64,000 nucleotides of DNA, taken from NCBI GenBank assembly GCA_029243485.1, contig JAQWRY010000086.1:496001-560000 (forward strand), read 5' to 3'. A model generated the notes under the pieces. It was given only the letters and a program-made list of their open reading frames with translations. It was not told the DNA's origin and did not search any database. A program made the translations under genes and the position numbers. Origin of the DNA: Candidatus Binatia bacterium (GTDB lineage: Bacteria > Desulfobacterota > Binatia > UBA12015). This document shows positions 1 to 64,000 of this stretch, one piece after another. How positions within the stretch are numbered: the stretch's first letter is position 1; every line of letters begins with the position of its first letter.

Positions 1-282
1 CTCCCAGACGTTCACGATGGGCACCAGGGTCTTGTAGAGGCGCGTTCGTAGCTTCTTCACCAGAGCGGGCAGCGGGTCGGCGAAGTACCGGTAGTCCCCT
101 TCCCCGAAACGGTGACGCCCCATGTCGACGAAACTCCGGAATCGCTTCTCCTGGTCGTACAGCTCGCGGAGGCTGGTGCACTCCGCCTTGGTGAGGAGCT
201 CGGGCAGACGCGCGTGGCCGTGGTCGTCGAGGGAGGATTGCATCGCGGCCGGGTCGAGTAGGGGGAGATGTGCTTTCGCCAT
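1..282 (-). CDS. 2OG-Fe(II) oxygenase, PF09859-type (partial, N-terminal part)
   Basis: This is the first 94 residues of a gene that runs off the left edge of the window. The translation from the ATG at 282 contains the pattern YDQEKRFRSFVDMGRHRFG followed by GDYRYFADPLP. That is the hallmark of the PF09859 family of 2-oxoglutarate/Fe(II)-dependent oxygenases, annotated as possible repair enzymes for alkylated DNA. The iron-binding His/Asp/His residues lie further downstream and are not in the window, so activity cannot be judged. The start was chosen because it gives the normal family N terminus. It is divergent from the DUF4149 gene, with about 100 bp between them. Confidence 0.8.
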   Translation of the reverse strand, partial: MAKAHLPLLDPAAMQSSLDDHGHARLPELLTKAECTSLRELYDQEKRFRSFVDMGRHRFGEGDYRYFADPLPALVKKLRTRLYKTLVPIVNVWE

Positions 283-380
283 GGGAGCTCCGAAGTCGGG
301 AGGTTCCTTATCGGCTCCGGCCGCGTTACTGAACCCGGAACGACGATGATGGAGACTGTGACTGACCCAAGGGACGCCTC

Positions 381-800
381 ATGCCGTTGCGGCTAGTGTT
401 CACGCTGGCCGTGGCCGCCTGGTTCGGAACGTTGATCTGCCTGAGCTTCGTCGTGACGCCGGTGGCGCATCGGACCTTTCCCGCGGAACAGGCGCGGCAG
501 TTCCTTCGGCCGATGTTCCGGCGAATCTACAGAGCCGGTACGGGTCTCGGCTTCGTCGCACTTCTTGCCGTCTTCTTCGGCCGAGACGGTTTGCCGGCCG
601 ACGACATCGCCCGCCTGGCGACTCCGGTCGGGGTCGCGGTTCTGGCTTCGATCATCGGGGGTGAGGTGTTGTTGCCGCGCTTCCATAAGCTCGACGGCGA
701 GGACCCGCGGTTCGGTCGGCTGCATCAGGTCTCCGCCATGCTGAACACGACGTCGATCGCGGCGCTGATGCTCGCGCTCGCCGGAGCGATCGCGCGATGA
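381..800 (+). CDS. DUF4149-type small membrane protein
   Basis: This 139-residue, hydrophobic protein has about four predicted membrane segments, at roughly residues 5-27, 55-70, 75-95 and 118-137. The N-terminal segment ends in VVTPVAHRTF, matching the DUF4149 (TMEM205-like) pattern, in which a first helix is followed by a conserved Pro and Phe before the lipid-head region. The family has no established biochemical role. The stop overlaps the start of the downstream dehydrogenase by four bases (ATGA), so the two are probably co-translated. The functional link between them is unknown. Confidence 0.75.
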   Translation: MPLRLVFTLAVAAWFGTLICLSFVVTPVAHRTFPAEQARQFLRPMFRRIYRAGTGLGFVALLAVFFGRDGLPADDIARLATPVGVAVLASIIGGEVLLPRFHKLDGEDPRFGRLHQVSAMLNTTSIAALMLALAGAIAR

Positions 801-1735
801 GCGCTCCCCTCAAAATCCTGAGTCACTTTCCGCGCAGTCGCCTGACCCGCTTGGAAGCGGACGTGGCCGACATCGAGATCATCGAAGTCGACACGGAAGG
901 CGACGTTGCCCAAGGCATCGAGGGAGAGGTCTTGCTGACCCGCCCCTGGGGAACGCCGAACATGTCGGAGCTCCTACGGCGCGGTGTCCGTTGGGTTCAC
1001 ACCGTGGGCACTGGCGTGGATCGGTTCCCGATGGACGAGATCGGCGACCGCATCCTGACATGCTCGCGCGGCGCGAGCGCGACTCCCATCTCGGAGTGGA
1101 TCGTCACGATGATGCTCGCTTACGAGAAGCGTCTGCCGGAGGTCTGGCTGTCCGAGCCACCGGAGGCGTGGAGTGTGGGCGGGGATCTCGGTTCGCTCGA
1201 CGGCCGCGTGCTGGGGCTCGTCGGTCTGGGCTCGATCGGTCTCGGCGTGGCACGGCGGGTGGAGGCCTTCGGCATGCGGACGATCGCCTGTCGCCGTAAG
1301 AACGCGCCCTCCCCGATGCCCGGCATTGAGATCACGTCGTTCGAGGACGTGATCGAGCGTGCTGATCACCTCGTGATTGCTGCGCCCGCGACGAAGGCGA
1401 CCAAGCAGTTGCTCGACGCCGAGGCGTTCTCGCGCGTGAAGGCGGGCGTGCATCTCGTGAACATCGCCCGAGGTTCGCTCATCGATCACGATGCGTTGCG
1501 AGCGGCCCTCGACTCCGGCCGGATCGCTCGAGCGTCGCTCGATACGGTTGATCCGGAGCCGGTTCCCATGGGGCACTGGCTCTACGAGCACCCGTCCGTG
1601 CGCCTCAGCCCGCACGTCTCCTGGAGCATGCCGAACGTGCTGGACTCGTTTCTCGGGATCTTTGCCGACAACGTGGGTCGGTATCGCCGCGGCGAGGAGC
1701 TGCATGGCGTCGTAGACCTCGTCGAGGGCTACTGA
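797..1735 (+). CDS. D-isomer-specific 2-hydroxyacid dehydrogenase family protein
   Basis: This 312-residue cytoplasmic NAD(P)-dependent oxidoreductase interconverts a 2-hydroxy acid and a 2-keto acid; the substrate is not predictable. The nucleotide-binding motif GLVGLGSIGLGVARR lies near residue 140. The catalytic Arg is in NIARGSLIDHDAL, the Glu in DTVDPEPVP and the His in SPHVSWSMP, so the catalytic triad is intact. Its length is normal for the family. Translation is probably coupled to the preceding DUF4149 gene through the ATGA overlap. It ends 14 bp before the stop of the convergent cupin gene. Confidence 0.88.
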   Translation: MSAPLKILSHFPRSRLTRLEADVADIEIIEVDTEGDVAQGIEGEVLLTRPWGTPNMSELLRRGVRWVHTVGTGVDRFPMDEIGDRILTCSRGASATPISEWIVTMMLAYEKRLPEVWLSEPPEAWSVGGDLGSLDGRVLGLVGLGSIGLGVARRVEAFGMRTIACRRKNAPSPMPGIEITSFEDVIERADHLVIAAPATKATKQLLDAEAFSRVKAGVHLVNIARGSLIDHDALRAALDSGRIARASLDTVDPEPVPMGHWLYEHPSVRLSPHVSWSMPNVLDSFLGIFADNVGRYRRGEELHGVVDLVEGY

Positions 1736-1749
1736 CGAGCGCCCGGCGT

Positions 1750-2115
1750 TCAGTCCTTCAGTTCGATCAGGACCTCGCGGTACGGCTTGGCGCCGATGTT
1801 CACCGCCCATTCCGTCTCTCCGCGGGTGAGGTAGGTCGTGCGACCAGGCGTGACGTCGGCCGCGCGGGCGATGTGTTCGGAGCCCGGCCCGGGGATCCCT
1901 GCGATTCGATCGCCCTCGACCAACACGACCATGTAGTCGAGGTCGTGCCGGTGCAGGGACGAGGCTTCCCCGGGGGCGAGAGTGAGCTCCCAGATCCGGA
2001 CACGCTGGTTGTCGGTCATCACGCGACCGCCGACCGGCCCCATGGGCGCATCGGCGTGAGCGGAGCGAAACCGCTCTGCGAATTCTTCCAGCGACTCGTC
2101 GGGACCAATCTGCAT
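1750..2115 (-). CDS. Cupin-domain protein
   Basis: This 121-residue single-domain cupin has the metal-site-like motif APGEASSLHRHDLDYMVVL, with GxxxxxHxHxxxE-type spacing in which an Asp replaces the usual Glu. It is followed by a second-half motif, TPGRTTYLTRGETEW. Such small cupins act as metal-dependent isomerases, oxygenases or sensors, and the substrate cannot be read here. The start at 2115 (MQIGPDESLEEF) was preferred because upstream extensions run antisense into the eboA leader. A shorter start at the internal Met before TDNQRVRIWEL is also plausible. The gene is divergent from the ebo operon across about 150 bp that must hold both promoters. Confidence 0.75.
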   Translation of the reverse strand: MQIGPDESLEEFAERFRSAHADAPMGPVGGRVMTDNQRVRIWELTLAPGEASSLHRHDLDYMVVLVEGDRIAGIPGPGSEHIARAADVTPGRTTYLTRGETEWAVNIGAKPYREVLIELKD

Positions 2116-2266
2116 GACGGGAACGTGCCTCGCCCCGATGGGGGCGTCAAATCGGCGGCCGAGCGAGGGCCTTGCTGCTTGCGAGACTCCGGGGGAGAGC
2201 GGGTGGCTCGATCCGGGTACGCGCGGTAGGCTCGGTCGATTCCCCTTTTCGGGGTGTACCGCTCCC

Positions 2267-3163
2267 ATGACGCCCACCCAACCGCTCTTCCACACGATGC
2301 TCGAGTGCCGCCTGACCCCGTCGGGGTCAGAGTGGCTCGGCGCTGGGTTGCGAGAGATCAAAGCTGGTGCCGCGGCCGATAGGCTCGCGAGCCTACTCTC
2401 GATGGCGAGCCGTCACGCGCCCCGGGGAGACCTCGCGCCGTCCACTGGGGAGCGCGAAGAAGCGGGTCGTCTTCTGCCGGGATGGAACCCGGAACGCTGG
2501 TCCACCCTCGAAGCCCTGCGCGTGTGCCTCCTGCTGGGGCAACCCGGTCTCGCAACTCCAGAGTTCCCCGCGGTCCTCGAGGAGTGCTTTCGCTACGCGG
2601 ACGGCGGGGAGCTGACAGCGCTCTATCGTTCGCTAGCACACTTTCCGGACGGCAAGCGGTTCACGAGGCGCGCCGGTGAGGGATGCCGAACGAACATGCG
2701 AACGGTCTTCGAGGCCACCGCTTGCGATACTCCGTACCCGACTTCGAACTTCGACGAGGTTGCGTGGTGTCAGCTGGTGATCAAGGCGGTCTTTGTCGAG
2801 GCGCCGCTGTGGCGGGTCTACGGCTTGGACCGCCGTCTCTCGCCGGAGCTTGCGCGGATGGCTCTCGACCTCGCGGACGAACGGCGGAGTGCCGGCCGAC
2901 GGGTCCAGCCCGAGCTGTGGTTGTGTCTCGGCGAACACGCCGGCGAGCGCGGTCTCGCCGCGCTCGAGAACGAGATGCGCTCGGCCGATGCCGTTTCGCG
3001 GAGTGCCGCCGCGCTGGCGCTCGCACGGGCGGGTGCGGCTGCGCTGCTGCGAGATTTTGCTTGTGCGGAGAGCGACTTGGATGTGAAAGCGGTGCTCGAC
3101 TGCGCGATCGCGGGCGACTGCGATCAAACCGCGTTTGCCAGGTTCGAACCCGAGAGGGAGTGA
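2267..3163 (+). CDS. eboA: EboA-domain protein, first gene of the ebo operon
   Basis: This 298-residue soluble protein is rich in helix-forming Leu, Ala and Arg. It contains the EboA-like stretch LAHFPDGKRFTRRAGEGCRTNMRTVF and ends in HEAT-like helical repeats. EboA has no known enzymatic activity. In cyanobacteria and Pseudomonas it is part of a conserved six-gene set needed to traffic a secondary metabolite across the cytoplasmic membrane. The identification rests on the motif together with position: EboB, EboD, EboE, EboF and EboC homologues follow in the same orientation. The ATG at 2267 avoids overlap with the divergent cupin gene. The stop is one base from the eboB start. Confidence 0.8.
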   Translation: MTPTQPLFHTMLECRLTPSGSEWLGAGLREIKAGAAADRLASLLSMASRHAPRGDLAPSTGEREEAGRLLPGWNPERWSTLEALRVCLLLGQPGLATPEFPAVLEECFRYADGGELTALYRSLAHFPDGKRFTRRAGEGCRTNMRTVFEATACDTPYPTSNFDEVAWCQLVIKAVFVEAPLWRVYGLDRRLSPELARMALDLADERRSAGRRVQPELWLCLGEHAGERGLAALENEMRSADAVSRSAAALALARAGAAALLRDFACAESDLDVKAVLDCAIAGDCDQTAFARFEPERE

Positions 3164-3164
3164 G

Positions 3165-4061
3165 ATGCGTTTCTTCGATCCCCATATCCACATGACGAGC
3201 CGCACGACGGAAGACTACCAGGCAATGGCCGATGCGGGGATTCGCGCCGTCATCGAGCCGGCCTTCTGGCTCGGCCAACCTCGCACGCACGCCGGTAGCT
3301 TCACCGACTACTTCTCCAGTCTCGTCGGCTGGGAGCGGTTTCGTGCGTCGCAGTTCGGCATCGCGCACTACTGTGCGATCGGCCTCAACTCGAAGGAAGC
3401 GAACAACGAGCCCCTCGCGCGTGAAGTTCTCGAGCTGCTGCCGCGCTTCGCCTTCAAAGAAGGCGTGGTCGCGATCGGCGAGATCGGCTTCGACGAAATC
3501 ACACCGGCAGAGGAGCACGCGTACCGCTTCCAGATCCAACTCGCGCTCGAGAACGATATGGTGATCATGGTGCACTCTCCGCACCGCGACAAGAAGCGAG
3601 GCATCTTGCGCTCGCTCGACATCGCGAAGGAGATGAAGGTGCCCATGAACAAGCTCGTCATGGATCACAACAACGAGGAGACGATCGACGACACGCTTGC
3701 GAGCGGTGCGTGGGCCGCGTTCAGCATCTATCCGCACACCAAGATGGGAACCGATCGGATGGTCGACATCGTCCTGCGGTACGGCCCCGAACGACTGATC
3801 GTGGATAGCTCGGCGGATTGGGGCGTGAGTGATCCGCTCGCCGTACCGCGGACCGCGCGTCGCATGCTCGAGCGCGGCGTCTCCGCGGAGGCGGTGGAGA
3901 AGACCACCTGGGGGAATGCTCTCGATGCCTACGCCCAGTCCGACCAGATCGACGTGGCGGCGCTGGAGAAGTCTCCGGTGATCGACCAGCGCGCGCTTTG
4001 GGAAGACAACTCGGTGCTGCGTGGGCAAGAGCCGCGCGTCGACGATCCGGTTCCGAACTAA
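3165..4061 (+). CDS. eboB: EboB, TatD-family metal-dependent hydrolase
   Basis: This 298-residue TIM-barrel hydrolase has the TatD-type metal ligands: HxH in FFDPHIHMTSR at residues 7-9, Glu in VAIGEIGFDE, His in IMVHSPH, His in VMDHNNEE, and Asp in IVDSSADWG. The site therefore looks intact. The TatD family includes nucleases and other metal-dependent hydrolases, and the EboB substrate is unknown. A strong GAGGGAG ribosome-binding site lies just before the ATG at 3165, which starts one base after the eboA stop. This spacing argues for one transcript and for the chosen start. Confidence 0.87.
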   Translation: MRFFDPHIHMTSRTTEDYQAMADAGIRAVIEPAFWLGQPRTHAGSFTDYFSSLVGWERFRASQFGIAHYCAIGLNSKEANNEPLAREVLELLPRFAFKEGVVAIGEIGFDEITPAEEHAYRFQIQLALENDMVIMVHSPHRDKKRGILRSLDIAKEMKVPMNKLVMDHNNEETIDDTLASGAWAAFSIYPHTKMGTDRMVDIVLRYGPERLIVDSSADWGVSDPLAVPRTARRMLERGVSAEAVEKTTWGNALDAYAQSDQIDVAALEKSPVIDQRALWEDNSVLRGQEPRVDDPVPN

Positions 4062-4080
4062 TTCCGCTCCTCCCTTCTTC

Positions 4081-5586
4081 ATGCGCATCGCCTCCTCCAT
4101 CGCCCTCGCCCTCTTCCTGCTCGCAGGCGCCGTGCAACTGAATGATCCGGATCCCCTGATCTGGGTCGGCGCGTACGGTCTTGCCGCCGCGACGGCGCTC
4201 GCCGCCTTCTTCGGAGTCGTGTCGGTGACGGTCTCGGGCGTGCTCGCCGCGGTGTATTTCTGCGCCGGGTTCTTGATGCTGCCCAGTGGTGCGGATGCTT
4301 CGTCCTTGTCGTTCTCGAACTTCGGGATGTCGTCTCTGCGCGTCGAGGAGATGCGCGAAGCCCTGGGGCTCGGGTTGTGTGGCGTTTGGATGGTGATCTT
4401 GGTGGCGAGTCGGATGCTTCGTCCTGCCGCCGCGACGGGCAGCGTTCTACTGGCTTGGTTTCTTGCCGTGGGCTGTGCCGCCACGGTTCCGATCGGCCCC
4501 TACGCTCCGGCGTATGATGCGATCGCCGTTCCGCAGATCGTCGAGCGTCACATTCTCGATCGCACGCGCGTCGCGATGGATCTCGAGAATCCCCGCGGGA
4601 TGCTTCCGCGAACCGACGACGAACTGCTCGTCGCCGTCGCCGGCACGGGCGACCCGAGCACGGTGCCGACCGGGGCGCTCCTCCTTCTGGAAGACCGGAA
4701 TGGCGACGGACGATTCGAAGAGCGCCGGGAGCTTCTCGGCGGGCAACTCTCACGCAACATCATCGACATCGTTCGACGCGACGAAGTTTTCGGCATGGCG
4801 GGTGTCGCCCAGGGGGGTGGTGCGACCCTCGTGAGCCTCGCCTACTTCGGCGGACCGTCGAAGATCTTCCGGGTCGACGGAGAGGACGTCGTCGAATGGA
4901 GTCAGGTTTTCGGCAATATCAACGATCTCGAGTACGACCCGAAGCGCGATGCGTGGGTAGGGGTATCGAGTTCGAGTGACGAGGTCGTGCGCTTGCAGGC
5001 CGGTCGCGGGTCGCAGCGGATCCTGAAGCTTCCGCCGATGATCGACGGGCAAGACCCGGTCCCCGGCTACCTGCGGCATGACGCCCGGACGGGCGACCTT
5101 CTCGTCTCGCTCTTCTCAGGCTCGACCGAAGGGGAAGAGGGCGGCGAGGGGATCGAACTGTTGCGGGGTGCCGGCGGGATCGTACGGATCGACCCGGACA
5201 CCGGAGCGATGCGGCCCGTGGTGACCGGCCTTACGGCACCGACGGATCTGGAGATCGGCCCGGACGGGCGCCTCTACGTTTTGGAGTTCTGTAGCCATTT
5301 CGAGGACCCGGTCGGGACGCGTGCGGACATGTGGAAAGCTCCCAGCCACGGTGGGTTTCGCCGCTTCTCGGGCCGCTTGCTGGCCATCGACAGGGATACC
5401 GGCGCGACGACGGTGGTCGCAGAAGGCCTCGACGGACCGACCAACCTCGCACTCCACGGTCGGGACCTCTACATCGCGCAGGGAATGGGTACGCCCGGCA
5501 GACCGATCCCCGGCCCCGACGGCAACGTGCCGCTCACTGGGTTCATCGACAAGATCGAACTGCCGGCGGCGGGTGCGGGCGCGTGA
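4081..5586 (+). CDS. TMEM220-like membrane domain fused to an NHL/ScyD-like beta-propeller
   Basis: This 501-residue protein sits between eboB and eboD. Residues 1-140 have about five membrane segments and the TMEM220 signatures LNDPDPLIWVGAYG near residue 20 and EEMREALGLGLCG near residue 90. Residues 150-500 form a predicted beta-propeller of NHL or sorbosone-dehydrogenase type. It has blade motifs such as GIVRIDPDTGAM, APTDLEIGPDGRLYVLEF and GRLLAIDRDTGATT. These closely resemble the ScyD/ScyE/ScyF proteins of scytonemin synthesis, which are periplasmic. The propeller would be anchored and probably faces the periplasm. The ATG at 4081 is preferred over an upstream GTG inside eboB. The stop shares one base with the eboD start (TGATG). 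I know of no described ebo operon with this fusion. Confidence 0.8.
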   Translation: MRIASSIALALFLLAGAVQLNDPDPLIWVGAYGLAAATALAAFFGVVSVTVSGVLAAVYFCAGFLMLPSGADASSLSFSNFGMSSLRVEEMREALGLGLCGVWMVILVASRMLRPAAATGSVLLAWFLAVGCAATVPIGPYAPAYDAIAVPQIVERHILDRTRVAMDLENPRGMLPRTDDELLVAVAGTGDPSTVPTGALLLLEDRNGDGRFEERRELLGGQLSRNIIDIVRRDEVFGMAGVAQGGGATLVSLAYFGGPSKIFRVDGEDVVEWSQVFGNINDLEYDPKRDAWVGVSSSSDEVVRLQAGRGSQRILKLPPMIDGQDPVPGYLRHDARTGDLLVSLFSGSTEGEEGGEGIELLRGAGGIVRIDPDTGAMRPVVTGLTAPTDLEIGPDGRLYVLEFCSHFEDPVGTRADMWKAPSHGGFRRFSGRLLAIDRDTGATTVVAEGLDGPTNLALHGRDLYIAQGMGTPGRPIPGPDGNVPLTGFIDKIELPAAGAGA

Positions 5587-6722
5587 TGCGAGAGATCGAG
5601 CAGTCCTTCTCGGTATCGTACCGGTACCCCGTCGTGTTCACGCGCGGTGCGTTCAATGAGGGCAATTCGGCATTGCGAGATGCGTTGCTGCGTGCCGGCG
5701 AGGGCCCTCATCGCGTTCTGGTCGTGATCGACTCCAACGTGCTCGCCGCGACCCCGGAGCTCCCCGGACGGCTGGCCGCTTACGCAGCCGCCAACCCGGC
5801 GCTGTTGGAGCCGATACTCGAACCGTACGTGTTGCGGGGGGGCGAGGGCTGTAAGGAAGATCTTTCCTGGCTTCCGGAGATCCACAGCCGAATCGCCGAG
5901 CGAGGCATCTGTCGTCACTCGTTTGTCTTCGCGATCGGCGGAGGATCGGTGTTGGATGCGGCTGGCTATGCCGCGGCGCTCGCACATCGGGGTGTCCGAC
6001 TGATTCGTTTCCCGACCACGGTGCTCGCGCAGAACGATGCCGGGATCGGCGTGAAGAACGCGGTGAACTTCCAGCAGCGAAAGAACTTCGTAGGCACCTT
6101 CGTTCCGCCGTTTGCCGTCGTGAACGACTTCGACTTCTTGTCGACGCTCGACCCGCGCGACATGCGCTCGGGGGCCGCGGAAGCGGTGAAGGTGGCGCTC
6201 ATCAAGGACTCGGAATTCTTCGGGAAGCTGCACGCCGGCCGCGAAGACCTCGGCCGTTTCGAGCCGAAGCTCATGGAAGACATGATCGTCCGGTGCGCGG
6301 AGCTTCACCTCGAGCACATCCGGACCAGCGGCGATCCCTTCGAACTCGGCTCGGCTCGGCCCCTCGATTTCGGCCACTGGGCCGCGCACAAGCTCGAAGA
6401 ACTCTCTGGTTACGATCTCCGACACGGGGAGGCCGTCGCGATCGGTATCGCTCTCGACTCGTCGTACTGCGCCCGTCGCGGCATGATTTCGCAGGCCGCC
6501 TGCGACCGGATCTTCGAAACGCTCGAGGCGATCGGGTTTGGGCTATCCCACTCGTCGCTCGCGGTCCTCGACATCAAAGCGGCCCTCGACGACTTCCGCG
6601 TCCATCTCGGGGGCGAACTCTGCATCTGCCTTCTCGAGGGCATCGGTCGGTCCGTCGATGTTGGGTCCATCGACATCCACGAGATGCAGCGCTGCGTGGA
6701 CCTGCTGCACGACCGAGGGTAG
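5586..6722 (+). CDS. eboD: EboD, 3-dehydroquinate-synthase-like sugar phosphate cyclase
   Basis: This 378-residue protein of the sugar-phosphate-cyclase superfamily contains the NAD site FAIGGGSVLDAAGYAA. It also has the active-site segments RFPTTVLAQNDAGIGVKNAV and RSGAAEAVKVALIKD, and the metal-ligand regions LDFGHWAAHKLEEL and LRHGEAVAIGIALDSSYC. These keep the usual Glu/His/His metal set. EboD proteins form their own branch near 2-epi-5-epi-valiolone synthases and are not the housekeeping AroB. The product of the reaction is unknown. Location in the middle of the ebo operon, with one-base coupling to the preceding gene, supports the name. Confidence 0.88.
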   Translation: MREIEQSFSVSYRYPVVFTRGAFNEGNSALRDALLRAGEGPHRVLVVIDSNVLAATPELPGRLAAYAAANPALLEPILEPYVLRGGEGCKEDLSWLPEIHSRIAERGICRHSFVFAIGGGSVLDAAGYAAALAHRGVRLIRFPTTVLAQNDAGIGVKNAVNFQQRKNFVGTFVPPFAVVNDFDFLSTLDPRDMRSGAAEAVKVALIKDSEFFGKLHAGREDLGRFEPKLMEDMIVRCAELHLEHIRTSGDPFELGSARPLDFGHWAAHKLEELSGYDLRHGEAVAIGIALDSSYCARRGMISQAACDRIFETLEAIGFGLSHSSLAVLDIKAALDDFRVHLGGELCICLLEGIGRSVDVGSIDIHEMQRCVDLLHDRG

Positions 6723-6732
6723 TCTCGGCTGC

Positions 6733-7857
6733 GTGCGCCGCCTCACGTACTGCACGAACATTCATCCGGGGGAGTCCTGGGCGGACGCGCGTGCCAACCT
6801 CGAAGCACACCTGCTCGGCGTGAAGGCTGCCGTCGCGCCCGAAGTCCCGTTTCCAATCGGTCTACGGCTGTCGGGCCAGGCCGTCGCAGAGATCGACGAC
6901 GCCGAGGCGCAGCGCTTCCAAGCGTGGTGCGAAGAAAACGGCACGTACGTGCTCACCGTGAACGGGTTCCCCCACGGCCGCTTCCACGGCGTCTCGGTGA
7001 AGGAGAAGGTTTATGACCCTGATTGGCGGGACCCGGTTCGTGCGAAGTACACGAACGCAATTGCGGACCGCCTCGTTCAGTGGCTTCCCGGAGATGCACC
7101 CGGGTCGATCTCTACGGTGCCCATCGCCTGGGCTCCGTCGTTTCAAGAGGCCGATTGGCCGGCGGTTCGGGCGAACGTCCTGACCGTAGTCGATCACCTC
7201 GACGCCCTCGCGCAATCAAGCGGGAAGGCGTTGATTCTCGCGTTCGAGCCCGAGCCGGGATGCGTCGTCGAGACAACCAGCCAGGCGATCGAGTTGTTTG
7301 AGCGCCTCGCGCTTCCGCAGGACCGCGTTCGCTACGCCGGTCTCTGCTACGACTGCTGCCATCAAGCCGTCCAGTTCGAAGATCCCATCGACAGCTTCGG
7401 CCGGATCGAGGCCGCCGGGATCCCGATCGGGAAGATCCAGGTTTCCTCATCGTTGCGCGCCCGCGGCGACGAGATCCCGAATCTCCGCGCCTTCGACGAG
7501 CCGACCTATCTCCATCAGGTCGTGGCGCGTGACGTCGACGGGGGGCTTCATCGCGCCTCAGATCTGCCGGTGTTCTTCGGCGAAGGTGGGGGCGCGAGTG
7601 ATGGTCCGGCGCTCGAGGAGTGCCGCGTACACTTTCACGTGCCGATCTTCGCCGACCATCTCGGTCCGTGCGGAACGACGCGCTTCTTTCTCGAGGAGCT
7701 CTTGCCGCGCATCGACCCCGGGATTGCCCTCGAGGTCGAGACATATTCTTTCGACGTATTGCCCGCCGAGTTGCGCACGGACTCCGTGACGGAGTCGCTC
7801 GCACGAGAACTCATCTGGGCCGAACAGAGGTGCCATGCATCGAACCGTCGTACTTGA
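6733..7857 (+). CDS. eboE: EboE, TIM-barrel sugar-phosphate-isomerase-like protein
   Basis: This 374-residue protein is of the xylose-isomerase-like TIM-barrel type. It opens with RRLTYCTNIHPGESW, typical of EboE, and has conserved elements TVNGFPHGRFHG, LAFEPEPGCVVET, GLCYDCCHQAVQFE and the late ALEVETYSFDVLP. The Glu, Asp and His residues in these segments are the expected divalent-metal ligands. The reaction is unknown; EboE is required for metabolite traffic in the few systems tested. A GTG start at 6733, ten bases after the eboD stop, gives the standard N terminus. Its 3' end overlaps eboF by 23 bases. Confidence 0.85.
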   Translation: MRRLTYCTNIHPGESWADARANLEAHLLGVKAAVAPEVPFPIGLRLSGQAVAEIDDAEAQRFQAWCEENGTYVLTVNGFPHGRFHGVSVKEKVYDPDWRDPVRAKYTNAIADRLVQWLPGDAPGSISTVPIAWAPSFQEADWPAVRANVLTVVDHLDALAQSSGKALILAFEPEPGCVVETTSQAIELFERLALPQDRVRYAGLCYDCCHQAVQFEDPIDSFGRIEAAGIPIGKIQVSSSLRARGDEIPNLRAFDEPTYLHQVVARDVDGGLHRASDLPVFFGEGGGASDGPALEECRVHFHVPIFADHLGPCGTTRFFLEELLPRIDPGIALEVETYSFDVLPAELRTDSVTESLARELIWAEQRCHASNRRT

Positions 7858-9199
7858 CGTCGTCGGCCTCACCCAGTCGCTCATCGGACCGCACACGCCG
7901 CGGATCGCCGCCTTCGCCAAGGAGATGGCGACGGTCGATGCGGTGGTCCCCGCGGTCACGTGTACGGCGCAGAGCACCTACATGACAGGGCGCGCCCCCC
8001 GCGATCACGGGATCGTCGCAAACGGCTGGTACTTCCGTGACCTGAGCGAGGTCTGGCTCTGGCGCCAATCGAATCGATTGGTGCAGGGGGACAAGATCTG
8101 GGACGTCGGGCGAGCGAAGGACGCGTCGTTCACCTGCGCCAACACGTTCTGGTGGTACGCCATGGCCACGCGGGCGGACGTCACACTCACACCGCGACCG
8201 TTGTACTGTGCGGACGGGCTCAAGCTGCCCGACTTCTATGCGTATCCGCTTCACCTGCGCGACGAGTTCAACGAGAAGCTCGGGACCTTCCCTCTCTTCA
8301 ACTTCTGGGGGCCGAACACATCGATCGAATCGTCGGATTGGATCGCGAAATCGGCGATCGAGGTGGAGGAGCGATACGAGCCGACGCTGCAGCTCGTCTA
8401 CCTGCCGCATCTCGACTACTGCCTGCAGCGCGAAGGGCCGAAGGCCGATCTGTCGAAGGATCTGAGCGAGATCGACGCGGTCGTGGGTGGCTTGATCGAC
8501 CATTTCGAGAACAAGGGTTGCCGCATCGTCGTTCTCTCCGAGTACGGGATCGTGCCGGTGAGCCGTCCGGTCTATCCGAATCGTCTCCTGCGTGAAGCCG
8601 GCCTGGTGGAGGTGAAGGTCGATCTCGGAAAGGAATACCTCGATCCGGGAGCCTCCCGGGCGTTCGCGGTGACCGATCATCAGATCGCGCACGTCTACGT
8701 GTGCAACGAAGCCGACCGTGCGGCTGTGAAGGAGCTCTTCACGGGTGTGCCGGGGGTCGGTCAGGTCCTGGGTGAAGAGGGGAAGCGGGCGTTCGGGCTC
8801 GACCACGAACGGTCCGGGGAGATCGTCCTTCTGTCCGAGCCCGATAGCTGGTTCGCGTACTACTTCTGGCAGGATGACGACAAAGCTCCGGACTACGCGC
8901 GAATGGTCGAGATCCACCGGAAGCCGGGATTTGACCCGTGCGAGCTCTACATCGATCCGGAGCTGACTCTGCCGTACGCGAAGGTCGGGATGTCGCTCGC
9001 CCGCAAGGCCATGGGGTTCCGCTACACGATGGAGGTCACACCACTCGACGCGACGATGGTGAAGGGCTCCCACGGACTCGTGACGCCCGATGCGGATGCG
9101 CCGGTCTTCTTCACCTCGGAGCCGCGCTTCCTTCCCTCGTCTTCACTGGCTGCGACCGATGTTCGCGATCGCATCCTCGACCACGTCTTTCAGGATTGA
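7835..9199 (+). CDS. eboF: EboF, alkaline-phosphatase/nucleotide-pyrophosphatase-like protein
   Basis: This 454-residue protein of the alkaline phosphatase superfamily (phosphodiesterase/nucleotide pyrophosphatase branch) has a likely nucleophile Thr in AVTCTAQSTYMTG near residue 50. Candidate metal ligands are in YLPHLDYCLQ, VVLSEYGI, VTDHQIAHVY and KGSHGLV. The canonical SDHG motif is replaced by SEYG, so the metal geometry may differ from that of true phosphodiesterases. No signal peptide is visible, which suggests a cytoplasmic location. It overlaps eboE by 23 bases and is followed one base later by eboC, which indicates a single operon. Confidence 0.85.
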   Translation: MHRTVVLDVVGLTQSLIGPHTPRIAAFAKEMATVDAVVPAVTCTAQSTYMTGRAPRDHGIVANGWYFRDLSEVWLWRQSNRLVQGDKIWDVGRAKDASFTCANTFWWYAMATRADVTLTPRPLYCADGLKLPDFYAYPLHLRDEFNEKLGTFPLFNFWGPNTSIESSDWIAKSAIEVEERYEPTLQLVYLPHLDYCLQREGPKADLSKDLSEIDAVVGGLIDHFENKGCRIVVLSEYGIVPVSRPVYPNRLLREAGLVEVKVDLGKEYLDPGASRAFAVTDHQIAHVYVCNEADRAAVKELFTGVPGVGQVLGEEGKRAFGLDHERSGEIVLLSEPDSWFAYYFWQDDDKAPDYARMVEIHRKPGFDPCELYIDPELTLPYAKVGMSLARKAMGFRYTMEVTPLDATMVKGSHGLVTPDADAPVFFTSEPRFLPSSSLAATDVRDRILDHVFQD

Positions 9200-9200
9200 G

Positions 9201-9911
9201 ATGCCCGTCGACGTAAGAACACTGCTCGCGATTTGTCGGGTCAGCAATCTGCCGACCGTGTGGATGAACGTTCTCGCCGCCGCCTTGCTCGCGCAGGCCA
9301 GCCCACCTGCTTCCGCGGTCCTCTTCTTGATGGCGGTTCTCTCCTGCTCCTACTGCGGTGGGATGGTTCTAAACGACTACTTCGACCGCGAGCACGATGC
9401 GCGCGATCAGCCGTTTCGTCCGATTCCGTCTGGACGGATCCGGAAGGGCCAGGCGCGTCGGCTTGGCACGGGCTTGCTCGCGATGGGGCTCGGCCTGATG
9501 GTCTTCGCGCCGAATCCGACCGCGATGGTCCCGGCGACGGCCCTTCTCGCCGCGATTTACGTCTACGATCGCTGGCACAAAGACCTCTCCGCGAGCGTCT
9601 TTCTGATGGCCGCAACGCGGACGCTCGTGTTCGTGATCACGGGCTGGGCACTCACGGGCGGTGTTTCCGGCCTCGTCCTCTTCGCGGGTGCGGTCTCCTT
9701 CGTGTGGACGCTCTCGGTGACCGTCGTCGCCCGACAGGAGAACGCGCGTGGCGAGCGGTTCGGGTTCCCGGTCATTCCTTGGATGATCGCCGGGATGGCG
9801 CTCGTCGACGGAATTCTGCTCGCGATCTTCGTCGGTCCCGGATGGCTGGCCGTCGGCGTCGCGACGATGTTCCTCACCCGTTTCGGGCAGCAGTACGTCC
9901 GCGGGGATTGA
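9201..9911 (+). CDS. eboC: EboC, UbiA-family prenyltransferase-like membrane protein
   Basis: This 236-residue protein with about seven membrane segments carries the first Asp-rich prenyl-diphosphate motif as NDYFDREHDARDQPFRPIP, near residue 60. A second-motif region, YVYDRWHKDLSAS, follows near residue 120. These are typical of UbiA prenyltransferases, although the second site is weaker than in UbiA itself. In the ebo system this is the only clear integral membrane member, and it is inferred to handle the transported metabolite or a lipid carrier. It is the last gene of the cluster; no obvious terminator hairpin follows before the degraded lipoprotein gene. Confidence 0.87.
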   Translation: MPVDVRTLLAICRVSNLPTVWMNVLAAALLAQASPPASAVLFLMAVLSCSYCGGMVLNDYFDREHDARDQPFRPIPSGRIRKGQARRLGTGLLAMGLGLMVFAPNPTAMVPATALLAAIYVYDRWHKDLSASVFLMAATRTLVFVITGWALTGGVSGLVLFAGAVSFVWTLSVTVVARQENARGERFGFPVIPWMIAGMALVDGILLAIFVGPGWLAVGVATMFLTRFGQQYVRGD

Positions 9912-9965
9912 ACACCCGTTCGACTAAGCGTTCCTTGCAAAAGACCGATAGCTGCCGTCCTGGAG

Positions 9966-10434
9966 GTGGTGACTACGGGTTCTCTGTTCGGAAGGTTTGT
10001 GCTGGTCTTTGGGGTTCTGACGCTGGTGGGTTGCAGCGACATGGAGGTGGCAGGCTTGCCGGGCGAGGCCTGCGATCTCTCGTATGATCTCCCGGGGGAC
10101 ATCCCGGGGGACATCCCGGGTGCACTCGTCACGGCATCCCAGTCCGGCTTCGAGCAGTACTCGTGGCAGTCCTTTTTCGCGGTGAACGCGCCGAGGGTCG
10201 GCGGTGAAATCTGACTCACGCAGGACAGCCCGAAGCAGTGGAGTTCGTGGTAGTCCACCGTCGATCTGATCGAGTGCAGCCTCGATCCCAGCCAGTGCGT
10301 CTGTCCCGGCGACGACTGCCGCGAATCGGGAGCACGCTACTATCCGCCCGAGTGCCGGGAGATTCCCGGGTTCGATTCGTACCGGGCCCTCGCCGAAGTC
10401 GGAAAAGCCGACGACGCGTTCCTGGAGGCGACGA
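9966..10434 (+). pseudogene. Degraded exported lipoprotein gene
   Basis: The first 82 codons encode a clear lipoprotein signal (hydrophobic stretch ending LTLVGC) and a mature start. They then continue into FEQYSWQSFFAVNAPRVGGEI, a motif seen in cytochrome-like and hypothetical exported proteins. The frame is cut by TGA at 10212 and TAG near 10251, yet the same frame goes on with coherent sequence (LDPSQCVCPGDDCRES and a Tyr/Pro-rich stretch) to about 10440, where it runs into a carbonic-anhydrase-like segment. Two in-frame stops of different type argue against selenocysteine and for decay. A short tandem repeat encoding PGDIPGDIPG lies near 10090-10120. Confidence 0.6.
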
Positions 10435-10827
10435 GTGGCGGACTGCCCGACTCCCCTGTCCCGCATGGACTCGCGGCTCGCGACCGAGGCGATCTTCGAT
10501 TCCGGCCTCGGAGATCTCTTCAACATTCGGATCGCCGGCAACGTGGTTTCGGATCAAGGCCACGGCCCGCCCTGCGACAACCTCGGTGCGATCGTCGAAC
10601 CGATTGCGGTGTCCGTGCGGGCGGAGACCGAGACCTCATCGGACCGAGTCGGAGCGAACGAGGCGTTCGTCCGCAAGGTCACGGTGATGAACGTCCGGCG
10701 CTCCATGGAACAGGTGCGGGAGCGCAGTGGTACCCTGCGCAAGCTGATCGACGAGGGAAAGATCCAGCTGGTAGGCGGGATTTACGACGTGTCGACCAGG
10801 AAGGTGGAGTTCCTCGACCCCGCCTGA
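10435..10827 (+). pseudogene. Beta-carbonic anhydrase remnant lacking the zinc ligands
   Basis: The reading frame aligns by eye to the C-terminal two thirds of beta-carbonic anhydrases. It contains MDSRLATEAIFDSGLGDLF and NIRIAGNVV, then NVRRSMEQVRERSG and the end motif LVGGIYDVSTRKVEFLD. The Cys normally just before the Asp-Ser-Arg motif is replaced by Arg, and the His-x-x-Cys-Gly zinc motif is replaced by GHGPPCDNLGAI. The enzyme therefore cannot bind catalytic zinc in the usual way. The N-terminal part is missing and is joined to the decayed lipoprotein frame near 10440, suggesting a deletion fusion of two neighbouring genes. Confidence 0.65.
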
Positions 10828-10891
10828 CCCCGCCGCCAGGAAGGGACTGGTGTAGTCCGAAACGGGCGTGGTACCGCCTTCCACGGAAGGT

Positions 10892-11905
10892 ATGGCAGAT
10901 TTGCTCCATAGGGAACTCCCCGCGCGCCTGAACGGACACGGTCAGGAAATCGGCAAGGGGAACGGCCACAGTGCCGCTCTGTCGACCCGGCTCGTCCCGA
11001 TGATCCAGAACGCGATGCCGCTGCTCGGTGTCGGTCGGCCGTCACCGAACGAGGACGGCGACGTCGAGATTCTCGGTACGACACGTGCGCTGCATCGCTT
11101 CGTAGAGGCGCCCGGGGACAGCGGTACCATCGCGTGGCACTTCGTCGAGGCCGGCGAGGGGGAGCCCGTGGTCCTGCTGCACGGCCTCCCGGGCTCCTGG
11201 TTCACGTGGCATCGACAGATCGACGACCTGGCGCGCGACCACCGGGTGCTCGCGATCGACCTGAAGGGCTACGGGCAGAGTCAGAAGACCCCAGGCGATT
11301 ACCGTCCGGAGGGCGTCGCCGAGCAACTCGTTGCCTTGTTCGACGTTCTCGGTCTCGATCGCGTGAATCTCGTCGCGCACGACCAGGGTGCTGTCGTCGC
11401 CGACTACCTCGGTGCGGCTCACCCGTTTCGTGTGCGGCGTTACGTCCGTGGACAGCAGCACCTCTACCATTTCAACGAGTCGCTCGCGCAGCAGCAGAAG
11501 CTCTTCGCCGATCCGGTCCGCGGGCAGATCCTTCGGGCCCCGGCGCTCCTCGTGGCGGCCCTGTTCGCCGAGCGGAGTCATCATCCCGTTCCGTCCGAGG
11601 ACCTTCGCCGTACCGCGCGCGAGTGGAGCTACCCGGGCATCGGTACGGCCGTGGCGCGCTACTTCCAGGCGTCGTCGGCTCGCCAGGAATGGGTCGATCG
11701 ACGCACGCGGCTCATGAGTGACTGGCGGTTCCCGGTCCTCGTTCTTCAGGGTGAGCACGACCCTCGGCAACCGCGCGAGTTCTACGAGGACATCGAGGGG
11801 ACGATGCCCGATGCGGTCGTGGGGTTCGTCGACGCCGGCCAGTATTTCGTCTTCGAGAACCCGCAGCAGACGACGCGCGTGATTCGGGACTTTCTCTTGA
11901 AGTAG
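10892..11905 (+). CDS. Alpha/beta hydrolase (epoxide hydrolase/dehalogenase-like) lacking the catalytic His
   Basis: This 337-residue alpha/beta hydrolase has the oxyanion motif HGLPGSW near residue 98. The nucleophile Asp164 is in VAHDQGAVV, as in epoxide hydrolases and haloalkane dehalogenases, and an acid Asp sits in LQGEHDPRQ. The position of the catalytic His, normally in a DxGHF-type motif near the C terminus, reads DAGQYFVFENP, with Gln317 instead. Either the enzyme is inactive or it does not need the base. The ATG at 10892 follows GGAAGG very closely; a GTG at 10868 is an alternative. The gene stands alone downstream of the carbonic anhydrase remnant. Confidence 0.85.
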   Translation: MADLLHRELPARLNGHGQEIGKGNGHSAALSTRLVPMIQNAMPLLGVGRPSPNEDGDVEILGTTRALHRFVEAPGDSGTIAWHFVEAGEGEPVVLLHGLPGSWFTWHRQIDDLARDHRVLAIDLKGYGQSQKTPGDYRPEGVAEQLVALFDVLGLDRVNLVAHDQGAVVADYLGAAHPFRVRRYVRGQQHLYHFNESLAQQQKLFADPVRGQILRAPALLVAALFAERSHHPVPSEDLRRTAREWSYPGIGTAVARYFQASSARQEWVDRRTRLMSDWRFPVLVLQGEHDPRQPREFYEDIEGTMPDAVVGFVDAGQYFVFENPQQTTRVIRDFLLK

Positions 11906-11911
11906 CCGTGC

Positions 11912-12205
11912 TCAGCAGCCGTCGGCGCCGACCCCAATCGGCAGTACGCAGCGCACGAAGACAGAGACGCCGACACCGGGCCCGCCGGGGATCGTCGCTT
12001 TCGCCACCACCTGTGGGAGAAATTCTGCACGGATCATCGTGGCGCGCTCCTGAACCTCCTCGGTTGGAAGGCTGCAGAAGTCGGCGCAGGGATCTTCGCC
12101 CGCCGCGGCGGCACAACTCGCCGCGAAGGCCAGCGTGTAGACGGGGGATCGCTCCTCGAGGGAGTAGAAGAGCACCATTGCGATCGCGGCGGTGGTCCCA
12201 AACAT
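11912..12205 (-). CDS. Small predicted membrane protein, probably truncated
   Basis: This 97-residue frame begins MFGTTAAIAMVLFYSLEERSP and continues with a second hydrophobic stretch, TLAFAASCAAAA. The opening resembles a family of roughly 80-residue two-helix membrane proteins found next to unrelated genes. After the second helix the sequence turns polar and Cys-rich and no longer fits that family, so the C-terminal half may be replaced or out of frame. It lies alone on the minus strand between two plus-strand genes. No function is assigned. Confidence 0.4.
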   Translation of the reverse strand: MFGTTAAIAMVLFYSLEERSPVYTLAFAASCAAAAGEDPCADFCSLPTEEVQERATMIRAEFLPQVVAKATIPGGPGVGVSVFVRCVLPIGVGADGC

Positions 12206-12306
12206 CTCGATCGTGCGCAAGGATGTCCTCCCGACGGCGGTCGAGCTCAACCGGCGCGAACAGCGATTGGCTTGCCTCCCGCAGGCCTTCTGGGTGTATT
12301 GCCCGG

Positions 12307-13131
12307 GTGTCCATCGAGGTGCGTCCACTTTCGGCTCTGATCGGGGCCGAGGTCCTGGGAGTCGATCTTCGCGCGCCGCTCGCCGCAGCGGACGTCTCGG
12401 CGATCGAGACCGCATTGCTCGACCACCTCGTCGTGTTCTTCCGTGGGCAGGACGTCACACCCAAACAGCAGATCGCATTCGCGCGTCAGTTCGGCGAGAT
12501 CAGCATTCCGCCGATTACCCCGAAGTACGGCACCGACCCGGAACTCGTGGTGCTCGATCAGGTCTCGCCGAAGGGGGAGGGCGCAGACGCCTGGCACAGC
12601 GACAACACGTTCATGGCCGAGCCGCCGATGGGTTCGATCCTCAAGGCGGTTCAGTTGCCCGCGGTCGGCGGCGATACGTGCTTTGCGAGTATGTACGCAG
12701 CGTACGAGGCGCTCTCTCTTCCGGTTCGGGCGCTGGTGGATGAGCTCCGCGCCGTGCACGATCTCACCCGGCCTCTCCAGAAAGCGATTGCGGCGGGTCA
12801 CAGCACTGCGGATCTCGGCGAGCTGCAGAAGAAGTGGCCTCCGGTCGAACATCCGGTCGCGCGCACGCACCCGCAAACCAGCCGGAAGGCGCTGTACGTG
12901 AATCGAAATTCGACGACGCACCTCGTCGGCTTGTCGGAGCGCGAAAACGAAGTCCTGCTTCCGTTCCTAGTCGATCATGTGCGGTCGCCACAGTTCCAGT
13001 GTCGCTTCCACTGGGACGTCGGTTCGATTGCGTTCTGGGACAATCGATCGGTCCAACACTACGCGGTACCGGACTACACCGAGCGTCGAGTGATGCACCG
13101 CGTGACCTTGTCGGGTGACGCACCTCGTTGA
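12307..13131 (+). CDS. TauD/TfdA-family 2-oxoglutarate-dependent dioxygenase
   Basis: This 274-residue non-haem iron dioxygenase has the HxD motif in AWHSDNTF near residue 97. The distal His is in NRSVQHYAVPDY near residue 250 and the 2-oxoglutarate-binding Arg is in RRVMHRV close to the C terminus. The N-terminal GAEVLGVDLRAPL is typical of TauD/TfdA and related phenoxyacetate or taurine dioxygenases. The substrate is unknown; its position just before an aromatic-type catabolic operon suggests oxidative attack on a small organic acid. The GTG start at 12307 gives the standard N terminus. The next frame, a decayed amidohydrolase, starts 20 bases on. Confidence 0.88.
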   Translation: MSIEVRPLSALIGAEVLGVDLRAPLAAADVSAIETALLDHLVVFFRGQDVTPKQQIAFARQFGEISIPPITPKYGTDPELVVLDQVSPKGEGADAWHSDNTFMAEPPMGSILKAVQLPAVGGDTCFASMYAAYEALSLPVRALVDELRAVHDLTRPLQKAIAAGHSTADLGELQKKWPPVEHPVARTHPQTSRKALYVNRNSTTHLVGLSERENEVLLPFLVDHVRSPQFQCRFHWDVGSIAFWDNRSVQHYAVPDYTERRVMHRVTLSGDAPR

Positions 13132-13150
13132 GCCTAGAGAATGAGCAACC

Positions 13151-13590
13151 ATGAGAGATGGATTCAAAGTATTCGATGCCGATGCCCCCGTCGTCGAAAG
13201 TCTGAAAGCGCTCTACGGCCGCCGACAGGAAGCCGTGAGGTGGACGACGGAGGCGATGATCGCGGGCGGCGTGTTCGAACGATTCCCGAAGCACCGGAGT
13301 GCACGAAGTCCCCGACCGAGTACTTCAAGCGCAACTGCGGGGTCACGAACGAGTGCGACGAGCATCTGGTTTCCCACGTGATCGACGAGCGCGGCGATTC
13401 GCGGATCTTGTTCGAGCCCGACTACCCGTCTCCCGATTCGAAGTATCCGCGCGCCGTGCAGACCTTCCTCGGCCAGAAGCGTCTCACCGATGAGAGCAAA
13501 CGAAGAATTCTTTGCGACAACGCCGTCGACTTCGATCGCTTCCCGGAAAGCCACATGACGTCGGCCTCCGAGGAGGCCACGGGCATATGA
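13151..13590 (+). pseudogene. Amidohydrolase-2 family gene with internal deletion and frameshift
   Basis: The first frame (13151-13381) begins RDGFKVFDADAPVVES, the usual N terminus of PF04909 amidohydrolases but with the metal-binding His replaced by Pro. It jumps early to AGGVFERFPKHR, a motif normally about 200 residues in. The C-terminal part continues in another frame, with SPTEYFKRNCGVTNECDE, RILFEPDYPSPDSK and a late DNAVDFDRFP. About half of the gene is missing. The second frame ends at TGA 13588-13590, which overlaps the ATG of the next gene (ATGA). This shows that the remnant was once a coupled member of the operon. Confidence 0.75.
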
Positions 13591-14981
13591 GCGTTGCGCC
13601 GGGTTTCCGGCGGCCCTTCGAGGTCGTCGACTACGATCAGCTGATGCGCGTGCATCAGCCACCGCCCGAGTATTTCGAGGGCGACTATCTAGCGAGTCGC
13701 GAAGAGATCGAGGCGCGGCAGCTGTCGGCGCTGCAGGACCGTGCGACGCGAGTGTACGAGGTTCCGTTCTTTCGCCGGCGGTGGGATCAGGCCGGCTTCC
13801 GTCCCGACCAATTGCGTACGCTGGACGATTTGTGGCGGGTTCCCGCGTACACGGTGGACGATCTGCGGCGAAGTATCGAAGAGCATCCTCCGCTCGGTGA
13901 CTACCAGGGAGCCTCGCTCGACGGTGCGTGCCAAGAGCCCGTGCGGATTTTCATGTCCGGTGCGACGACCGGGGCACCTCGACCGACGCTCTATACGCAG
14001 TGGGATCGCGACGCCGGCGCGATTCTGATGGCGCGGGCCCTGTACCTTCAGGGCGTGCGCCCGGGCGACGTCGTCGTCAACGCGTGGGCCTACTCGACAC
14101 ACAACGGCGCATTCGCGTTCGACGAGGCGCTTCATCGTTGGCTGAACTGCGTCGTCCTCACGACCGGGACCGGGAACGTGACGAGCACGCGCCGGCAGGT
14201 GGAGCTGGCACATCAGTACCGTGCGACCGCGATTCTCACGACCGGCGACTACCTGCTCCGGCTCGCGGACATGGCGCGCGAAATGGGCCTCGACCCGAAG
14301 GCCGACTTCAACATCCAGGCGCTTCCGAACATCGGAGACCGCGAGAAGTTGGAATCGACGTGGGGTGCGCAGTGCTTCGAGTCGTACGGCTTCCACGAAG
14401 TGCAATGGGTGGCCGTCGAATGCCCGGAGCACGATGGCCTCCACATCTTCGAGGACGCCTTCATCGTCCAGGTCGTGGATCCGGAAACCGGGGAGCCGAT
14501 GCCTGAGGGTGAGCAGGGCTCTCTCTGCATCACAGAGATATACAAGACCGGTAGTCCGCAGTTCCGGTACAACATCATGGACCTGTCGTTCTTGTACCCG
14601 CGTGAGCAGTGCAAATGCGGAAGCTGGTTGCGACGCATGGGTCCGTTCGCGGGGCGCGCTGACAACATGGTGAAGCTTCGCGGTGTGAACGTGTGGCCGG
14701 AAGCCGTGGGTGAGATTGCGTTGGACGACCGACGGCTCGAGACCGACTACTTCGTTCGAGCGGTGCGCGAAGGAAATCGAGATGAGATGATCGTTCACCT
14801 CGCGGCGGCTCTCGATCGGCCGGAACGCGAGGAGATCGCCTCGCAGGCCGAGGGCCGGTTGAAGGAGCGGCTCGGGGTGCGCATTCGTGTCGAGCTGGCG
14901 GCGCCCGGAGAACTCGATCCACTGACCGAGATCCAGACGTCTCCGAAGCCGAAGCGGTTCCGCGACGAGAGGGGCGAGTGA
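13587..14981 (+). CDS. Phenylacetate-CoA ligase-like adenylate-forming enzyme
   Basis: This 464-residue enzyme of the ANL superfamily has the ATP-binding motif FMSGATTGAPRPTLY near residue 132, a PaaK-type version of SSGTTGxP. It also has the aromatic-substrate region ESYGFHEVQWVAVECPEHDGLH. The C-terminal domain begins GRADNMVKLRGVNVWPEAVGE and has a late PKPKRFRDERG. It would activate an aromatic or related acid with ATP to an acyl-AMP and then a CoA thioester. The start overlaps the stop of the decayed amidohydrolase (ATGA) and its stop shares a base with the next ATG, so it is in the middle of a coupled operon. Confidence 0.87.
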   Translation: MSVAPGFRRPFEVVDYDQLMRVHQPPPEYFEGDYLASREEIEARQLSALQDRATRVYEVPFFRRRWDQAGFRPDQLRTLDDLWRVPAYTVDDLRRSIEEHPPLGDYQGASLDGACQEPVRIFMSGATTGAPRPTLYTQWDRDAGAILMARALYLQGVRPGDVVVNAWAYSTHNGAFAFDEALHRWLNCVVLTTGTGNVTSTRRQVELAHQYRATAILTTGDYLLRLADMAREMGLDPKADFNIQALPNIGDREKLESTWGAQCFESYGFHEVQWVAVECPEHDGLHIFEDAFIVQVVDPETGEPMPEGEQGSLCITEIYKTGSPQFRYNIMDLSFLYPREQCKCGSWLRRMGPFAGRADNMVKLRGVNVWPEAVGEIALDDRRLETDYFVRAVREGNRDEMIVHLAAALDRPEREEIASQAEGRLKERLGVRIRVELAAPGELDPLTEIQTSPKPKRFRDERGE

Positions 14982-15850
14982 TGGCGGGCACGATCGACTA
15001 TTGGTGCAACGCGTTCACGCCGGACTACGCAGATCGGTGGGCACGCGCCATCGAGCTTCAGGGGATCCCGCTCAAGGTGCGCAAGGAATCCGACGACAGC
15101 TTCGCTGCCCCGGGCGCCTTCGTTGCCCGGATGGACGAGTTGTCCATCGATCGAGTTTTGCTCCCGTCGACGGCGGACCCCGAAGCGGCTGCGGAACTCG
15201 AGTTCGAGGGGTTCACGACGTCTGCGGGTGAAGTGAGGCGGCTGGTCGCGGCCCATCCGGGTCGCTTCGGCGGGCTCTGGACGATCGATCCGGCCGCCGC
15301 ATTTTCCGCGGCGCAGGAGGCATCAGCGGTGCTGCGCGACCCTGGGTTCGTGGGGTTGCATCTCCACACGCACAGCTGGGATCGCCCCTTCGATCATCGT
15401 GATCTCTACCCGTTCTACGCGGTTGCCGCGGAGCACGGCGTGCCGGTCGTCGTGCAGGCGGGTACGTCGGGCGGACTGATGCCGAGCGAGTGCGGTCGAC
15501 CCATCGGGATCGATCGACCGGCGCTCTACTTTCCGAACGTGCGTTTCGTTCTCTCCCACACCGGCTGGCCGTGGGGGGACGAGGCGATCGCGATGGCCTT
15601 GAAGCACCCGAACGTCTTCCTCGGGACGGCGGCGTATCCGCCGCGGCATTGGTCTTTCGAGCTCGTTCGATTCGCGGCGGGACCCGGGCGCGGCAAGGTA
15701 TTGTTCGGTACGAGCTTTCCCGTGGTGGGACACCGGCACGCGCTCACGCAGATCGACGAGCTGAAGCTGTCTCCGGCAGCAAAGACGGCACTGCTCGGCG
15801 GGGCTGCGCGAACGGTCTTCACTCGACTCGCCGCTGGAGGGATCTCATGA
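14981..15850 (+). CDS. Amidohydrolase-2-like protein with degenerate metal site
   Basis: This 289-residue TIM-barrel protein of the PF04909 type retains FVGLHLHTHSW, NVRFVLSHTGWPWGDE and GKVLFGTSFPVVGH. The N-terminal metal motif (DxHxH in the family) reads IDYWCNAF, the central His position reads VVVQAGTSGG, and the late SDxP motif reads GTSFP. Only the His in LSHTG remains of the usual ligands. It may be a metal-independent decarboxylase, hydratase or structural paralogue instead of a hydrolase. The ATG at 14981 overlaps the ligase stop; a GTG three bases upstream is the alternative. The 3' end overlaps the next gene (ATGA). Confidence 0.82.
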   Translation: MAGTIDYWCNAFTPDYADRWARAIELQGIPLKVRKESDDSFAAPGAFVARMDELSIDRVLLPSTADPEAAAELEFEGFTTSAGEVRRLVAAHPGRFGGLWTIDPAAAFSAAQEASAVLRDPGFVGLHLHTHSWDRPFDHRDLYPFYAVAAEHGVPVVVQAGTSGGLMPSECGRPIGIDRPALYFPNVRFVLSHTGWPWGDEAIAMALKHPNVFLGTAAYPPRHWSFELVRFAAGPGRGKVLFGTSFPVVGHRHALTQIDELKLSPAAKTALLGGAARTVFTRLAAGGIS

Positions 15851-16371
15851 TGGGCACCGTCTACACCGTCCCCCCGATTCCACCGGACGAACGGCACACG
15901 ACTTGGGTCCCTGCGGGTGTCTTGTCGATCGGCGTCGAGCATAGGCTTCTGGACGATGCGGAGCTTGCCGCAAATTACGGCGGCGCACAGATGGAAGAAA
16001 TCCAGGCGAACCTCAAGGGCAGCGCCGTGAACGACAACGGAGTCTCGCTCCACGTGAAGGCCGTTGCGGATGATCACGAATATCTTCGCTTCGATCTCTT
16101 CGAACACGAACCGCACTACCACTACATCGAGCCTTCGGGAGAGAAGCAGACTATCGTCCAGTTCGATTCCGTGGCGATGGGCGAGATGCTTCCGTGGGCG
16201 TTGCACCAACTTCGACATCGCCTGAACGAGATGCTGGCCTTCGCGGGTGGGACGGAGCTGAGCGCGCGTGTCGATTCCGAAGCACTCGAAGCTGGGCTGC
16301 GGCGCGTAGAGGAACTTGCGCGAAGCGCACAGGCTGAACTTGCAGCCGCAGGAGATCGCGATGGCAACTGA
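15847..16371 (+). CDS. Conserved operon protein of unknown function
   Basis: I do not recognise this 174-residue soluble protein. The N-terminal half has VPAGVLSIGVEHRLLDD, and the middle has FDLFEHEPHYHYIEP, a His/Glu/Asp-rich segment that could bind metal. A helical, Ala/Glu-rich C terminus follows. It overlaps the amidohydrolase-like gene by four bases (ATGA) and is followed by the cupin remnant, so it belongs to the catabolic operon. Possible roles are a small enzyme subunit or a binding protein for the operon's substrate; nothing in the sequence decides this. Confidence 0.75.
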   Translation: MMGTVYTVPPIPPDERHTTWVPAGVLSIGVEHRLLDDAELAANYGGAQMEEIQANLKGSAVNDNGVSLHVKAVADDHEYLRFDLFEHEPHYHYIEPSGEKQTIVQFDSVAMGEMLPWALHQLRHRLNEMLAFAGGTELSARVDSEALEAGLRRVEELARSAQAELAAAGDRDGN

Positions 16372-16520
16372 CGCGACCCCACCAGCCGTTCTTCATTACG
16401 ACAAGATCGACTGGGACGATCCGACGCGAAGGTATGGAGTTCCTCACGATTCGAACCGGCGAAGCGAGTGTGGACCTCGTGAAGACTTCGATTGGCCCGA
16501 GCGGCGGCGGGGCTGAATGA
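16361..16520 (+). pseudogene. Remnant of a small (probably cupin) gene, deleted and frameshifted
   Basis: The 5' end reads MATDATPPAVLHYDKIDWDDP, a convincing protein start overlapping the previous stop by 11 bases. After about 25 codons the coherent sequence moves to another frame, FLTIRTGEASVDLVKTSIGP, which looks like the end of a cupin. That second frame ends in TGA 16518-16520, overlapping the ATG of the following monooxygenase (ATGA), exactly as elsewhere in this operon. The simplest reading is a former gene of around 100 or more codons whose middle has been deleted with loss of frame. Confidence 0.55.
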
Positions 16521-18220
16521 TCGAGACGAAGGTTCTGATCGCAGGCGGTGGCCCGGTGGGGCTCGTGTTGGCCCTGGAGCTAGAGCAGCGCGGTGTTTCG
16601 GCGCTCTTGGTCGAGCGCAACCTCACGACCACGCAGCACCCGAAGATGGATGTCACCAACGGGCGCAGCATGGAGCACTTCCGCCGTCTCGGCATTGCCG
16701 ACGAAATCCGCTCGCACGCGGTTCCATCTGATCATTCGATGGATGTTCTGTGGTGCTCGAAGCTCGCCGAATGGGAGATCGCGCGCTTCGCCTACCCGAG
16801 TGTCGAGACCGCTCGTGAGATCATTCGCTACGTGAACGACGGGACACTTGCGCTCGAGCCGTACATGCGGATTTCGCAGGTCGTCCTCGAGCCTGTCTTG
16901 AAGCAGCTGCTCGAGGCGCGCGGCGGTCACGTCTCGACGCGCTTCGGTTGGGCGCTCGACTCCTTCGAAGAAGATGCGGACGGTGTGGACGTTACGATCC
17001 GCAACTCGGAGACTGGTGATCTCGAATCCGTTCGCGCCGCGTACCTCGCCGGTTGTGACGGAGCCGCGAGCGTGACGCGGAAGGGTCTCGGCATCGACTT
17101 CGAGTACGCGTCGGTTGGCCAACTTCTGCGCGGAATGGGTGGTGGAGTCTTGAAGGCCGTGGGCTCCATGATGAGAGGACTCGTTCGGGGAGAGCGGCGG
17201 CTCGACGGTCGGTTTTATCTCATTCACTTCCGTTCCACGGATCGCCCTTTCTTCGAACGGTTCGGAAGGGTTTGGCACATTCAGGCGCCCGTCAGCGGCA
17301 CGTTGATCGCGCAGAACGACCTCGATACCTGGACCTTGCACGTGCCGCTCCGCGCCGGTGTCGACACCGACACGCTCGATCCGAAGAAAGTTCTGTTCGA
17401 TGCGCTGGGTCGGGAGTTCGCTTGCGAGATCATCGTTGCTAGTGCCTGGACGCCTCGGCTCGCGATGGCCAAGAGCTACGGTCGAGGGCGCGTCTGGCTC
17501 GCGGGTGACTCGGCGCACCAGATGATCCCGACCGGTGGCTACGGGATGAACACCGGAGTTGGAGACGCGGTTGATCTGGGTTGGAAGCTTGCGGCAGTTC
17601 TCGAGGGCTGGGGCGGTCCCGGCTTGCTGCCGTCGTACGAAACCGAGCGCCTCCCGGTCGGCTGCCGAAATCGCGATACGTCGGTCCGACACGCTTCCGT
17701 GCGGATGCAGATATCGGCGGCGGCGTCACCGAAGATTCATGAAGACTCAACCAAGGGAGAAGGCTCCCGTGGCAAGCTCGCAGAGCAGATACGGACCCTG
17801 GGTAACCTGGAGAACGAGGCCCGTGGAATCGAGTTGGGTTATCGGTACGACGGCTCGCCGATCATCTGCGCGGAGGAAGGGGAGGCACCGACCTGGTCGC
17901 AGGAAGAATACGTGCCTTCGACGTGGCCGGGTGCGCGGCCGCCGAGCGTGATTCTGGAGGATGGTCGCGGCCTGTTCGATCTTTTCGGTCCGGGTTTCAC
18001 GTTGCTGCGATTCGCAGAAGTGCCGGTGAACGCGCTCGTGGAGGCAGCGCGGGAGTGTGGCCTCCCTCTGTGGCTGGTCGACGTACGCGACGAGAATGCA
18101 CGCCGGTTGTACGAACGTGACCTGGTTCTCGTTCGACCGGATCAGCATGTCGCGTGGCGTGGGGACACGGCCCCGAGTGACGCGGGCGCGGTCCTCGATC
18201 GCGTGCGTGGTGCCGGATGA
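16517..18220 (+). CDS. FAD-dependent aromatic hydroxylase (PheA/TfdB/MhpA type)
   Basis: This 567-residue group A flavoprotein monooxygenase has the FAD/NADPH elements in order. GGGPVGLVLALELEQRG at residues 9-25 binds the ADP moiety of FAD. YLAGCDGAASVTRKGLG near residue 180 is the DG motif. VWLAGDSAHQMIPTGGYGMN near residue 330 is the GD motif, followed by GVGDAVDLGWKLAAVL. A thioredoxin-like C-terminal domain with FGPGFTLLRF follows, as in phenol hydroxylases. It would hydroxylate an aromatic or polyketide-like ring using NAD(P)H and oxygen. It is coupled to the genes on both sides, and the ATGA overlap with the Mo-enzyme suggests stoichiometric expression. Confidence 0.9.
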   Translation: MIETKVLIAGGGPVGLVLALELEQRGVSALLVERNLTTTQHPKMDVTNGRSMEHFRRLGIADEIRSHAVPSDHSMDVLWCSKLAEWEIARFAYPSVETAREIIRYVNDGTLALEPYMRISQVVLEPVLKQLLEARGGHVSTRFGWALDSFEEDADGVDVTIRNSETGDLESVRAAYLAGCDGAASVTRKGLGIDFEYASVGQLLRGMGGGVLKAVGSMMRGLVRGERRLDGRFYLIHFRSTDRPFFERFGRVWHIQAPVSGTLIAQNDLDTWTLHVPLRAGVDTDTLDPKKVLFDALGREFACEIIVASAWTPRLAMAKSYGRGRVWLAGDSAHQMIPTGGYGMNTGVGDAVDLGWKLAAVLEGWGGPGLLPSYETERLPVGCRNRDTSVRHASVRMQISAAASPKIHEDSTKGEGSRGKLAEQIRTLGNLENEARGIELGYRYDGSPIICAEEGEAPTWSQEEYVPSTWPGARPPSVILEDGRGLFDLFGPGFTLLRFAEVPVNALVEAARECGLPLWLVDVRDENARRLYERDLVLVRPDQHVAWRGDTAPSDAGAVLDRVRGAG

Positions 18221-20436
18221 GCACGGGCGACGTGCTCCACCGCTCCTGCCCGATCTGCGAGGCGTCGTGTGGGCTCGTGCTGCGGCTGGATCCCGAGGAG
18301 CGACGGGTGCTGGGGGTCACGGGCGATGAGAACGATCCGAGAAGCCGTGGCTATTTGTGCCCGAAGGCATTCGGCATGCAGGCGGTGTTCGAAGACGCGG
18401 ACCGGATTCGTCGTCCTCTCCGGCGGATCGGCGCAGACTGGGAAGAGATCGGGTGGGACGCCGCGCTCGACGAGGTGGCCGGTCGGTTGGTGGATCTCCA
18501 GCGTTCCCACGGCTCGGGCTGCATCGCGTCGTACATCGGTAATCCGATCGGCAGCGACGTCGGAGCGCAGCTCTATCTGCGCCACCTGACGTCGGCGCTC
18601 GCGAGCCCCCGCGCGTTCTCGGCGATCACGATGGACCAGTTTCCGAAGGTCGTCTCGTCACGCTTGATGTACGGCAACGGGGCGGTGTTGCCGATTCCCG
18701 ATGTCGATCGAACGGACTTCCTGCTCGTGCTGGGCGGCAACCCGGTCGTGTCGCAGGGAAGCCTCATGTCGGCGCCTGACATGAAGGGGCGTCTTCGTTC
18801 CTTGCGCGAGCGAGGCGGACGGCTGGTGGTTGTAGACCCGCGCCGAAGTGAGACCGCCGCTGTGGCGGATGAGCACGTCTTCATCCGACCCGGCACCGAC
18901 GCTTTCTTTCTGTTCGCGATGGTGCACGCGATGTTCGAAGAGAACCTCCTTCGGCCGGGGCGGCTGGCCGAGTTCACCGATGGAATGGAAGATGTCCGCG
19001 CGCTCGCAGAGGAGTTTGCGCCGGAGAGGGTGTCTGCCATCACTGGAATCGCTGCCCACGACATTCGCAGCATCACCCGTGCGTTTGCGGGGGCCAAGCG
19101 CGCCTGTTGCTACGGCCGCATCGGAACCTGCACGCAGGAGTTTGGAACGCTCGCCAGCTGGCTCGTCGACGTCGTCTCGATTCTGAGCGGCAACCTGGAC
19201 TCGCCGGGCGGTGCCATGTTCCCTCGGCCGGCGACCGGACAGATAGAACCCAGCTCGACGATCGGTGCGGAGATGCCGCTCGGACGCTGGCGCACGGTGG
19301 TTCGCGGTCTTCCGGAAGTGAACGGAACACTCCCGAGCGCCGCGCTTGCCGAAGAGATCGACTCTGCGGGCGAGGACCGCATTCGCGCGCTGGTCACGAT
19401 TTCGGGCAATCCGGTTCTCTCGACGGCGAACGGAGCGCGCCTCTCTCGAGCGCTCGAGCAGTTGGATTTCATGGTCGGACTCGACATCTACATGAACGAG
19501 ACGACGCGGCATGCGGACGTCCTGCTACCCAGCACCGTCCAACTCGAGTTCGAGAACTACGACTATCTCTTCGAGGGCACGACGACTCGAAACATGGCTC
19601 GGTGGTCGGGCGCGGCGTTCGCGCCCGAGCCCGGGTCGATGCATCAGTGGCAGATCTTTCTCGAGCTCGCCGCTCGAATGACCGGGCGTAGCTGCGACGA
19701 TCTGGACGACGCGGCCTTCGACACGTTGCTCCGCAGACGCCTCGCCACGCGTCCCGACATCGAGCCGAGCTACGTTCGAGCCCGCTTGCCGGATCGTGGT
19801 CCGATGCGCCTTTTGGACGTGATGATCCGCTCCGGGCCCTACGGGGATGGATTCGACGACGACGCGGACGGCTTGAGTCTCTCGAAGCTCCACAAGCGCG
19901 AACACGCAACGGACTTGGGCCCACTCGAGCCCCGGTTCCCGGAACTCCTACGAACTCCGGGTCGACGAATCGTGCTCGCACCGGAACACATCACCCGGGA
20001 CGTGGTGCGGCTCCGAAGCCGGCTCGAGACCACGGGGTCCGATACGCGTCTGCGCCTGGTCGGGCGTCGGCAGTTGCGGAACATGAACTCGTGGCTGCAC
20101 AACGTGAAGGTATTCTCCGCCGGGCGCACCCGGTGCACTCTTCTCATGAATCCGGCAGACGCAGAGCGCTGCGGCGTAGAAGACGGTGGACGAGCCGAAG
20201 TGCGCTCGCGTGTCGGCGCGGTGACGGTCGACGTGCAGGTCTCCGACGAGATGATGGCCGGCGTCGTCAGTCTTCCGCACGGATTCGGTCATGCGGACCC
20301 GAAGACGAGGCTTGCGGTTGCGGCGAGTCAGCAGCCGGGCGTCAACTCGAACGAACTCACGGACGAGCGGGAGTTGGACGTTCCGTCCGGGACCAGTGTG
20401 GCCAACGGGATCCCGGTCGAGGTGCGGTCGGCCTAG
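18217..20436 (+). CDS. Molybdopterin-dependent oxidoreductase with N-terminal 4Fe-4S domain
   Basis: This 739-residue protein of the DMSO reductase superfamily binds an N-terminal 4Fe-4S cluster through Cys11, Cys14, Cys18 and Cys48 (CPICEASC and GYLCPK). The bis-MGD domains carry LVLGGNPVVSQGSLMSAPD and VVVDPRRSETAAVADEHVFI. The C-terminal domain has LPHGFGHADPKTRL and VNSNELTDERELD. The usual Cys or Sec ligand position near residue 140 shows no Cys, Sec or clear Ser ligand, so the molybdenum coordination and substrate are open. No Tat signal is visible, indicating a cytoplasmic enzyme. It is the last gene of the operon and ends convergently, overlapping the next stop by four bases. Confidence 0.88.
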   Translation: MSTGDVLHRSCPICEASCGLVLRLDPEERRVLGVTGDENDPRSRGYLCPKAFGMQAVFEDADRIRRPLRRIGADWEEIGWDAALDEVAGRLVDLQRSHGSGCIASYIGNPIGSDVGAQLYLRHLTSALASPRAFSAITMDQFPKVVSSRLMYGNGAVLPIPDVDRTDFLLVLGGNPVVSQGSLMSAPDMKGRLRSLRERGGRLVVVDPRRSETAAVADEHVFIRPGTDAFFLFAMVHAMFEENLLRPGRLAEFTDGMEDVRALAEEFAPERVSAITGIAAHDIRSITRAFAGAKRACCYGRIGTCTQEFGTLASWLVDVVSILSGNLDSPGGAMFPRPATGQIEPSSTIGAEMPLGRWRTVVRGLPEVNGTLPSAALAEEIDSAGEDRIRALVTISGNPVLSTANGARLSRALEQLDFMVGLDIYMNETTRHADVLLPSTVQLEFENYDYLFEGTTTRNMARWSGAAFAPEPGSMHQWQIFLELAARMTGRSCDDLDDAAFDTLLRRRLATRPDIEPSYVRARLPDRGPMRLLDVMIRSGPYGDGFDDDADGLSLSKLHKREHATDLGPLEPRFPELLRTPGRRIVLAPEHITRDVVRLRSRLETTGSDTRLRLVGRRQLRNMNSWLHNVKVFSAGRTRCTLLMNPADAERCGVEDGGRAEVRSRVGAVTVDVQVSDEMMAGVVSLPHGFGHADPKTRLAVAASQQPGVNSNELTDERELDVPSGTSVANGIPVEVRSA

Positions 20437-20852
20437 AACAGGTCGTGCCCGGAGTCATCTTGGGCCTTTCCTTTGGAGATCTTGATGGTGATCCCGAACG
20501 ACTTGTCGTGGAAGACCAGGTCGTTCCCTTGGATCGTGTACGTGGCCGACTCCTTGGCCTTCATCGCGGGGATCGAAAGCTCGATGTGGTCCCCGTCGAT
20601 CTTGAAGACGCCCTTCTTCGTTTCCGTCTCGCCGTCCGTGAAGCGGATCCGGGCGGTGAACTGCCCGTCTTTGCTGAAGTCGAGCTCGGCTCCGTGGACG
20701 ATGAAGAAGAGCGCATCTCCATCAACGCTGACGGTGTGCCACGCACCGACCAGGCGCGGGTCGCCGGCGGGAGCGGCTTGGATCGACCGCACAGCCGTCG
20801 TCAGCGGCACCGCAAGGAGTAAGGCCGCGATCGCCCAACGTCGAAGAATCAT
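20433..20852 (-). CDS. Exported lipocalin-like beta-rich protein
   Basis: This 139-residue protein has a Sec-type signal peptide (residues 1-27, ending near SIQAAPAG). The mature domain opens LVGAWHTVSVDGD and continues as alternating beta strands such as GQFTARIRFTDGETETKKG and SATYTIQGNDLVF. This is the pattern of small lipocalin-like or DUF-type periplasmic domains that compare an expected signal or bind a hydrophobic ligand. No catalytic residues are visible. It ends four bases into the stop of the convergent Mo-oxidoreductase gene, so the two transcripts overlap unless terminated early. Confidence 0.7.
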   Translation of the reverse strand: MILRRWAIAALLLAVPLTTAVRSIQAAPAGDPRLVGAWHTVSVDGDALFFIVHGAELDFSKDGQFTARIRFTDGETETKKGVFKIDGDHIELSIPAMKAKESATYTIQGNDLVFHDKSFGITIKISKGKAQDDSGHDLF

Positions 20853-20897
20853 GAGATGACTGTATCAGGCCAGCTGAGTCGACCCGAGCGGCTGTCG

Positions 20898-21353
20898 CTA
20901 GAAGATTCCGATCGCCAGACCGGCCGCGAGCGTCTGTCCGAGTTCCGTACACTTCTGGAGGACGGCGTCGTCGACGTCGCCCTTGTGCACGATTGCCTCC
21001 GCCACCTGTCGCAGCGGATACCCCTTCGCGATTCGATCGATGTTGAAGAGTGCACCGCTGCCGTCGTTGCCGCACTTGATGAAGACCGCGTACGGCAGCT
21101 GGTCGACCTTCCCCTGCAGGGGATAGAATGTTCGGTCGAAGAAGTCCTTCAAGGCGCCGGACATATACCCGAAGTTCTCGGGCGTCCCGAAGATGACCGC
21201 GTTGGCCCAGAGGAGGTCGTCGGGGCCGCCTTGGAAGGCATCGACCATGCGGGTCTCTACCTCGGTTTCTTCTGAAGCGCCGGCGAGGACGGCGTCCGCC
21301 ATCGCGCGGGTGCCGCCTCCCTGTGAGTGGAAGACGATGAGGAGATGCTTCAT
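20898..21353 (-). CDS. Flavodoxin / NADPH-dependent FMN reductase family protein
   Basis: This 151-residue flavodoxin-fold protein begins MKHLLIVFHSQGGGTRAMAD, the phosphate-binding loop for FMN. It also has WANAVIFGTPENFGYMSGALKDFFDRTFYP, the second FMN loop typical of NAD(P)H:quinone or multimeric flavodoxin WrbA-like reductases. It would pass electrons from NAD(P)H to quinones or another acceptor in the cytoplasm. The ATG at 21353 was chosen because the first residues start the beta strand directly; the frame upstream is not protein-like. It stands alone about 45 bases upstream of the lipocalin-like gene, with which it may share a transcript. Confidence 0.82.
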   Translation of the reverse strand: MKHLLIVFHSQGGGTRAMADAVLAGASEETEVETRMVDAFQGGPDDLLWANAVIFGTPENFGYMSGALKDFFDRTFYPLQGKVDQLPYAVFIKCGNDGSGALFNIDRIAKGYPLRQVAEAIVHKGDVDDAVLQKCTELGQTLAAGLAIGIF

Positions 21354-22044
21354 CGCGCCGGCTCTATGAGGTTCTCTCTCCGCCGACGTGCGCATTTACC
21401 TCGCGTATCGGCAAGATGTTGCCCCCTCCGCGGGCGCCTTGCCCCGCTCTCACTAGGAAATCTGATCACAGCGAACGGCATATTGCTTGCTCCGCTTCTG
21501 GGGCTCGTGCATCCGCAGAGATGCCACCCGACAACCGTACGGACAACCTGGAGGAATTGTTGGCTCTCGAAGCGCAGCCGATTCTGCTGGTTCGCCTGCG
21601 GTTTCTTCTGCTTCTGCATAACCCGAACACCAACCTGAACTGCGTTTTCGAAGTTTTCTACCATGGCCTGCTTGTCGTCGGCTCTCCTGCGGGCCGCTGC
21701 AGAGTTCGCCACGTCAGCGCCGGACCGTAGGGGTCGAAACCGCCCTTGTCCGCCGGTCCAACGTTGGCCTGTCGCTGAGCCGGCCGACTGCCGGGAGGTC
21801 TGAAACGGGTCCACACCGGAATCGACTCCGCTCTGCACGGAGGCGTGTCCGGCACCAGGTTGTTTCCTGCGAAAAAGAGTAAAGCCTCGGCGCCGTCGGG
21901 TCGATTCCTGACTCAGGAGTGGCTCGAGGCGGGTCAGGTTTGGGGAGCAGAACGGAATGACGGCGAAAAAGAAGAAGGCGGAGGGGCGACCCAGCGGGTC
22001 CACGGTGAGGTGCCCGGCGTTCTGCGTCGGCCTCGCGCTCTTCG
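21354..22044. other. Gap of about 690 bp without a supportable gene
   Basis: No frame here has a good start, composition or motif. A minus-strand stretch between about 21560 and 21760 reads like a short amphipathic helix segment (VENFENAVQVGVRVMQKQKK), with a neighbouring frame reading FDPYGPALTWRTLQ. The combination could be a frameshifted fragment of a phasin or PHA-synthase-like gene, but this is weak. The right end holds the decayed receiver-domain remnant. Base composition is slightly less GC-rich than in the flanking genes, consistent with non-coding or decayed DNA. Confidence 0.35.
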
Positions 22045-22164
22045 AACAACGACATGAAGGGCTAGTGCGCAGTGGTGGGCATGGACGACTAGGTGACTAA
22101 GCCCGTCGACGCATATGAGGTGAACGAAGTGATCACGCGTCACGTAGCGACGTGGGAGGATAAC
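22045..22164 (+). pseudogene. C-terminal remnant of a response-regulator receiver domain
   Basis: Reading in the frame of the following HPt gene, the codons give NNDMKG, stop, CAVVGMDD, stop, then VTKPVDAYEVNEVITRHV. This matches the end of a receiver domain, where GMDDYVTKP is near-universal and the Lys is the conserved signalling residue. The Tyr codon has become TAG at about 22090, and another TAG lies at 22063. The receiver would have preceded the HPt domain, as in hybrid sensor kinases, so the upstream gap probably once held the rest of a kinase gene that has been lost. Confidence 0.6.
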
Positions 22165-22551
22165 ATGAGCAATTCGCAGATGGGTACGGCGGGCCCGCGG
22201 CCCATGGATGAGGAGGCCGCTCTCGAGTGCGCCGGTGGTGAGTACTCGTTGCTGGTCGAGTTGGCGAGCATGTGCCTCGCGGACACGCCGGACGCTCTCG
22301 ACAGCATTCGCTCGGCCGTTGCGGAGCTGGACGCCAAGGGTATCCAGCGTGCGGCACACAAGCTCAAGGGGTCGTTGCTGGTCCTCGCGGCGGATCCGGC
22401 TTCCGATGCCGCCTGTCGGCTCGAGGCCCTCGGTGCGGAGGGGACTCTCGACAGCGTCGCGGTAGCTCTGGCCACCCTTGAGCAAGAGCTCGAACGCCTG
22501 AAGCCGGCCCTCACAAAGCTCGCGGAGTCGGAGCCTCTCGAAACTGACTAG
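22165..22551 (+). CDS. HPt-domain phosphotransfer protein (possibly the surviving end of a hybrid kinase)
   Basis: This 128-residue, largely helical protein has an HPt domain at about residues 15-115. The phospho-accepting His is in QRAAHKLKGSLLVLAADP, a classic HxxKGxx motif, so the site is intact. HPt proteins relay phosphate between receiver domains of phosphorelays. A good GGAGG ribosome-binding site lies five bases before the ATG at 22165, so it could be translated independently. However, the same frame upstream is a broken receiver domain, so the gene may be the tail of a decayed hybrid histidine kinase. No kinase or partner is found nearby. Confidence 0.65.
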   Translation: MSNSQMGTAGPRPMDEEAALECAGGEYSLLVELASMCLADTPDALDSIRSAVAELDAKGIQRAAHKLKGSLLVLAADPASDAACRLEALGAEGTLDSVAVALATLEQELERLKPALTKLAESEPLETD

Positions 22552-22969
22552 CCTTTGATCTGAACCTCGGCTGGTTTTCGCGCATCAGGCCTGCCCGAGC
22601 GTACTCCCATTCGGTCGATCCGACCGAGGTCGCAGAGCACTCAGAGCCTCGGTGAACGGGTCACCCCCGGTCCGCTCGGCCTGGCCCTGACCCCCCTTCT
22701 GGGAGGGTTAACCGGACTCTCGCGCCGGGCGTCTATTACTTCCCCCTCTTGGGTGGGGTCGGAACCGGGACGGGGGATGTGAAGATCGCCTCGCAGGGCG
22801 GAGTTCCGAAGAAGCGGTCACTGTGATGGCGCAGGCTGGGAGTAGCCCAGGAATCCCGGCGCAGGTGGGAAGCCCGGTCGATGCCGCGAACTTTCGGTGG
22901 ATCGGCGCGGGTAGCTAACCCGCCATCAGCTTGACGCCGTGGGCGACCGCCGATACCGCAAGTCCACCA
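22552..22969 (+). promoter_or_regulatory. Long leader of the NCS2 permease gene, with weak cobalamin-riboswitch-like fragments
   Basis: This stretch of about 420 bases has no gene. It contains several self-complementary segments. CACTGTGA at 22819-22826 and GTGGGAAG at about 22865 followed by GATGCCGCGAA recall conserved pieces of cobalamin riboswitches in the right order but with irregular spacing. A GC-rich hairpin (GCGGGT, loop AGCTA, ACCCGC) follows at about 22907-22924, just upstream of the permease start, as an expression platform would. The resemblance is partial and may be chance; a structured leader of another class is equally possible. Confidence 0.25.
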
Positions 22970-24544
22970 ATGGCTTCGCCTGGCACTCCGACCTCGACGA
23001 CCCGCTACACCTGGGCACAGCCGGGGGATGTGAGCGCGTTCCTCGGGCTGATGTTCGACAACGTCGCTCAGCTCATCGTCTTCAGCACGATCCTGATCCA
23101 GGTGTTCGGCTACCCCGCAGACCTGGTGCTGACGCGGATGTTGCCGGGTACGGCCTTCGGCGTCCTGGTCGGTGATCTGATCTACACGTGGCTGGCGTTC
23201 CGGCTCGCGCGGCGGACGGGTCGCGACGACGTCACCGCGATGCCTCTCGGCATCGATACCGTGTCCCTCTTTGGCTTGACGTTCGGCGCCCTCGGGCCGG
23301 TCTATCAGCAGACCGGCGACGCGGTTCTCGCGTGGCAAGTCGGCATGGCCCTCATGGTGATGATGGGCCTCTTCAAGATCGCGATTGCCTGGCTCGCCGC
23401 CCGGCTGCGCGACTTCGTTCCGCCGGCCGCCATGCTCGGTACCATCGGTGCGATCGGCGTCTGCCTCATCGCCTTCATGCCGATGCTGAAGCTGTTCGCG
23501 AATCCGCTGGTCGGTCTCCTCTCGTTGTTTCTCATCATGCTCGTCCTGCTCCGGGGGATGGAGCTTCCCGGCCGGGTTCCGCCCGTGCTCGGCGTCGTCA
23601 TCTTGTCCACGATCGCCTTCTACTCCCTGCAGGGCATGGGACTCTCGGTTAACGAGGAGGGTGCTCTCGCGACGGCCTCGGTTTCGATGGGCGTCACCTG
23701 GCCCATCCCGACTCTCGGGTTCCTCGCCGGCATGGACATCGCGGTCGACTATCTCCCCCTCGCGATCCCACTTGCCTTCGCGACGGTCATCGGGGGAATC
23801 GACAACACAGAGTCCGCGAATGCTGCCGGTGACGCGTACGACACGCGTTCGATCCTCCTCACCGAGGGCGTGAGCACTCTGCTCGCTGGCCTCGTCGGTG
23901 GCGTCATTCAGACGACCCCATACATCGGTCACCCCGCGTACAAGCGCATGGGTGGCCGAGCCGGCTACACGCTCGCGACCGCTCTCTTCGTCGGGATCGG
24001 CGGAATCCTGGGGTACCTCTCGTGGCTCGTACATGCGCTGCCGGAGATCGTCGTCGTTCCGATCCTGGTTTTCATCGGCTTGGAGATCGGCGGGCACGCC
24101 TTCGTAGCGGTTCCCAAGCGCTACGCCGCCGCCGTGGCCGCTTGCTTTCTGCCCGTTCTGGCGAATGTCGTGGTCATCTTGGGGAATCAGTTTCTCGGTG
24201 GTGCGGGCGTCTCGGCGGCCGATCTGACCGGGCCGGCGGCGAGTTCCTGGAAGGCCCTCGAACTCCTTGCCGCGGGCTTCGTCTTCTCGGCAATGCTGAT
24301 CGGGTCGGCACTGGCCTTCGTCATCGACGGGCGCCTGGCCGCCGCCGCCGCGACATTCGCGATCGCGGCGATCGCCTCCTTCTTCGGCGTGATCCACTCT
24401 CCCTTGCCCGGAGGAGCGACGTTCCTTCCCTGGCAAATCTCGGACCCCACGCCGTACGCGACCGCCGGCGGCTACGCGGTGGTGGCCCTCTTCGTCTGGG
24501 GGGCGGGGCTCCTGCCTACGGCCTCTTCTTCCGACCCGTCTTGA
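22970..24544 (+). CDS. NCS2/AzgA-like nucleobase permease family protein
   Basis: This 524-residue protein with about 12-14 membrane segments has NCS2 features. FGLMFDNVAQ-like helix 1 is followed by GLTFGALGPVYQQTGDAVLAW. The conserved helix-8 region is VIGGIDNTESANAAGDAYDTRSILLTEGVSTLLAGLVGG, with the Glu that binds purines. QTTPYIGHPAYKRMGGRAGYT follows. Members of this family take up purines or pyrimidines with protons; this divergent one may carry another solute. The ATG at 22970 is the first Met of the conserved block; a TTG at 22931 would add 13 residues. The gene stands alone behind a long structured leader. Confidence 0.82.
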   Translation: MASPGTPTSTTRYTWAQPGDVSAFLGLMFDNVAQLIVFSTILIQVFGYPADLVLTRMLPGTAFGVLVGDLIYTWLAFRLARRTGRDDVTAMPLGIDTVSLFGLTFGALGPVYQQTGDAVLAWQVGMALMVMMGLFKIAIAWLAARLRDFVPPAAMLGTIGAIGVCLIAFMPMLKLFANPLVGLLSLFLIMLVLLRGMELPGRVPPVLGVVILSTIAFYSLQGMGLSVNEEGALATASVSMGVTWPIPTLGFLAGMDIAVDYLPLAIPLAFATVIGGIDNTESANAAGDAYDTRSILLTEGVSTLLAGLVGGVIQTTPYIGHPAYKRMGGRAGYTLATALFVGIGGILGYLSWLVHALPEIVVVPILVFIGLEIGGHAFVAVPKRYAAAVAACFLPVLANVVVILGNQFLGGAGVSAADLTGPAASSWKALELLAAGFVFSAMLIGSALAFVIDGRLAAAAATFAIAAIASFFGVIHSPLPGGATFLPWQISDPTPYATAGGYAVVALFVWGAGLLPTASSSDPS

Positions 24545-24602
24545 TTGCATCCCCGAAGTTGGGCAGCGTCGACGGGTAGCTCGCAATACGGAGGTGGATT
24601 CG

Positions 24603-25094
24603 ATGCGTTTTGGATGGATGAAGTTCTGGGTGATGGCGGCCGTCGCGGTGCTGGTGGTGACACCGGCGTCCGGCGCGAAGGTCAGCGAAGAGGCGCGCTG
24701 TACGATCGTCAAGCTGAAGTCCTCGGTGAAGGAAGTGAAGGACAAGGCGCAGTGCTACGAGCGCTCGCTGAAGGCCGGCGTCCCTGTTTCCGGGGCGTGT
24801 CTCAAGCGCGCCGAGGACAAGCGTGAGCGTCTTTTCGAACGCGCCGAGAAGCGCGGGGGCTGCAAGACGACGAAGGAGGGTGCGACGATCGGAGTCCGGG
24901 TCGACGCCTTCCTGCAGGACATCAACCGCACGCTCCATGGCGGTGCGTCTGCGTCCGCCAAAGCGTCCGCTTCGCCGCCCAAGGAAGACGCGAAGGCAGC
25001 CGAGGGGACCCGAAAGGCCGAAGCGCCGAACGCGACACCGGCGGCGGATTCGAAGGAAGCCGCTGAAGCGAAGAAGTCGGCAGGGAACGACTAG
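24603..25094 (+). CDS. Exported Lys/Ala-rich protein with conserved Cys residues
   Basis: This 163-residue protein has a signal peptide (residues 1-23, ending near TPASGAKVS), then a helical domain with Cys residues spaced as RCTIVKLK, AQCYERSL, GACLKRAE and GGCKTTKE. A low-complexity Ala/Lys/Ser/Glu tail makes up roughly the last 60 residues. The Cys-bearing helices resemble repeat units seen in many exported proteins of deltaproteobacteria-like genomes, but no function is known. A GGAGGTG ribosome-binding site lies about nine bases before the ATG. The DyP peroxidase gene starts immediately after the stop, so the two are probably co-expressed. Confidence 0.65.
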   Translation: MRFGWMKFWVMAAVAVLVVTPASGAKVSEEARCTIVKLKSSVKEVKDKAQCYERSLKAGVPVSGACLKRAEDKRERLFERAEKRGGCKTTKEGATIGVRVDAFLQDINRTLHGGASASAKASASPPKEDAKAAEGTRKAEAPNATPAADSKEAAEAKKSAGND

Positions 25095-26018
25095 GTGGCA
25101 ACGCCTCAGGGGGGCATCCTTCCGGAGCCCGGCTCGCACGCGCTGTTCCTCGTTCTGAAGGTGAGGAGCCCGCGGCACGCGCGGGCCGTTGCGAAGATCG
25201 CCGCGCGCGTCCCGGCGCTCGCGGCGCAGGTCGCGCGGCTCGACAAACGCTCCCGGTTGGTGGCGAACGTGGCGTTTGGGACGCGGTTGTGGAGCCGGAT
25301 TTCGCGGACGAGCAAACCACGGGGCTTCCGACCGTTCAAGAAAACGGGCAAGCGAACCCTCGTCGCGCCGTCAACGGGAGGCGACATTCTCCTCCACGCC
25401 ATCTCGAACCGGCAGGATCTGAACTTCGAGATTGCGCAGCGCCTCCGGTCCGAGCTGGGTGATCGCGTGCGCGTCCTCGAAGAGGTCCACGGCTTCCGGT
25501 ACCTCGACGCACGCGACCTCACGGGCTTCATCGACGGCACCGAGAATCCCAAAGGGAAACGGGAGCGCGCGAACGTCGCGCTCATCGGCGACGAGGATCG
25601 CGCGTTCGCGGGAGGCAGCTTCGTCTTCACCCAACGCTACGTGCATGACCTCTCGAAGTGGAGCCGCCTGTCCGACGCGGCACAGGAGAAGCAGATTGGT
25701 CGTCGGAAGAAGAACAGCGTCGAGCTTCGCGGTAAAGCCAAGCCGCCCACGGCGCACATCAGCCGCGTCGTGATCGAAGAGAAGGGGGAAGAGCTCGAGA
25801 TCGTACGGCACAGCTTCCCCTACGGAGATTCGTCCGAGGCCGGCTTGTTCTTCATCGCCTATACGAACGATCTCGCGATCCCGTTCAAGATGCTGGATCG
25901 GATGCTCGGCGCGAGCGGCGACGGCAAGCACGATCACCTCATGGACTACACCAAGGCCGTTTCGGGAGCGACGTTCTTCGCGCCATCGCTTTCCGTCTTG
26001 CGCTCGATCGCTCGTTGA
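25095..26018 (+). CDS. Dye-decolorizing (DyP-type) haem peroxidase
   Basis: This 307-residue DyP peroxidase has the signature GFIDGTENP near residue 152, holding the distal catalytic Asp. The proximal haem His is in EIVRHSFPYGDSSEAGLFFIAY near residue 240. The C-terminal LDYTKAVSGATFFAPS-type block, here MDYTKAVSGATFFAPS, is also typical. These enzymes use peroxide to oxidise dyes, lignin-like phenols or, in capsules, unknown partners. No signal peptide is visible, so it is cytoplasmic or a compartment cargo. The GTG start at 25095 follows the stop of the exported Cys protein directly, indicating an operon. Confidence 0.88.
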   Translation: MATPQGGILPEPGSHALFLVLKVRSPRHARAVAKIAARVPALAAQVARLDKRSRLVANVAFGTRLWSRISRTSKPRGFRPFKKTGKRTLVAPSTGGDILLHAISNRQDLNFEIAQRLRSELGDRVRVLEEVHGFRYLDARDLTGFIDGTENPKGKRERANVALIGDEDRAFAGGSFVFTQRYVHDLSKWSRLSDAAQEKQIGRRKKNSVELRGKAKPPTAHISRVVIEEKGEELEIVRHSFPYGDSSEAGLFFIAYTNDLAIPFKMLDRMLGASGDGKHDHLMDYTKAVSGATFFAPSLSVLRSIAR

Positions 26019-26041
26019 GACGCGGTTAGGGGGAGCTCGTC

Positions 26042-26284
26042 GTGCAGACAAAGCGCCGCGTGCGAGCTTTTCTGCTCGTGATGATCGGAGTCCTCTTCGT
26101 CGCCTCGGTGCCGTGGTATCGGAGCACCGGTGAGCAGGTCACGTTGATCTTCGGGCTGCCTGATTGGGTCGCCGTCGCGCTCGGGTGTTATGTCGGCGTC
26201 GCCGTACTGAACTCGGTGGCTTGGCTGCTGAGTGATGTCGAAGATCCCAAGATGCCGGGTGACGGATCGGAGCCCAAGTCGTGA
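26042..26284 (+). CDS. DUF3311-type small membrane subunit of a solute symporter
   Basis: This 80-residue protein has two membrane segments (about residues 8-24 and 42-62) with FLLVMIGVLFVASVPWY and FGLPDWVAVALGCYVGVAVLNS, the DUF3311 pattern. Such small proteins are regularly encoded just before sodium:solute symporters and are thought to be accessory subunits. The stop overlaps the GTG start of the symporter by four bases (GTGA), supporting complex formation. The GTG at 26042 follows a GGGGAG ribosome-binding site. Confidence 0.8.
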   Translation: MQTKRRVRAFLLVMIGVLFVASVPWYRSTGEQVTLIFGLPDWVAVALGCYVGVAVLNSVAWLLSDVEDPKMPGDGSEPKS

Positions 26285-27732
26285 CGTTCGGCCAAATGGG
26301 TCTCGTCGCCCTCGGGTTCTACCTAGTCGGTCTTGTCCTGGTTGCCGAGATCGCGCGCCGCGCGAGTAAGGACTCCACGCCGAGCGATCACTTCCTGGCC
26401 GGACGCGACCTCGGCGTGTTCGTCCTCTTCCTCACGCTCTACGCGACCGCCTACAGCGGGAACTCGCTGCTCGGGTACCCGGGGAAGGCTTATCGAAGCG
26501 GCTTCTCCTTCATCATGGCGACGGGCTTCATGATGTCGATCATCGTGGTGTTCCATGCGCTCGTTCCACGTCTGCGGCCCGTCGCGGTCGCGGAGGGCTT
26601 TGTGACCCCCGGCGATTGGGTCCGCCACCGGTTCGCCGGAGAGCCGGGCGCCCGCGCCCTCTCGCTCGCCGTCGGCATTCTCATGTGCACGGCACTCGCC
26701 AATTTTCTGTTGGCGCAGCTCCAGGCAATGGGTCACATGACCGGTCGCGTCACCGACGGGATGATCTCGTACGAGTTCGGAATCGTCGGCCTGGCGTTCG
26801 TGATCCTCTTCTACGAGAGCCGCGGCGGCATGCGCGCGGTGGCGTGGACCGACGCTGCGCAGGGGATCCTGATGTTGGGGGGCCTCGCGGCGCTTCTGTG
26901 GTGGCTGGTCGGCACCGCGGGAGGGCTCAGTGCAATCACCGAGCGTGTGGCCGAGGTTCGGCCTTCTGCCGTCGTCGTGCCCGATGCGACGGTCTGCGCG
27001 AACTGGTTTAGCTCGATCACGCTTTTGGGACTCGGCAGCGTTCTCTATCCGCAAGCGATCCAGCGCGTGTTCGCCGCGCGCAGCGGCAAGGTGCTGACGC
27101 GCTCGCTCGCGATCATGACGTTCATGCCGCTCACGACGACGCTCGTCGTAACCCTGATCGGCGTCGCTGCGATCACCCGTCTGAATCTCGACCTTGGTGT
27201 TGCCAGCGACGAAGTGACGCCGCTTCTTCTCGAACAGTGGGCGGCGGATGGCGGGGGCCACACCGCCGGCGCGATCCTCGTGTTCCTCGGCGCGTTGGCT
27301 GCGATCATGTCGACCGCGGATTCGTGCCTCCTGTCTCTCGGCTCGCTCGCGGCGGGTGATCTCTTGGGACGCTCCGGTCGAGATCCGGCCACGACGAAGC
27401 TCGGAAAGCGCCTGGCGGCCGGAATCCTGCTCCTCATGGTGCCCCTGGCGATGTGGGGACAGCTCACCCTGTGGAGACTCATCGAGCTCAAGATGGAGCT
27501 CCTCGTCCAGTGCGTCCCCGCCTTCCTCCTCGCGATGCACTGGACGCGCTTGCGCGCGTGGCCGACGTTCTGGGGAATCTGCGTCGGGACCGGTTACGCG
27601 ACTGTGATGGCGCTACTCGGCACGAAGGCGCTCGGGGGTGTGCACGTCGGAGTCATCGGGCTCGCGTTGAACGTGACGGTCGCTTGGTTGGGCTCGCTTG
27701 CGACGTCTCCTCGCGCATCCGCTTCTTCGTAG
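26281..27732 (+). CDS. Sodium:solute symporter (SSS family)
   Basis: This 483-residue membrane protein has about 13 segments. SSS-type motifs include DHFLAGRDLGVFVLFLTLYATAYSGNSLLG in the first helices and VAWTDAAQGILMLGGLAALL. IMSTADSCLLSLGSLAAGDL in the late part carries the Ser and Asp that bind sodium. It would couple sodium entry to uptake of an organic solute, perhaps a carboxylate or amino acid. The preceding DUF3311 gene is coupled to it. The last 80 bases of the gene overlap the 3' end of nth on the other strand, a long convergent overlap that may affect expression of both. Confidence 0.87.
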   Translation: MTFGQMGLVALGFYLVGLVLVAEIARRASKDSTPSDHFLAGRDLGVFVLFLTLYATAYSGNSLLGYPGKAYRSGFSFIMATGFMMSIIVVFHALVPRLRPVAVAEGFVTPGDWVRHRFAGEPGARALSLAVGILMCTALANFLLAQLQAMGHMTGRVTDGMISYEFGIVGLAFVILFYESRGGMRAVAWTDAAQGILMLGGLAALLWWLVGTAGGLSAITERVAEVRPSAVVVPDATVCANWFSSITLLGLGSVLYPQAIQRVFAARSGKVLTRSLAIMTFMPLTTTLVVTLIGVAAITRLNLDLGVASDEVTPLLLEQWAADGGGHTAGAILVFLGALAAIMSTADSCLLSLGSLAAGDLLGRSGRDPATTKLGKRLAAGILLLMVPLAMWGQLTLWRLIELKMELLVQCVPAFLLAMHWTRLRAWPTFWGICVGTGYATVMALLGTKALGGVHVGVIGLALNVTVAWLGSLATSPRASASS

Positions 27733-28345
27733 CGGTCCACGAGCAGATCGGGCACGTCGATAAGTCGTGCCTGCGCGCGGGGCAGTGCTCCCGTCCGAAG
27801 TAGATGATTTGGAGGTGGAGCTTGTTCCAGCTCTCGGACGGAAAGAGGTTCTTCAGATCTCGTTCCGTCTGCTCGACGTTCTTCCCGTTGGATAGCCCCC
27901 AGCGAGCCGCGAGCCGGTGGATGTGGGTATCGACCGGGAACGCGTGCTGCCCGAAGGCCTGCGAGGCGACGACGCTCGCGGTTTTGTGGCCGACCCCCGG
28001 AAGCTCTTCCATCTTATCGAGCTCGCGGGGGACTTCGCCCGCATATTTCTCGACGAGGATCTTGGAGAGCCCGGCGATGTTCTTCGCTTTCGCGGGAGCG
28101 AGTCCACAGGTTCGGATGAACCCATGGATCTTCTGCTCCCCGAGCTTCATCATGTCCGCCGGTGTGTTCGCGGCGGCGAAAAGATCTGGAGTAACCTTGT
28201 TTACGCGCTCGTCCGTCGTCTGGGCCGAGAGCAGAACGGCGACGAGCAGCGTGTACGGGTCGGCGTGGTCGAGCGGGATCGGCGGTTTCGCGTAGAGCTC
28301 TTCTAGGAGCGCCTGGACGCGTTCCGCCTTCTCGGCGCGCGTCAT
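27653..28345 (-). CDS. nth: Endonuclease III (DNA glycosylase/AP lyase) with incomplete Fe-S loop
   Basis: This 230-residue base-excision-repair enzyme removes oxidised pyrimidines from DNA. The helix-hairpin-helix motif ELPGVGHKTASVVASQAF contains the catalytic Lys and FPVDTHIHRLAARWG the catalytic Asp. The C-terminal Fe-S loop (C-x6-C-x2-C-x5-C in E. coli Nth) here reads HCPARRHDLSTCPICSW, with three Cys, altered spacing and no fourth Cys. The cluster is therefore likely absent or altered. A basic tail follows. Its 3' end overlaps the symporter gene by 80 bases and its start overlaps the glyoxalase-like gene by four, placing it second in a two-gene operon. Confidence 0.9.
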   Translation of the reverse strand: MTRAEKAERVQALLEELYAKPPIPLDHADPYTLLVAVLLSAQTTDERVNKVTPDLFAAANTPADMMKLGEQKIHGFIRTCGLAPAKAKNIAGLSKILVEKYAGEVPRELDKMEELPGVGHKTASVVASQAFGQHAFPVDTHIHRLAARWGLSNGKNVEQTERDLKNLFPSESWNKLHLQIIYFGREHCPARRHDLSTCPICSWTATKKRMREETSQASPTKRPSRSTRAR

Positions 28346-28665
28346 GAACCCTTCGTGTAGTGGGGTCGGTAGAGTTCGAGAACGAGTCCGCCGGGCGTCT
28401 TGAAGTGGATGGCTGTGCCGTAGCCCTGATCCTTGGGCTCGTCGATGAACTCGACGTGCTTTTCGCGCAGCTCTCGCACCGTTGTGTCGAGGTCGTCGCA
28501 GTCCGAGGAGATGTGGTGGCTTCCGGCGGCTTCGCCCGCCGGGTGAGTCTCGTCCGCGGTATGACGCCCCATGTCGGTCTCGGTGAAGCTAAACTTGTCT
28601 CGTAGGAAAGCCCGGAGCTCTTCCGTTTCGGAAGAGTAGAACATGGTGTGCACGCTTCGGATCAT
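28342..28665 (-). CDS. Glyoxalase/VOC-superfamily protein
   Basis: This 107-residue single-module VOC protein begins MIRSVHTMFYSSETEELRAF, ends GGLVLELYRPHY, and has a central SHHISSDCDDLDTTV. A His in the first and central strands and a Glu in the last strand are candidate metal ligands, typical of dioxygenase or lyase members that work as dimers. The substrate is unknown. A CAGGAGG ribosome-binding site lies ahead of the ATG at 28665, which is the correct start. Its stop overlaps the nth start by four bases. Confidence 0.82.
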   Translation of the reverse strand: MIRSVHTMFYSSETEELRAFLRDKFSFTETDMGRHTADETHPAGEAAGSHHISSDCDDLDTTVRELREKHVEFIDEPKDQGYGTAIHFKTPGGLVLELYRPHYTKGS

Positions 28666-28770
28666 GAGAGACCTCCTGTTGCTGTGCTTCGCTCGTAGCC
28701 CGTCGGATCCTCTCGGTGCAAGACGTTCAGATAGTCGCGCTCGGGAATTGCCCTGATATAGTTCGCGCTC

Positions 28771-30651
28771 GTGTGTGGCATCGCTGGCATCTTCCGGACG
28801 CAGAGTTCCGGCGACGACCGGTCTACCATCGAATCGATGCTGGCCGCGTTGGAACGTCGTGGGCCTGACGCCGACGGACTTCTCGAAGAAGGCCCGATCA
28901 CGCTCGGCCATCGTCGACTTTCGATTCTCGACCTGAGTGACGCCGGGCGGCAACCGATGGTGAGCGCCAGTGGGCGCTACGTCGTGAGCTACAACGGCGA
29001 GGTCTACAATTTTCGCGATCTGCGCGACGAACTCGGCGTCGACCCTGCTGACCTTCGCTCGAGCTCCGATACCGAGATTCTCCTACTCGCGTGGGAGAAG
29101 TGGGGCCCGGCGGCACTCGACCGCATGGTCGGGCAGTGGGCCTTCGCGATCTACGACCGCGAGGAGCGAAAGCTCTGGCTCGCTCGGGATCGGTTCGGCG
29201 AGAAGCCGCTGTACTATCACGAGGGCGCAGGCGCGCTCACGTTCGCGTCGAGCATCGCAGCTCTGATTCAGGCGCCGTGGGTCCCTCGGGAGCTCGATGA
29301 GGACGCCCTCGTTGAGTACTTGACGCTCCGCTATGTCGTGGCGCCGCGCACCGTCCTGCGAGACGTGAAGAAGTTGCCCGGAGGCCACCTCCTCGAAGCC
29401 GGCGAAGACGGTACGCACGTCCGTTCCTGGTACGACCCCCGCTTCAAGCCGCGGCGCGAGCAGCTACGCGGGCGGAGCAAGGAGGATCTGGCAGACGAGT
29501 TCGGTTCGTTGTTGGTCCAGGCGTCGAAGCGCTGCCTCGTGAGCGATGTACCGGTGTCGCTGCTTCTGTCCGACGGCATCGACAGCAACTCGATTCGCTA
29601 CGCGATGCGCGAGGGCGGTCGAGACGTCTCCACGTTTACCTATGTGATGGCGAAGGACGAGCCAGGCCTGGTGCCCATCGACAGCAAGGGGTTCGACGCG
29701 CCGAGCTGGGATCTCCGAGTTACGCCCCGCGGTCGGCTCGAGACGATGGACGAAGCGTTCTCGCGATTCACCGAGCCGATGGGCGACGGCGCCTCTCTGG
29801 CGACGTGGCTTCTCATCCGAAACGCGCGCGAGCATGCGACCGTCTTCGTATGCGGCCATGGGTCGGACGAAGTCCTCGGCGGTTATCGTCTCAGTCAGGA
29901 CCGCTTTCGCCTCCAGGGCATGCGATGGATTTCCTACCTTCCGACGGTCACGCTCCGTGCCCTCTTCGGCAACAAGACGTTTGGACCCGAATCGCCCGAC
30001 AGGAGGCAGCGCCGCTTTCGCCGGACGTCGCTGCGGAAGGTGCCCGAGGCCGCGCGGTATCTGATTCACCGCCCACTCCCGCACGAGGACGTCTCGCAAA
30101 TCCTGAGTCAGGACGGCGTTCCCGATACCTACCTGGATACGGTCGCTCGCCTCTACGACGAGTGCAGCGACGAGGCGAGTGCACTCGACCGCATTCAGGA
30201 AGTGATGATGCGGACGTTTTTGGCGGAGGACATCCTCTCCTTCGCGGACTCCGTGGCGATGGATTCGTCGGCCGAGCTGCGGCTTCCGTTTCTCGATCGC
30301 GACCTGGTCGAGTTCGTGTGGGCGTTGCCGGATTCCGCACGTGTCCACTTCTGGCCGGGGCGGGCGAACACCAAGCAGATCCTCCGCTTCTGGGGCGAGA
30401 ACCACATCCCTCGAGAAATCGTCGAGCTGCGGAAGCGGAACTTCAACTACGGCACCATTCGGGAGCTGCTCGCCGAGGATGAGGGACGAGTCCACGACCG
30501 GATGCTCGGTTGCGCGCCGCTGCGCCGTGCCCTTCCCGGCCTCGAGACGTGGCTACAGAACCCACATGAGTATTTCCGCGGTCCATGGGAAGGTACGGTA
30601 TGGGCTCTACTGAGCCTCGGCATCTGGGCCGAGGCGAGCGGGGTTAGGTGA
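28771..30651 (+). CDS. asnB: Asparagine synthetase (glutamine-hydrolysing) family protein
   Basis: This 626-residue enzyme has an N-terminal Ntn glutaminase domain opening MCGIAGIFRTQS, with Cys2 the nucleophile after Met removal. ATP-dependent synthetase motifs follow: DVPVSLLLSDGIDSNSIR near residue 258 replaces the usual SGGxDS with SDGIDS, and LRLPFLDRDLVEFVW comes later. The GTG at 28771 must be the start because the nucleophile has to be residue 2. Paralogues of this type often modify peptides or polysaccharides. The next gene encodes a flippase-like membrane protein and its frame overlaps by four bases or starts two bases on, so a role in envelope glycan assembly is possible. Confidence 0.87.
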   Translation: MCGIAGIFRTQSSGDDRSTIESMLAALERRGPDADGLLEEGPITLGHRRLSILDLSDAGRQPMVSASGRYVVSYNGEVYNFRDLRDELGVDPADLRSSSDTEILLLAWEKWGPAALDRMVGQWAFAIYDREERKLWLARDRFGEKPLYYHEGAGALTFASSIAALIQAPWVPRELDEDALVEYLTLRYVVAPRTVLRDVKKLPGGHLLEAGEDGTHVRSWYDPRFKPRREQLRGRSKEDLADEFGSLLVQASKRCLVSDVPVSLLLSDGIDSNSIRYAMREGGRDVSTFTYVMAKDEPGLVPIDSKGFDAPSWDLRVTPRGRLETMDEAFSRFTEPMGDGASLATWLLIRNAREHATVFVCGHGSDEVLGGYRLSQDRFRLQGMRWISYLPTVTLRALFGNKTFGPESPDRRQRRFRRTSLRKVPEAARYLIHRPLPHEDVSQILSQDGVPDTYLDTVARLYDECSDEASALDRIQEVMMRTFLAEDILSFADSVAMDSSAELRLPFLDRDLVEFVWALPDSARVHFWPGRANTKQILRFWGENHIPREIVELRKRNFNYGTIRELLAEDEGRVHDRMLGCAPLRRALPGLETWLQNPHEYFRGPWEGTVWALLSLGIWAEASGVR

Positions 30652-30653
30652 GC

Positions 30654-31652
30654 ATGTCTTCTACGACTCGAAACGTACTGGTGAGCCTCGGGATCGCGGC
30701 CGCGTTCCTCTTTCTGGCGTTTCGCAGCGTCTCGCTCGACGAGCTCGGCGGCGCGCTCTCCAAGTTCGACCCGTGGTACCTGATCCCAGCCGTCGTGATC
30801 AGCTTCCTGCTGCAGATCTTTCGCTCCTGGCGATGGCAGCTCGAACTAAGCCCCCTCGAGCACGTTCCGCTCGGTCGCATCTGGGTCGTGACCAGCGTCG
30901 CCTACATGGCGATCAATCTCTTTCCGGCGCGCCTGGGCGAGTTCGTTCGCCCGTGGCTGATGTCGCGGCGTTCGTCGGTGAGCTTCTCCAACGTCGTGGG
31001 CAACCTCGTCGTAGAGAAGACGTTTGATTCGCTCGTCATCGTTTTCTACATCCTCCTGGGATTGCTCACCACGAGCGATCTTCCGGAGTGGGTGCGGCGT
31101 GGGGCCGTCGTCCCCGCGACCGCGGCCGCAGTTCTCGTCGTGCTGGTCATCCTTCTGTGGACGAAGGGCGAGCCGTTCTTCGACCGCTGGGTGATTCGTT
31201 ACCTGCCGGAGCGGTTCGGCGACGGTCTCAAAAAGTTTGTGCGCGCGCTTCTCGACGGCATGCAGATCCTGCCGAATCCGCGCCTTGTCACGATGGTCTT
31301 CCTCGTCTCGCTCGCGTTGTGGTTCCTGCCGATCCTATCGAGTTGGGTCGCGATCCAGGCGTTCTCGTTCGACGTTCCCTTCAATGCGGCACTGATCGTC
31401 TTCATCTTCATCGGCTTCGGAACGGCCCTGCCGCAGGCGCCGGGGATGATCGGCACCTACCAGTACGCGTGCATCCTCGCGCTCGGGCTGTTCGGGGTCG
31501 AGCAGGCGGATGCGCTCGCATACGGGATCGTGCTGAACGGCATTCAGCTCATCACACTGGTTCTTCAAGGTGTAATCGCGCTGCCGCTCGCGGGGGTGAC
31601 GCTTGCAGACTTTCGGCGCGCGCGGGAGGAAATCGGAACCGAGTCGGCCTAG
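30654..31652 (+). CDS. Lysylphosphatidylglycerol-synthase-like (UPF0104) membrane protein
   Basis: This 332-residue protein has about eight membrane segments. It shows the flippase-like domain motifs WYLIPAVVISFLLQIFRSWRW, NLFPARLGEFVRPWL and GNLVVEKTFDSLVIV, plus LPQAPGMIGTYQYACI near the end. Proteins of this family move or flip lipids or lipid-linked intermediates, and stand-alone members accompany glycan and lipid biosynthesis genes. A GTG at 30648 would overlap the asnB stop (GTGA); the ATG at 30654 is six bases on, and either could be used. The 3' end overlaps by four bases the stop of the convergent transporter gene. Confidence 0.82.
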   Translation: MSSTTRNVLVSLGIAAAFLFLAFRSVSLDELGGALSKFDPWYLIPAVVISFLLQIFRSWRWQLELSPLEHVPLGRIWVVTSVAYMAINLFPARLGEFVRPWLMSRRSSVSFSNVVGNLVVEKTFDSLVIVFYILLGLLTTSDLPEWVRRGAVVPATAAAVLVVLVILLWTKGEPFFDRWVIRYLPERFGDGLKKFVRALLDGMQILPNPRLVTMVFLVSLALWFLPILSSWVAIQAFSFDVPFNAALIVFIFIGFGTALPQAPGMIGTYQYACILALGLFGVEQADALAYGIVLNGIQLITLVLQGVIALPLAGVTLADFRRAREEIGTESA

Positions 31653-33175
31653 TCGCCGGACCGAAGCTTCGCGAGGAATCGGCGGGCGACGCTCGCGGCG
31701 GATTCGCCATTCTCATCGACGTCGAAGTTCATTGCGCGCATCGAGCCGGCGTCGATCGTTCCGACCAGCTCCTGAAGAGCCTCGAGGACCTCGGGTTGTT
31801 CCTCGCGCAGGCGCCGGCTCGCAACCATTAGTGCGTCGTAGGGTGGGATTGCTCCCTTGTCGTCCTGGAGAACGAAGAGATCGAGTGCCGCGATCCGTCC
31901 ATCCGTGGAATACGCGCTGATGACGTCCACCGCATCGCCCGCCACTGCTTGGTACATCAGGGCAGAATCCATCTGCCGCTCTTTTCCGAACCGTATACCG
32001 TAGTGATCGTGGATCGACTTCCATTCGGCTCGTGAGAAGAACTCGAAGTCGGCGCCTATCGACATCCGGGGCGCGAAGGGGACGAGGTCGCTGATCGTGG
32101 TGATGGACCGCGCCTCCGCTTCTTCCCGCCGCATTGCCAGTGCGTACGTGTTCTCGAAGCCGAGCGAGCCGATAACCGTCATGCCGTGTTCGGCGCGCAG
32201 GTACTCGGTGACGACCTCGATCGCCTCTTGGCGGTTCAGCGGTGGTTCCGGGCGCTTGAGGATCGTTGCCCAGAGCGTGCCGGAGTAGTCGACGTAGAGG
32301 TCGATGTTGCCGGTCGCGACCGCATCGAAGACCACGGTCGAGCCGAGGGATGCGACCTTCTCGGTCTCGAGGCCAGTCGTCGCCGTGACCTGGTCGGCGA
32401 TGATGTCGGCGAGAATGTACTGCTCAGTGAAGGCCTTCGAACCGATTCGGATCGGCACGTCGCCTCCCTGTAGGAGCGGCGCCGCTAGGGTGATCGCGAC
32501 GTAACCGAAGAGCAAGGCGAAGACGGTCCCCGACGCGAGTAGGTACTCTCGTCGCCGATCGCGCACGCCGATTTCGAGAAGGTGTACGAGCCCGTCGAGA
32601 ATGAGGGCCAGAATGGCGGCTGCGACGGAGCCGACGACGACGGCGGTGAAGTTGCGCGTTTGAAGACCACTGAAGATGTAGTTGCCGAGACTCGTCGCTC
32701 CGACCGGCGTCGATAGCGTTGCGATGCCGACGGTCCAGACTGTGGCCGTGCGCACGCCACCGACGATCACCGGTAGGGCAAGCGGGAGGTCGACCCGCCA
32801 CAGTTGTTGCGACTCGGTCATTCCCACACCGCGCGCCGCCTCGGTCAGCGCTGGGTCGACCCCCTGGATCCCGGTCACGGTGTTGCGGAGGATAGGAAGC
32901 AGTCCGTACAGCGTGAGGCCGATGAGCGCGGGTAGGAAGCCGATGCTTTGGAGCCCGAGGAACGCGAGCGCGGGGACCATCACCGCGAGCAGAGCGAGGC
33001 TCGGAATGGTCTGGATGATGCCCGCGGTTCCGAGCAGCGGCTGCTCGAGCCACTTCACGCGCGTGGCGATGATGCCGAGAGGAATGCTCGCCGCGACCGC
33101 GAAGAGCAACGCGAGCATCGTGAGCTGAAGATGCCCCGTTAGATACTCGGGCAGTAGCGCGAGTTGGTCGCTCAC
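31649..33175 (-). CDS. Glycine betaine/proline-type ABC transporter: permease fused to substrate-binding domain
   Basis: This 508-residue two-domain protein has a permease domain (about residues 1-210) with TAGIIQTIPSLALLAVMVP, the coupling-helix region EAARGVGMTESQQLWRVDLP and GGVRTATVWTVGIATL. A further helix at about 215-235 follows. The binding domain (about 240-505) reads PIRIGSKAFTEQYILADIIAD, IDLYVDYSGTLWATILK, SALMYQAVAGDAVDVISAYSTDGRIAALDL. This is the EgtU/OpuC-like fusion architecture, used for betaine, choline or related compatible solutes. The GTG start overlaps the ATPase stop (GTGA). With one ATPase this makes a complete importer. Confidence 0.88.
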   Translation of the reverse strand: MSDQLALLPEYLTGHLQLTMLALLFAVAASIPLGIIATRVKWLEQPLLGTAGIIQTIPSLALLAVMVPALAFLGLQSIGFLPALIGLTLYGLLPILRNTVTGIQGVDPALTEAARGVGMTESQQLWRVDLPLALPVIVGGVRTATVWTVGIATLSTPVGATSLGNYIFSGLQTRNFTAVVVGSVAAAILALILDGLVHLLEIGVRDRRREYLLASGTVFALLFGYVAITLAAPLLQGGDVPIRIGSKAFTEQYILADIIADQVTATTGLETEKVASLGSTVVFDAVATGNIDLYVDYSGTLWATILKRPEPPLNRQEAIEVVTEYLRAEHGMTVIGSLGFENTYALAMRREEAEARSITTISDLVPFAPRMSIGADFEFFSRAEWKSIHDHYGIRFGKERQMDSALMYQAVAGDAVDVISAYSTDGRIAALDLFVLQDDKGAIPPYDALMVASRRLREEQPEVLEALQELVGTIDAGSMRAMNFDVDENGESAASVARRFLAKLRSGD

Positions 33176-33948
33176 GAAGCTTTCCCATCGACGGGTTCGA
33201 GCAGGGCGTCGACCGCCTGCGCTTGCCTGCGGGGCGTGTCCATCAGCCGACGAACGAGTTCGCCTTCCGGCCGCTGCATGAGCTCTTGCGGAGTTCCGAT
33301 TTGTACGAGTCGTCCCGCGTCCATGACGGCGATGCGGTCGCCCAGGATCAGAGCTTCGACCATGTCGTGTGTGACGAAGATCGCAGTCAGACCCAGCTTG
33401 CGGCGGATCTGCGTGAACGATTCCTGCAGCCGGTCGCGTGTCAGGGGGTCGAGCGCGCCGAACGGCTCGTCGAGCAGCATCACGCGAGGCTCGGCGGCGA
33501 GCGCTCGCGCCACACCGACCCGTTGCTGCTGGCCGCCCGAGAGCGCGTCGGGAAAGCGATCGCGCATCTCGCCCGGATCGAGCTCGACGAGTTCGAGAAG
33601 CTCGTCGACACGTCGAGCCATCCGGTCCGGGGCCCACTCGAGCAACTGCGGTGTCACGCTGATGTTCTCGGCGATCGTCATGTGTGGGAACAGGCCGATC
33701 CGTTGGAACACGTAGCCGATGTGTCTCCGAAGCTCGTGAACGGGGACACTCGTGGCGTCTTCGCCGTCGATCCGGATCCGGCCTCGCGTGGGCTCGATGA
33801 GCCGGTTGATCATCTTGAGTGTCGTCGTTTTGCCGCAGCCGGAGCCGCCGAGGAGGACGAGGAGCTCACCGGCCTGCACCTCGAGAGACAAGTCGTCGAC
33901 CGCGGTGACGCCTTCGTATTGCTTGGTCAGTCCCTCGAGTTCGATCAC
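33172..33948 (-). CDS. Glycine betaine/proline-type ABC transporter ATPase
   Basis: This 258-residue ATPase has Walker A GGSGCGKTTTLKMINRL at residues 33-49, the Q-loop FQRIGLFPHMTIAENI, signature LSGGQQQRVGVARALA and Walker B VMLLDEPFGALDP. The switch His is in FVTHDMVEALILGDRI. It would energise the fused permease/binding protein encoded immediately downstream (GTGA overlap). No CBS domains follow, unlike OpuAA, so gating by ionic strength through CBS is absent. The GTG at 33948 gives the standard IELEGLTKQYEG start; the sequence upstream is antisense to the divergent HAD gene. Confidence 0.9.
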   Translation of the reverse strand: MIELEGLTKQYEGVTAVDDLSLEVQAGELLVLLGGSGCGKTTTLKMINRLIEPTRGRIRIDGEDATSVPVHELRRHIGYVFQRIGLFPHMTIAENISVTPQLLEWAPDRMARRVDELLELVELDPGEMRDRFPDALSGGQQQRVGVARALAAEPRVMLLDEPFGALDPLTRDRLQESFTQIRRKLGLTAIFVTHDMVEALILGDRIAVMDAGRLVQIGTPQELMQRPEGELVRRLMDTPRRQAQAVDALLEPVDGKAS

Positions 33949-34036
33949 GTCTGCTCGGAGTACGACGAGAAGGAGCTGGTCGCAAATGGCGGCGCGACAA
34001 TGCCGCGCACGACCAAGTCTGCTAGCGGACGCCTCC

Positions 34037-34702
34037 ATGGATCGCGCCGTCATTTTTGACATGGATGGAGTTCTGGTCGACTCGTTCGCCCCGCACCGCG
34101 ACAGCTGGCTCCGCGCGGCGAGAGAGGCCGGTGTGGAGATGACCCCCGAACAGTTCGCGACCACCTTCGGTCGCACGAGCCGGGAGATCATCCGCAGATT
34201 CTGGGGAGACGGTCTCGATGATGACGCGATGCGCGCCATCGACGATCACAAAGAGGCGCTCTATCGCGACATGGTGCGCGACGACTTCCCGACGATGGAC
34301 GGAGCCGTCGAGTTGATCGACGCGCTCCGTGACGCGGGCTTTCGTATCGCGATCGGTTCATCAGGGCCACCGGAGAACATCGAGCTCTCGGTCGAGTGCC
34401 TCGATCGCGCGGATTGCTTCGAGGCAGTCGTGACCGGTTACGACGTGACCCACGGGAAGCCGAACCCAGAGGTCTTCCGGCTCGCGGGAGAGCGCCTCGG
34501 TGTGCCGAAGGAGCGCTGCGTCGTCATTGAAGATGCGGTGGCGGGAGTCGCCGCCGCGAACGCGGCGGGCATGGCAAGCATCGCGTTGACCGGGACGACG
34601 ACGCGCGACGCACTGGCCTCGGCGAGTCTCGTCGTGGACTCGCTGCGCGAGCTGTCCCCAGCCGCGATCTCGGCATTGCTCGGCGACGGCGCGCCGGCCT
34701 AG
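34037..34702 (+). CDS. HAD-superfamily phosphatase, beta-phosphoglucomutase-like
   Basis: This 221-residue HAD hydrolase has motif I VIFDMDGVLVDSF, with nucleophile Asp8 and acid/base Asp10. Motif II is IAIGSSGPPENI, the Lys of motif III is in THGKPNPEVFRLAGERLG, and motif IV is VVIEDAVAGVAAANAAGM. The helical cap between motifs I and II fits phosphoglycolate phosphatase or beta-phosphoglucomutase relatives. It would dephosphorylate or isomerise a small phosphorylated metabolite. The start at 34037 puts motif I at the N terminus. It is divergent from the transporter ATPase gene and ends before a strong bidirectional terminator hairpin. Confidence 0.88.
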   Translation: MDRAVIFDMDGVLVDSFAPHRDSWLRAAREAGVEMTPEQFATTFGRTSREIIRRFWGDGLDDDAMRAIDDHKEALYRDMVRDDFPTMDGAVELIDALRDAGFRIAIGSSGPPENIELSVECLDRADCFEAVVTGYDVTHGKPNPEVFRLAGERLGVPKERCVVIEDAVAGVAAANAAGMASIALTGTTTRDALASASLVVDSLRELSPAAISALLGDGAPA

Positions 34703-34769
34703 TTCGAGGTCTGATACCACGCGGTGAACAGTTCCGCGCTGAAGGCCGTGATCTCTTCCTGCGCGAAAA

Positions 34770-34798
34770 GCGGGGGCAGGCAATCCGCCTGCCCCCGC
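34770..34798. terminator. Strong GC-rich hairpin between convergent genes
   Basis: A perfect 12-bp inverted repeat (GCGGGGGCAGGC and GCCTGCCCCCGC) with a five-base AATCC loop lies between the stops of the HAD gene and the acyl-CoA dehydrogenase gene. There is no long T tract on either side. It probably acts as a bidirectional transcript end. Confidence 0.7.
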
Positions 34799-34816
34799 GT
34801 TCGAAGACGACGGCGC

Positions 34817-35935
34817 TCAGGAAATCCCGACGCGCTCGGCTAGCTGTTCGCGATGCTGGAGGGGGCCGCCGAAGAGTAGGCTCGAGCTCTTGGCGCGCTT
34901 GAAGTACAGGTGCGCGGGGTGCTCCCAGGTGAAGCCCATCCCACCGTGAATCTGAATGGTGTCGCCCGCTGCCTTGAAGAAGGCCTCGGAGCAGTAGGAC
35001 TTGGCCATGTGGACTGCTTCCGCGAGGCCCTCGTTGCCTTCGGCGGCGGTGAAGCCGGCGTTGTAGGCCGCAGACTTCGAGAACTCGACCGACACGAGCA
35101 TGTCGGCGCAGCGATGCTTGATCGCCTGGAATGAACCGATCGGGCGGCCGAACTGGAGCCGCTCCTTTGCGTACTGCGTCGACATCTCGAGGCAGCGCGA
35201 TGTACCACCCACCTGCTCGGCGGTGATCCCGACGAGGGTGATGGCCAGTGCGCGCTCGAGAGCGGCAGACACATCACCCGCGGTGCTCACCCGTAGCGCG
35301 GGTGTGCCCGAGAACGAGAGGTTGGCAAGCTTCCGGGTCTGATCGAGGGTCGGAAGAGCCGATCGCTCGAGGCCAGCCGCGCCGGCATCGACGCGGAACA
35401 GCGCAAGGCCGTCGTCGGCACGAGCCACGACCAGAATGACGTTCGCGGTGTGACCGTCGAGTACGTACGTCTTCTTGCCGGTAAGCTTGAAACCGTCGCC
35501 GTCGACGGTCGCCGTCATCTTGACGTCACCCAGTCCCCAGCCGGCGCCTTCGTCGACCAGTGCGACCGTTGCGATGGTCGACCCGTCGGCGATACCCGGG
35601 AGGATAGTCTTCTTCGCTTCGTCCGTTCCGGACTCTGCGACCGCGGATGCGGCGAGAACGGCCGTCGACAGATACGGGGCGCATAGAAGTGCGCTACCCA
35701 TCTCTTCCAAGACGATCATCATTTCGACGACGCCGAGACCGGCCCCGCCGTGTTCCGCGGGAACGATCAGGCCTTGCAGACCGAGTTGCTGCGCCATCTG
35801 CTTCCAGACGTCTTCGTCGTAGCCCTGCTCCGTATCCATGGCGCGGCGGACGGCCTGCTCATCGGAGCGGTCATCCAGAAAACGCTTCACGGTACGGCGA
35901 AGCTCTTCGTGTTCTTCGTTGAACGAAATGTCCAT
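34817..35935 (-). CDS. Acyl-CoA dehydrogenase family protein (short form)
   Basis: This 372-residue flavoprotein of the acyl-CoA dehydrogenase fold begins MDISFNEEHEELRRTVKRFL. It contains the FAD segments LVDEGAGWGLGDVKMTATVD and TQYAKERLQFGRPIGSFQAIKH. The C terminus has IHGGMGFTWEHPAHLYFKRA. The position of the catalytic Glu is not clear, as often in the smaller subunit of heteromeric steroid-type dehydrogenases. It follows the larger dehydrogenase by 11 bases in the same orientation. The pair probably forms an alpha2beta2 enzyme acting on a bulky acyl-CoA, such as a steroid side chain or other cyclic acid. The TetR regulator is the first gene of the operon. Confidence 0.88.
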   Translation of the reverse strand: MDISFNEEHEELRRTVKRFLDDRSDEQAVRRAMDTEQGYDEDVWKQMAQQLGLQGLIVPAEHGGAGLGVVEMMIVLEEMGSALLCAPYLSTAVLAASAVAESGTDEAKKTILPGIADGSTIATVALVDEGAGWGLGDVKMTATVDGDGFKLTGKKTYVLDGHTANVILVVARADDGLALFRVDAGAAGLERSALPTLDQTRKLANLSFSGTPALRVSTAGDVSAALERALAITLVGITAEQVGGTSRCLEMSTQYAKERLQFGRPIGSFQAIKHRCADMLVSVEFSKSAAYNAGFTAAEGNEGLAEAVHMAKSYCSEAFFKAAGDTIQIHGGMGFTWEHPAHLYFKRAKSSSLLFGGPLQHREQLAERVGIS

Positions 35936-35946
35936 GATTCTCTTCC

Positions 35947-37167
35947 TCAGCTGCGGGGGATGTCTTTCCAGGCGACCGCTTTGTCGACGCGCGGCTCACC
36001 GGGAAGGCCCAGGACACGCTCACCGAGAATGTTGCGCATGACCTCGGAGGTGCCACCTTCGATTGAGTTCGCCCGCGAACGGAGGAACTGGTACTTCGCG
36101 AGTCGCTCGGGACTGCGCGGCTCACTCGCGGGGCGACGAAGCTCGTAGCCCTCTTCGAACATCAGCGAGTCCTTGCCGAGAACGTCGAGACACGTTTCCC
36201 AGGTCCGCTTGTAGATCTCGGACTGGGCGAGTTTGCCGACGGAGCCTTCGGGCCCGGGGTTGCCGCCCGTCGTCTGGGTTGCACGTGCGCGCAGTGCCGT
36301 GACGCGAAGGAGCTCCGACTCGATGTGGAGCTGCGTCACACGGTCGCGCATGATCGCGTCTGCTGCGACCGAGGTGTTCGTCTTGTCGCGGTCGTTCCAG
36401 AGGGTTTCGAGTGTCGCTGTTGGTCCGGCTTTGCGGTGACCGGAGCCACCACCGAGTGCGGAGCGCTCGTTCATGAGCGTCGTGATCGCGACCTTCCAGC
36501 CGTCGCCCTCTGCGCCGAACATGCGATCCGCAGGGATCCGAACGTCGGTCAGGAAGATCTCGTTGAACTCGGCCTCGCCGGTGATCTGGTAGAGCGGCCG
36601 AACGTCGACACCTTCGCTTTCCATGTCGAGCAGGAAGTACGAGAGGCCCTTGTGCTTGGGCACGTCGGGGTCGGTCCGAGTGACGAGCATGCCCCACTTT
36701 GAGATGTGCGCGAGCGTGGTCCAGACCTTCTGGCCGTTCACGACCCACTCGTCGCCGTCACGAACGGCGCGGGACGAGAGTCCGGCGACGTCGGAGCCCG
36801 CGCTCGGCTCGCTGAAGAGCTGGCACCAGATCTCCTCGCAGGTGAACATCGGGCGCAGCAGGCGCTTCTTCCACTCTTCGGAGGCGTAGGTGAGGACGAC
36901 CGGGCCGCCCATGCCGATGCCGATTGGGTTGAGCTCGATGTCGTTGTAGAACGTGTCCGCGTTTTTGCGGATCTCGTCGTTGACGATCGCCTGGAGGTGC
37001 GGCGTGAGGCCGAGCCCGCCGTGTCCTTCGGGGAAATGGACCCAAGCCAGGCCGTGATCGAACTGCGTTCCGCGGAAGGTCACCCGATCCACCTTGTCGG
37101 GATGCACTTCCGCAAGCAGCGTTCGTGTGCGCTGGCGAAGCTCTTCTTCGCTCATCGTCTTTGCCAT
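35947..37167 (-). CDS. Acyl-CoA dehydrogenase family protein (long form)
   Basis: This 406-residue acyl-CoA dehydrogenase has the substrate/FAD segment WCQLFSEPSAGSDVAGLSSRAV and a clear FAD-binding GDEWVVNGQKVWTTLAHISKWGMLVTRTDP. The C-terminal SIEGGTSEVMRNILGERVLGLP block is also present. The N-terminal AWVHFPEGHGGLGL is typical of FadE-type enzymes acting on ring-bearing CoA thioesters in actinobacteria and environmental proteobacteria. It starts four bases downstream of the TetR stop and is followed after 11 bases by a second dehydrogenase. Oxidation of the acyl-CoA would pass electrons to ETF in the cytoplasm. Confidence 0.88.
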   Translation of the reverse strand: MAKTMSEEELRQRTRTLLAEVHPDKVDRVTFRGTQFDHGLAWVHFPEGHGGLGLTPHLQAIVNDEIRKNADTFYNDIELNPIGIGMGGPVVLTYASEEWKKRLLRPMFTCEEIWCQLFSEPSAGSDVAGLSSRAVRDGDEWVVNGQKVWTTLAHISKWGMLVTRTDPDVPKHKGLSYFLLDMESEGVDVRPLYQITGEAEFNEIFLTDVRIPADRMFGAEGDGWKVAITTLMNERSALGGGSGHRKAGPTATLETLWNDRDKTNTSVAADAIMRDRVTQLHIESELLRVTALRARATQTTGGNPGPEGSVGKLAQSEIYKRTWETCLDVLGKDSLMFEEGYELRRPASEPRSPERLAKYQFLRSRANSIEGGTSEVMRNILGERVLGLPGEPRVDKAVAWKDIPRS

Positions 37168-37171
37168 GTTC

Positions 37172-37804
37172 TCACCTTTCCTTCGTGATCGTGGTCACCT
37201 TGCCACCGAGCCCCGCCACCGAGAGGCGAACGAGACCGGCGAGGCGCCGACCGTACTGAGCCGTCGACGGCGCATTCGCCGGGGACGGGCCTTGGAGTCC
37301 GTGTGCGCAGAGGAGAAGAAAGCCGGCGGCGCTCTCCGGCGTGTTGCCGGAGACGCTGGCGTCGAGCCCTCCTTCGTCCTGTGCGGTTTGAAGAACACGG
37401 GTGAGGAGCTTCACCGAACGGCGGCTCCACGCACCCGTGATGTCGGCACAGAGCCGGTTGCTTTCGTCTACGATCTCGAGGCCGTGTCTCGAGCTGGCCA
37501 GCTGACGGAAGATCCAGCCGACCTGCGCTTCGAGGACGGCGAGGAGCTTGGCGTCGACCGGCTGCTGGGTCGCGGCGGCTTCTTCGGCTTTTTCGGTCGC
37601 CCGGACATAGATGCCGTCACACATCGCCCGGAAGATGTCTTCCTTATTCCGGAAGTGGTGATAGAGCGCCGTTCGCGAGATACCCGCCTCGCGCGCGATC
37701 TCCTCCAACGACGCACGGCGAAAGCCGTAGTGCGCAAAGATCGTCCGCGCGGCGCCGAGGATTTCCTCGCGTCGCCCGGGTTCTTCCAGAACGGGAGCGG
37801 ACAT
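37172..37804 (-). CDS. TetR-family transcriptional regulator of the dehydrogenase operon
   Basis: This 210-residue regulator has an N-terminal helix-turn-helix at residues 10-55: RREEILGAARTIFAHYGFRR followed by SLEEIAREAGISRTALYHHF and RNKEDIF, a textbook TetR DNA-binding domain. The C-terminal ligand-binding domain is helical with no diagnostic motif. A likely ligand is the acyl-CoA handled by the two dehydrogenases downstream. A perfect 12-bp palindrome lies 33 bases upstream of the start and is the probable operator, so autoregulation is expected. The start at 37804 leaves the HTH at the usual place. Confidence 0.9.
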   Translation of the reverse strand: MSAPVLEEPGRREEILGAARTIFAHYGFRRASLEEIAREAGISRTALYHHFRNKEDIFRAMCDGIYVRATEKAEEAAATQQPVDAKLLAVLEAQVGWIFRQLASSRHGLEIVDESNRLCADITGAWSRRSVKLLTRVLQTAQDEGGLDASVSGNTPESAAGFLLLCAHGLQGPSPANAPSTAQYGRRLAGLVRLSVAGLGGKVTTITKER

Positions 37805-37836
37805 CGTGGGGTGCTGATCCGGCAGAGCCAGCCAAC

Positions 37837-37868
37837 GATTCGACGTTTTAGGTGTGAAACGTCGAATC
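37837..37868 (-). promoter_or_regulatory. Palindromic operator, probable TetR-family binding site
   Basis: GATTCGACGTTT and AAACGTCGAATC form a perfect 12-bp inverted repeat with an eight-base TAGGTGTG spacer. It is centred about 48 bases upstream of the tetR start codon, the expected place for an autorepressor site. No other repeat this good lies in the interval. It is also upstream of the decayed GFA gene on the other strand. Confidence 0.7.
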
Positions 37869-37952
37869 ATCAAGGTCGACCCGGGGCCCGGTTTCCTGGT
37901 CAAATCGCCGGACCCGGCCCCCAATGATAGGAGCGGGGCCGAGGAGCCCATC

Positions 37953-38269
37953 ATGACAACGCCAACCCGCGCGACCGGTGCCTGCCTCTGCGGTGCCGTC
38001 CAATTCTCCGTCGGCTTTCCGAGCCTCCGGTCGTCTATCCCTCCTCGGATCACGGGAAGCGGATGTTCTGCGGTCGCTGTGGCAGCTCCCTCTTCTGTGA
38101 GCTGAGCGAATATCCCGATCAGGTCGATGTCGCGCTCGCGAACATGGCGGCTCCGATCGATCTCGCACCGCAAGCAAACGTTTTCTTCGACGACCGAGCC
38201 GCATGGATAACGGCGGAAGACGGCCTGCCGCGCCTCGGCGGGGTGACCGGCATAGAGCCCGTGACCTAG
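37953..38269 (+). pseudogene. Decayed GFA-family (formaldehyde-activating, Mss4-like) gene
   Basis: The first frame reads ATGACLCGAVQFSVGFP, the start of GFA/CENP-V domains with the CxCG zinc motif. It breaks after about 35 codons. In another frame the end of the same domain continues with MFCGRCGSSLFCELSEYPDQ, the CxxCG zinc motif, then an IDLAPQANVFFDDRAAWI stretch that is typical of the C-terminal part. Around 30-40 residues of the middle are missing. The family includes S-(hydroxymethyl)glutathione synthase. It is divergent from the TetR operon. Confidence 0.7.
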
Positions 38270-38653
38270 GAGTGACCCCGATGCGAGTTTGACCCCTCGA
38301 CGAGTGCGGTACAGCAATGGCAGGGTGGTAAGCGGTGAGATCCCGACCTCGCCCCGTCGGCGCGCGGTTGTTCGATCCATCGCGCTGCTCGTCGTGAGCG
38401 CTGCGATTGTTGCTGTTGGTGTGGTGCTTTACGCGATCTACGCTCTGCCGCTTCCGCAGAGCCTCGGTGACGCCGCTCTCCGTCCGTCCCTCATCGCCGA
38501 ACATGCGATCGGAATCGCGTTGGATGCCCTGCCATGTGGCTGAGCAGCCGATGCCGAAGAGAAGGAGTGCGAGGAGAACGGTCGTGCGCTGGAGCATCTG
38601 TCGATTCTCACGTTGGAAACCGTCGGCTCTCCAGAGCCGTGGCGAACACCTGA
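38270..38653. other. Gap of about 380 bp with a possible lipoprotein remnant
   Basis: On the minus strand a frame starting at 38597 encodes a plausible lipoprotein signal, MLQRTTVLLALLLFGIGC, followed by SATWQGIQRDSDRMFG. This resembles entericidin-type small lipoproteins, but the frame then continues without a sensible end into unrelated DNA, so it looks frameshifted. On the plus strand, 38289-38543 has one hydrophobic stretch but no recognised start or motif. I see no terminator or RNA gene. Confidence 0.3.
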
Positions 38654-40093
38654 TCAGTCCCCGTAGAGCAGGCGGCGCTTCCACCAGTCGGCACTCGCGT
38701 CGCGTTCCGACGGATTGGTGAATTGGTAGTCGTACAGCTTCCACCGGACGTGCCGTGGTGGGCTCTCGCCGAACGGATCGGGGCCGAGGAGGTCCAGCAC
38801 CGCGGGTGAGCCTTCCTGCAGGCGCGCGAGGAGGGAGGGGGTGACGACGTTGGTTACCCGCCCCCCGGCCTCGAGGGCGCGCTGGAAGTAGAGCCCATCG
38901 AACCACATTTGCCAGTCCAGTCGGGGCATTCCCGGTCCGACAAAGGCGGGCGCGCGGTCCACGGCCCCCGGTTTCCAGAGGAAGACGTACGGCGTCCAGG
39001 TCGTGCCGTCGTCGCTTCCCTCGAGGACCACTTCCGGCCGTGTCTTTGTCATGACGGCGAACAGGCCGTAGCGGCTGGTGAGATGAAACGGGCGCACGAC
39101 GCGCGCGAGCGGATCGGCGAAGGTCGTGCGGAGTCCACTGACCTGGGCGACCGCACCCGGTACAGTGAGGAGTAGGAGGATCGACGCGACGGCGGTGTGA
39201 AGAATCGCGCGGCCTCGGCTGGGGAGAAGGCCCGACGTCACGATGCGCTCGCGGTACCGCGGCGGAATCACGGCGCGGAGTTGGGAGTCGTCAAGCAGCG
39301 GGATGCAAAGCACCGCCGTCAGCAGGTTGAAGAACCCGTAGTTCCCGGTCGCTCCGATGAACGCCTGCAAACCGAGGAAGGTAGCGGCCGCGACGGCGCG
39401 CCCTCGCCTGCCGAGGACGATGAAGAAGGGAACGATGAGCTCAATCACGAACGTCCCCGCAACGGAGAGCTTATGGAACCAGGCAGGTAATTGGTTCACG
39501 TACCAGCTCGCCCAGGTGGGGAGGGGCTGCGTTTCGTAGTGATACTGCAGCGCCGTCAGGTCCCACCACGCCGAGTCCCCACTCGCGAGCTTCACCCACC
39601 CGGAGAAGAACATCAGTCGGAAGAGGAGCCACACGAGCAGCCAGCGCACGAGGGGAGACGGCGTCGTGGCGAGCGGTGATGCGAGGCGGAGCGTCATCGG
39701 CGCCCAGAAGATCGCCAGGAAGCCCGTCTCGAGAAGAAGCGCATCCCATTGATAGTTCAGGAAGGGCGCGCCGACGTTGACCAACGACAGGTAGAGTAGC
39801 CAGCAGCCGACGAGGCTCGGCAGCGGGAGTGTTCCCGAGACGATCAGAAGAGAGAGGGCCGCTCCGACCCAGCAGGCACCGAGCAGGATCGAGTCTCCCG
39901 AGGCGAGCCAGAAGAGGGTCGGGATCCGGGTGAGGTCGGCACCCGCCAGCGCTTCGCGGGCGCGCGAGAGAAACTCCGCCGCGGGCCGGAGCCCTTCGGC
40001 CCCGAGGAGGCCCGCGATCTGCCACTCGAGCGACAGGAAAGCGATCAGATACGTGAGGCCCAGAGCGCGGAGGAAAAGGCTTCGTTGCAGCAT
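38654..40093 (-). CDS. Lipase maturation factor (LMF1-like) family membrane protein
   Basis: This 479-residue protein has about eight membrane segments in the first 320 residues and a soluble C-terminal region. Family motifs include NYQWDALLLETGFLAIFWAP, VRWLLVWLLFRLMFFSGWVKL and SWWYVNQLP-like segments. The late block has DDGTTWTPYVFLWKPG and PRLDWQMWFDGLYF. In animals LMF1 is an ER protein needed to fold lipases; bacterial homologues are common in deltaproteobacteria-like genomes and have no proven role. The gene lies 43 bases downstream of the TonB-dependent receptor and may be co-transcribed with it, although a link is not obvious. Confidence 0.87.
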   Translation of the reverse strand: MLQRSLFLRALGLTYLIAFLSLEWQIAGLLGAEGLRPAAEFLSRAREALAGADLTRIPTLFWLASGDSILLGACWVGAALSLLIVSGTLPLPSLVGCWLLYLSLVNVGAPFLNYQWDALLLETGFLAIFWAPMTLRLASPLATTPSPLVRWLLVWLLFRLMFFSGWVKLASGDSAWWDLTALQYHYETQPLPTWASWYVNQLPAWFHKLSVAGTFVIELIVPFFIVLGRRGRAVAAATFLGLQAFIGATGNYGFFNLLTAVLCIPLLDDSQLRAVIPPRYRERIVTSGLLPSRGRAILHTAVASILLLLTVPGAVAQVSGLRTTFADPLARVVRPFHLTSRYGLFAVMTKTRPEVVLEGSDDGTTWTPYVFLWKPGAVDRAPAFVGPGMPRLDWQMWFDGLYFQRALEAGGRVTNVVTPSLLARLQEGSPAVLDLLGPDPFGESPPRHVRWKLYDYQFTNPSERDASADWWKRRLLYGD

Positions 40094-40136
40094 AGGGGTT
40101 GACCCGGCGAGATGATGGCGTCGCGCCCTGGCGCGA

Positions 40137-42578
40137 TTAGAACCTGTAGCTCAGCTCCCCGCCGAACGTCCGGGGGGCTTGGTAGTATCGAGTGATCTGT
40201 CCGATGGTGTTGGTCTGATTCGCGACGGTGTCGAAGAACGTCGAGTCCGTCAGGTTCTTGCCCCACAGCGCGACCTGCGCGCGGTCGTCGAAGAAGTCGT
40301 ACGAGAGACGCGCGTGCACGAGGCTGTAACCGTCCTGGCGTAGCTCGGCGAGTTCGGGCCCGCCCACGTGCATCGAACTCTGGTAGTACCACTCGAGTCG
40401 CGGCGTGATCCAACCCTTCAGCCACTCGCTCTGTCCGGCGTCGACCGGAAACGAGTATTGCGCGGAAAGATGCAGATTCGTCTTCGGCGTGCTCGGGAAG
40501 GTCTGGCCCGAGCGATCGATGGGGTCGCTGTTGATGTCGTTGATGCCGATGAAATCGTCGTAACGCGCATCGAGCAAGCCGAGTGTTCCGGTGAGACGAA
40601 GCCCGTCGATCGGGAGTGCGAGGACCTCGAGCTCGATTCCCTTCGTCGTTGCTTGCGCCGCGTTGAGAGTGAGGGCTTCGAGTCGCACGTCCTCGTTCTC
40701 GTCGACGAAGGTTCGCGTCGTGGTGACCTGGATGTTGTCGTAGAGCCCGAGGAAGAGCGAGAGGTTCGCGGTCAGTCGGGAATCGAACGCGATGGTCTTG
40801 AACCCGACCTCGAAGCTGTCGAGCGTCTCGGGGTCGAACGACGTGAGTTCGTCGGACGCCTGGACGCTGATCAGTGCGTTGAACCCGCCGCCGCGGAAGC
40901 CGCGTGAGTAGGTGAAGTACGCGAGCTGGTGGTCGAGGGAGAGGGCGTCCAGGATCGTGTCGGGCGCGAGGAATGAGAGGCTCGCTGCCGGGGTCCACGA
41001 GGTGAAGATCTCCGAGTCGCTCGCGTCCTGTTCGACGAGCGGCTCGTCGCCGGAGAGGTCGATCACGCGAAGGCCCGCACCCTTCTTGTCCTGGGTGTAC
41101 CGAAAGCCGCCGGTGAGGCTCATCCAGTCGGTGATATCGACCGTGGCCTGGCCGTAGATTGCCCACGTCCAGTTGTCGATCGAGGTTTCTGATCGGCTGA
41201 GGACGTCGAGTTCGTTGGGTAGTGCTTCGACCGTCGTCGGTGCGAGGCCCTTCTCCCACATCGCGAAGACGCCACTTACGAAGTTGATCCGCCCCTCCCA
41301 CGCCGAGCCGTTGGCCTGGACCTCCTGGCTGATCTGTTGCTGGAACCACGGGTCGCCGTCGCTGGGTTCGTCTCCACCGACGAAAGCGAGCTTCACGACC
41401 TTGAGCTCGGTCATGTCGAGGTCCGCGAGGTGGCGCGGGTTCTGCTGTCGCCACGATGTGATCGACTTGAGCGAGAGGTCTTCGAAGATCCACGCATCGC
41501 CGGCCGCCCAGTTGAACGTGCCCCACAGGCCGTAGCTCTCGGCGTCGGAGATCCCGTCGAGGTTGGCTGTGTTCCGATACGGCTTGCCGCGCTTGCAGGC
41601 GTCGAAGAAGCCTGGGACGAGGCCGCCGATTCCTCCCTCTTCGTTCGTCACGGCGCACTCTCCGCCGCGGCCCTTGTTGCTGTCGCGGGTCCACGTGCCG
41701 CTCAGGTCGAGGCTGAAGTCGTCGGTGAAGATCGTGCGGATCGTTCCGAGGAAGGCGAGCGCGTTGCGGTTGTTCGCGTACTCGTCCCGGAAGGTGTTGT
41801 AGGTGTAGCCCTGCGTGTTCTGAGTCCCGATGGCGAAGCGGGCGAGGACCCGGTTCTCCCAGATCGGGAGGTTGAGCGTGGCTCTCGTGTTCACCGTGCC
41901 GAAGTTGCCAGCGCGGACGAAGGCGAAGGCCTCCAACTCCTCGGTCGGCTTTATCGTGGTGATGTTGATCGCTCCGCCCACCGTGTTTTTGCCAAACAGA
42001 GTGCCCTGCGGTCCGCGCAGCACTTCGACCTGCGCGACGTCGACGACGTCGATGAGCTGGCCGATCATGCGCGGGAGGAAGACCCCATCGATGTAAACGC
42101 CGACGCCGGGGTCGAACACGAGCTGACCGTCGCCCGTGCCGACGCCGCGAATTCGGATGAAGCCCTCCTGGTTTTCGCGGCCGGGGGCGAACTGGAGGTT
42201 TGGGACCAGCTCCTGGATCTGGTCGAGCCGGGTGACGCCGGCTTCTCTCAGCGTGGCTTCGCTGAGGGCGGTGACCGAGACCGGAGTCTCCTCGAGGAAC
42301 TCGTCCCGTTTGCGGGCCTGGACGACGATCTCCTCGACGCGGTTCGATCGGCGCGTGGACGTGCCATGCGCCGGCATGCGCGTTTTCTCGATCTGCTGCG
42401 CCTGAGCCGCGCCCGCGTCGACTTCGTCTTCCGGCCCGCCGACGGCGACCGGCGTTTCGATGTCTTCGACGTAGGCGGAAGGAGCCTCGATGTGATTCTG
42501 CGCGGCGGCCGGAGCGGCCAGCAGCGGTAGGAGAACGATGGAGAAGTGGCCCAGATTCGTCCAGCGGAGATCGGGCAT
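40137..42578 (-). CDS. TonB-dependent outer-membrane receptor
   Basis: This 813-residue receptor has a signal peptide (residues 1-25), a linker and a TonB box region. The plug domain follows from about residue 65 (EEIVVQARKRDEFLEETPVSVTALSEATLREAG), with FIRIRGVGTGDGQLVFDPGVG and VLRGPQGTLFGKNTVGGAIN. The rest is a 22-strand beta barrel, ending in the C-terminal aromatic signature ELSYRF. It resembles the TonB receptors of sphingomonads and environmental proteobacteria that take up organic compounds rather than siderophores. It is preceded by a class II aldolase gene 55 bases upstream in the same orientation. The substrate is unknown. Confidence 0.9.
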   Translation of the reverse strand: MPDLRWTNLGHFSIVLLPLLAAPAAAQNHIEAPSAYVEDIETPVAVGGPEDEVDAGAAQAQQIEKTRMPAHGTSTRRSNRVEEIVVQARKRDEFLEETPVSVTALSEATLREAGVTRLDQIQELVPNLQFAPGRENQEGFIRIRGVGTGDGQLVFDPGVGVYIDGVFLPRMIGQLIDVVDVAQVEVLRGPQGTLFGKNTVGGAINITTIKPTEELEAFAFVRAGNFGTVNTRATLNLPIWENRVLARFAIGTQNTQGYTYNTFRDEYANNRNALAFLGTIRTIFTDDFSLDLSGTWTRDSNKGRGGECAVTNEEGGIGGLVPGFFDACKRGKPYRNTANLDGISDAESYGLWGTFNWAAGDAWIFEDLSLKSITSWRQQNPRHLADLDMTELKVVKLAFVGGDEPSDGDPWFQQQISQEVQANGSAWEGRINFVSGVFAMWEKGLAPTTVEALPNELDVLSRSETSIDNWTWAIYGQATVDITDWMSLTGGFRYTQDKKGAGLRVIDLSGDEPLVEQDASDSEIFTSWTPAASLSFLAPDTILDALSLDHQLAYFTYSRGFRGGGFNALISVQASDELTSFDPETLDSFEVGFKTIAFDSRLTANLSLFLGLYDNIQVTTTRTFVDENEDVRLEALTLNAAQATTKGIELEVLALPIDGLRLTGTLGLLDARYDDFIGINDINSDPIDRSGQTFPSTPKTNLHLSAQYSFPVDAGQSEWLKGWITPRLEWYYQSSMHVGGPELAELRQDGYSLVHARLSYDFFDDRAQVALWGKNLTDSTFFDTVANQTNTIGQITRYYQAPRTFGGELSYRF

Positions 42579-42633
42579 AGGGGCTTGCCTATCATTGCCC
42601 CCGGCTGGATCGAAAGGGGGGCGGTCGTTGCTC

Positions 42634-43371
42634 TCAGATCTCCGCGTCTGGGATGTGTCGGGCGATCAGTGAGTGGAATGCGGCCCGTCCGGCGCCGAAT
42701 CGTGTGAGGTCTGCCTTCGCGAAGCGTGCGCCTTCGGCCGAGATTGGCTTCGCATCGCGGGCTTTCATGTGGACCTCGGCGACCCGTTCCATGTGTACGA
42801 AACTCCCGACCGCTTCGTCGACACGGTTGGCGACCGTGAGAAGTCCATGGTTGCGCAAAATGATCGCGCGGTTTTTTCCTAGCGCCGCAGCGATGCGCCC
42901 GCCGGCTTCGGTGCTTTGCACCTGCACTTCCTCGTCGTCGAAGATGGCGTGGTCTTCGAAGAAGATGCACGACTCCTGCGAGATCGGCTCAATCGGCCGC
43001 ACCTCGGCTGCGAACGGTGTCCCCCAACCGGTGTGCACGTGCACCGCGCTCACCGTATCGGGGCGAGCGGCGAGAATCGGGTGGTGGATGTAGTACGCCG
43101 CGGTGTTGATGAACCCTTCGCCGCCTGCCAGCTTGCCGTCGGGGCCGACCAGGACCAGGTCCGAGATCTTCGCGGCGTGGTACGAGACGCCGTAGCGGAG
43201 CATCCAGAAGCAATCGGTGCGCTCCGGGTCTCGCGCACTGATGTGACCGTCACCGAGATCTCCCCAACGTTGTGATGCGAGGATTCGGTATCCCAGCGCG
43301 ACCTGACGCTTGCGGCTGTTGCGACTCTCTTCGGGGGAACGCGTTTCCTGCTCGTTTGGGACGGACGCCAT
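42634..43371 (-). CDS. Class II aldolase/adducin-family protein
   Basis: This 245-residue metal-dependent aldolase-fold protein has the zinc ligands in SAVHVHTGWGTPFAAEV and ILRNHGLLTVANRVDEAVGSFVHMERV, plus YRILASQRWGDLGDGHISARDPER at the N terminus. The His triplet is present, but no clear catalytic Glu is visible near it, as in the adducin-like subgroup that includes decarboxylases and keto-acid enzymes. The substrate is unknown. It begins a probable operon with the TonB receptor and the LMF-like protein, so it may process what the receptor imports. The ATG at 43371 is the first good start. Confidence 0.85.
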   Translation of the reverse strand: MASVPNEQETRSPEESRNSRKRQVALGYRILASQRWGDLGDGHISARDPERTDCFWMLRYGVSYHAAKISDLVLVGPDGKLAGGEGFINTAAYYIHHPILAARPDTVSAVHVHTGWGTPFAAEVRPIEPISQESCIFFEDHAIFDDEEVQVQSTEAGGRIAAALGKNRAIILRNHGLLTVANRVDEAVGSFVHMERVAEVHMKARDAKPISAEGARFAKADLTRFGAGRAAFHSLIARHIPDAEI

Positions 43372-43501
43372 GCTCTCTCTTGTAGAAGACGGCGTCCGTC
43401 CCGGCACGTGGCGTCGGCTGCACGGCTGCAGGGGGGTATCGGGGAAGCTTTCGACCTGATTTCTAGTAAATTCCGCGCTTTTCAGCGTGTGACACGCGAC
43501 C

Positions 43502-43672
43502 CTATGGCATCACGCTTCCGAACGGCCGGGTGCACGTGTCTTCCCCAAACGCCTCGGCGAAGCTGTCTGCGAAGCCGGTAGCCGCATTCGCCCGGTAGAA
43601 CGGCGCTGCGAGAAGGCCCACGGGAAGCAGAACGGCCCCGGCGAGGAGAGCGCTTCGCCAGGCACCGTTCAT
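43502..43672 (-). CDS. Small exported or membrane protein (56 residues)
   Basis: A short frame starting MNGAWRSALLAGAVLLPVGL encodes one strongly hydrophobic segment and a polar end with two Cys-free acidic residues and one late Cys (GEDTCTRPFG). It looks like a signal peptide plus a short mature part or a single-span protein. There is no homology I can recognise. It lies divergent from the TetR remnant in an interval that otherwise has no gene. It is short, so chance cannot be excluded. Confidence 0.3.
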   Translation of the reverse strand: MNGAWRSALLAGAVLLPVGLLAAPFYRANAATGFADSFAEAFGEDTCTRPFGSVMP

Positions 43673-43737
43673 GCGAACCTCAGTAGGCGCTCGCTCGCCA
43701 GGTCGAAGGGGCGCGCCGCCTCACACGGCGTGGGGCA

Positions 43738-44103
43738 ATGGGTGCATTCACTTTCGTCTACTTGCAGCCGTGCGTACTGCTGCATCGCCTGGTGAACGGG
43801 TCCCTCGATCACATGGTGAGCGGCGGATGCTTGAGCTTTCTCGCCGAATTCGAGCTGGCACTAGAGTTGGCGCGCGACCCAGAGCTTCGCGAAAGCAGCG
43901 AGGGCGACGTGAGCCAGACGTTCCGGATGGCCGCCGACCTTCTCGAAAAGACCGGGTCAACCGAGCCTCAAGCGGACGCGATGTCGGTGAGTTCGGCGAT
44001 GATGGGGTTCATCTTGGAGCGTCTGGCGCGACCCGAGGACCCAGCGGTGAAGCGTCGCGTGAAACAGGCGGTGGGACGAATGGTCGAGTTGCTCTTCCCC
44101 TGA
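43738..44103 (+). pseudogene. C-terminal half of a TetR-family regulator, DNA-binding domain missing
   Basis: The 121-residue frame is helical and reads like the ligand-binding half of a TetR regulator: HRLVNGSLDHMVSGGCLSFL, LELARDPELRESSEGDV and a late SSAMMGFILERLARPEDPAV. The helix-turn-helix that should precede it is not present in any frame upstream. The first codons (MGAFTFVYLQP) follow a sequence with no protein character. It is most simply a truncated gene. A good terminator hairpin follows the stop, so the 3' end is native. Confidence 0.5.
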
Positions 44104-44120
44104 GATCGGTTCCCGAACGC

Positions 44121-44152
44121 ACGAGGGGCGACTCTGAAGAGCCGCCCCTCGT
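44121..44152 (+). terminator. Rho-independent-type hairpin after the TetR remnant
   Basis: ACGAGGGGCG and CGCCCCTCGT form a perfect 10-bp stem with a 12-base loop, 18 bases after the stop, followed by TTCC. It marks the native 3' end of the truncated regulator gene. Confidence 0.65.
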
Positions 44153-44236
44153 TTCCGATCTGGCATGAGCCGGTGCGCTTAGGCTCGGCGGGGATGGATC
44201 AGGCCCCTGTGCTGGGTCGGATCATCTCCGCCGTCC

Positions 44237-44929
44237 TCACTCCGGCGCGGGGCAGGCGTCCACGCAGGCAGAGGCCGCATCGCCGCAGCCGTCCGCCAGG
44301 TCCGAGGCGTCGGCGCGGCAAGTACGCACGCAGGCCTTCGCTTCGGCGCGGGCATCGTGGCACTCATCCGAGCAACGGTCGTCTTCGCACGCCGCGCTCG
44401 CGGCATCGCGCAGCCCCGAGCAGCCTTCGCGACACTCGGCCGCCGCATCACGCGCGGGGCCGCGGCACTCGCGCATGTCGGCCTTGCAGCTACGCACGCA
44501 GGCACGGTCCTTCGGCTCGGCATCGGGGCAGGCTGCGACACAGCCGCGGGCTTCCTCTTTGCAGAGGCCAGCCGCGTCCGAGAGAGGATCCTTGCACGAA
44601 GCGACGCAGGCACGCTTGTCGTCGCGAGCGCTCTGGCAATTGTCGGATTCGCGATCGGCGGTGCAAGCCTCGCAGGATGCTTGCGCCTCGTCGCCGCACA
44701 GATCGGCGGCACATGTCTTTACGTCGTCGCGGATGTCGCCCGTGCAACTCTTGAGGTCGGCGCGACACGCACGCGCGCACTCCGCGTCCTTGGCCGCGCC
44801 ACCGCCGCCTCCGGGCCCGCCCGGGCCGCCACCACCTCGGCGTCCCTGTGCCTCCGCCGTCACGGCAAACGTGAGGGCCGCTGCCAACATCACCGTACAA
44901 ACCAACAAGCTCTTTCGATCGAACGTCAT
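44237..44929 (-). CDS. Cys-rich exported repeat protein
   Basis: This 230-residue protein has a signal peptide (residues 1-27, ending VTAEAQG), a Gly-rich linker and then a run of Cys-rich helical units. Examples are ECARACRADLKSCTGDIRDD, ACVASCKDPLSD and ACVRSCKADMREC, with a C-x3-C-x6-C-like period that recurs about six times. It is related in pattern to the exported protein at 60800-61435. The likely structure is a disulphide-stapled helical repeat outside the cytoplasm; the function is unknown. A GGAGG ribosome-binding site lies eight bases before the ATG. An AT-rich palindrome lies about 130 bases upstream. Confidence 0.75.
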   Translation of the reverse strand: MTFDRKSLLVCTVMLAAALTFAVTAEAQGRRGGGGPGGPGGGGGAAKDAECARACRADLKSCTGDIRDDVKTCAADLCGDEAQASCEACTADRESDNCQSARDDKRACVASCKDPLSDAAGLCKEEARGCVAACPDAEPKDRACVRSCKADMRECRGPARDAAAECREGCSGLRDAASAACEDDRCSDECHDARAEAKACVRTCRADASDLADGCGDAASACVDACPAPE

Positions 44930-45027
44930 GTGTCTTTCCTCCGCAAAGTGGGAATTCATCCCGACAAGGGGCGCCCCCCCACCTCGAAGGAGCTTCGCTC
45001 CGCCGAAGTGGCGCCTGTTCATGTTGG

Positions 45028-45079
45028 GCTGCGATGTTTCGCAGCAGTGATTGGACATAAATGGGAAATATTCCCATTT
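45028..45079 (-). promoter_or_regulatory. Hairpin and AT-rich palindrome upstream of the Cys-rich gene
   Basis: A perfect 7-bp stem (GCTGCGA, loop TGTT, TCGCAGC) occupies 45028-45045. A 9-bp palindrome (AAATGGGAA, spacer ATA, TTCCCATTT) occupies 45059-45079. Both lie 100-150 bases upstream of the Cys-rich gene. The palindrome is unusually AT-rich for this genome and is a candidate operator or promoter element. Confidence 0.4.
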
Positions 45080-45105
45080 TAAAGCCAAGACAAGTCCCCA
45101 AGACG

Positions 45106-45134
45106 AAAAAAAACCCGGACCGAGTAGATCCGGG
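45106..45134 (-). terminator. Classical rho-independent terminator of the 45178-45516 gene
   Basis: Read on the minus strand, CCCGGA and TCCGGG form a six-bp stem with a nine-base loop followed by eight T residues. It is the only hairpin plus T-tract terminator of textbook form in the window, located 44 bases downstream of the exported protein gene. Confidence 0.85.
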
Positions 45135-45177
45135 GGCTTTTAGGGACTGCGAGCTTTCGACGGAGCGTCGCTAGGAT

Positions 45178-45516
45178 TCAGTTCGCGCAGAGCGCTTCGG
45201 CAGCCTGGAAGGCAACGCCGAAGGCCGGGGCCGCGTCGTCGCAGTTCTGAAGAGCGCGATTGAACTCGCGGGAGAATTCCCGGGGGCGGTTGGAGGCAGT
45301 GTCCACCAGACAGTCGCACTTCGAATCTCCGACGAAGCAGAGCAGTCCGGCGAAGGCGTCCAGGGCGCCGAAGGAGTGGCCGATCACCGAATCCCCATCC
45401 TCGGCGGATTCGCCTAGGGAGCGGGCGTCGCCGCAGGTCATGAAGAATGCGTCGGCGGGGGCGGAGGTGAGAAGCAAAAGGGCAGCAACGATAGCCGGGG
45501 CGATGAAGCGAATCAT
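45178..45516 (-). CDS. Small exported protein with six Cys
   Basis: This 112-residue protein has a signal peptide (residues 1-23, ending APADAFFM). The mature part carries Cys in FMTCGDAR, LLCFVGDSKCDCLVDT, LQNCDDAAP and a final LCAN, which suggests disulphides. It does not match a family I recognise, but together with the neighbouring Cys-bearing exported genes it suggests a small cluster of secreted proteins. It follows the somatomedin-like gene by about 100 bases, separated by a 13-bp hairpin, and ends in a T-tract terminator. Confidence 0.65.
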   Translation of the reverse strand: MIRFIAPAIVAALLLLTSAPADAFFMTCGDARSLGESAEDGDSVIGHSFGALDAFAGLLCFVGDSKCDCLVDTASNRPREFSREFNRALQNCDDAAPAFGVAFQAAEALCAN

Positions 45517-45538
45517 GGCGTGATCTCCTCGAAAGCTC

Positions 45539-45576
45539 GAGCTCCCGCCACACCGTGTCCGGCGTGGCGGGAGCTC
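45539..45576 (-). terminator. 13-bp stem hairpin between two exported-protein genes
   Basis: GAGCTCCCGCCAC and GTGGCGGGAGCTC form a perfect 13-bp inverted repeat with a 12-base loop, about 40 bases downstream of the somatomedin-like gene. No T tract follows, so it may be an attenuator or RNA-stabilising hairpin rather than a full terminator. Confidence 0.6.
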
Positions 45577-45578
45577 AA

Positions 45579-45608
45579 GGTTGGTTGGTTGGGTTGGGTT
45601 GGTTGGCT
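45579..45608. repeat. Short GGTT/GGGTT microsatellite
   Basis: About seven units of GGTT and GGGTT lie between the hairpin and the stop of the somatomedin-like gene. G-runs of this kind may slip or form quadruplex structures. It is non-coding, in the 3' untranslated region. Confidence 0.7.
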
Positions 45609-45613
45609 CGGGC

Positions 45614-46120
45614 TCAGCGGCAGCAGCGAGCGAAGCCGTGGAGATCGACCGTTCCGCGGACGTTGCCGTTGCGGTACCGCACGGCCCAGTCGCGGTTGTT
45701 GCTCTGGGAGGGGAAGTCCTGCAGATCGACGTCGAAGCTATCTGCGCCACCCTGGCTGTTACGGACGTGCGTGCCTTCGCCCATCGCCGTGTAGTCCTCG
45801 TCGCATCGGACGCTGAAGCCACCGGTCTGCCCCGGATCCACATCGGCCAGGACGAACTCTTCGACGTAGCACTCGAGCTCGTACGCCTCGGCCACCGGCT
45901 CCGGCTGCTCACCCGGATCACACACGTTCTCGATGTCGCCGCAGCAGTCGCCGTAGTTCGAACACTCGGAGTCGCACCAGCAACCCGAGGCCGCCTTGCC
46001 GCCGCAGTAGCTGCCGCCGCCGTTCGCCGAGCAGCTGCCGCCGTTTCCGGCGAAGGCCGCGGGGGCCATGAGAAGAAGGGCTGCGATGGCGGTGAGAGTG
46101 ATCTTGCGGAGAGTCTTCAT
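45614..46120 (-). CDS. Exported protein with a somatomedin-B-like Cys knot
   Basis: This 168-residue protein has a signal peptide (residues 1-24, ending APAAFAGN) and an N-terminal Cys cluster, GSCSANGGGSYCGG and then GCWCDSECSNYGDCCGDIEN. The order and spacing (C, C, CxC, C, then GDCC and a last C) match the somatomedin B disulphide knot known mainly from animal vitronectin and ENPP proteins. A second, beta-rich domain of about 110 residues follows and ends LHGFARCCR. Somatomedin B domains bind proteins; in bacteria they are rare and uncharacterised. The gene is in a group of three minus-strand exported Cys proteins. Confidence 0.75.
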   Translation of the reverse strand: MKTLRKITLTAIAALLLMAPAAFAGNGGSCSANGGGSYCGGKAASGCWCDSECSNYGDCCGDIENVCDPGEQPEPVAEAYELECYVEEFVLADVDPGQTGGFSVRCDEDYTAMGEGTHVRNSQGGADSFDVDLQDFPSQSNNRDWAVRYRNGNVRGTVDLHGFARCCR

Positions 46121-46414
46121 GGGTTCGTCCTCCAAGGTTTTGAGTTTGGATCCCGTCGAGCGGGAGTTGGAGGAGAGCTATTGCAGGCACGATGCCAAAT
46201 CGGCTGGCGAGGCGAAGGGACCTGTTTTCCAGGGTTTTTTCGCGCCAACAGACCGCGGCGGGCTCCGGCCGCTACCCAGGCTTGGCGGCAGGGGCGCTAA
46301 GTCGGCGCGGAGGCGCTAATTGCCGGAGGCAAGGTGGATCGGCGCTAGCTGGGGTGCCGTCGATGGTTCGGCTTGGATCAGCCGAGGACCCGGGAGCTTC
46401 GACTGATTTCTGCC

Positions 46415-46532
46415 GGGCGCGGGAGTCGCAGTCGGGTCTGAGCGATCCTCGGCGAAGGGGTTGGATGCTTTCACCGGAGTAAGGCTTGCCGCCTGCGGGA
46501 CTCGCTCCGACCCGACTGCGACTCCCGCGCCC
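46415..46532. repeat. Inverted pair of a dispersed extragenic repeat (REP-like doublet)
   Basis: The 24-base sequence beginning GGGCGCGGGAGTCGCAGTCG at 46415 is repeated exactly in inverted orientation at 46509-46532. The similarity continues more weakly inward, with CCTCGGCGAAGGGGTTGG-like sequence on the left copy. Another diverged copy is at about 51224. The pair fits the REP-doublet pattern in which two inverted copies form a long hairpin between genes. No transposase is nearby. Around 46136-46410 and 46533-46566 I see no genes. Confidence 0.65.
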
Positions 46533-46566
46533 TACGGTCGGTCTCCTGGGCCCGCGGGCGGTTCGG

Positions 46567-46704
46567 CTAGTCGGGGTGGTCCTGGCGGAGCGCGCGGACC
46601 TCATGCTCGAGGCCTCGGGCACGGCGGCCGAGCGACATCAGATAGATGAAGAAGCCGATCCACACCCCGGTGTAGGCAGCCGCGAGATAGTTCAGACCCT
46701 TCAT
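46567..46704 (-). CDS. ccmD: CcmD-like small membrane protein
   Basis: This 45-residue protein has one membrane segment, MKGLNYLAAAYTGVWIGFFI, and a charged C terminus, RARGLEHEVRAL, the usual layout of CcmD. CcmD releases haem-loaded CcmE from the CcmABC haem exporter. It overlaps the ccmC stop by four bases (ATGA), and the next gene in the row is expected to be ccmE or later ccm genes, but none follows here. It is short, so its identity rests largely on position. Confidence 0.75.
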   Translation of the reverse strand: MKGLNYLAAAYTGVWIGFFIYLMSLGRRARGLEHEVRALRQDHPD

Positions 46705-47420
46705 TGGTGCTCCTTCTCTGCGGCGATGACCGCCAGCTCCTGGTCGACCGTGGCGAACCGGACGCGGAGCGATACGAGCCAGGTGAACAGGAAGGCGAGG
46801 CCGACGCCGGAGATGGCGAAGGCCCATCTCATCGTGGCGTTGCGTAGCCCGGCTTCCGGATCGTCCGAGATCATGACGGCGGGGTGGATGCCGCGCCACA
46901 GGCGCACGGCGAGGACGAGCAGGGGGATGTCGAGAACGCCGACGATCCCGAGTACCGCGGCGTAACGCATGATGGTCTCGTCGCCTTCGCCGAGGCGACG
47001 CAACATCAGGTACGCGGCGTAGATGACCCACAGGACGATGGTCATCGTGAGTCGCGGATCCCAGGTCCACCAGACGCCCCAGATGGGCCGTGCCCAGAGC
47101 GGGCCGGTCCAGAGCATCAGGGTGGTGAACAGGAGGCCCACTTCCGCGTTGGCTTCCGCGTAGCGGTCGGCGACGGGGCTGCCGGTTTTCAGGTACCAGG
47201 CGCTGGCGCAGGCGACGAAGACGAAACCGCCGAAGCACATCCAGGCGAGGTGGACGTGGAAGTAGAAGATCCGCTGGACGACGCCTTGAACCTTCTCGTT
47301 GGGGACGATCCAGAAGACCATCACCACGGCCGCGAGCATCGAGATTCCGGTCAGCGCTGGAAGCGCAACGTCGCTCCAGGGCTTGAGCGGCGCCGGTGCG
47401 GCGTCACTTCGCGAGGACAT
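46701..47420 (-). CDS. ccmC: CcmC, haem-handling subunit for cytochrome c maturation
   Basis: This 239-residue membrane protein has six segments and the haem-binding tryptophan-rich motif WGVWWTWDPRLTMTIVLW between segments. The His ligands are in YFHVHLAWMCF and near DIPLLVLAVRLWRG. CcmC presents haem to CcmE in the periplasm. The ATG at 47420 is the second Met in the frame and starts the conserved block; an upstream Met adds 12 residues. It is followed by ccmD with an ATGA overlap. A 90-base gap separates it from ccmB. Confidence 0.9.
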   Translation of the reverse strand: MSSRSDAAPAPLKPWSDVALPALTGISMLAAVVMVFWIVPNEKVQGVVQRIFYFHVHLAWMCFGGFVFVACASAWYLKTGSPVADRYAEANAEVGLLFTTLMLWTGPLWARPIWGVWWTWDPRLTMTIVLWVIYAAYLMLRRLGEGDETIMRYAAVLGIVGVLDIPLLVLAVRLWRGIHPAVMISDDPEAGLRNATMRWAFAISGVGLAFLFTWLVSLRVRFATVDQELAVIAAEKEHQ

Positions 47421-47510
47421 ACGGACAAGCCAATCAGCCTCCCGGCGGGAACTCAAGCACGAAGACGTTTGCTGCCCGCGAGGAATCGTGTCCTCGAGCG
47501 GCCCGCGGGC

Positions 47511-48170
47511 TCAGTCCTCGAGCACGTAGTCGAACGCCATCCATCCCGCGGTGAGGAACACCACGTCGAACCCGCCGAGCAGAAGCATCCACGACCCGAT
47601 CTGTTCGAGCTCCTCACCGGCGAGGCCGGCCGCCGTCGTGCGCGCGGCCCCGATGAGCAACGGCGCGAGGATCGGGAACGACAGCAGGGGCAGGAGGATC
47701 TCTCGGGCACGGGTGCGACTTGCCATGGCGGAGAAGAGAGTTCCGATTGCCGCGATCCCGAGGACTCCGAGGAAGATCGAGACCGGCAGGAGCGGGGTGG
47801 GAGCGATGCCCTTCGTTCCGAGCAGAAGGGCGATCAGGGGCAAGAGCAGCACCGCCGCGGTGAGGAGGAAGATCAGGTTCGCCATCGTCTTCCCGAGATA
47901 GATCGACCCGCGATCGACGGGAGCGAGGGCGAGGGCCGTCCACGCGCCGAGCTCCCGCTCGAGCACGAACGAGCGATTCAAGGTGAGCGTGCCCGCGAGG
48001 AGAAGGGTCGTCCACAGCAAGCCGGAGACAAACTCGGGGCCCCGCAGGCGGGCCGGCTCCAGGCTGAACGCGAACAGGAGGATCACGAGGAGTGCCAGCA
48101 GGAACAGCGAGGTGATCATCTCGCCGGTCCGCCGTTCGATCGAGAGGTCCTTACGAACGATCGCCCACAT
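47511..48170 (-). CDS. ccmB: CcmB, membrane subunit of the haem exporter
   Basis: This 219-residue protein has six membrane segments and the family N terminus MWAIVRKDLSIERRTGEMI, followed by WTTLLLAGTLTLNRSFVLERE. That segment includes the conserved charged loop used to dock CcmA. With CcmA and CcmC it forms the complex that drives release of haem-loaded CcmE. Its start overlaps the end of ccmA by 20 bases, which indicates coupling. Confidence 0.9.
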   Translation of the reverse strand: MWAIVRKDLSIERRTGEMITSLFLLALLVILLFAFSLEPARLRGPEFVSGLLWTTLLLAGTLTLNRSFVLERELGAWTALALAPVDRGSIYLGKTMANLIFLLTAAVLLLPLIALLLGTKGIAPTPLLPVSIFLGVLGIAAIGTLFSAMASRTRAREILLPLLSFPILAPLLIGAARTTAAGLAGEELEQIGSWMLLLGGFDVVFLTAGWMAFDYVLED

Positions 48171-48915
48171 GGGGACCTCCGTCGTCGACGAGCGTGCGGT
48201 ACCGGCTGTTCAGCTCGGCGAGCGCGGGTACGGGCGAGAGCTCGGCGGCGATCTTCCCGCCGCGAAGAACGATCGCCCGGGTGGCGAGCGCGGTGACCTC
48301 CGTGAAGTCGTGGCTAATCATGCCGATCGTCGTGCCGCCCTCGTGCAGCGTGGCGAGGGACTGGGTGAAGCGTTCCCGCCCCGGTGCGTCGAGGCCCGTG
48401 AACGGTTCGTCGAGCAAAAGGAGGTCGGGCTCGTGGAGGGTGGCGCGGGCGAGGGCGAGGCGCTGGAGCGTTCCGCGAGATAGCGTTCGCACGTCGCGGT
48501 CGGCATGGCGTTCGAGGCGGACGCTCTCGATGGCCTGATCGATCCGCTCCGCGCGCGCTGCGGCGGATCCACCGACCGAGTAGAGCTGTGCGAAGAAATC
48601 GAGGTTCTGTCGGGGGGAGAGGTCTCGGTAGACGAGTGGCTCGTGGCCCACGAAGCCGATCCGCGCGAGGACGTACGCCGGGGGCCGATCGGGATGGCAG
48701 CTCTCTCCGAACAGCTCGAGCGAACCCTTCGAGGGGCGAGACACACCCGCCAGAAGCCGCAGCAGCGTGCTCTTGCCGGCGCCGTTGGCCCCGAGGAGCG
48801 CGAGGCATTCGCCACGTGGTACCTCCAGGTCGATGCCGCGCAGGACCGGCATCAGTCCGAAGGACTTGGCCAAAGCGCGCGCGCGGATCGGGGTGCTGCC
48901 GGGGTCGCGCTCCAT
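48151..48915 (-). CDS. ccmA: CcmA, ABC ATPase of the haem exporter
   Basis: This 254-residue ATPase has Walker A LLGANGAGKSTLLRLLAGV near residue 40 and the Q-loop FVGHEPLVYRDLSPRQNL. A signature-like LSRGTLQRLALARATL and Walker B LLLLDEPFTGLDAPG are present, and a switch His is in MISHDFTE. The sequence is close to CcmA of Ccm system I. It is first in a minus-strand ccmABCD operon, divergent from the D,D-carboxypeptidase gene across about 80 bases. ccmE, ccmF, ccmG and ccmH are not in the window. Confidence 0.88.
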   Translation of the reverse strand: MERDPGSTPIRARALAKSFGLMPVLRGIDLEVPRGECLALLGANGAGKSTLLRLLAGVSRPSKGSLELFGESCHPDRPPAYVLARIGFVGHEPLVYRDLSPRQNLDFFAQLYSVGGSAAARAERIDQAIESVRLERHADRDVRTLSRGTLQRLALARATLHEPDLLLLDEPFTGLDAPGRERFTQSLATLHEGGTTIGMISHDFTEVTALATRAIVLRGGKIAAELSPVPALAELNSRYRTLVDDGGPHVGDRS

Positions 48916-48993
48916 TGGAGTCGAGTCTTGCCTAGCCCCGGCGAAGTTTCCAGTGTAGGACGCGGAGCCGCAGTCGCGGAGCCGGGGAGTTTC

Positions 48994-50130
48994 ATGCGCA
49001 GGGTGGTCTTGGGAGTGGTGGTTTTCGTGTTGTGCTCCGGCACGACCGCGTTCGCGGCCCCGGAACCCACGCCCGACGTAGGGGGGATTCAACCCTACCG
49101 TGGCGCGATCCTCGTAGAGATGGGTACCGGCAAGGTGCTCTTCGCCGAGAACGACGACCTGGTCTGGCCGCCGGCCTCGATGGTGAAGATCATGACAGTC
49201 CTCGTCGTGATGGACGCCGTGGCCGCCGGCGAGGTTTCTCTCGACGATCCGGTCACCGCCTCCAAGCACGCCGAAGGGATGGGCGGCACGCAGGTCTGGC
49301 TCGCCGCCGGGGAACGCTTCCCGCTGCGTGCACTCCTCGAAGCCGTTCTGGTGGGCTCTGCGAACGATGCCGCCGTCGCCGTCGCCGAACACGTAGCGGG
49401 CGATGTGCCCTCGTTTGTCGGTCGGATGAACGCGAAGGCCGCCGCGCTCGGGATGAACGAAACGGAACTTCAGAGCGTCCACGGGCTGCCGCCGAGCAAG
49501 GGGCAGACGGTCGACCTCACGAGCCCGCGAGACCTGGCGAAGGCCGCCACCGCGCTGCGCGCCTATCCCGAAATCTGGAAGTGGGCCTCGACGAAGGAAG
49601 CGCCGTTTCGTGACGGCAAGTTCACGCTTCGAACGACGAACTGGCTGCTGCACTGGTACCCCGGCATCACGGGTCTGAAGACCGGTTTCATCAACCTATC
49701 GGGTTTCGGGGTAACGGCGACGGCGGAACGAGATGGCCTGGCGCTCGTGGCCGTCGTCATGGGCGCGGCGGGCAAGCGATCGAGCTTGGGAGAAGCGTCG
49801 CGCCTACTGGACTACGGCTTCGCCGCGTTTCGGATCGTGGAGCCCGTGAAGCAGGGGGCCGACGTCGGCGCCGAGATCTCGGTCTCCGGCGGGACCGAGC
49901 CGTTCTTCCGGGGACGCGCCGCTGACGGCATTCGGATGCTGATCTCGCAGGAGGAGGCGCAGGGCCTCGCGGTCGAAGTTCGGGTGCCGGGGCAGCTGCC
50001 GGCGCCGATCACGCAGGGGCAGGTCGTCGGCGCCGTCGTTCTGAAACGCGGAGAGGAGGAGGTCGGCCGAGTCGACGTTCTCGCGCCGCGGAACATCGAA
50101 AGCGTTGGCCTGCTGGGCGGATTGTGGTGA
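48994..50130 (+). CDS. D-alanyl-D-alanine carboxypeptidase (PBP5/DacC type)
   Basis: This 378-residue exported serine peptidase has a signal peptide (residues 1-22, ending TTAFAAPE). Catalytic motifs are SxxK in WPPASMVKIMTVLV (Ser about residue 57), SxN in VLVGSANDAAVAVAEH and KTG in GITGLKTGFINLSGFG. It removes the terminal D-Ala from pentapeptide side chains in peptidoglycan. A C-terminal beta-rich domain and an amphipathic end (SVGLLGGLW) that could bind the membrane follow. The ATG at 48994 starts the signal peptide. The downstream ADP-ribosylglycohydrolase starts 10 bases after its stop. Confidence 0.9.
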   Translation: MRRVVLGVVVFVLCSGTTAFAAPEPTPDVGGIQPYRGAILVEMGTGKVLFAENDDLVWPPASMVKIMTVLVVMDAVAAGEVSLDDPVTASKHAEGMGGTQVWLAAGERFPLRALLEAVLVGSANDAAVAVAEHVAGDVPSFVGRMNAKAAALGMNETELQSVHGLPPSKGQTVDLTSPRDLAKAATALRAYPEIWKWASTKEAPFRDGKFTLRTTNWLLHWYPGITGLKTGFINLSGFGVTATAERDGLALVAVVMGAAGKRSSLGEASRLLDYGFAAFRIVEPVKQGADVGAEISVSGGTEPFFRGRAADGIRMLISQEEAQGLAVEVRVPGQLPAPITQGQVVGAVVLKRGEEEVGRVDVLAPRNIESVGLLGGLW

Positions 50131-50140
50131 TCTCTTCGGA

Positions 50141-51208
50141 ATGAGTGAGCTCCGAGATCGTATTCGCGGCGCGTGGCAGGGGCGGGTTTCCGGTTGCCAA
50201 CTCGGCAAGCCGGTCGAAGTGATGTCGATGATGCAGGGCGCGGATGCGCTCCACGACTATCTGACCCGAGCAGAGGCCTTGCCGCTGCGAGACTACGTAC
50301 CGCTTCTCGAGGGCACGCTGGTCGCCCAGTTGGGGCGGGCGTGCTGCCGCGAGAATCTCCGTCGTTCCGAACCCGATGACGACATCAACTACACCGTCCT
50401 CGCGTTGGTGCTCCTGGAAAAGCACGAGCGCGATCTCGCGACGGTCGACGTTGCGCGGGCGTGGCTCACATACTTGCCGGCGGGCTCGGTCTTCACCGCG
50501 GAGCGGGCGGCGTACAAGACCCTCCTCGACCGGGCCCACGAGCACTTCACGTTCGGCGTCGAACCGGGCTTCGATCTGTCGGAGTGCTCGGACAACGAAT
50601 ACAACGATTGGATCGGGGCGCAGATCCGGGCCGACATGTACGGCTGGGTTTGTCCGGGAAATCCGGAACTCGCTGCGGACCTCGCGCGCCGGGACGCAGA
50701 GCTCTCCCATCGGGGCGAGGGCGTCTACGGCGCGGCCTACGTCGCTGCCCTGGGTGCGGCACTGCCCGTGGCCGATTCGGTCGACGCCGCGCTGGATACG
50801 GCGCTCGAGCAGATCCCGCAGGACTCGGGCGCGTCGGCCGCCGTGGCTCTTGGACGGAAGCACGCTGGGGATCGCGGCGCTGCGGCGGCGATCCGATCGC
50901 ACTTCGAGGGCATGAGTCCCGTGCATACGCTCAACAATCTGGCGCTCGTCGTCTGGGCCCTGCGGACGCACCCCGACGACTTCGGTGCAGCGATCGGGGA
51001 TGTGGTCGCGGCTGGCCTCGACACGGATTGCAACGGAGCCACGGTGGGCGGCCTCTGGGGACTACGCGGCAAGCCGATCCCGGAGCGGTGGACCGCCCCC
51101 TGGCGCGGACGCGTCGCCGTGAGCCTCGCCGGGATGAGCGAGTTGAAACTCGAAGATCTCGTCGAGCGCACCGCTGTCGTCGCCGAACGAGTTTCCCGCG
51201 CCGGCTAG
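50141..51208 (+). CDS. ADP-ribosylglycohydrolase-family protein
   Basis: This 355-residue all-helical protein has ARH-type metal-binding acidic motifs, PDDDINYTVLALVLLEKHE and the late AAGLDTDCNGATVGGLWGLRG. In ADP-ribosyl hydrolases these bind magnesium and the ribose. It could remove ADP-ribose from modified proteins or hydrolyse a related nucleotide-like bond. The ATG at 50141 gives the conserved LRDRIRGAWQGRVSGCQLGKP start. It follows the carboxypeptidase gene by 10 bases, so the two are probably one transcript although their functions differ. A repeat copy lies in the following gap. Confidence 0.88.
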   Translation: MSELRDRIRGAWQGRVSGCQLGKPVEVMSMMQGADALHDYLTRAEALPLRDYVPLLEGTLVAQLGRACCRENLRRSEPDDDINYTVLALVLLEKHERDLATVDVARAWLTYLPAGSVFTAERAAYKTLLDRAHEHFTFGVEPGFDLSECSDNEYNDWIGAQIRADMYGWVCPGNPELAADLARRDAELSHRGEGVYGAAYVAALGAALPVADSVDAALDTALEQIPQDSGASAAVALGRKHAGDRGAAAAIRSHFEGMSPVHTLNNLALVVWALRTHPDDFGAAIGDVVAAGLDTDCNGATVGGLWGLRGKPIPERWTAPWRGRVAVSLAGMSELKLEDLVERTAVVAERVSRAG

Positions 51209-51218
51209 CGAGTAGGCG

Positions 51219-51290
51219 TTCTGGCGGGCACGGGAGTCGCTGTCGGGTCCTCGGTGTCCTCGGCGGAGACGGGTTGCTTGTCACGGACTG
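51219..51290. repeat. Diverged copy of the extragenic repeat
   Basis: The sequence GGGCACGGGAGTCGCTGTCG, followed by GGTCCTCGG and CCTCGGCGGAGACGGGTTG, matches the left copy of the repeat pair at 46415 over about 60 bases with scattered mismatches. It lies just after a stop codon in a gene-free stretch, as expected for a dispersed extragenic element. Confidence 0.55.
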
Positions 51291-51302
51291 AGGCGGCACC
51301 CC

Positions 51303-51446
51303 TCACTGCGGGAGATCTAGCCGGTTCTTCTCGAGAAGGCGGGCGAGGGCGATCCGCAGGCCGCGCTCTCGATCGTGGAGCTCACCGTTCAGCAGCGCGA
51401 AGAGTACAAGGCTGCTGAACGAGGGCGGTCGCTCGCGGAAGGTTTC
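51303..51446 (-). pseudogene. Possible C-terminal tail fragment of a regulator gene
   Basis: On the minus strand a frame ending at 51303 reads FSSLVLFALLNGELHDRERGL and ends with LARLLEKNRLDLPQ. This looks like the end of a TetR-type ligand-binding domain or similar helical protein. No start or upstream part is present; the region upstream is the infC terminator hairpin. It is probably a leftover fragment and may be chance. Confidence 0.3.
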
Positions 51447-51489
51447 CGAAGGGGTGCGCGTCCATCAGAGACGGGGCGCACCCCTCGGA
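51447..51489 (-). terminator. Hairpin downstream of infC
   Basis: CCGAAGGGGTGCGC and GCGCACCCCTCGG form a long stem with one bulged A, lying between the infC stop and the gene-free stretch. There is no T tract. It would end the infC transcript. Confidence 0.6.
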
Positions 51490-51508
51490 ATCGCCCTCCG
51501 AGTTGGCG

Positions 51509-52234
51509 TTAGCTGTTGGCTTGCTGACCGGCAGGCGGCGAAGCGGGTTTGGCTTCGGCCTTCGGACCCGGCTTGGCGGCGGCCGGCTTGGCAGCGGCCG
51601 GCTTGGCAGCCGGTTTCGCCGCCCCGGCGGCGGCGCTGGGAGGCCGAGAGGAACCCGCAGGTGCTCCCGGCGGAAGCTTGAGCTTCTTCTGTCCCGGCGC
51701 CATCACGAGGTGCATCACGCGCCCTTCGGTGCGTGGCGTGACCTCGACCCAGCCGAACTCTTCGAGTTCTGCCGAGAGCTTTGTGAGCTTCTTGCGCCCG
51801 AGATCCTGATGCGCCATCTCCCGTCCGCGGAAGCGGAGGGTGAACTTGACGCGTTGGCCGTCCTCGAGGAACACCTGCGCCTTCTTCATCTGACGCTGAA
51901 GATCGTTGACGTCGGTTCCGGGGCGAACGCGCAGCTCCTTCACTTGCGTGATGTGCTGCTTCTTCTTCGCCTCGGCGTCCTTCTTCTGCTTCGAGTAGCG
52001 GAACTTCCCGTAATCGAGCAGACGACAAACCGGAGGGCTGGCACCCGGGGCGACTTCGACGAGGTCGAGGCCCTTATCCTGCGCCATCTTGATCGCATCG
52101 TCGGTGCCTATGACTCCGACTTGCTCTCCCTCGGCTCCGATCAGGCGAACCTGTGGAACTCGAATCTGGCGGTTTGTACGGTGTGTTTCTTCGGGCCTTG
52201 CTGGCATGAAACGCGGCCCACGCGGTCTGTGCAT
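51509..52234 (-). CDS. infC: Translation initiation factor IF-3 with a long Ala/Lys/Pro tail
   Basis: This 241-residue IF-3 has a complete N-domain (THRTNRQIRVPQVRLIG, then GVSP-like VAPGASPPVCRLLDYGKFRY) and C-domain (EVTPRTEGRVMHLVMAP, KKLTKLSAELEEFG). After the normal end it carries about 55 extra residues, low-complexity Ala/Lys/Pro/Gly, of the type AAKPAAKPAAAKPAAAKPGP. Long IF-3 tails occur in myxobacteria (Dsg of Myxococcus xanthus), where the extension is needed for development. The ATG at 52234 has a good AAGGAG ribosome-binding site. Unlike usual, rpmI and rplT do not follow and thrS does not precede in the shown region. Confidence 0.9.
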   Translation of the reverse strand: MHRPRGPRFMPARPEETHRTNRQIRVPQVRLIGAEGEQVGVIGTDDAIKMAQDKGLDLVEVAPGASPPVCRLLDYGKFRYSKQKKDAEAKKKQHITQVKELRVRPGTDVNDLQRQMKKAQVFLEDGQRVKFTLRFRGREMAHQDLGRKKLTKLSAELEEFGWVEVTPRTEGRVMHLVMAPGQKKLKLPPGAPAGSSRPPSAAAGAAKPAAKPAAAKPAAAKPGPKAEAKPASPPAGQQANS

Positions 52235-52360
52235 ACTTCTCCTTGAGTCGGTCCTAGCCGAGAACTCACGAATTAGCACAGCGAACGGGGTGAACAAACA
52301 CCAGTTTTCCGTGGAATATCAGGCCCTAATCGCTTTTGTCGCGGGTGACGAAAAGCGAGG

Positions 52361-53294
52361 GTGCCTGACACGCTCATAGCTCCGCCCGGCTCCTACCTCG
52401 TCCTGGGCGCGAGCGGCCTGGTCGGCTCGCATGCCCTGACCCGGCTCGCGGGTTGCCCCGGTGTTCGGGTCGGGGCGGTGAGCCATTCGCGGGCGACCTC
52501 CGTCGAATCCGAAAATATCGAGCATCGGCGGGCGGATCTCCGCGATCCGGTCGTGACGACGGCCCTGATGGAGGGGATCGACTACGCCCTACTTGGTGCC
52601 CACGGCGCCGGTTCTGGCGCGGGATCCGGTCGGGCCGGTCCAGGACCAGATGTCGGTCACGACGACCGTCTGTGATGCGGCGTTCCGGGCCGGGATCTCG
52701 AAGGTCGTCTTTCTGAGCAGTGCGACCGGCTACCCGGCCGGGGGCGGGGAACTCGCCGAGGATCAGATGTTCGCGGGTGAGCCTCCGCCCAACTGGATGT
52801 ACCTGGGCTGGGCGACCCGGTTCCTCGAGATCCAGGCGCGCTACCTCGCCGAGCGGTCGGAGGGACGTACGTCCTTCGTCGCGCTGCGGCCGACGATGCT
52901 CTACGGCGCGCACGGTAATCTTTAGTTTGATGAGAGGCAATTCCTGCCGGCGCTTCTTCGCCGCGTCGTCGCGCGGCAGGATCCAATTGAAGTCTGGGGC
53001 AACGGCGAAGACGAGCGCGACCTCGTGCACGCCGCCGACGTCGTCGACGCGAGCCTACTCGCGTTGCGCGTGGACGGGTTCGACGCCTTCAACGTGGCGG
53101 CGAGTGAGGTGCACTCGGTGAACGGAACCCTCGACCGGCTCCTTCGCTTGGACGGCTGGTCCGACGCGCGCGTGGAGCACGTGGAGGGCCGCCCGCGCGA
53201 GCCTCTGGGATTCCAGGCCCGCGTATCGCGCGACGAAGGGCTCGAAGACACTCTGGATTGGTATCGACGGAACCGGGAGCATGCGCGGGGCTGA
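52361..53294 (+). pseudogene. NAD-dependent epimerase/SDR gene with a frameshift and an in-frame stop
   Basis: The first frame begins GSYLVLGASGLVGSHALTRL, the Rossmann GxxGxxG of an extended SDR, and runs to about residue 77. Sequence coherence then moves to the next frame (about 52590), which has ARDPVGPVQDQMSVTTTV and a strong MFAGEPPPNWMYLGW. A TAG at 52923-52925 follows GAHGNL, and the same frame continues with FDERQFLPALLRR, GEDERDLVHAADVVDASL and an end at 53294. The two lesions may be real or sequencing errors; otherwise about 310 residues of a nucleoside-diphosphate-sugar-epimerase-like protein are intact. Confidence 0.7.
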
Positions 53295-53366
53295 GCCGCG
53301 CAGCTCCGTCTCGTCTCGGCGCTCGTGGGCACGTTCCTGGCGGGATGCAGAGAGCGGGTTTCTGCG

Positions 53367-54119
53367 ATGAGTGCCCAGAACGGCGGAACGGGCCTTTTCG
53401 AACAGGCTCGGCAAGAGCGACGGGACAGATATGCCGACCTCACGGCAATTCTGGACCAGGTGGCCGTGACCCAGGACACGGCCGCGGCGATCGAGCGGCA
53501 GGTCGATTCCTACTGCTTTCGCGGGGAGCATCTCCAACTGCCGGAGCGCGTTGCGGGGCTGGCGGACGAGGCTGACTACTGCGACGCCGCACGCCTGAAT
53601 GCGACCGAGTTCGCTCGTGGGGTCGATCACTATCGTCACCTGACGAGCGTGGTGAACGTCGCCGATCCTCTCGTCGCGGTTCCCGGGCTGGTGGACGTCG
53701 CCCTCGATCTGCGGCTGCTGGAACTCGCCGGAGCCTACCTGCGCTGCCCGCCACTCCTGGGGTTCGTGAAGCTGACCCGAAGCCTGGCGAACGGGCTGCG
53801 GCCGCTCGGCACCGAGGAGTTTCACGTCGACGGGAACAGCACGAGCCTCGTGAAGGCCTTCGTGCATCTGCATGACACGGACATCGGTGCGGGACCTCAT
53901 CAGTTGGTACGGGCCAGTCATCGCGAACGGATCGACGAGTGGGACGTTTCGGCGCGGGCGTCGGAGGGCCTCACCGTTCTCATTCTGAACTATGTCGTTC
54001 ATGGGGAATACGGCGGTGGTGGAGCGCGGACGAAGGTCCGTGCGGCCGATCTCGCTCTACTCGATGCACGTCAGCGAAGCGCGGCCGAACTGCTCGAGCC
54101 CGTTGGAGACCGTTCCTGA
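53367..54119 (+). CDS. Phytanoyl-CoA dioxygenase (PhyH)-like protein
   Basis: This 250-residue protein resembles PhyH-type non-haem iron 2-oxoglutarate dioxygenases. The HxD motif is in TEEFHVDGNSTSLVK near residue 158 and AFVHLHDTDIGAGPHQLV follows. A clear distal His and the 2-oxoglutarate Arg are less certain, because the C-terminal region (RAADLALLDARQRS) is short. It would hydroxylate an unknown small molecule. It follows the epimerase gene by about 70 bases and shares one base with the next ATG, so the three genes are probably one biosynthetic cluster in which the flanking two members are damaged. Confidence 0.7.
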   Translation: MSAQNGGTGLFEQARQERRDRYADLTAILDQVAVTQDTAAAIERQVDSYCFRGEHLQLPERVAGLADEADYCDAARLNATEFARGVDHYRHLTSVVNVADPLVAVPGLVDVALDLRLLELAGAYLRCPPLLGFVKLTRSLANGLRPLGTEEFHVDGNSTSLVKAFVHLHDTDIGAGPHQLVRASHRERIDEWDVSARASEGLTVLILNYVVHGEYGGGGARTKVRAADLALLDARQRSAAELLEPVGDRS

Positions 54120-54759
54120 TGCCCAGTGTCTGGATCGTCGTGCCCTCGTGGGCGTATTGGAAAGATCCGCTGAAGCTCCAGCCCTTGCGGGAAATGTACT
54201 GCGCGACGTTTCTCCAGGATCGGATTGCTGGATTGACGGTCGAGTTGGCGAATCTTCGGGTTGCGGTCGACGGGGGCGGCGCGACCGAGATCCCCGAATC
54301 CGACGTCTACTTCTACTGGGTCATGAAGTCGGCCGATGCGTTGGGGGTCTACGATGTCGTTCGCGGCCTTCGCCCAAAGTACCCGAAGGCGCTGCATTTC
54401 GGCGGTGGAAATCACGTTGGCCGTTGCACCGAAAAGGCCTTCAGGGAGTTCGACGTCTCGTTCGTGGCGACGGCGGAGGAGCTGCTCGTGCGGGCACGGA
54501 CTTGGGCAGCGGGCGGCTGCAGAGCGTCTATCGTTCGGCGGAGCGCTTTCACTTTTCGGACTACGGACACGCTCGACGCGAGTTCCTGCCCGCGGCGCGG
54601 ATCGTGAACGACCAGCACTTCTCGCAGGGTTGCAGCTTCGGCTGCCGGTTCTGCGTCTACAACAACGCCGAAGCCTACGGCATCCAGTGGATCGACTACG
54701 ACCTCTCGAAGCGGAGGTACTGGGGGGGGACGTTGGTTAGTCTCGCCCAAATTGTTTAG
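54119..54759 (+). pseudogene. Cobalamin-type radical SAM gene, frameshifted and truncated by an inverted-repeat element
   Basis: The first frame (54119-54607) has an N-terminal Rossmann-like domain, MPSVWIVVPSWAYWKDPLKL, then FHFGGGNHVGR-like sequence, typical of B12-binding-domain radical SAM proteins. At about 54500 sequence coherence moves to the next frame, which reads GSGRLQSVYRSAERFHFSDY, then FSQGCSFGCRFCVYNNAE, the CxxxCxxC radical SAM cluster motif. The coding sequence stops at 54759 inside the 116-bp inverted repeat and nothing after it resembles the rest of the barrel. At least 150 residues are therefore missing. The gene is a decayed part of the epimerase/PhyH cluster. Confidence 0.7.
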
Positions 54760-54839
54760 TCGTCGGTCTGACGCCAACCGATGTAGAAGCGCCAGCTGGA
54801 CGACTAAACAATTTAGGCGAGACTAACCAACGTCCCCCC
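54724..54839. repeat. 116-bp near-perfect inverted repeat (41-bp arms), MITE-like element
   Basis: The left arm (54724-54764) begins GGGGGGACGTTGGTTAGTCT, and the right arm (54799-54839) is its reverse complement with one mismatch in 41 bases. The loop is 34 bases. Looser pairing continues outward (TACTGGGG to CCCCAGTA, 54718-54850). The element breaks the radical SAM gene and ends one base before the stop of the selenoprotein gene. Its arms do not carry attC core sites or a known IS end, and no obvious target duplication is seen. It is either a miniature inverted-repeat element or an exceptionally large terminator. Confidence 0.8.
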
Positions 54840-55178
54840 TCACCCCAGTAGGTCGGTGAAGAGGTCTTCGTTGAAGCCGACGATGACGGTTTTTCCGCTG
54901 CGGATCGTCGGAGCGCGTAAGTTGCCAGTCGGGCCCAGCATGGCGTCGACGACGTCCTTGGGCGCGGAGCCTCCGGCGAACTCGCTCACCTTCTTTCCCT
55001 TGGCGACGACGATCTTTTTCGCCGCCTTGGCCATCGCGGCGGCGTCCTTGCGACCGAGCTTTCGGCTCGCAGGAATCGCCTCCTTGGGTTCAATGTTCTG
55101 AGCGTCCAAAAACTTGGACGCGCGGGTGCAGGACATTCAACCCTTGCGGGAATAGTACCAGTCTACTTTGCCAGCCAT
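54840..55178 (-). CDS. ArsC-like selenoprotein with UGA-encoded selenocysteine (UxxC motif)
   Basis: This 112-residue protein has a thioredoxin-like fold as in ArsC. From the ATG at 55178 the frame reads WYYSRKG then TGA (55137-55139) then MSCTRASKFLDAQ; the downstream part, LGRKDAAAMAKAAKKIVVAK and GPTGNLRAPTIRSGKTVIVG, belongs to the ArsC (seleno)protein family. The UGA falls exactly at the redox Cys position, giving Sec14-x-x-Cys17. A GGAGGG ribosome-binding site supports the start at 55178, while the ATG directly after the UGA has none. A SECIS-like hairpin lies downstream of the UGA. The role is a redox or arsenate-type reaction; the substrate is unknown. Confidence 0.88.
55102..55121 (-). 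promoter_or_regulatory. Bacterial SECIS hairpin for the selenoprotein gene
   Basis: On the minus strand, GCGTCCAA and TTGGACGC form a perfect eight-bp stem with a GTTT loop. The loop G lies 24 bases after the UGA codon, within the 16-37-base window of bacterial SECIS elements, and is the first loop base as the consensus requires. It lies inside the coding sequence, as usual for bacteria. Confidence 0.8.
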
Positions 55179-55243
55179 GGAGCCCTCCGAAGTTGCTCGG
55201 AGATACTCGGTCCACGCTATCTGTGCAACGACGGAACCTCCCC

Positions 55244-56425
55244 ATGAACAAAATCCTCCGATTCGCGCTCGTGGCCCTCTCGGGCGCCGAGGTCCTGATC
55301 CTTCACTGGGCGATCCTTGCTTATCGAGGCTTGGGGATCGGTGCTGCGCAGGCCCTCGTCGGCTTCATTGTGGCCTTCGCCACGAACCTGGTGCTGTTCC
55401 CGATGGCGCGCAGACGAATTCGCGCAGAGGGAATCGGCCTCGTGTTCAGTCGCGGCTGGATCATCGGCAGCATTGCCGCTCTGTGGGCGGGGATTCTCCT
55501 CGCCGTAGCGTTCCTGTTCTTCGGTACGTCGGTCTGGCTGCTCGGGTGGGCGATCGAGATCCCCGATGCCGCGCGCGCGCTCGTCCTGGCCGGCGGCGGG
55601 GGCCTAGCGATCGCACTGGGATTCGGGTCGATTCTTTGGGGCTATCTGATCGGGCAGCGATGGGTGTCGGTGAAGTCGGTCGAGCTCCCTCTTCGAGGCT
55701 CATCGAGTCCGGTGCCTTCGGTGCAGATCGCTCAGATCACGGACCTCCACATCGGTCCGATGCTGCGCGCACCGAAGCTGCGTGGCTACGTCGATCGGAT
55801 CAATCGGCTCGAGCCCGACCTCATCGTCATCACCGGCGACATCTTCGACTTCGATCCCCAGTACATCGACGAAGGCTGCATCGAGCTCGGTCGGCTCCGC
55901 GCGAAGCACGGCGTCCTCGCGGTGCTGGGGAATCACGACGTGTACACGGGCGTCGAGGCCGTCGTCGCCGGTCTGGGTCAGCACACGGAGATCCGCGTCC
56001 TGAGGGACGAGTGGATCCAGCTCGACATCGATGGCAAGCCGCTCTGTATCGCGGGCATCGAGGACCCTGGCGAAGGCTGGAGGGAGAAGGAGTCGGAGCA
56101 CCCCGCTCTCGAACTCTTGGGGCCGGACCTGCCGCCGCACCTCCCACGACTGCTCCTCGCTCACCGCCCGAGCTACTTCGCGCATGCGGCCCGGGTCGGC
56201 TTCCCGATCGTCCTCGCGGGCCACACCCACGGAGGCCAACTGCGCCTCCCGTTCGCCCGCAACTTCAACGTCGCCCGGATCATCGCCCACTGGACCAGCG
56301 GCCGTTTCGACATCGGCGACTCGACCCTCTACGTCAGCCAGGGCCTCGGCGTCGCCGGCCTTCCTGTCCGCCTCAACTGCCCCCGCGAAATCAGCCTGAT
56401 CCGTCTGGTCGGGGAGCTCAGCTGA
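55244..56425 (+). CDS. Membrane-anchored metallophosphoesterase
   Basis: This 393-residue protein has four or so N-terminal membrane segments (residues 5-150) and a calcineurin-like phosphoesterase domain. That domain has the full metal motif set: QITDLHIG (about residue 165), VITGDIFD, LGNHDVYTG and LAGHTHGGQLRLPF. The domain order and the GHTHGG ending match YkuE/YaeI-type membrane-anchored phosphoesterases that can cleave phosphodiesters of lipids or nucleotides. The ATG at 55244 starts the first hydrophobic segment. It is divergent from the selenoprotein gene across 65 bases, and its 3' end overlaps the convergent DUF4396 gene by eight bases. Confidence 0.88.
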   Translation: MNKILRFALVALSGAEVLILHWAILAYRGLGIGAAQALVGFIVAFATNLVLFPMARRRIRAEGIGLVFSRGWIIGSIAALWAGILLAVAFLFFGTSVWLLGWAIEIPDAARALVLAGGGGLAIALGFGSILWGYLIGQRWVSVKSVELPLRGSSSPVPSVQIAQITDLHIGPMLRAPKLRGYVDRINRLEPDLIVITGDIFDFDPQYIDEGCIELGRLRAKHGVLAVLGNHDVYTGVEAVVAGLGQHTEIRVLRDEWIQLDIDGKPLCIAGIEDPGEGWREKESEHPALELLGPDLPPHLPRLLLAHRPSYFAHAARVGFPIVLAGHTHGGQLRLPFARNFNVARIIAHWTSGRFDIGDSTLYVSQGLGVAGLPVRLNCPREISLIRLVGELS

Positions 56426-57332
56426 AGGAGATCGGGGCGAACTGGCTGGTGATCCAGGCGGCGAGAAGCATGAGGGCGAAGGTGCCGGCCATCCAGGCGA
56501 TGGTCTGGCCCATCGGGAGTTCGCGCATCATCATCGAGTGATCGTGGTCGCCGCCGTGGCTCTCGTCGCCACCGCGCATCGCGTCGTCGTCGGTATCGTG
56601 GGAGCCATGTCCGCCGTGCATGTTCATCGGCGCCGGGGTCTCCGCGGAGCCGTGACCCATCTTGGGAGCGGGGAGGTCGCCCTCGGGCAGCGTCATGCAC
56701 CCGTGCTTCAGGTGGTTCGTTACGAGCCACCAGTTCATCGGGTAGGCCGTGAGTCCGCCAACGATGGCGGCCATGCCCATCACGAACCAGAACTCCGGGA
56801 ACCACGGCTCACGTGCATGCGGGACGTATCGCATCAGCAGCATCATCGTCGGGATCATTCCGACCATCACTGCGTTCATCGACACCGTTTCGGCAAAAAA
56901 GGTCTTCCGGACGGCGAGAAAGTAGTTCCCGTCGAACATGCTGATCATCATCAGCGCTTGGAACACGAAGAGGCCGACCAGGAACGCCGACGTGTATTCC
57001 AGAACCAGATCCCACCCGTTCGGTAGACCGAAGGCCGGCACGATTGCCGCGGCGATGACGATCCCCGTCGCGTCGCCGGCAAGGCAGTGGATCTCGCTGT
57101 TCACGCTCTGCTTCCACGTCGCGCTCGTGAAGGCTTCGTGCATGCCCGGACCCGGGCTCCGGCAGGTGAGGAAGTAGACGAAGAGTCCGATCGGACCCGT
57201 GTAGATCGTCACGAGAATCCACGCGAGCTTCTGTACCCAACTCGTCCGCGTGTTCGTCACCGAGTCGTAGACGACGAAAAAAACGCTTCCGGCAGTGAGG
57301 AAAAACCACAGCAGCAGAACGCCATCGATCAT
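56418..57332 (-). CDS. DUF4396 His-rich membrane protein
   Basis: This 304-residue protein has about seven membrane segments with the DUF4396 pattern VQKLAWILVTIYTGPIGLFVY, HCLAGDATGIVIAAAIV and MNWWLVTNHLKHGCM. A cytoplasmic or periplasmic loop near residues 225-270 is rich in His, Asp and Met (MNMHGGHGSHDTDDDAM and HGGDHDHSMMM), a pattern used to bind copper or other soft metals. The family often sits with copper-handling genes, although none is next to it here. It ends convergently with the metallophosphoesterase gene. Confidence 0.82.
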   Translation of the reverse strand: MIDGVLLLWFFLTAGSVFFVVYDSVTNTRTSWVQKLAWILVTIYTGPIGLFVYFLTCRSPGPGMHEAFTSATWKQSVNSEIHCLAGDATGIVIAAAIVPAFGLPNGWDLVLEYTSAFLVGLFVFQALMMISMFDGNYFLAVRKTFFAETVSMNAVMVGMIPTMMLLMRYVPHAREPWFPEFWFVMGMAAIVGGLTAYPMNWWLVTNHLKHGCMTLPEGDLPAPKMGHGSAETPAPMNMHGGHGSHDTDDDAMRGGDESHGGDHDHSMMMRELPMGQTIAWMAGTFALMLLAAWITSQFAPISFS

Positions 57333-57414
57333 TCCCTAAAGATCTCCGAAATCTTAGAATGACACAAGGCCCGCCGTAGTGCCGGAAATCCCCCGGTGCT
57401 ACCGAAGGCTCATC

Positions 57415-58446
57415 ATGCAGGTGTTCACGACCGCCCCGCTCGAAGATCCCCGCGATGCCCGTAAGATCTTTCCCCACCTGGAGGAGGTCGGGTATGACGG
57501 CGGGTTCTCGTTCGAAGCAAAGCATGACCCCTTCCTGCCGCTCGTGTCGGCGTCCGAACACACGAAGAAGCTTCGCCTCGGTACGGCGATCGCGATCGCG
57601 TTCGCTCGGAATCCGATGAACATCGCGAATCTCGGGTACGACCTGCAGGTGATCTCCGGGGGCCGCTTTCTGCTTGGGCTCGGCTCGCAGGTTCGCCCGC
57701 ACATCGAGAAGCGCTTCAGTTCGGTGTGGTCGAAGCCGGCGCGACGAATGCGTGAACTCATTCTCGCGGTTCGCGCGATCTGGGATGCGTGGGAAGGCAA
57801 GGCCGAACTCGACTTCCGCGGTGAGTTCTACCGCCACACCCTAATGATCCCGGCGTTCAATCCGGGGCCGAACCCGTTCGGTCCGCCGAAGATCTTCGCC
57901 GCGGGCTTTCGGCCGAAGATGCTGGAGGTCGCGGGTGAGGCGGCGGACGGCTTCATCGCGCATCCCTTCAACTCGCGGAAGTCGTTGCTGGAGAATCAGC
58001 TTCCCGCCGTCACGCGAGGGCTCGAAGCCGGTGGGCGGGAACGCTCCGACCTCGAGGTCATCTGCGCGACCCTCGTCGTCACGGCCGACGACGAAGAGTC
58101 GCTGACGCGCTCGAAGGCCGCAGCGAGAAAGCAACTGGCGTTCTACGGGTCGACGCCCGCCTACGCGAGCACGCTCGAGTGTCACGGTTGGGGAGACCTG
58201 CACCAGGAACTGAACCGTCTCTCGAAGATCGGCAAATGGGACGACATGACGGACCTCATCGACGACGAGGTCCTGAACGCGATCGCGGTCGTCGGCCCCC
58301 GCAACGAGATCGCCGCGGCTCTCCAGAAGCGTCTCGCCGGCATCGCCGACGGCGTGAGCCTCACACACAATCGAATGCCGGATCCGGAGCAATGGGCGGA
58401 TGTCGTCCGGGATCTGAAGGCGCCTAGGGGGCCTCGGAGCGCATAG
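57415..58446 (+). CDS. LLM-class F420-dependent oxidoreductase
   Basis: This 343-residue luciferase-like TIM-barrel oxidoreductase begins MQVFTTAPLEDPRDARKIF and has LRLGTAIAIAFARNPMNIAN, LLGLGSQVRPHIEKRF and AAGFRPKMLEVAGEAADGF. The pattern fits TIGR03617-like F420-dependent enzymes of actinobacteria and some environmental proteobacteria. It would use reduced F420 or FMN to reduce or oxidise an unknown substrate. F420 synthesis genes are not in the window. The start at 57415 is the Met at the beginning of the barrel. The next gene, also a flavin enzyme, follows after about 80 bases. Confidence 0.87.
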   Translation: MQVFTTAPLEDPRDARKIFPHLEEVGYDGGFSFEAKHDPFLPLVSASEHTKKLRLGTAIAIAFARNPMNIANLGYDLQVISGGRFLLGLGSQVRPHIEKRFSSVWSKPARRMRELILAVRAIWDAWEGKAELDFRGEFYRHTLMIPAFNPGPNPFGPPKIFAAGFRPKMLEVAGEAADGFIAHPFNSRKSLLENQLPAVTRGLEAGGRERSDLEVICATLVVTADDEESLTRSKAAARKQLAFYGSTPAYASTLECHGWGDLHQELNRLSKIGKWDDMTDLIDDEVLNAIAVVGPRNEIAAALQKRLAGIADGVSLTHNRMPDPEQWADVVRDLKAPRGPRSA

Positions 58447-58529
58447 GGTGGGCGACCTGGAGGTGCAAGTTCGAGCGGGATGGCGCGGCCGGTGGGTCTT
58501 GCTAGAAATTGTGGTCAGGAGGCTTCACC

Positions 58530-59651
58530 ATGCAGACCGACCTTTGTAAGAAACTCGGAATTGATCTTCCTATTTTCGCCTTTACGCACTGTCGCGATGT
58601 CGTCGTCGCCGTCAGCAAGGCGGGAGGGTTCGGTGTTCTCGGGGCCGTAGGATTCACCGCGGAGCAGCTCGAGGTCGAGCTCAAGTGGATCGATGAGCAC
58701 ATCGGTGACCGTCCCTACGGCGTCGATATCGTGATCCCGGGCAAGTACGAGGGCATGGGTGAGCTCGACCCGGAGAAGCTCGAAGAGCAGCTTCGTGGAC
58801 TGATCCCGGAACAGCACCGGCAGTTCGCCGCCAAGCTCCTCTCGGACGCCGGTGTGCCTGAGATGCCCCCCGAGGAGAAGCACCACGAGCTCCTCGGTTG
58901 GACCGCCGCCACCGCCGCGCCGCAGGTCGACTGCGCTCTCAAGCACGATCGCGTGAAGCTCATTGCGAATGCGCTCGGAACGCCTCCCGAGGATGTCATC
59001 AAGCAGGTGCACGACGCTGGTCGGCTGGTGGCCGCTCTCTGCGGCAGCCCCCGCCAGGCGCTCAAGCACAAGGATGCGGATATCGACATCGTGATCGCCC
59101 AGGGCACCGAGGGCGGCGGTCATACCGGTGAAGTGGGCAGCCTCGTGCTCTGGCCGCAGGTCATAGACGCCGTAGCGCCGACGCCGGTATTGGCCGCTGG
59201 AGGGATTGGGTCGGGCCGGCAGATCGCAGCGGCACTCGCGGTCGGTGCGGCGGGCGTGTGGACAGGCTCCCTGTGGCTCGCCGTCGAGGAAGCGGAAGCG
59301 CTTCCGGCGCAGCGCCAATCTTACTTCGACGCGAGCAGCCGCGACACGGTTCGCTCGCGTTCGTTTACCGGCAAGCCCTGCCGCATGCTCAAGAACGAGT
59401 GGACCGAGGCGTGGGAGTCGGGCGAAACCCCTGACCCGCTCGGAATGCCTCTACAGGGCATGGTGACGATGGACGCCGTGCAGCGCACGCATCGCTACGC
59501 CGAGGCGGCGCAGCCGGTCGCGTTCAATCCGGTAGGGCAGGTAGTGGGAATGATTGAGCGGGAAGAGTCGGTCCGACAGGTGATGCAGCGACTGTCAGAG
59601 GAGTACTTGAACGCACTCGAACGTCTGGAGAGTCTGCAGCCGGAGACCTGA
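58530..59651 (+). CDS. Nitronate monooxygenase (2-nitropropane dioxygenase) family protein
   Basis: This 373-residue FMN enzyme begins MQTDLCKKLGIDLPIFAFTHCRD and has the FMN-phosphate motifs AQGTEGGGHTGEVGSLVLWP near residue 195 and VLAAGGIGSGRQIAAALAVGAAGVWTG near residue 225. The catalytic His of nitronate monooxygenases is the one in the GGHTG segment. It oxidises nitronates or acts on a related alpha-carbon acid. A CAGGAGG ribosome-binding site lies 7-8 bases before the ATG at 58530. It follows the LLM gene in the same orientation and may share its transcript. Confidence 0.88.
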   Translation: MQTDLCKKLGIDLPIFAFTHCRDVVVAVSKAGGFGVLGAVGFTAEQLEVELKWIDEHIGDRPYGVDIVIPGKYEGMGELDPEKLEEQLRGLIPEQHRQFAAKLLSDAGVPEMPPEEKHHELLGWTAATAAPQVDCALKHDRVKLIANALGTPPEDVIKQVHDAGRLVAALCGSPRQALKHKDADIDIVIAQGTEGGGHTGEVGSLVLWPQVIDAVAPTPVLAAGGIGSGRQIAAALAVGAAGVWTGSLWLAVEEAEALPAQRQSYFDASSRDTVRSRSFTGKPCRMLKNEWTEAWESGETPDPLGMPLQGMVTMDAVQRTHRYAEAAQPVAFNPVGQVVGMIEREESVRQVMQRLSEEYLNALERLESLQPET

Positions 59652-60016
59652 CAGGCTCCGGGTGCCGGACGATCCACCGAGCGACCTCTTCGAGGTTCTC
59701 GTAGGCGGCGGGGCCTCGCTTTTCCAGATTCTCGACGATGTCGCGTGCGAGTTCGTGTCTGTAATTCCTACACTGCCCTGAACCGCCGCCCGGCGGGCCC
59801 GGGAGCTTCTGCTGATCTCGGCCGAGTTGCGGGGGCCTCCTCACCGTTCTGCAACTCTCAGGCAGCGGTCTTTTGAGAGCGGGATCGTAGTCGGTTTCGG
59901 CAGGGGCATCGCCCTCAGGAATCGTCTGGGAGATCGAATCTGGAGGAGGGAACGGCGGGGCCCCTCCGGGGTCGTCGCTTGACAAGACGGCGGCCCTCCC
60001 CGACAGGTCGAAGATC
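59652..60016 (-). other. Gap of about 365 bp with a possible decayed minus-strand gene
   Basis: No reliable gene is present. On the minus strand one frame contains YRHELARDIVENLEKRGPAA and continues ENLEEVARWIVRHPEPVRS, which looks like a real helical protein segment. However, the frame has no good start and would run antisense into the nitronate monooxygenase gene. It may be a remnant or a short gene with a different end. A short GC-rich inverted sequence lies around 59785-59800. No RNA gene is evident. Confidence 0.3.
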
Positions 60017-60559
60017 ATGAGAGATACTGCTCGTCGTCTCCGCCCTCTGTCGTCCCTTTGCGCGGTGCTTCTTCTGGCCCAAGTCGGTTGTACGCCGGCG
60101 GTCACGGGGATCGTTTATGGGGTGTCGGACAAGGGTCCGAACGAGGCCCAGAAGGTCCTTCTGAACGAAGAACTCGCGCCGTATCGACAACGTGGCGAGA
60201 GCGCGATCACCGGGCGTATCTTCTTGGAGACGCCCAACGGCGAGGTCCCCGGCGCGAGTCGGCCGGTGCACCTCACTCCGGCCACGTCGTATGCGAAGCA
60301 GCTCGCTCAGACCGAGGTCATCGAGAAGAACGAGATGATCGATCGGAAGGCCGAGGGGGTCTGGTGGACGACGAAGGCCGGTCGTGACGGGCGCTTCGTT
60401 TTCTCGTGGCTGCCCGCCGGTGACTACCTCGTCCTCGCGGAAATCGCGTGGTCCCCTGAGGGCGGAACCTCGGCGCAGGAAGACGTCGCATACGCCCTGG
60501 TTCGGGTCGGCGAGCGCGAACACGTCGAAGTGATCGTCAAGCGCACCGTGACCGACTGA
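60017..60559 (+). CDS. Exported lipoprotein with a carboxypeptidase-regulatory-like fold
   Basis: This 180-residue protein has a lipoprotein signal peptide with lipobox LAQVGC at about residues 20-25. The mature domain is beta-rich: GESAITGRIFLETPNGEVPG, LPAGDYLVLAEIAW and a late VRVGEREHVEVIVKRTV. The GRIFLE to GDYLV pattern is that of carboxypeptidase-regulatory-like or transthyretin-type beta-sandwich domains, used for protein or sugar binding at the outer membrane. No enzymatic residues are seen. The gene stands alone between a degraded stretch and the Cys-rich gene. Confidence 0.7.
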   Translation: MRDTARRLRPLSSLCAVLLLAQVGCTPAVTGIVYGVSDKGPNEAQKVLLNEELAPYRQRGESAITGRIFLETPNGEVPGASRPVHLTPATSYAKQLAQTEVIEKNEMIDRKAEGVWWTTKAGRDGRFVFSWLPAGDYLVLAEIAWSPEGGTSAQEDVAYALVRVGEREHVEVIVKRTVTD

Positions 60560-60799
60560 CGCTGTTCGTCGCGCGTCGCTCAGACTTCTGTCTTCGGTGG
60601 CGGCCGATAGGGCCGGCTGCGCGTTCGGTATGGCGTCTCGCAAAGTGCTCGGCGCGGACGCTGCGTCTTTCGGCGAAAAATTTACCGGAGGCGACGAAAA
60701 GGCCGCCCCAATTGCGTTGTTTCACCCGAAATTGACCGACACTTCTCAAGAGATCGCCGGAAACGGGTTCCGGCCTTTGGTTCTGAGTGAGGGTGGGAA

Positions 60800-61435
60800 A
60801 TGCGGTCGTTTCGGTTTGGTTTGTCGTCGCTGGCGTTCGTGAGTGTCCTCTTTGCGTTATCTCTCGTCTCGGTTCCTACGCGAGCGATGGCGGACCATGA
60901 TGAGTGTCGCGCCACGTGCAAGGAGGCGATCCACACGTGCGTTGGGGCGGGGAAGGCCGCGTTCCGGAGTTGTAAGGAGTCCTGCACGGGCGCCGAGGAC
61001 CGCCGTGAGTGCAAGCGCGACTGCCGGCCCGAGATGCGGGCGGCCAAGGACATCTGTCGCGGTGCGCGCGAGGACTGTCGCGAGGCCTGTGAGGTCGAGC
61101 CTCCGCCACCTGCGGAATGCGACCACTGCCGCGGAGAGTTGCGCGAATGTCTCCATGAAGTCGGTAGCAATGGCCGAATCTGTTCGGCGGATTGCATTGG
61201 CTCGCGTCTGCAGGCCGTCCGCGAGTGTCGCCGCGGCCCGAACCCGCTCGCCTGTATCCTCGACGTCACGCGCGGCGCGGCGAGCTGCCTGCGCGGCTGC
61301 TCTCAGGCAATGCACGGCGGTGCGCGGGCCTGCGACGCCGGCCACGCCGATTGTCGCGAGACCTGTGAGCCGGGCAGCCCCTACGGGTCGGCTGGCCAGG
61401 CGTTCCTGATTCCTTCACCGAATCTGCTCCAGTAG
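60800..61435 (+). CDS. Cys-rich exported helical repeat protein
   Basis: This 211-residue protein has a signal peptide (residues 1-31, ending PTRAMADH) and then Cys-rich helical units: ECRATCKEAIHTCVGAGK, SCKESCTGAEDRRECKRDC and further CxxxC pairs around ICRGAREDCREACE. A second set near the C terminus reads CLRGCSQAMHGGARACDAG. The pattern, a C-x3-C unit followed by another Cys 6-10 residues on, is the same as in the protein at 44237-44929. It probably forms a disulphide-stapled rod outside the cytoplasm. The function is unknown. It is preceded by a 240-base gap with no gene and followed by a terminator-like hairpin. Confidence 0.72.
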   Translation: MRSFRFGLSSLAFVSVLFALSLVSVPTRAMADHDECRATCKEAIHTCVGAGKAAFRSCKESCTGAEDRRECKRDCRPEMRAAKDICRGAREDCREACEVEPPPPAECDHCRGELRECLHEVGSNGRICSADCIGSRLQAVRECRRGPNPLACILDVTRGAASCLRGCSQAMHGGARACDAGHADCRETCEPGSPYGSAGQAFLIPSPNLLQ

Positions 61436-61532
61436 CGGCCGTGATTCGGACGGCGGCTCTCCTCTTTCGGGGGGGCCGTCGTCCGCGAGTCTTCCTTGCC
61501 AGGACAGGGTTCCACCGATACGCCGCTAGGCA

Positions 61533-61553
61533 GGCCCGTCGGAGGGACGGGCC
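61533..61553 (+). terminator. Hairpin between the Cys-rich gene and the peroxiredoxin gene
   Basis: GGCCCGTC and GACGGGCC form a perfect eight-bp stem with a five-base loop, followed by TTC. It is 98 bases after the Cys-rich gene stop and 23 bases before the peroxiredoxin start, so it may be a terminator or a leader hairpin. Confidence 0.45.
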
Positions 61554-61575
61554 TTCAATTGAGAGGACCCAAGTC

Positions 61576-62208
61576 ATGGCAATTCGTCTGGGCGATACCG
61601 CACCGGATTTCACAGCGGAAACGACCGAAGGACCGATCAACTTTCACGATTGGGTCGGTGACGACTGGTGCGTGCTCTTCTCGCACCCGAAGGACTTCAC
61701 CCCCGTCTGCACCACCGAGCTCGGCTACATGGCGAAGATCAAGCCGGAGTTCGAGAAGCGAGGTGTCAAGATTCTGGGCCTCAGCGTCGATTCGGCCGAT
61801 TCGCACAAGGAATGGTCGAAGGACATCGAGGAGACCCAGGGGCACGCTCCAAATTACCCGCTCATCGCCGACCCCGAGCGGAAGGTCGCGGACCTCTACG
61901 ACATGATTCACCCGAACGCGCTCAACACGCTGACGGTGCGCTCGGTGTTCGTGATCGGTCCAGACAAGACGGTGAAGCTCATGCTCACCTACCCGGCTAG
62001 CACCGGTAGGAACTTCGACGAGCTTCTTCGTACGATCGACTCGCTGCAGCTCACATCGAAGCACCAAGTCGCGACGCCGGTGAACTGGAAGCACGGCGAA
62101 GACGTGATCATCGTTCCGGCGTTGTCGGACGAGGACGCGAAGAAGAAGTTCCCGGGTGGTTGGGACACCCAGAAGCCGTATCTCCGGGTCGTCAAGCAAC
62201 CCGGCTGA
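61576..62208 (+). CDS. 1-Cys peroxiredoxin (Prx6 type)
   Basis: This 210-residue thiol peroxidase has the peroxidatic Cys45 in HPKDFTPVCTTELGYM. The C-terminal Prx6 domain has LLRTIDSLQLTSKHQVATPVNWK. No second resolving Cys is in the usual place, so it is the 1-Cys form that needs an outside reductant. It would reduce hydrogen peroxide and lipid peroxides in the cytoplasm. The start at 61576 follows a hairpin at 61533; a possible in-frame upstream start would add 45 residues and is unlikely. A good terminator hairpin follows the stop. Confidence 0.9.
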   Translation: MAIRLGDTAPDFTAETTEGPINFHDWVGDDWCVLFSHPKDFTPVCTTELGYMAKIKPEFEKRGVKILGLSVDSADSHKEWSKDIEETQGHAPNYPLIADPERKVADLYDMIHPNALNTLTVRSVFVIGPDKTVKLMLTYPASTGRNFDELLRTIDSLQLTSKHQVATPVNWKHGEDVIIVPALSDEDAKKKFPGGWDTQKPYLRVVKQPG

Positions 62209-62222
62209 ACCACTTCCATCTA

Positions 62223-62264
62223 GACGAGCGCGCCCTCTGACTTCACAAGAGCGGCGCGCTCGTC
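62223..62264 (+). terminator. Terminator hairpin after the peroxiredoxin gene
   Basis: GACGAGCGCGCC and GGCGCGCTCGTC form a perfect 12-bp stem with an 18-base loop, 14 bases after the stop, followed by GTTTCG. It separates the peroxiredoxin gene from the peptidase gene. Confidence 0.75.
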
Positions 62265-62292
62265 GTTTCGGCTCATTGCCAACGGGGTACTC

Positions 62293-64000
62293 GTGGACGC
62301 TGATCAGGGCTCGCCCGCCAATCCGCTTCTTTTCACCGGGGGGCTACCGCCCTTCGAATCCATCCAATCCGAGCACGTGGTTCCGGCCATGGCTGCGCTC
62401 CTGGCCGAGCTGAACGACGAGCTCGAGCGCGTAGAGCGCAGTGCGACTACGACGTGGGAGAGCACGGTCGAGCCGATCCAGGAGATCGGCGAACGCCTGA
62501 GTCGGGCGTGGGGAGTCGTCGGGCATCTGATGGGTGTTCGCAACAGCGACGAGCTCCGGGCCGCGCACGAGCAGGTCCAGCCCGACGTCGTTTCGTTCTC
62601 GCTGCGCATGGGCCAGAGCCGTCCGATCTACGAGGGACTACTCGGCCTCCGCGAGGGGCCCGGCTTCGATGCACTCGACGCGACTCGGAAGCGGATTGTA
62701 GAGTCCATGCTGCGCGACGCGCGGCACTCCGGCGTCGGTCTCGAGGACGACGAGCGCGACGTGTTCAATGAGATCCAGCGCGCGATGGCGGAGGCGGCGA
62801 CGCAGTTCTCGAACAATGTCCTCGACGCGACCAAGGCGTTCTCGCTGACCCTGCGTGCGCCAGAGGAAGTCGACGGGCTTCCGCCGAGTCTTCTGCAGCT
62901 TGCCGCGCAAGCAGCCGTTGAAGCCGGGGAAGAGGGCGCGACGCCGGAGGCGGGTCCCTGGCGGATCACGCTCGACTTCCCGAGTTTCGGTCCGTTTGTC
63001 CAGCACAGCCGGCGGCGGGATCTGCGCCAGCAGGTCTACCGCGCGAGCGTTACCCGGGCGAGTGGTGAGGCGACCGACAACACGCCGCTCATCCGGAAGA
63101 TCCTGGAGCTGCGCCACGACGAGGCCGTCTTGTTGGGATTCGAGGACTTCGCGGCGCTGAGTCTCGACAGCAAGATGGCTCCTGACGTTGCGGCGGTGGA
63201 GGGGATGCTCGAGGAGCTCCGCTCCGCTTCGTTCGCCGCGGCCGAGAGTGACCTCGCGGACCTCGCGGCTCTCGCGCGGGAACAGGGTGCGCCCGAAGCG
63301 GACACGCTCGCCCCGTGGGACGTTCCCTTCTGGGCGGAGCGTCTTCGAGAGCAGCGCTATTCCTACACCGACGAGGAGTTGCGACCGTACTTCCCGCTTC
63401 CCAAGGTTCTGGACGGGCTGTTCGCGCTCGCCGAGCGCCTCTTCGGTGTGACGATCGAGGCGGCCGACGGGGACGCGCCGGTTTGGCACTCGGACGTGCG
63501 GTTCTTCCGCGTGCACGAGGGAGGGAAGCCGATCGCGGCGTTCTATCTCGACCCGTTCAGTCGGCCGGCCGAGAAGCGCGGCGGTGCCTGGATGGACGAG
63601 TGCATCGGTCGCGCGCCGGGGCGGGCTCCCGTCGCGTATCTCGTGTGCAACCAGGCGCCGGCGGTCGGCGCGAAGGCGTCTCAGATGACCTTCCGCGAAG
63701 TCGAGACGCTGTTCCACGAATTCGGTCACGGCCTCCAGCACATGCTCACGACGATCGACCAGCCGATGGCGTCGGGCATCCGAAACGTCGAGTGGGATGC
63801 GGTCGAGTTGCCGAGTCAGTTCATGGAGAACTGGTGCTACCACCGAGAGACGCTGCTCGGACTCACGGCGCACGTCGATTCAGGTGCGCAGCTTCCCGAG
63901 GAGCTCTTTTCGAAGATCCTCGCGTCCCGTACATTTCGTTCGGGCTCCGATACGCTTCGGCAGTTGTACTTCAGTTTCGTCGACATGGCGTTGCACCACG
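62293..64000 (+). CDS. M3-family oligopeptidase A-like metallopeptidase (partial, right edge)
   Basis: About 569 residues are present from a GTG at 62293 to the window edge. The N-terminal region reads NPLLFTGGLPPFESIQSEHVVPAM, as in oligopeptidase A/PrlC. The central LRQQVYRASVTRASGEATDN resembles the conserved helical block. The zinc site HEFGH is in TLFHEFGHGLQHMLTTID near residue 477, followed by EWDAVELPSQFMENWCYH, which carries the third zinc ligand Glu. The enzyme cleaves short peptides, often signal-peptide remnants, in the cytoplasm. The GTG start is supported by the family N terminus; about 110-120 residues remain outside the window. Confidence 0.9.
   Translation, partial: MDADQGSPANPLLFTGGLPPFESIQSEHVVPAMAALLAELNDELERVERSATTTWESTVEPIQEIGERLSRAWGVVGHLMGVRNSDELRAAHEQVQPDVVSFSLRMGQSRPIYEGLLGLREGPGFDALDATRKRIVESMLRDARHSGVGLEDDERDVFNEIQRAMAEAATQFSNNVLDATKAFSLTLRAPEEVDGLPPSLLQLAAQAAVEAGEEGATPEAGPWRITLDFPSFGPFVQHSRRRDLRQQVYRASVTRASGEATDNTPLIRKILELRHDEAVLLGFEDFAALSLDSKMAPDVAAVEGMLEELRSASFAAAESDLADLAALAREQGAPEADTLAPWDVPFWAERLREQRYSYTDEELRPYFPLPKVLDGLFALAERLFGVTIEAADGDAPVWHSDVRFFRVHEGGKPIAAFYLDPFSRPAEKRGGAWMDECIGRAPGRAPVAYLVCNQAPAVGAKASQMTFREVETLFHEFGHGLQHMLTTIDQPMASGIRNVEWDAVELPSQFMENWCYHRETLLGLTAHVDSGAQLPEELFSKILASRTFRSGSDTLRQLYFSFVDMALHH

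Follow-up and report, generated by a model that had tools for sequence, protein, structure and literature searches.

A member of the ArsC (seleno)protein family in Candidatus Binatia with a predicted selenocysteine at an in-frame UGA

Selenoproteins of the kind analysed here are already in print. In the available part of a 2026 review (PMC13188914), the family NF041106 is listed as 'Arsenate reductase-like protein' with the motif UxxC and is credited to the Global Ocean Sampling paper (PMC2398784), the available part of which gives 42 sequences of 'Arsenate reductase 2' (cd03032) with the motif UxxC. The arsenate reductase ArsC is described in the available text of PMC3169414 by its classical motif HX3CX3R and, for the Escherichia coli enzyme, by the arginine triad Arg60, Arg94 and Arg106/107. 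Given that the family and its motif have been catalogued in PMC13188914 and PMC2398784, as far as these sources were available, the gene reported here adds one more ordinary member to a family already known.

The window, i.e. the whole stretch of 64,000 nucleotides of the Candidatus Binatia bacterium genome that was analysed, contains on its minus strand a reading frame (55178->54840) that runs from ATG to TGA (54840-54842) and is interrupted solely by an in-frame TGA (Table 1). Reading through this codon gives 112 residues with the N terminus MAGKVDWYYSRKG-U-MSC and the motif U14-M-S-C17, i.e. UxxC as listed for NF041106, and the product, with Sec written as Cys, matches NF041106 ("ArsC family (seleno)protein") over positions 1-107 of the 107 in the model. 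The initial annotation had read the in-frame TGA as selenocysteine at the redox position of a UxxC motif, and the family match over its cut-off together with the identity of this codon in the family bears this out.

Table 1. Features of the selenoprotein gene and its surroundings, in window coordinates
Feature	Position	Strand	Evidence
ArsC family selenoprotein gene (NF041106), 112 aa	54840..55178, stop TGA included	-	NF041106 110.2 bits vs cut-off 85; 46-84% identity to 30 relatives
In-frame UGA, codon 14, predicted to be read as selenocysteine	55137..55139	-	same motif codon is TGA in 74/74 family loci, window's included
Cys17 codon, putative resolving residue of UxxC	55128..55130	-	Cys in 68/69 distinct proteins, Ser in 1
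Ribosome-binding site GGAGGG, upstream of ATG at 55176-55178	55183..55188	-	read directly off the sequence
SECIS hairpin 5' arm (GCGUCCAA; DNA GCGTCCAA)	55114..55121	-	sequence, folding, rule fit, family recurrence
SECIS apical loop GUUU (DNA GTTT), G first = 24th nt after UGA	55110..55113	-	nt 24 is G in 54/60 distinct genes
SECIS hairpin 3' arm (UUGGACGC; DNA TTGGACGC)	55102..55109	-	sequence, folding, rule fit, family recurrence
Palindromic repeat, 54-nt arms 89% complementary	54721..54842	.	arms at 54721-54774 and at 54789-54842; extends as far as the stop codon

The TGA could also be a true stop, in which case the gene would start at the ATG at 55134-55136 and encode a Sec-less protein of 98 residues or be a dead relic. 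This ATG directly follows the TGA, the mechanical open reading frame under table 11 begins there (54840-55136, 98 aa, N terminus lost), as the initial annotation had anticipated for an ordinary gene call, and AAGGG, a weak Shine-Dalgarno-like run at 55141-55145, lies 4 nt ahead of it. The statement that this ATG has no ribosome-binding site was thus slightly overstated, and that of a good site at the upstream start holds (GGAGGG). However, the residue after Sec is Met in just four of 69 distinct proteins, the window's included, and the internal ATG is therefore no general start; moreover, conservation includes codons ahead of the TGA, the predicted fold has its first strand (E7-10) upstream of this codon, and the codon is TGA at every family locus examined and never TAA, TAG or a Cys codon. 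We therefore give termination at this codon hardly any chance of being the right reading, and consider it highly probable from sequence comparison that the gene encodes an NF041106 member in which Sec is inserted at UGA codon 14 to give a thioredoxin-like Sec/Cys redox protein.

The family counts behind this reading come from two kinds of search. Among genomes drawn from the window's phylum and class, NF041106 is over its cut-off in 16 of 297 and 30 of 148, respectively (3 shared, 43 in all), and every match over the cut-off holds one internal TGA; the class search included 14 genomes of the taxonomic family to which the window belongs, of which four (G000, G389, G390 and G387) have the gene over the cut-off and ten do not. 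A genome-contig scan gave 31 family loci, all with TGA (31/31), the record titles of which (MAG labels) include Deltaproteobacteria, Myxococcota, Binatia, Gammaproteobacteria, Pseudomonadales, Planctomycetota and Spirochaeta; at five of these loci the genes are identical to ones from the searched phylum and class genomes. Loci L036-L040, which are below the cut-off, are left out of all family counts, and an internal ATG was taken as the start of L021 by the script, which affects no TGA count. The initial annotation had made its reading depend on Cys or Sec at this position in homologues, and all 74 family loci that were examined, counting that of the window, have TGA there, in keeping with this reading. 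A Cys form occurs in none of the 69 distinct proteins found in the search of the window's phylum and the one genome-contig scan. In an alignment of 31 of 32 possible rows (the window and the genome-contig loci with L058 omitted, and no loci from the phylum and class searches) W7, Y9, R11, G13, Sec14, Cys17 and R88-A-P90 are invariant; residues on both sides of the TGA are therefore conserved as protein. The single UxxS member (L032:1477-1821, minus strand) reflects either that the resolving Cys is not absolute or an error in a draft base.

Matches that lack a TGA are all below the cut-off: L039 and L040 in the phylum search, and eleven rows and one fragment of 28 positions in the class search. 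Of the two of these that were read, L040 scores best against the Spx/MgsR model (70.5 bits, cut-off 75.05), and L039 has, ahead of the matched stretch, an in-frame stop with a UxxC-like context. Separately, L036:1486-1830 (UTTC) and L037:104-445 (USTC) are Spx/MgsR-like and contain an in-frame TGA, with 72.7 and 74.0 bits, respectively, against the TIGR01617 cut-off of 75.05; they represent a possible Sec-containing Spx-like subfamily, and the 19 sub-cut-off rows of the class search with one TGA may be of the same kind.

In bacteria, the hairpin that directs Sec insertion is described by the bSECIS rules, which are quoted in the available part of PMC13188914 as a loop of 3-9 nt, a stem of 4-16 bp, a G within the first two loop positions, a distance of 16-37 nt from the UGA and a stability of <= -7.5 kcal/mol. 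Applied by script, these rules, as quoted there, all agree with the hairpin GCGUCCAA-GUUU-UUGGACGC (55121->55102) in the window gene, which has a loop of 4 nt with G first, a stem of 8 bp, a UGA-to-loop distance of 23 nt and, for the hairpin alone, -11.6 kcal/mol, which speaks for the SECIS element that the initial annotation had proposed to search for in 55080-55178. The eight-base-pair stem and the loop opening with G were also described correctly, but it is the loop G and not the stem that is found 24 nucleotides downstream, the stem itself starting at nucleotide 16. A fold of -16.3 kcal/mol (z = -3.29) was obtained for the 49 nt from the UGA, a stability reached by none of 200 dinucleotide shuffles, and for the 99 nt of 55080-55178 the fold has z = -2.47 with two of 200 shuffles as stable; the best rule-fitting hairpin was matched in 11 of 2000 mononucleotide shuffles. 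Scanned with Rfam at the gathering thresholds, the window gave no matches and hence no SECIS support from that source.

A hairpin at the equivalent place recurs in the family. Among 60 distinct genes it occurs in three registers (34, 19 and 7 genes), with at least five contiguous pairs in 53 genes and fewer in seven, five of which have just three; nucleotide 24 is a base other than G in six genes. A strict rule (no bulges, <= -7.5 kcal/mol) is passed by 33 of the 60 genes; of 3372 control positions within these genes 274 pass, and of 1200 shuffles 33. The summed stem length for 59 of the genes is 376, whereas over 300 synonymous recodings it averages 181 and never exceeds 213, and 24 of these 59 genes depart from the synonymous null when taken singly (p <= 0.05), the window gene with p = 0.01; L058, which has an undetermined base, is counted among the 60 genes and omitted from this null. 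In 27 of the 34 main-register genes, 90.7% of pair cells are paired, a level reached by none of 500 shuffles and compared with <=44.4% in slid registers. For the same 27 genes, the covariation score was reached by one of 500 shuffles, three pairs are changed on both sides, a number equalled in 26 of 500 shuffles, and the count of further pair types was equalled in 169 of 500. In all of these statistics the genes are related by descent and the counts are not independent trials; nine loci (L089-L091 and L093-L098) that are included in the TGA and motif counts are not part of the hairpin statistics or of the survey of neighbouring genes. In total, the hairpin recurs in the family beyond the synonymous-codon null, though not strongly in each member.

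The genome encodes the machinery for decoding this UGA. SelA (544.6 bits, C86:164965-166293), SelB (348.8 bits, C86:166353-168242, directly after selA), SelD (285.4 bits, C47:88313) and a tRNA-Sec (75.6 bits, C86:250416; tRNA-SeC with anticodon TCA according to ARAGORN) are each over their cut-off, and the prediction that the organism encodes SelA, SelB, SelC and SelD thus proved correct. RF01852 has one further match above its gathering score, at 49.8 bits, which is a tRNA-Leu according to ARAGORN. In the class, selA is over its cut-off in 29 of the 30 genomes with the family as compared with 94 of the 118 without it (Fisher p = 0.028, uncorrected for descent); the sole family-bearing class genome without a detected selA (G390) is a draft of 87% completeness.

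Other genes of the same genome may also encode Sec. An in-frame TGA, one in each case, is present in five of 13 AhpC/TSA matches (L112, at G000:C74:3621; L113, at G000:C11:62706; and those at C86:699639, C18:19706 and C18:12414 of G000). The two of the five that were read show HWUPYC and SWUGC and reach no NCBIfam cut-off over the stretch of 190 residues scanned. Based on these in-frame TGA codons and their contexts, further selenoproteins are likely in this genome.

The predicted fold of the product is thioredoxin-like, with Spx and ArsC folds nearest to it. In an AlphaFold2 model based on 31 sequences, with Sec entered as Cys, the mean pLDDT is 83.3 and the pTM 0.71. The best Foldseek match in the PDB is Spx (6gho, E 7.2e-04), which stands alone at E <= 0.001; by VIA-align the ArsC-related 3gkx (Z 9.1, rmsd 2.5 over 87 residues) is tied with Spx 3ihq (Z 8.8), and with a TM of about 0.55 at this Z of 9.1 the fold match is moderate. 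Sequence-profile matches in the PDB are 2m46 (E 1.6e-07) and Spx 1z3e (E 3.7e-06). In Pfam nothing is over the cut-off for the protein, Glutaredoxin scoring 17.8 bits as compared with a cut-off of 22.9.

One interpretation of these data is that the protein is a true arsenate reductase in which Sec replaces the catalytic Cys of ArsC. The family name and the fold agree with this, the arsenate-reductase structures 3rdw (Z 7.8) and 3f0i (Z 7.6) are among the fold matches, and arsenate-reductase selenoproteins with UxxS have been published (available part of PMC1088965). However, neither PF03960 nor TIGR00014 is listed for the protein at E <= 10, and although HMMER filters may drop matches with E > about 0.1, neither cut-off was reached. 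Moreover, in place of HX3CX3R the window protein has Ser10, Sec14 and Thr18, and at the family loci His is found at -4 in 36 of 65 and Arg at +4 in none of 65. The R-A-P of the family, present in 69 of 69 distinct proteins, aligns with the R-R-P of Spx in the profile alignment, and the residue before the presumed cis-Pro is therefore Ala; we take the Arg before the cis-Pro to be the equivalent of Arg94 in ArsC. Finally, PF03960 has a partial match (25-78 of 79) elsewhere in the same genome, at C18:28633. We regard arsenate reduction as very unlikely, and because these features are missing, the sequence data make a Sec/Cys thiol-disulfide oxidoreductase the likelier function. The description "ArsC-like" in the initial annotation is thus appropriate as a family label and for the fold and inappropriate if understood as arsenate reductase.

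Alternatively, the protein may not be an enzyme but may bind RNA polymerase and act, like Spx, as a redox switch, here a selenium-dependent one. Its best relatives in the PDB by profile and by fold include Spx, and the profile alignment places its UxxC on the Spx CxxC. Against this, the protein scores 19.0 bits with the Spx/MgsR model TIGR01617, the cut-off of which is 75.05, and from the sequence we judge such a role to be quite improbable.

Combining these data, we suggest the following scheme for a thiol/selenol oxidoreductase: (i) SelB with Sec-tRNA-Sec would bind the hairpin at 55102-55121 in the mRNA, (ii) selenocysteine would be inserted at UGA codon 14 and translation would run on to the TGA at 54840-54842, and (iii) the product, a small protein, would adopt a thioredoxin-like fold of the Spx/ArsC kind, in which Sec14 immediately precedes helix 1 and Cys17 follows one turn on. 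Most likely, Sec14 would then attack a disulfide or another oxidised substrate, a Se-S bond would form as Cys17 resolves the intermediate, and the protein would be regenerated by thioredoxin, glutaredoxin or a low-molecular-weight thiol. The sequence data show the reading frame, its family, the Sec machinery, the conservation of UGA and UxxC and the recurrence of the hairpin, whereas Sec insertion in vivo and the redox chemistry with its reductant and substrate are inferred from them; taken by itself, the redox chemistry is probable.

The surroundings of the gene are no guide to its function. In a survey of open reading frames within 3.5 kb at 65 loci (many with just 1.5 kb of flank) and in the window, the largest cluster of neighbours comprises five loci, two of which are copies from duplicate genomes; given that no neighbour recurs in more than five loci, context is of no help for function. 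The core of the palindromic repeat that reaches the stop codon (54727-54840, about 114 bp) gives 91 match rows in the genome, which were merged by eye into about 40 places, several of them at contig ends, and none in the 13 other searched genomes of the same taxonomic family. This repeat seems to have spread recently and has no role in the Sec mechanism; its own loop would lie too far from the terminal TGA to act as a SECIS under the spacing quoted above. Across the repeat, at about 54120-54728 on the plus strand, there is a broken gene end with GCSFGCRFC, which has a frame change near 54490 and ends at the repeat. We take this gene to be radical-SAM-like; the part of it that was scanned has no Pfam match, and L051 and L106 also have relatives of it on the downstream side of their selenoprotein genes.

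The gene supports decoding of UGA as selenocysteine in Candidatus Binatia bacterium, and a plain gene call would lose its active-site residue. With TGA at all 74 loci and in records of several phyla, the family may serve as a marker of genomes that decode Sec. That Sec is kept so strictly also makes it a fair case for asking why Cys does not take its place: the lack of a Cys form among the 69 distinct proteins opens the possibility that the family is obligately Sec-dependent, either by carrying out chemistry in which Cys cannot replace Sec, e.g. reduction of a very stable oxidised thiol or action on a selenium-specific substrate, or as a selenium-gated Spx-like redox switch. We consider this dependence unlikely.

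In comparison with known systems, the window protein resembles ArsC (PF03960, TIGR00014) and YffB in the broad fold and differs from ArsC arsenate reductase in its family matches and in the residues at the HX3CX3R positions. To Spx/MgsR (TIGR01617; 1z3e, 6gho) it is profile-related and similar in having a thioredoxin-like fold with the redox motif at the start of helix 1, and it differs in having Sec for Cys and R-A-P for R-R-P and in its score with the model. From the NF041106 family we found no substantive difference, the window member ending at the palindromic repeat, and in its match to the full model, its UxxC, the position of its UGA and its length it is alike to the members of that family.
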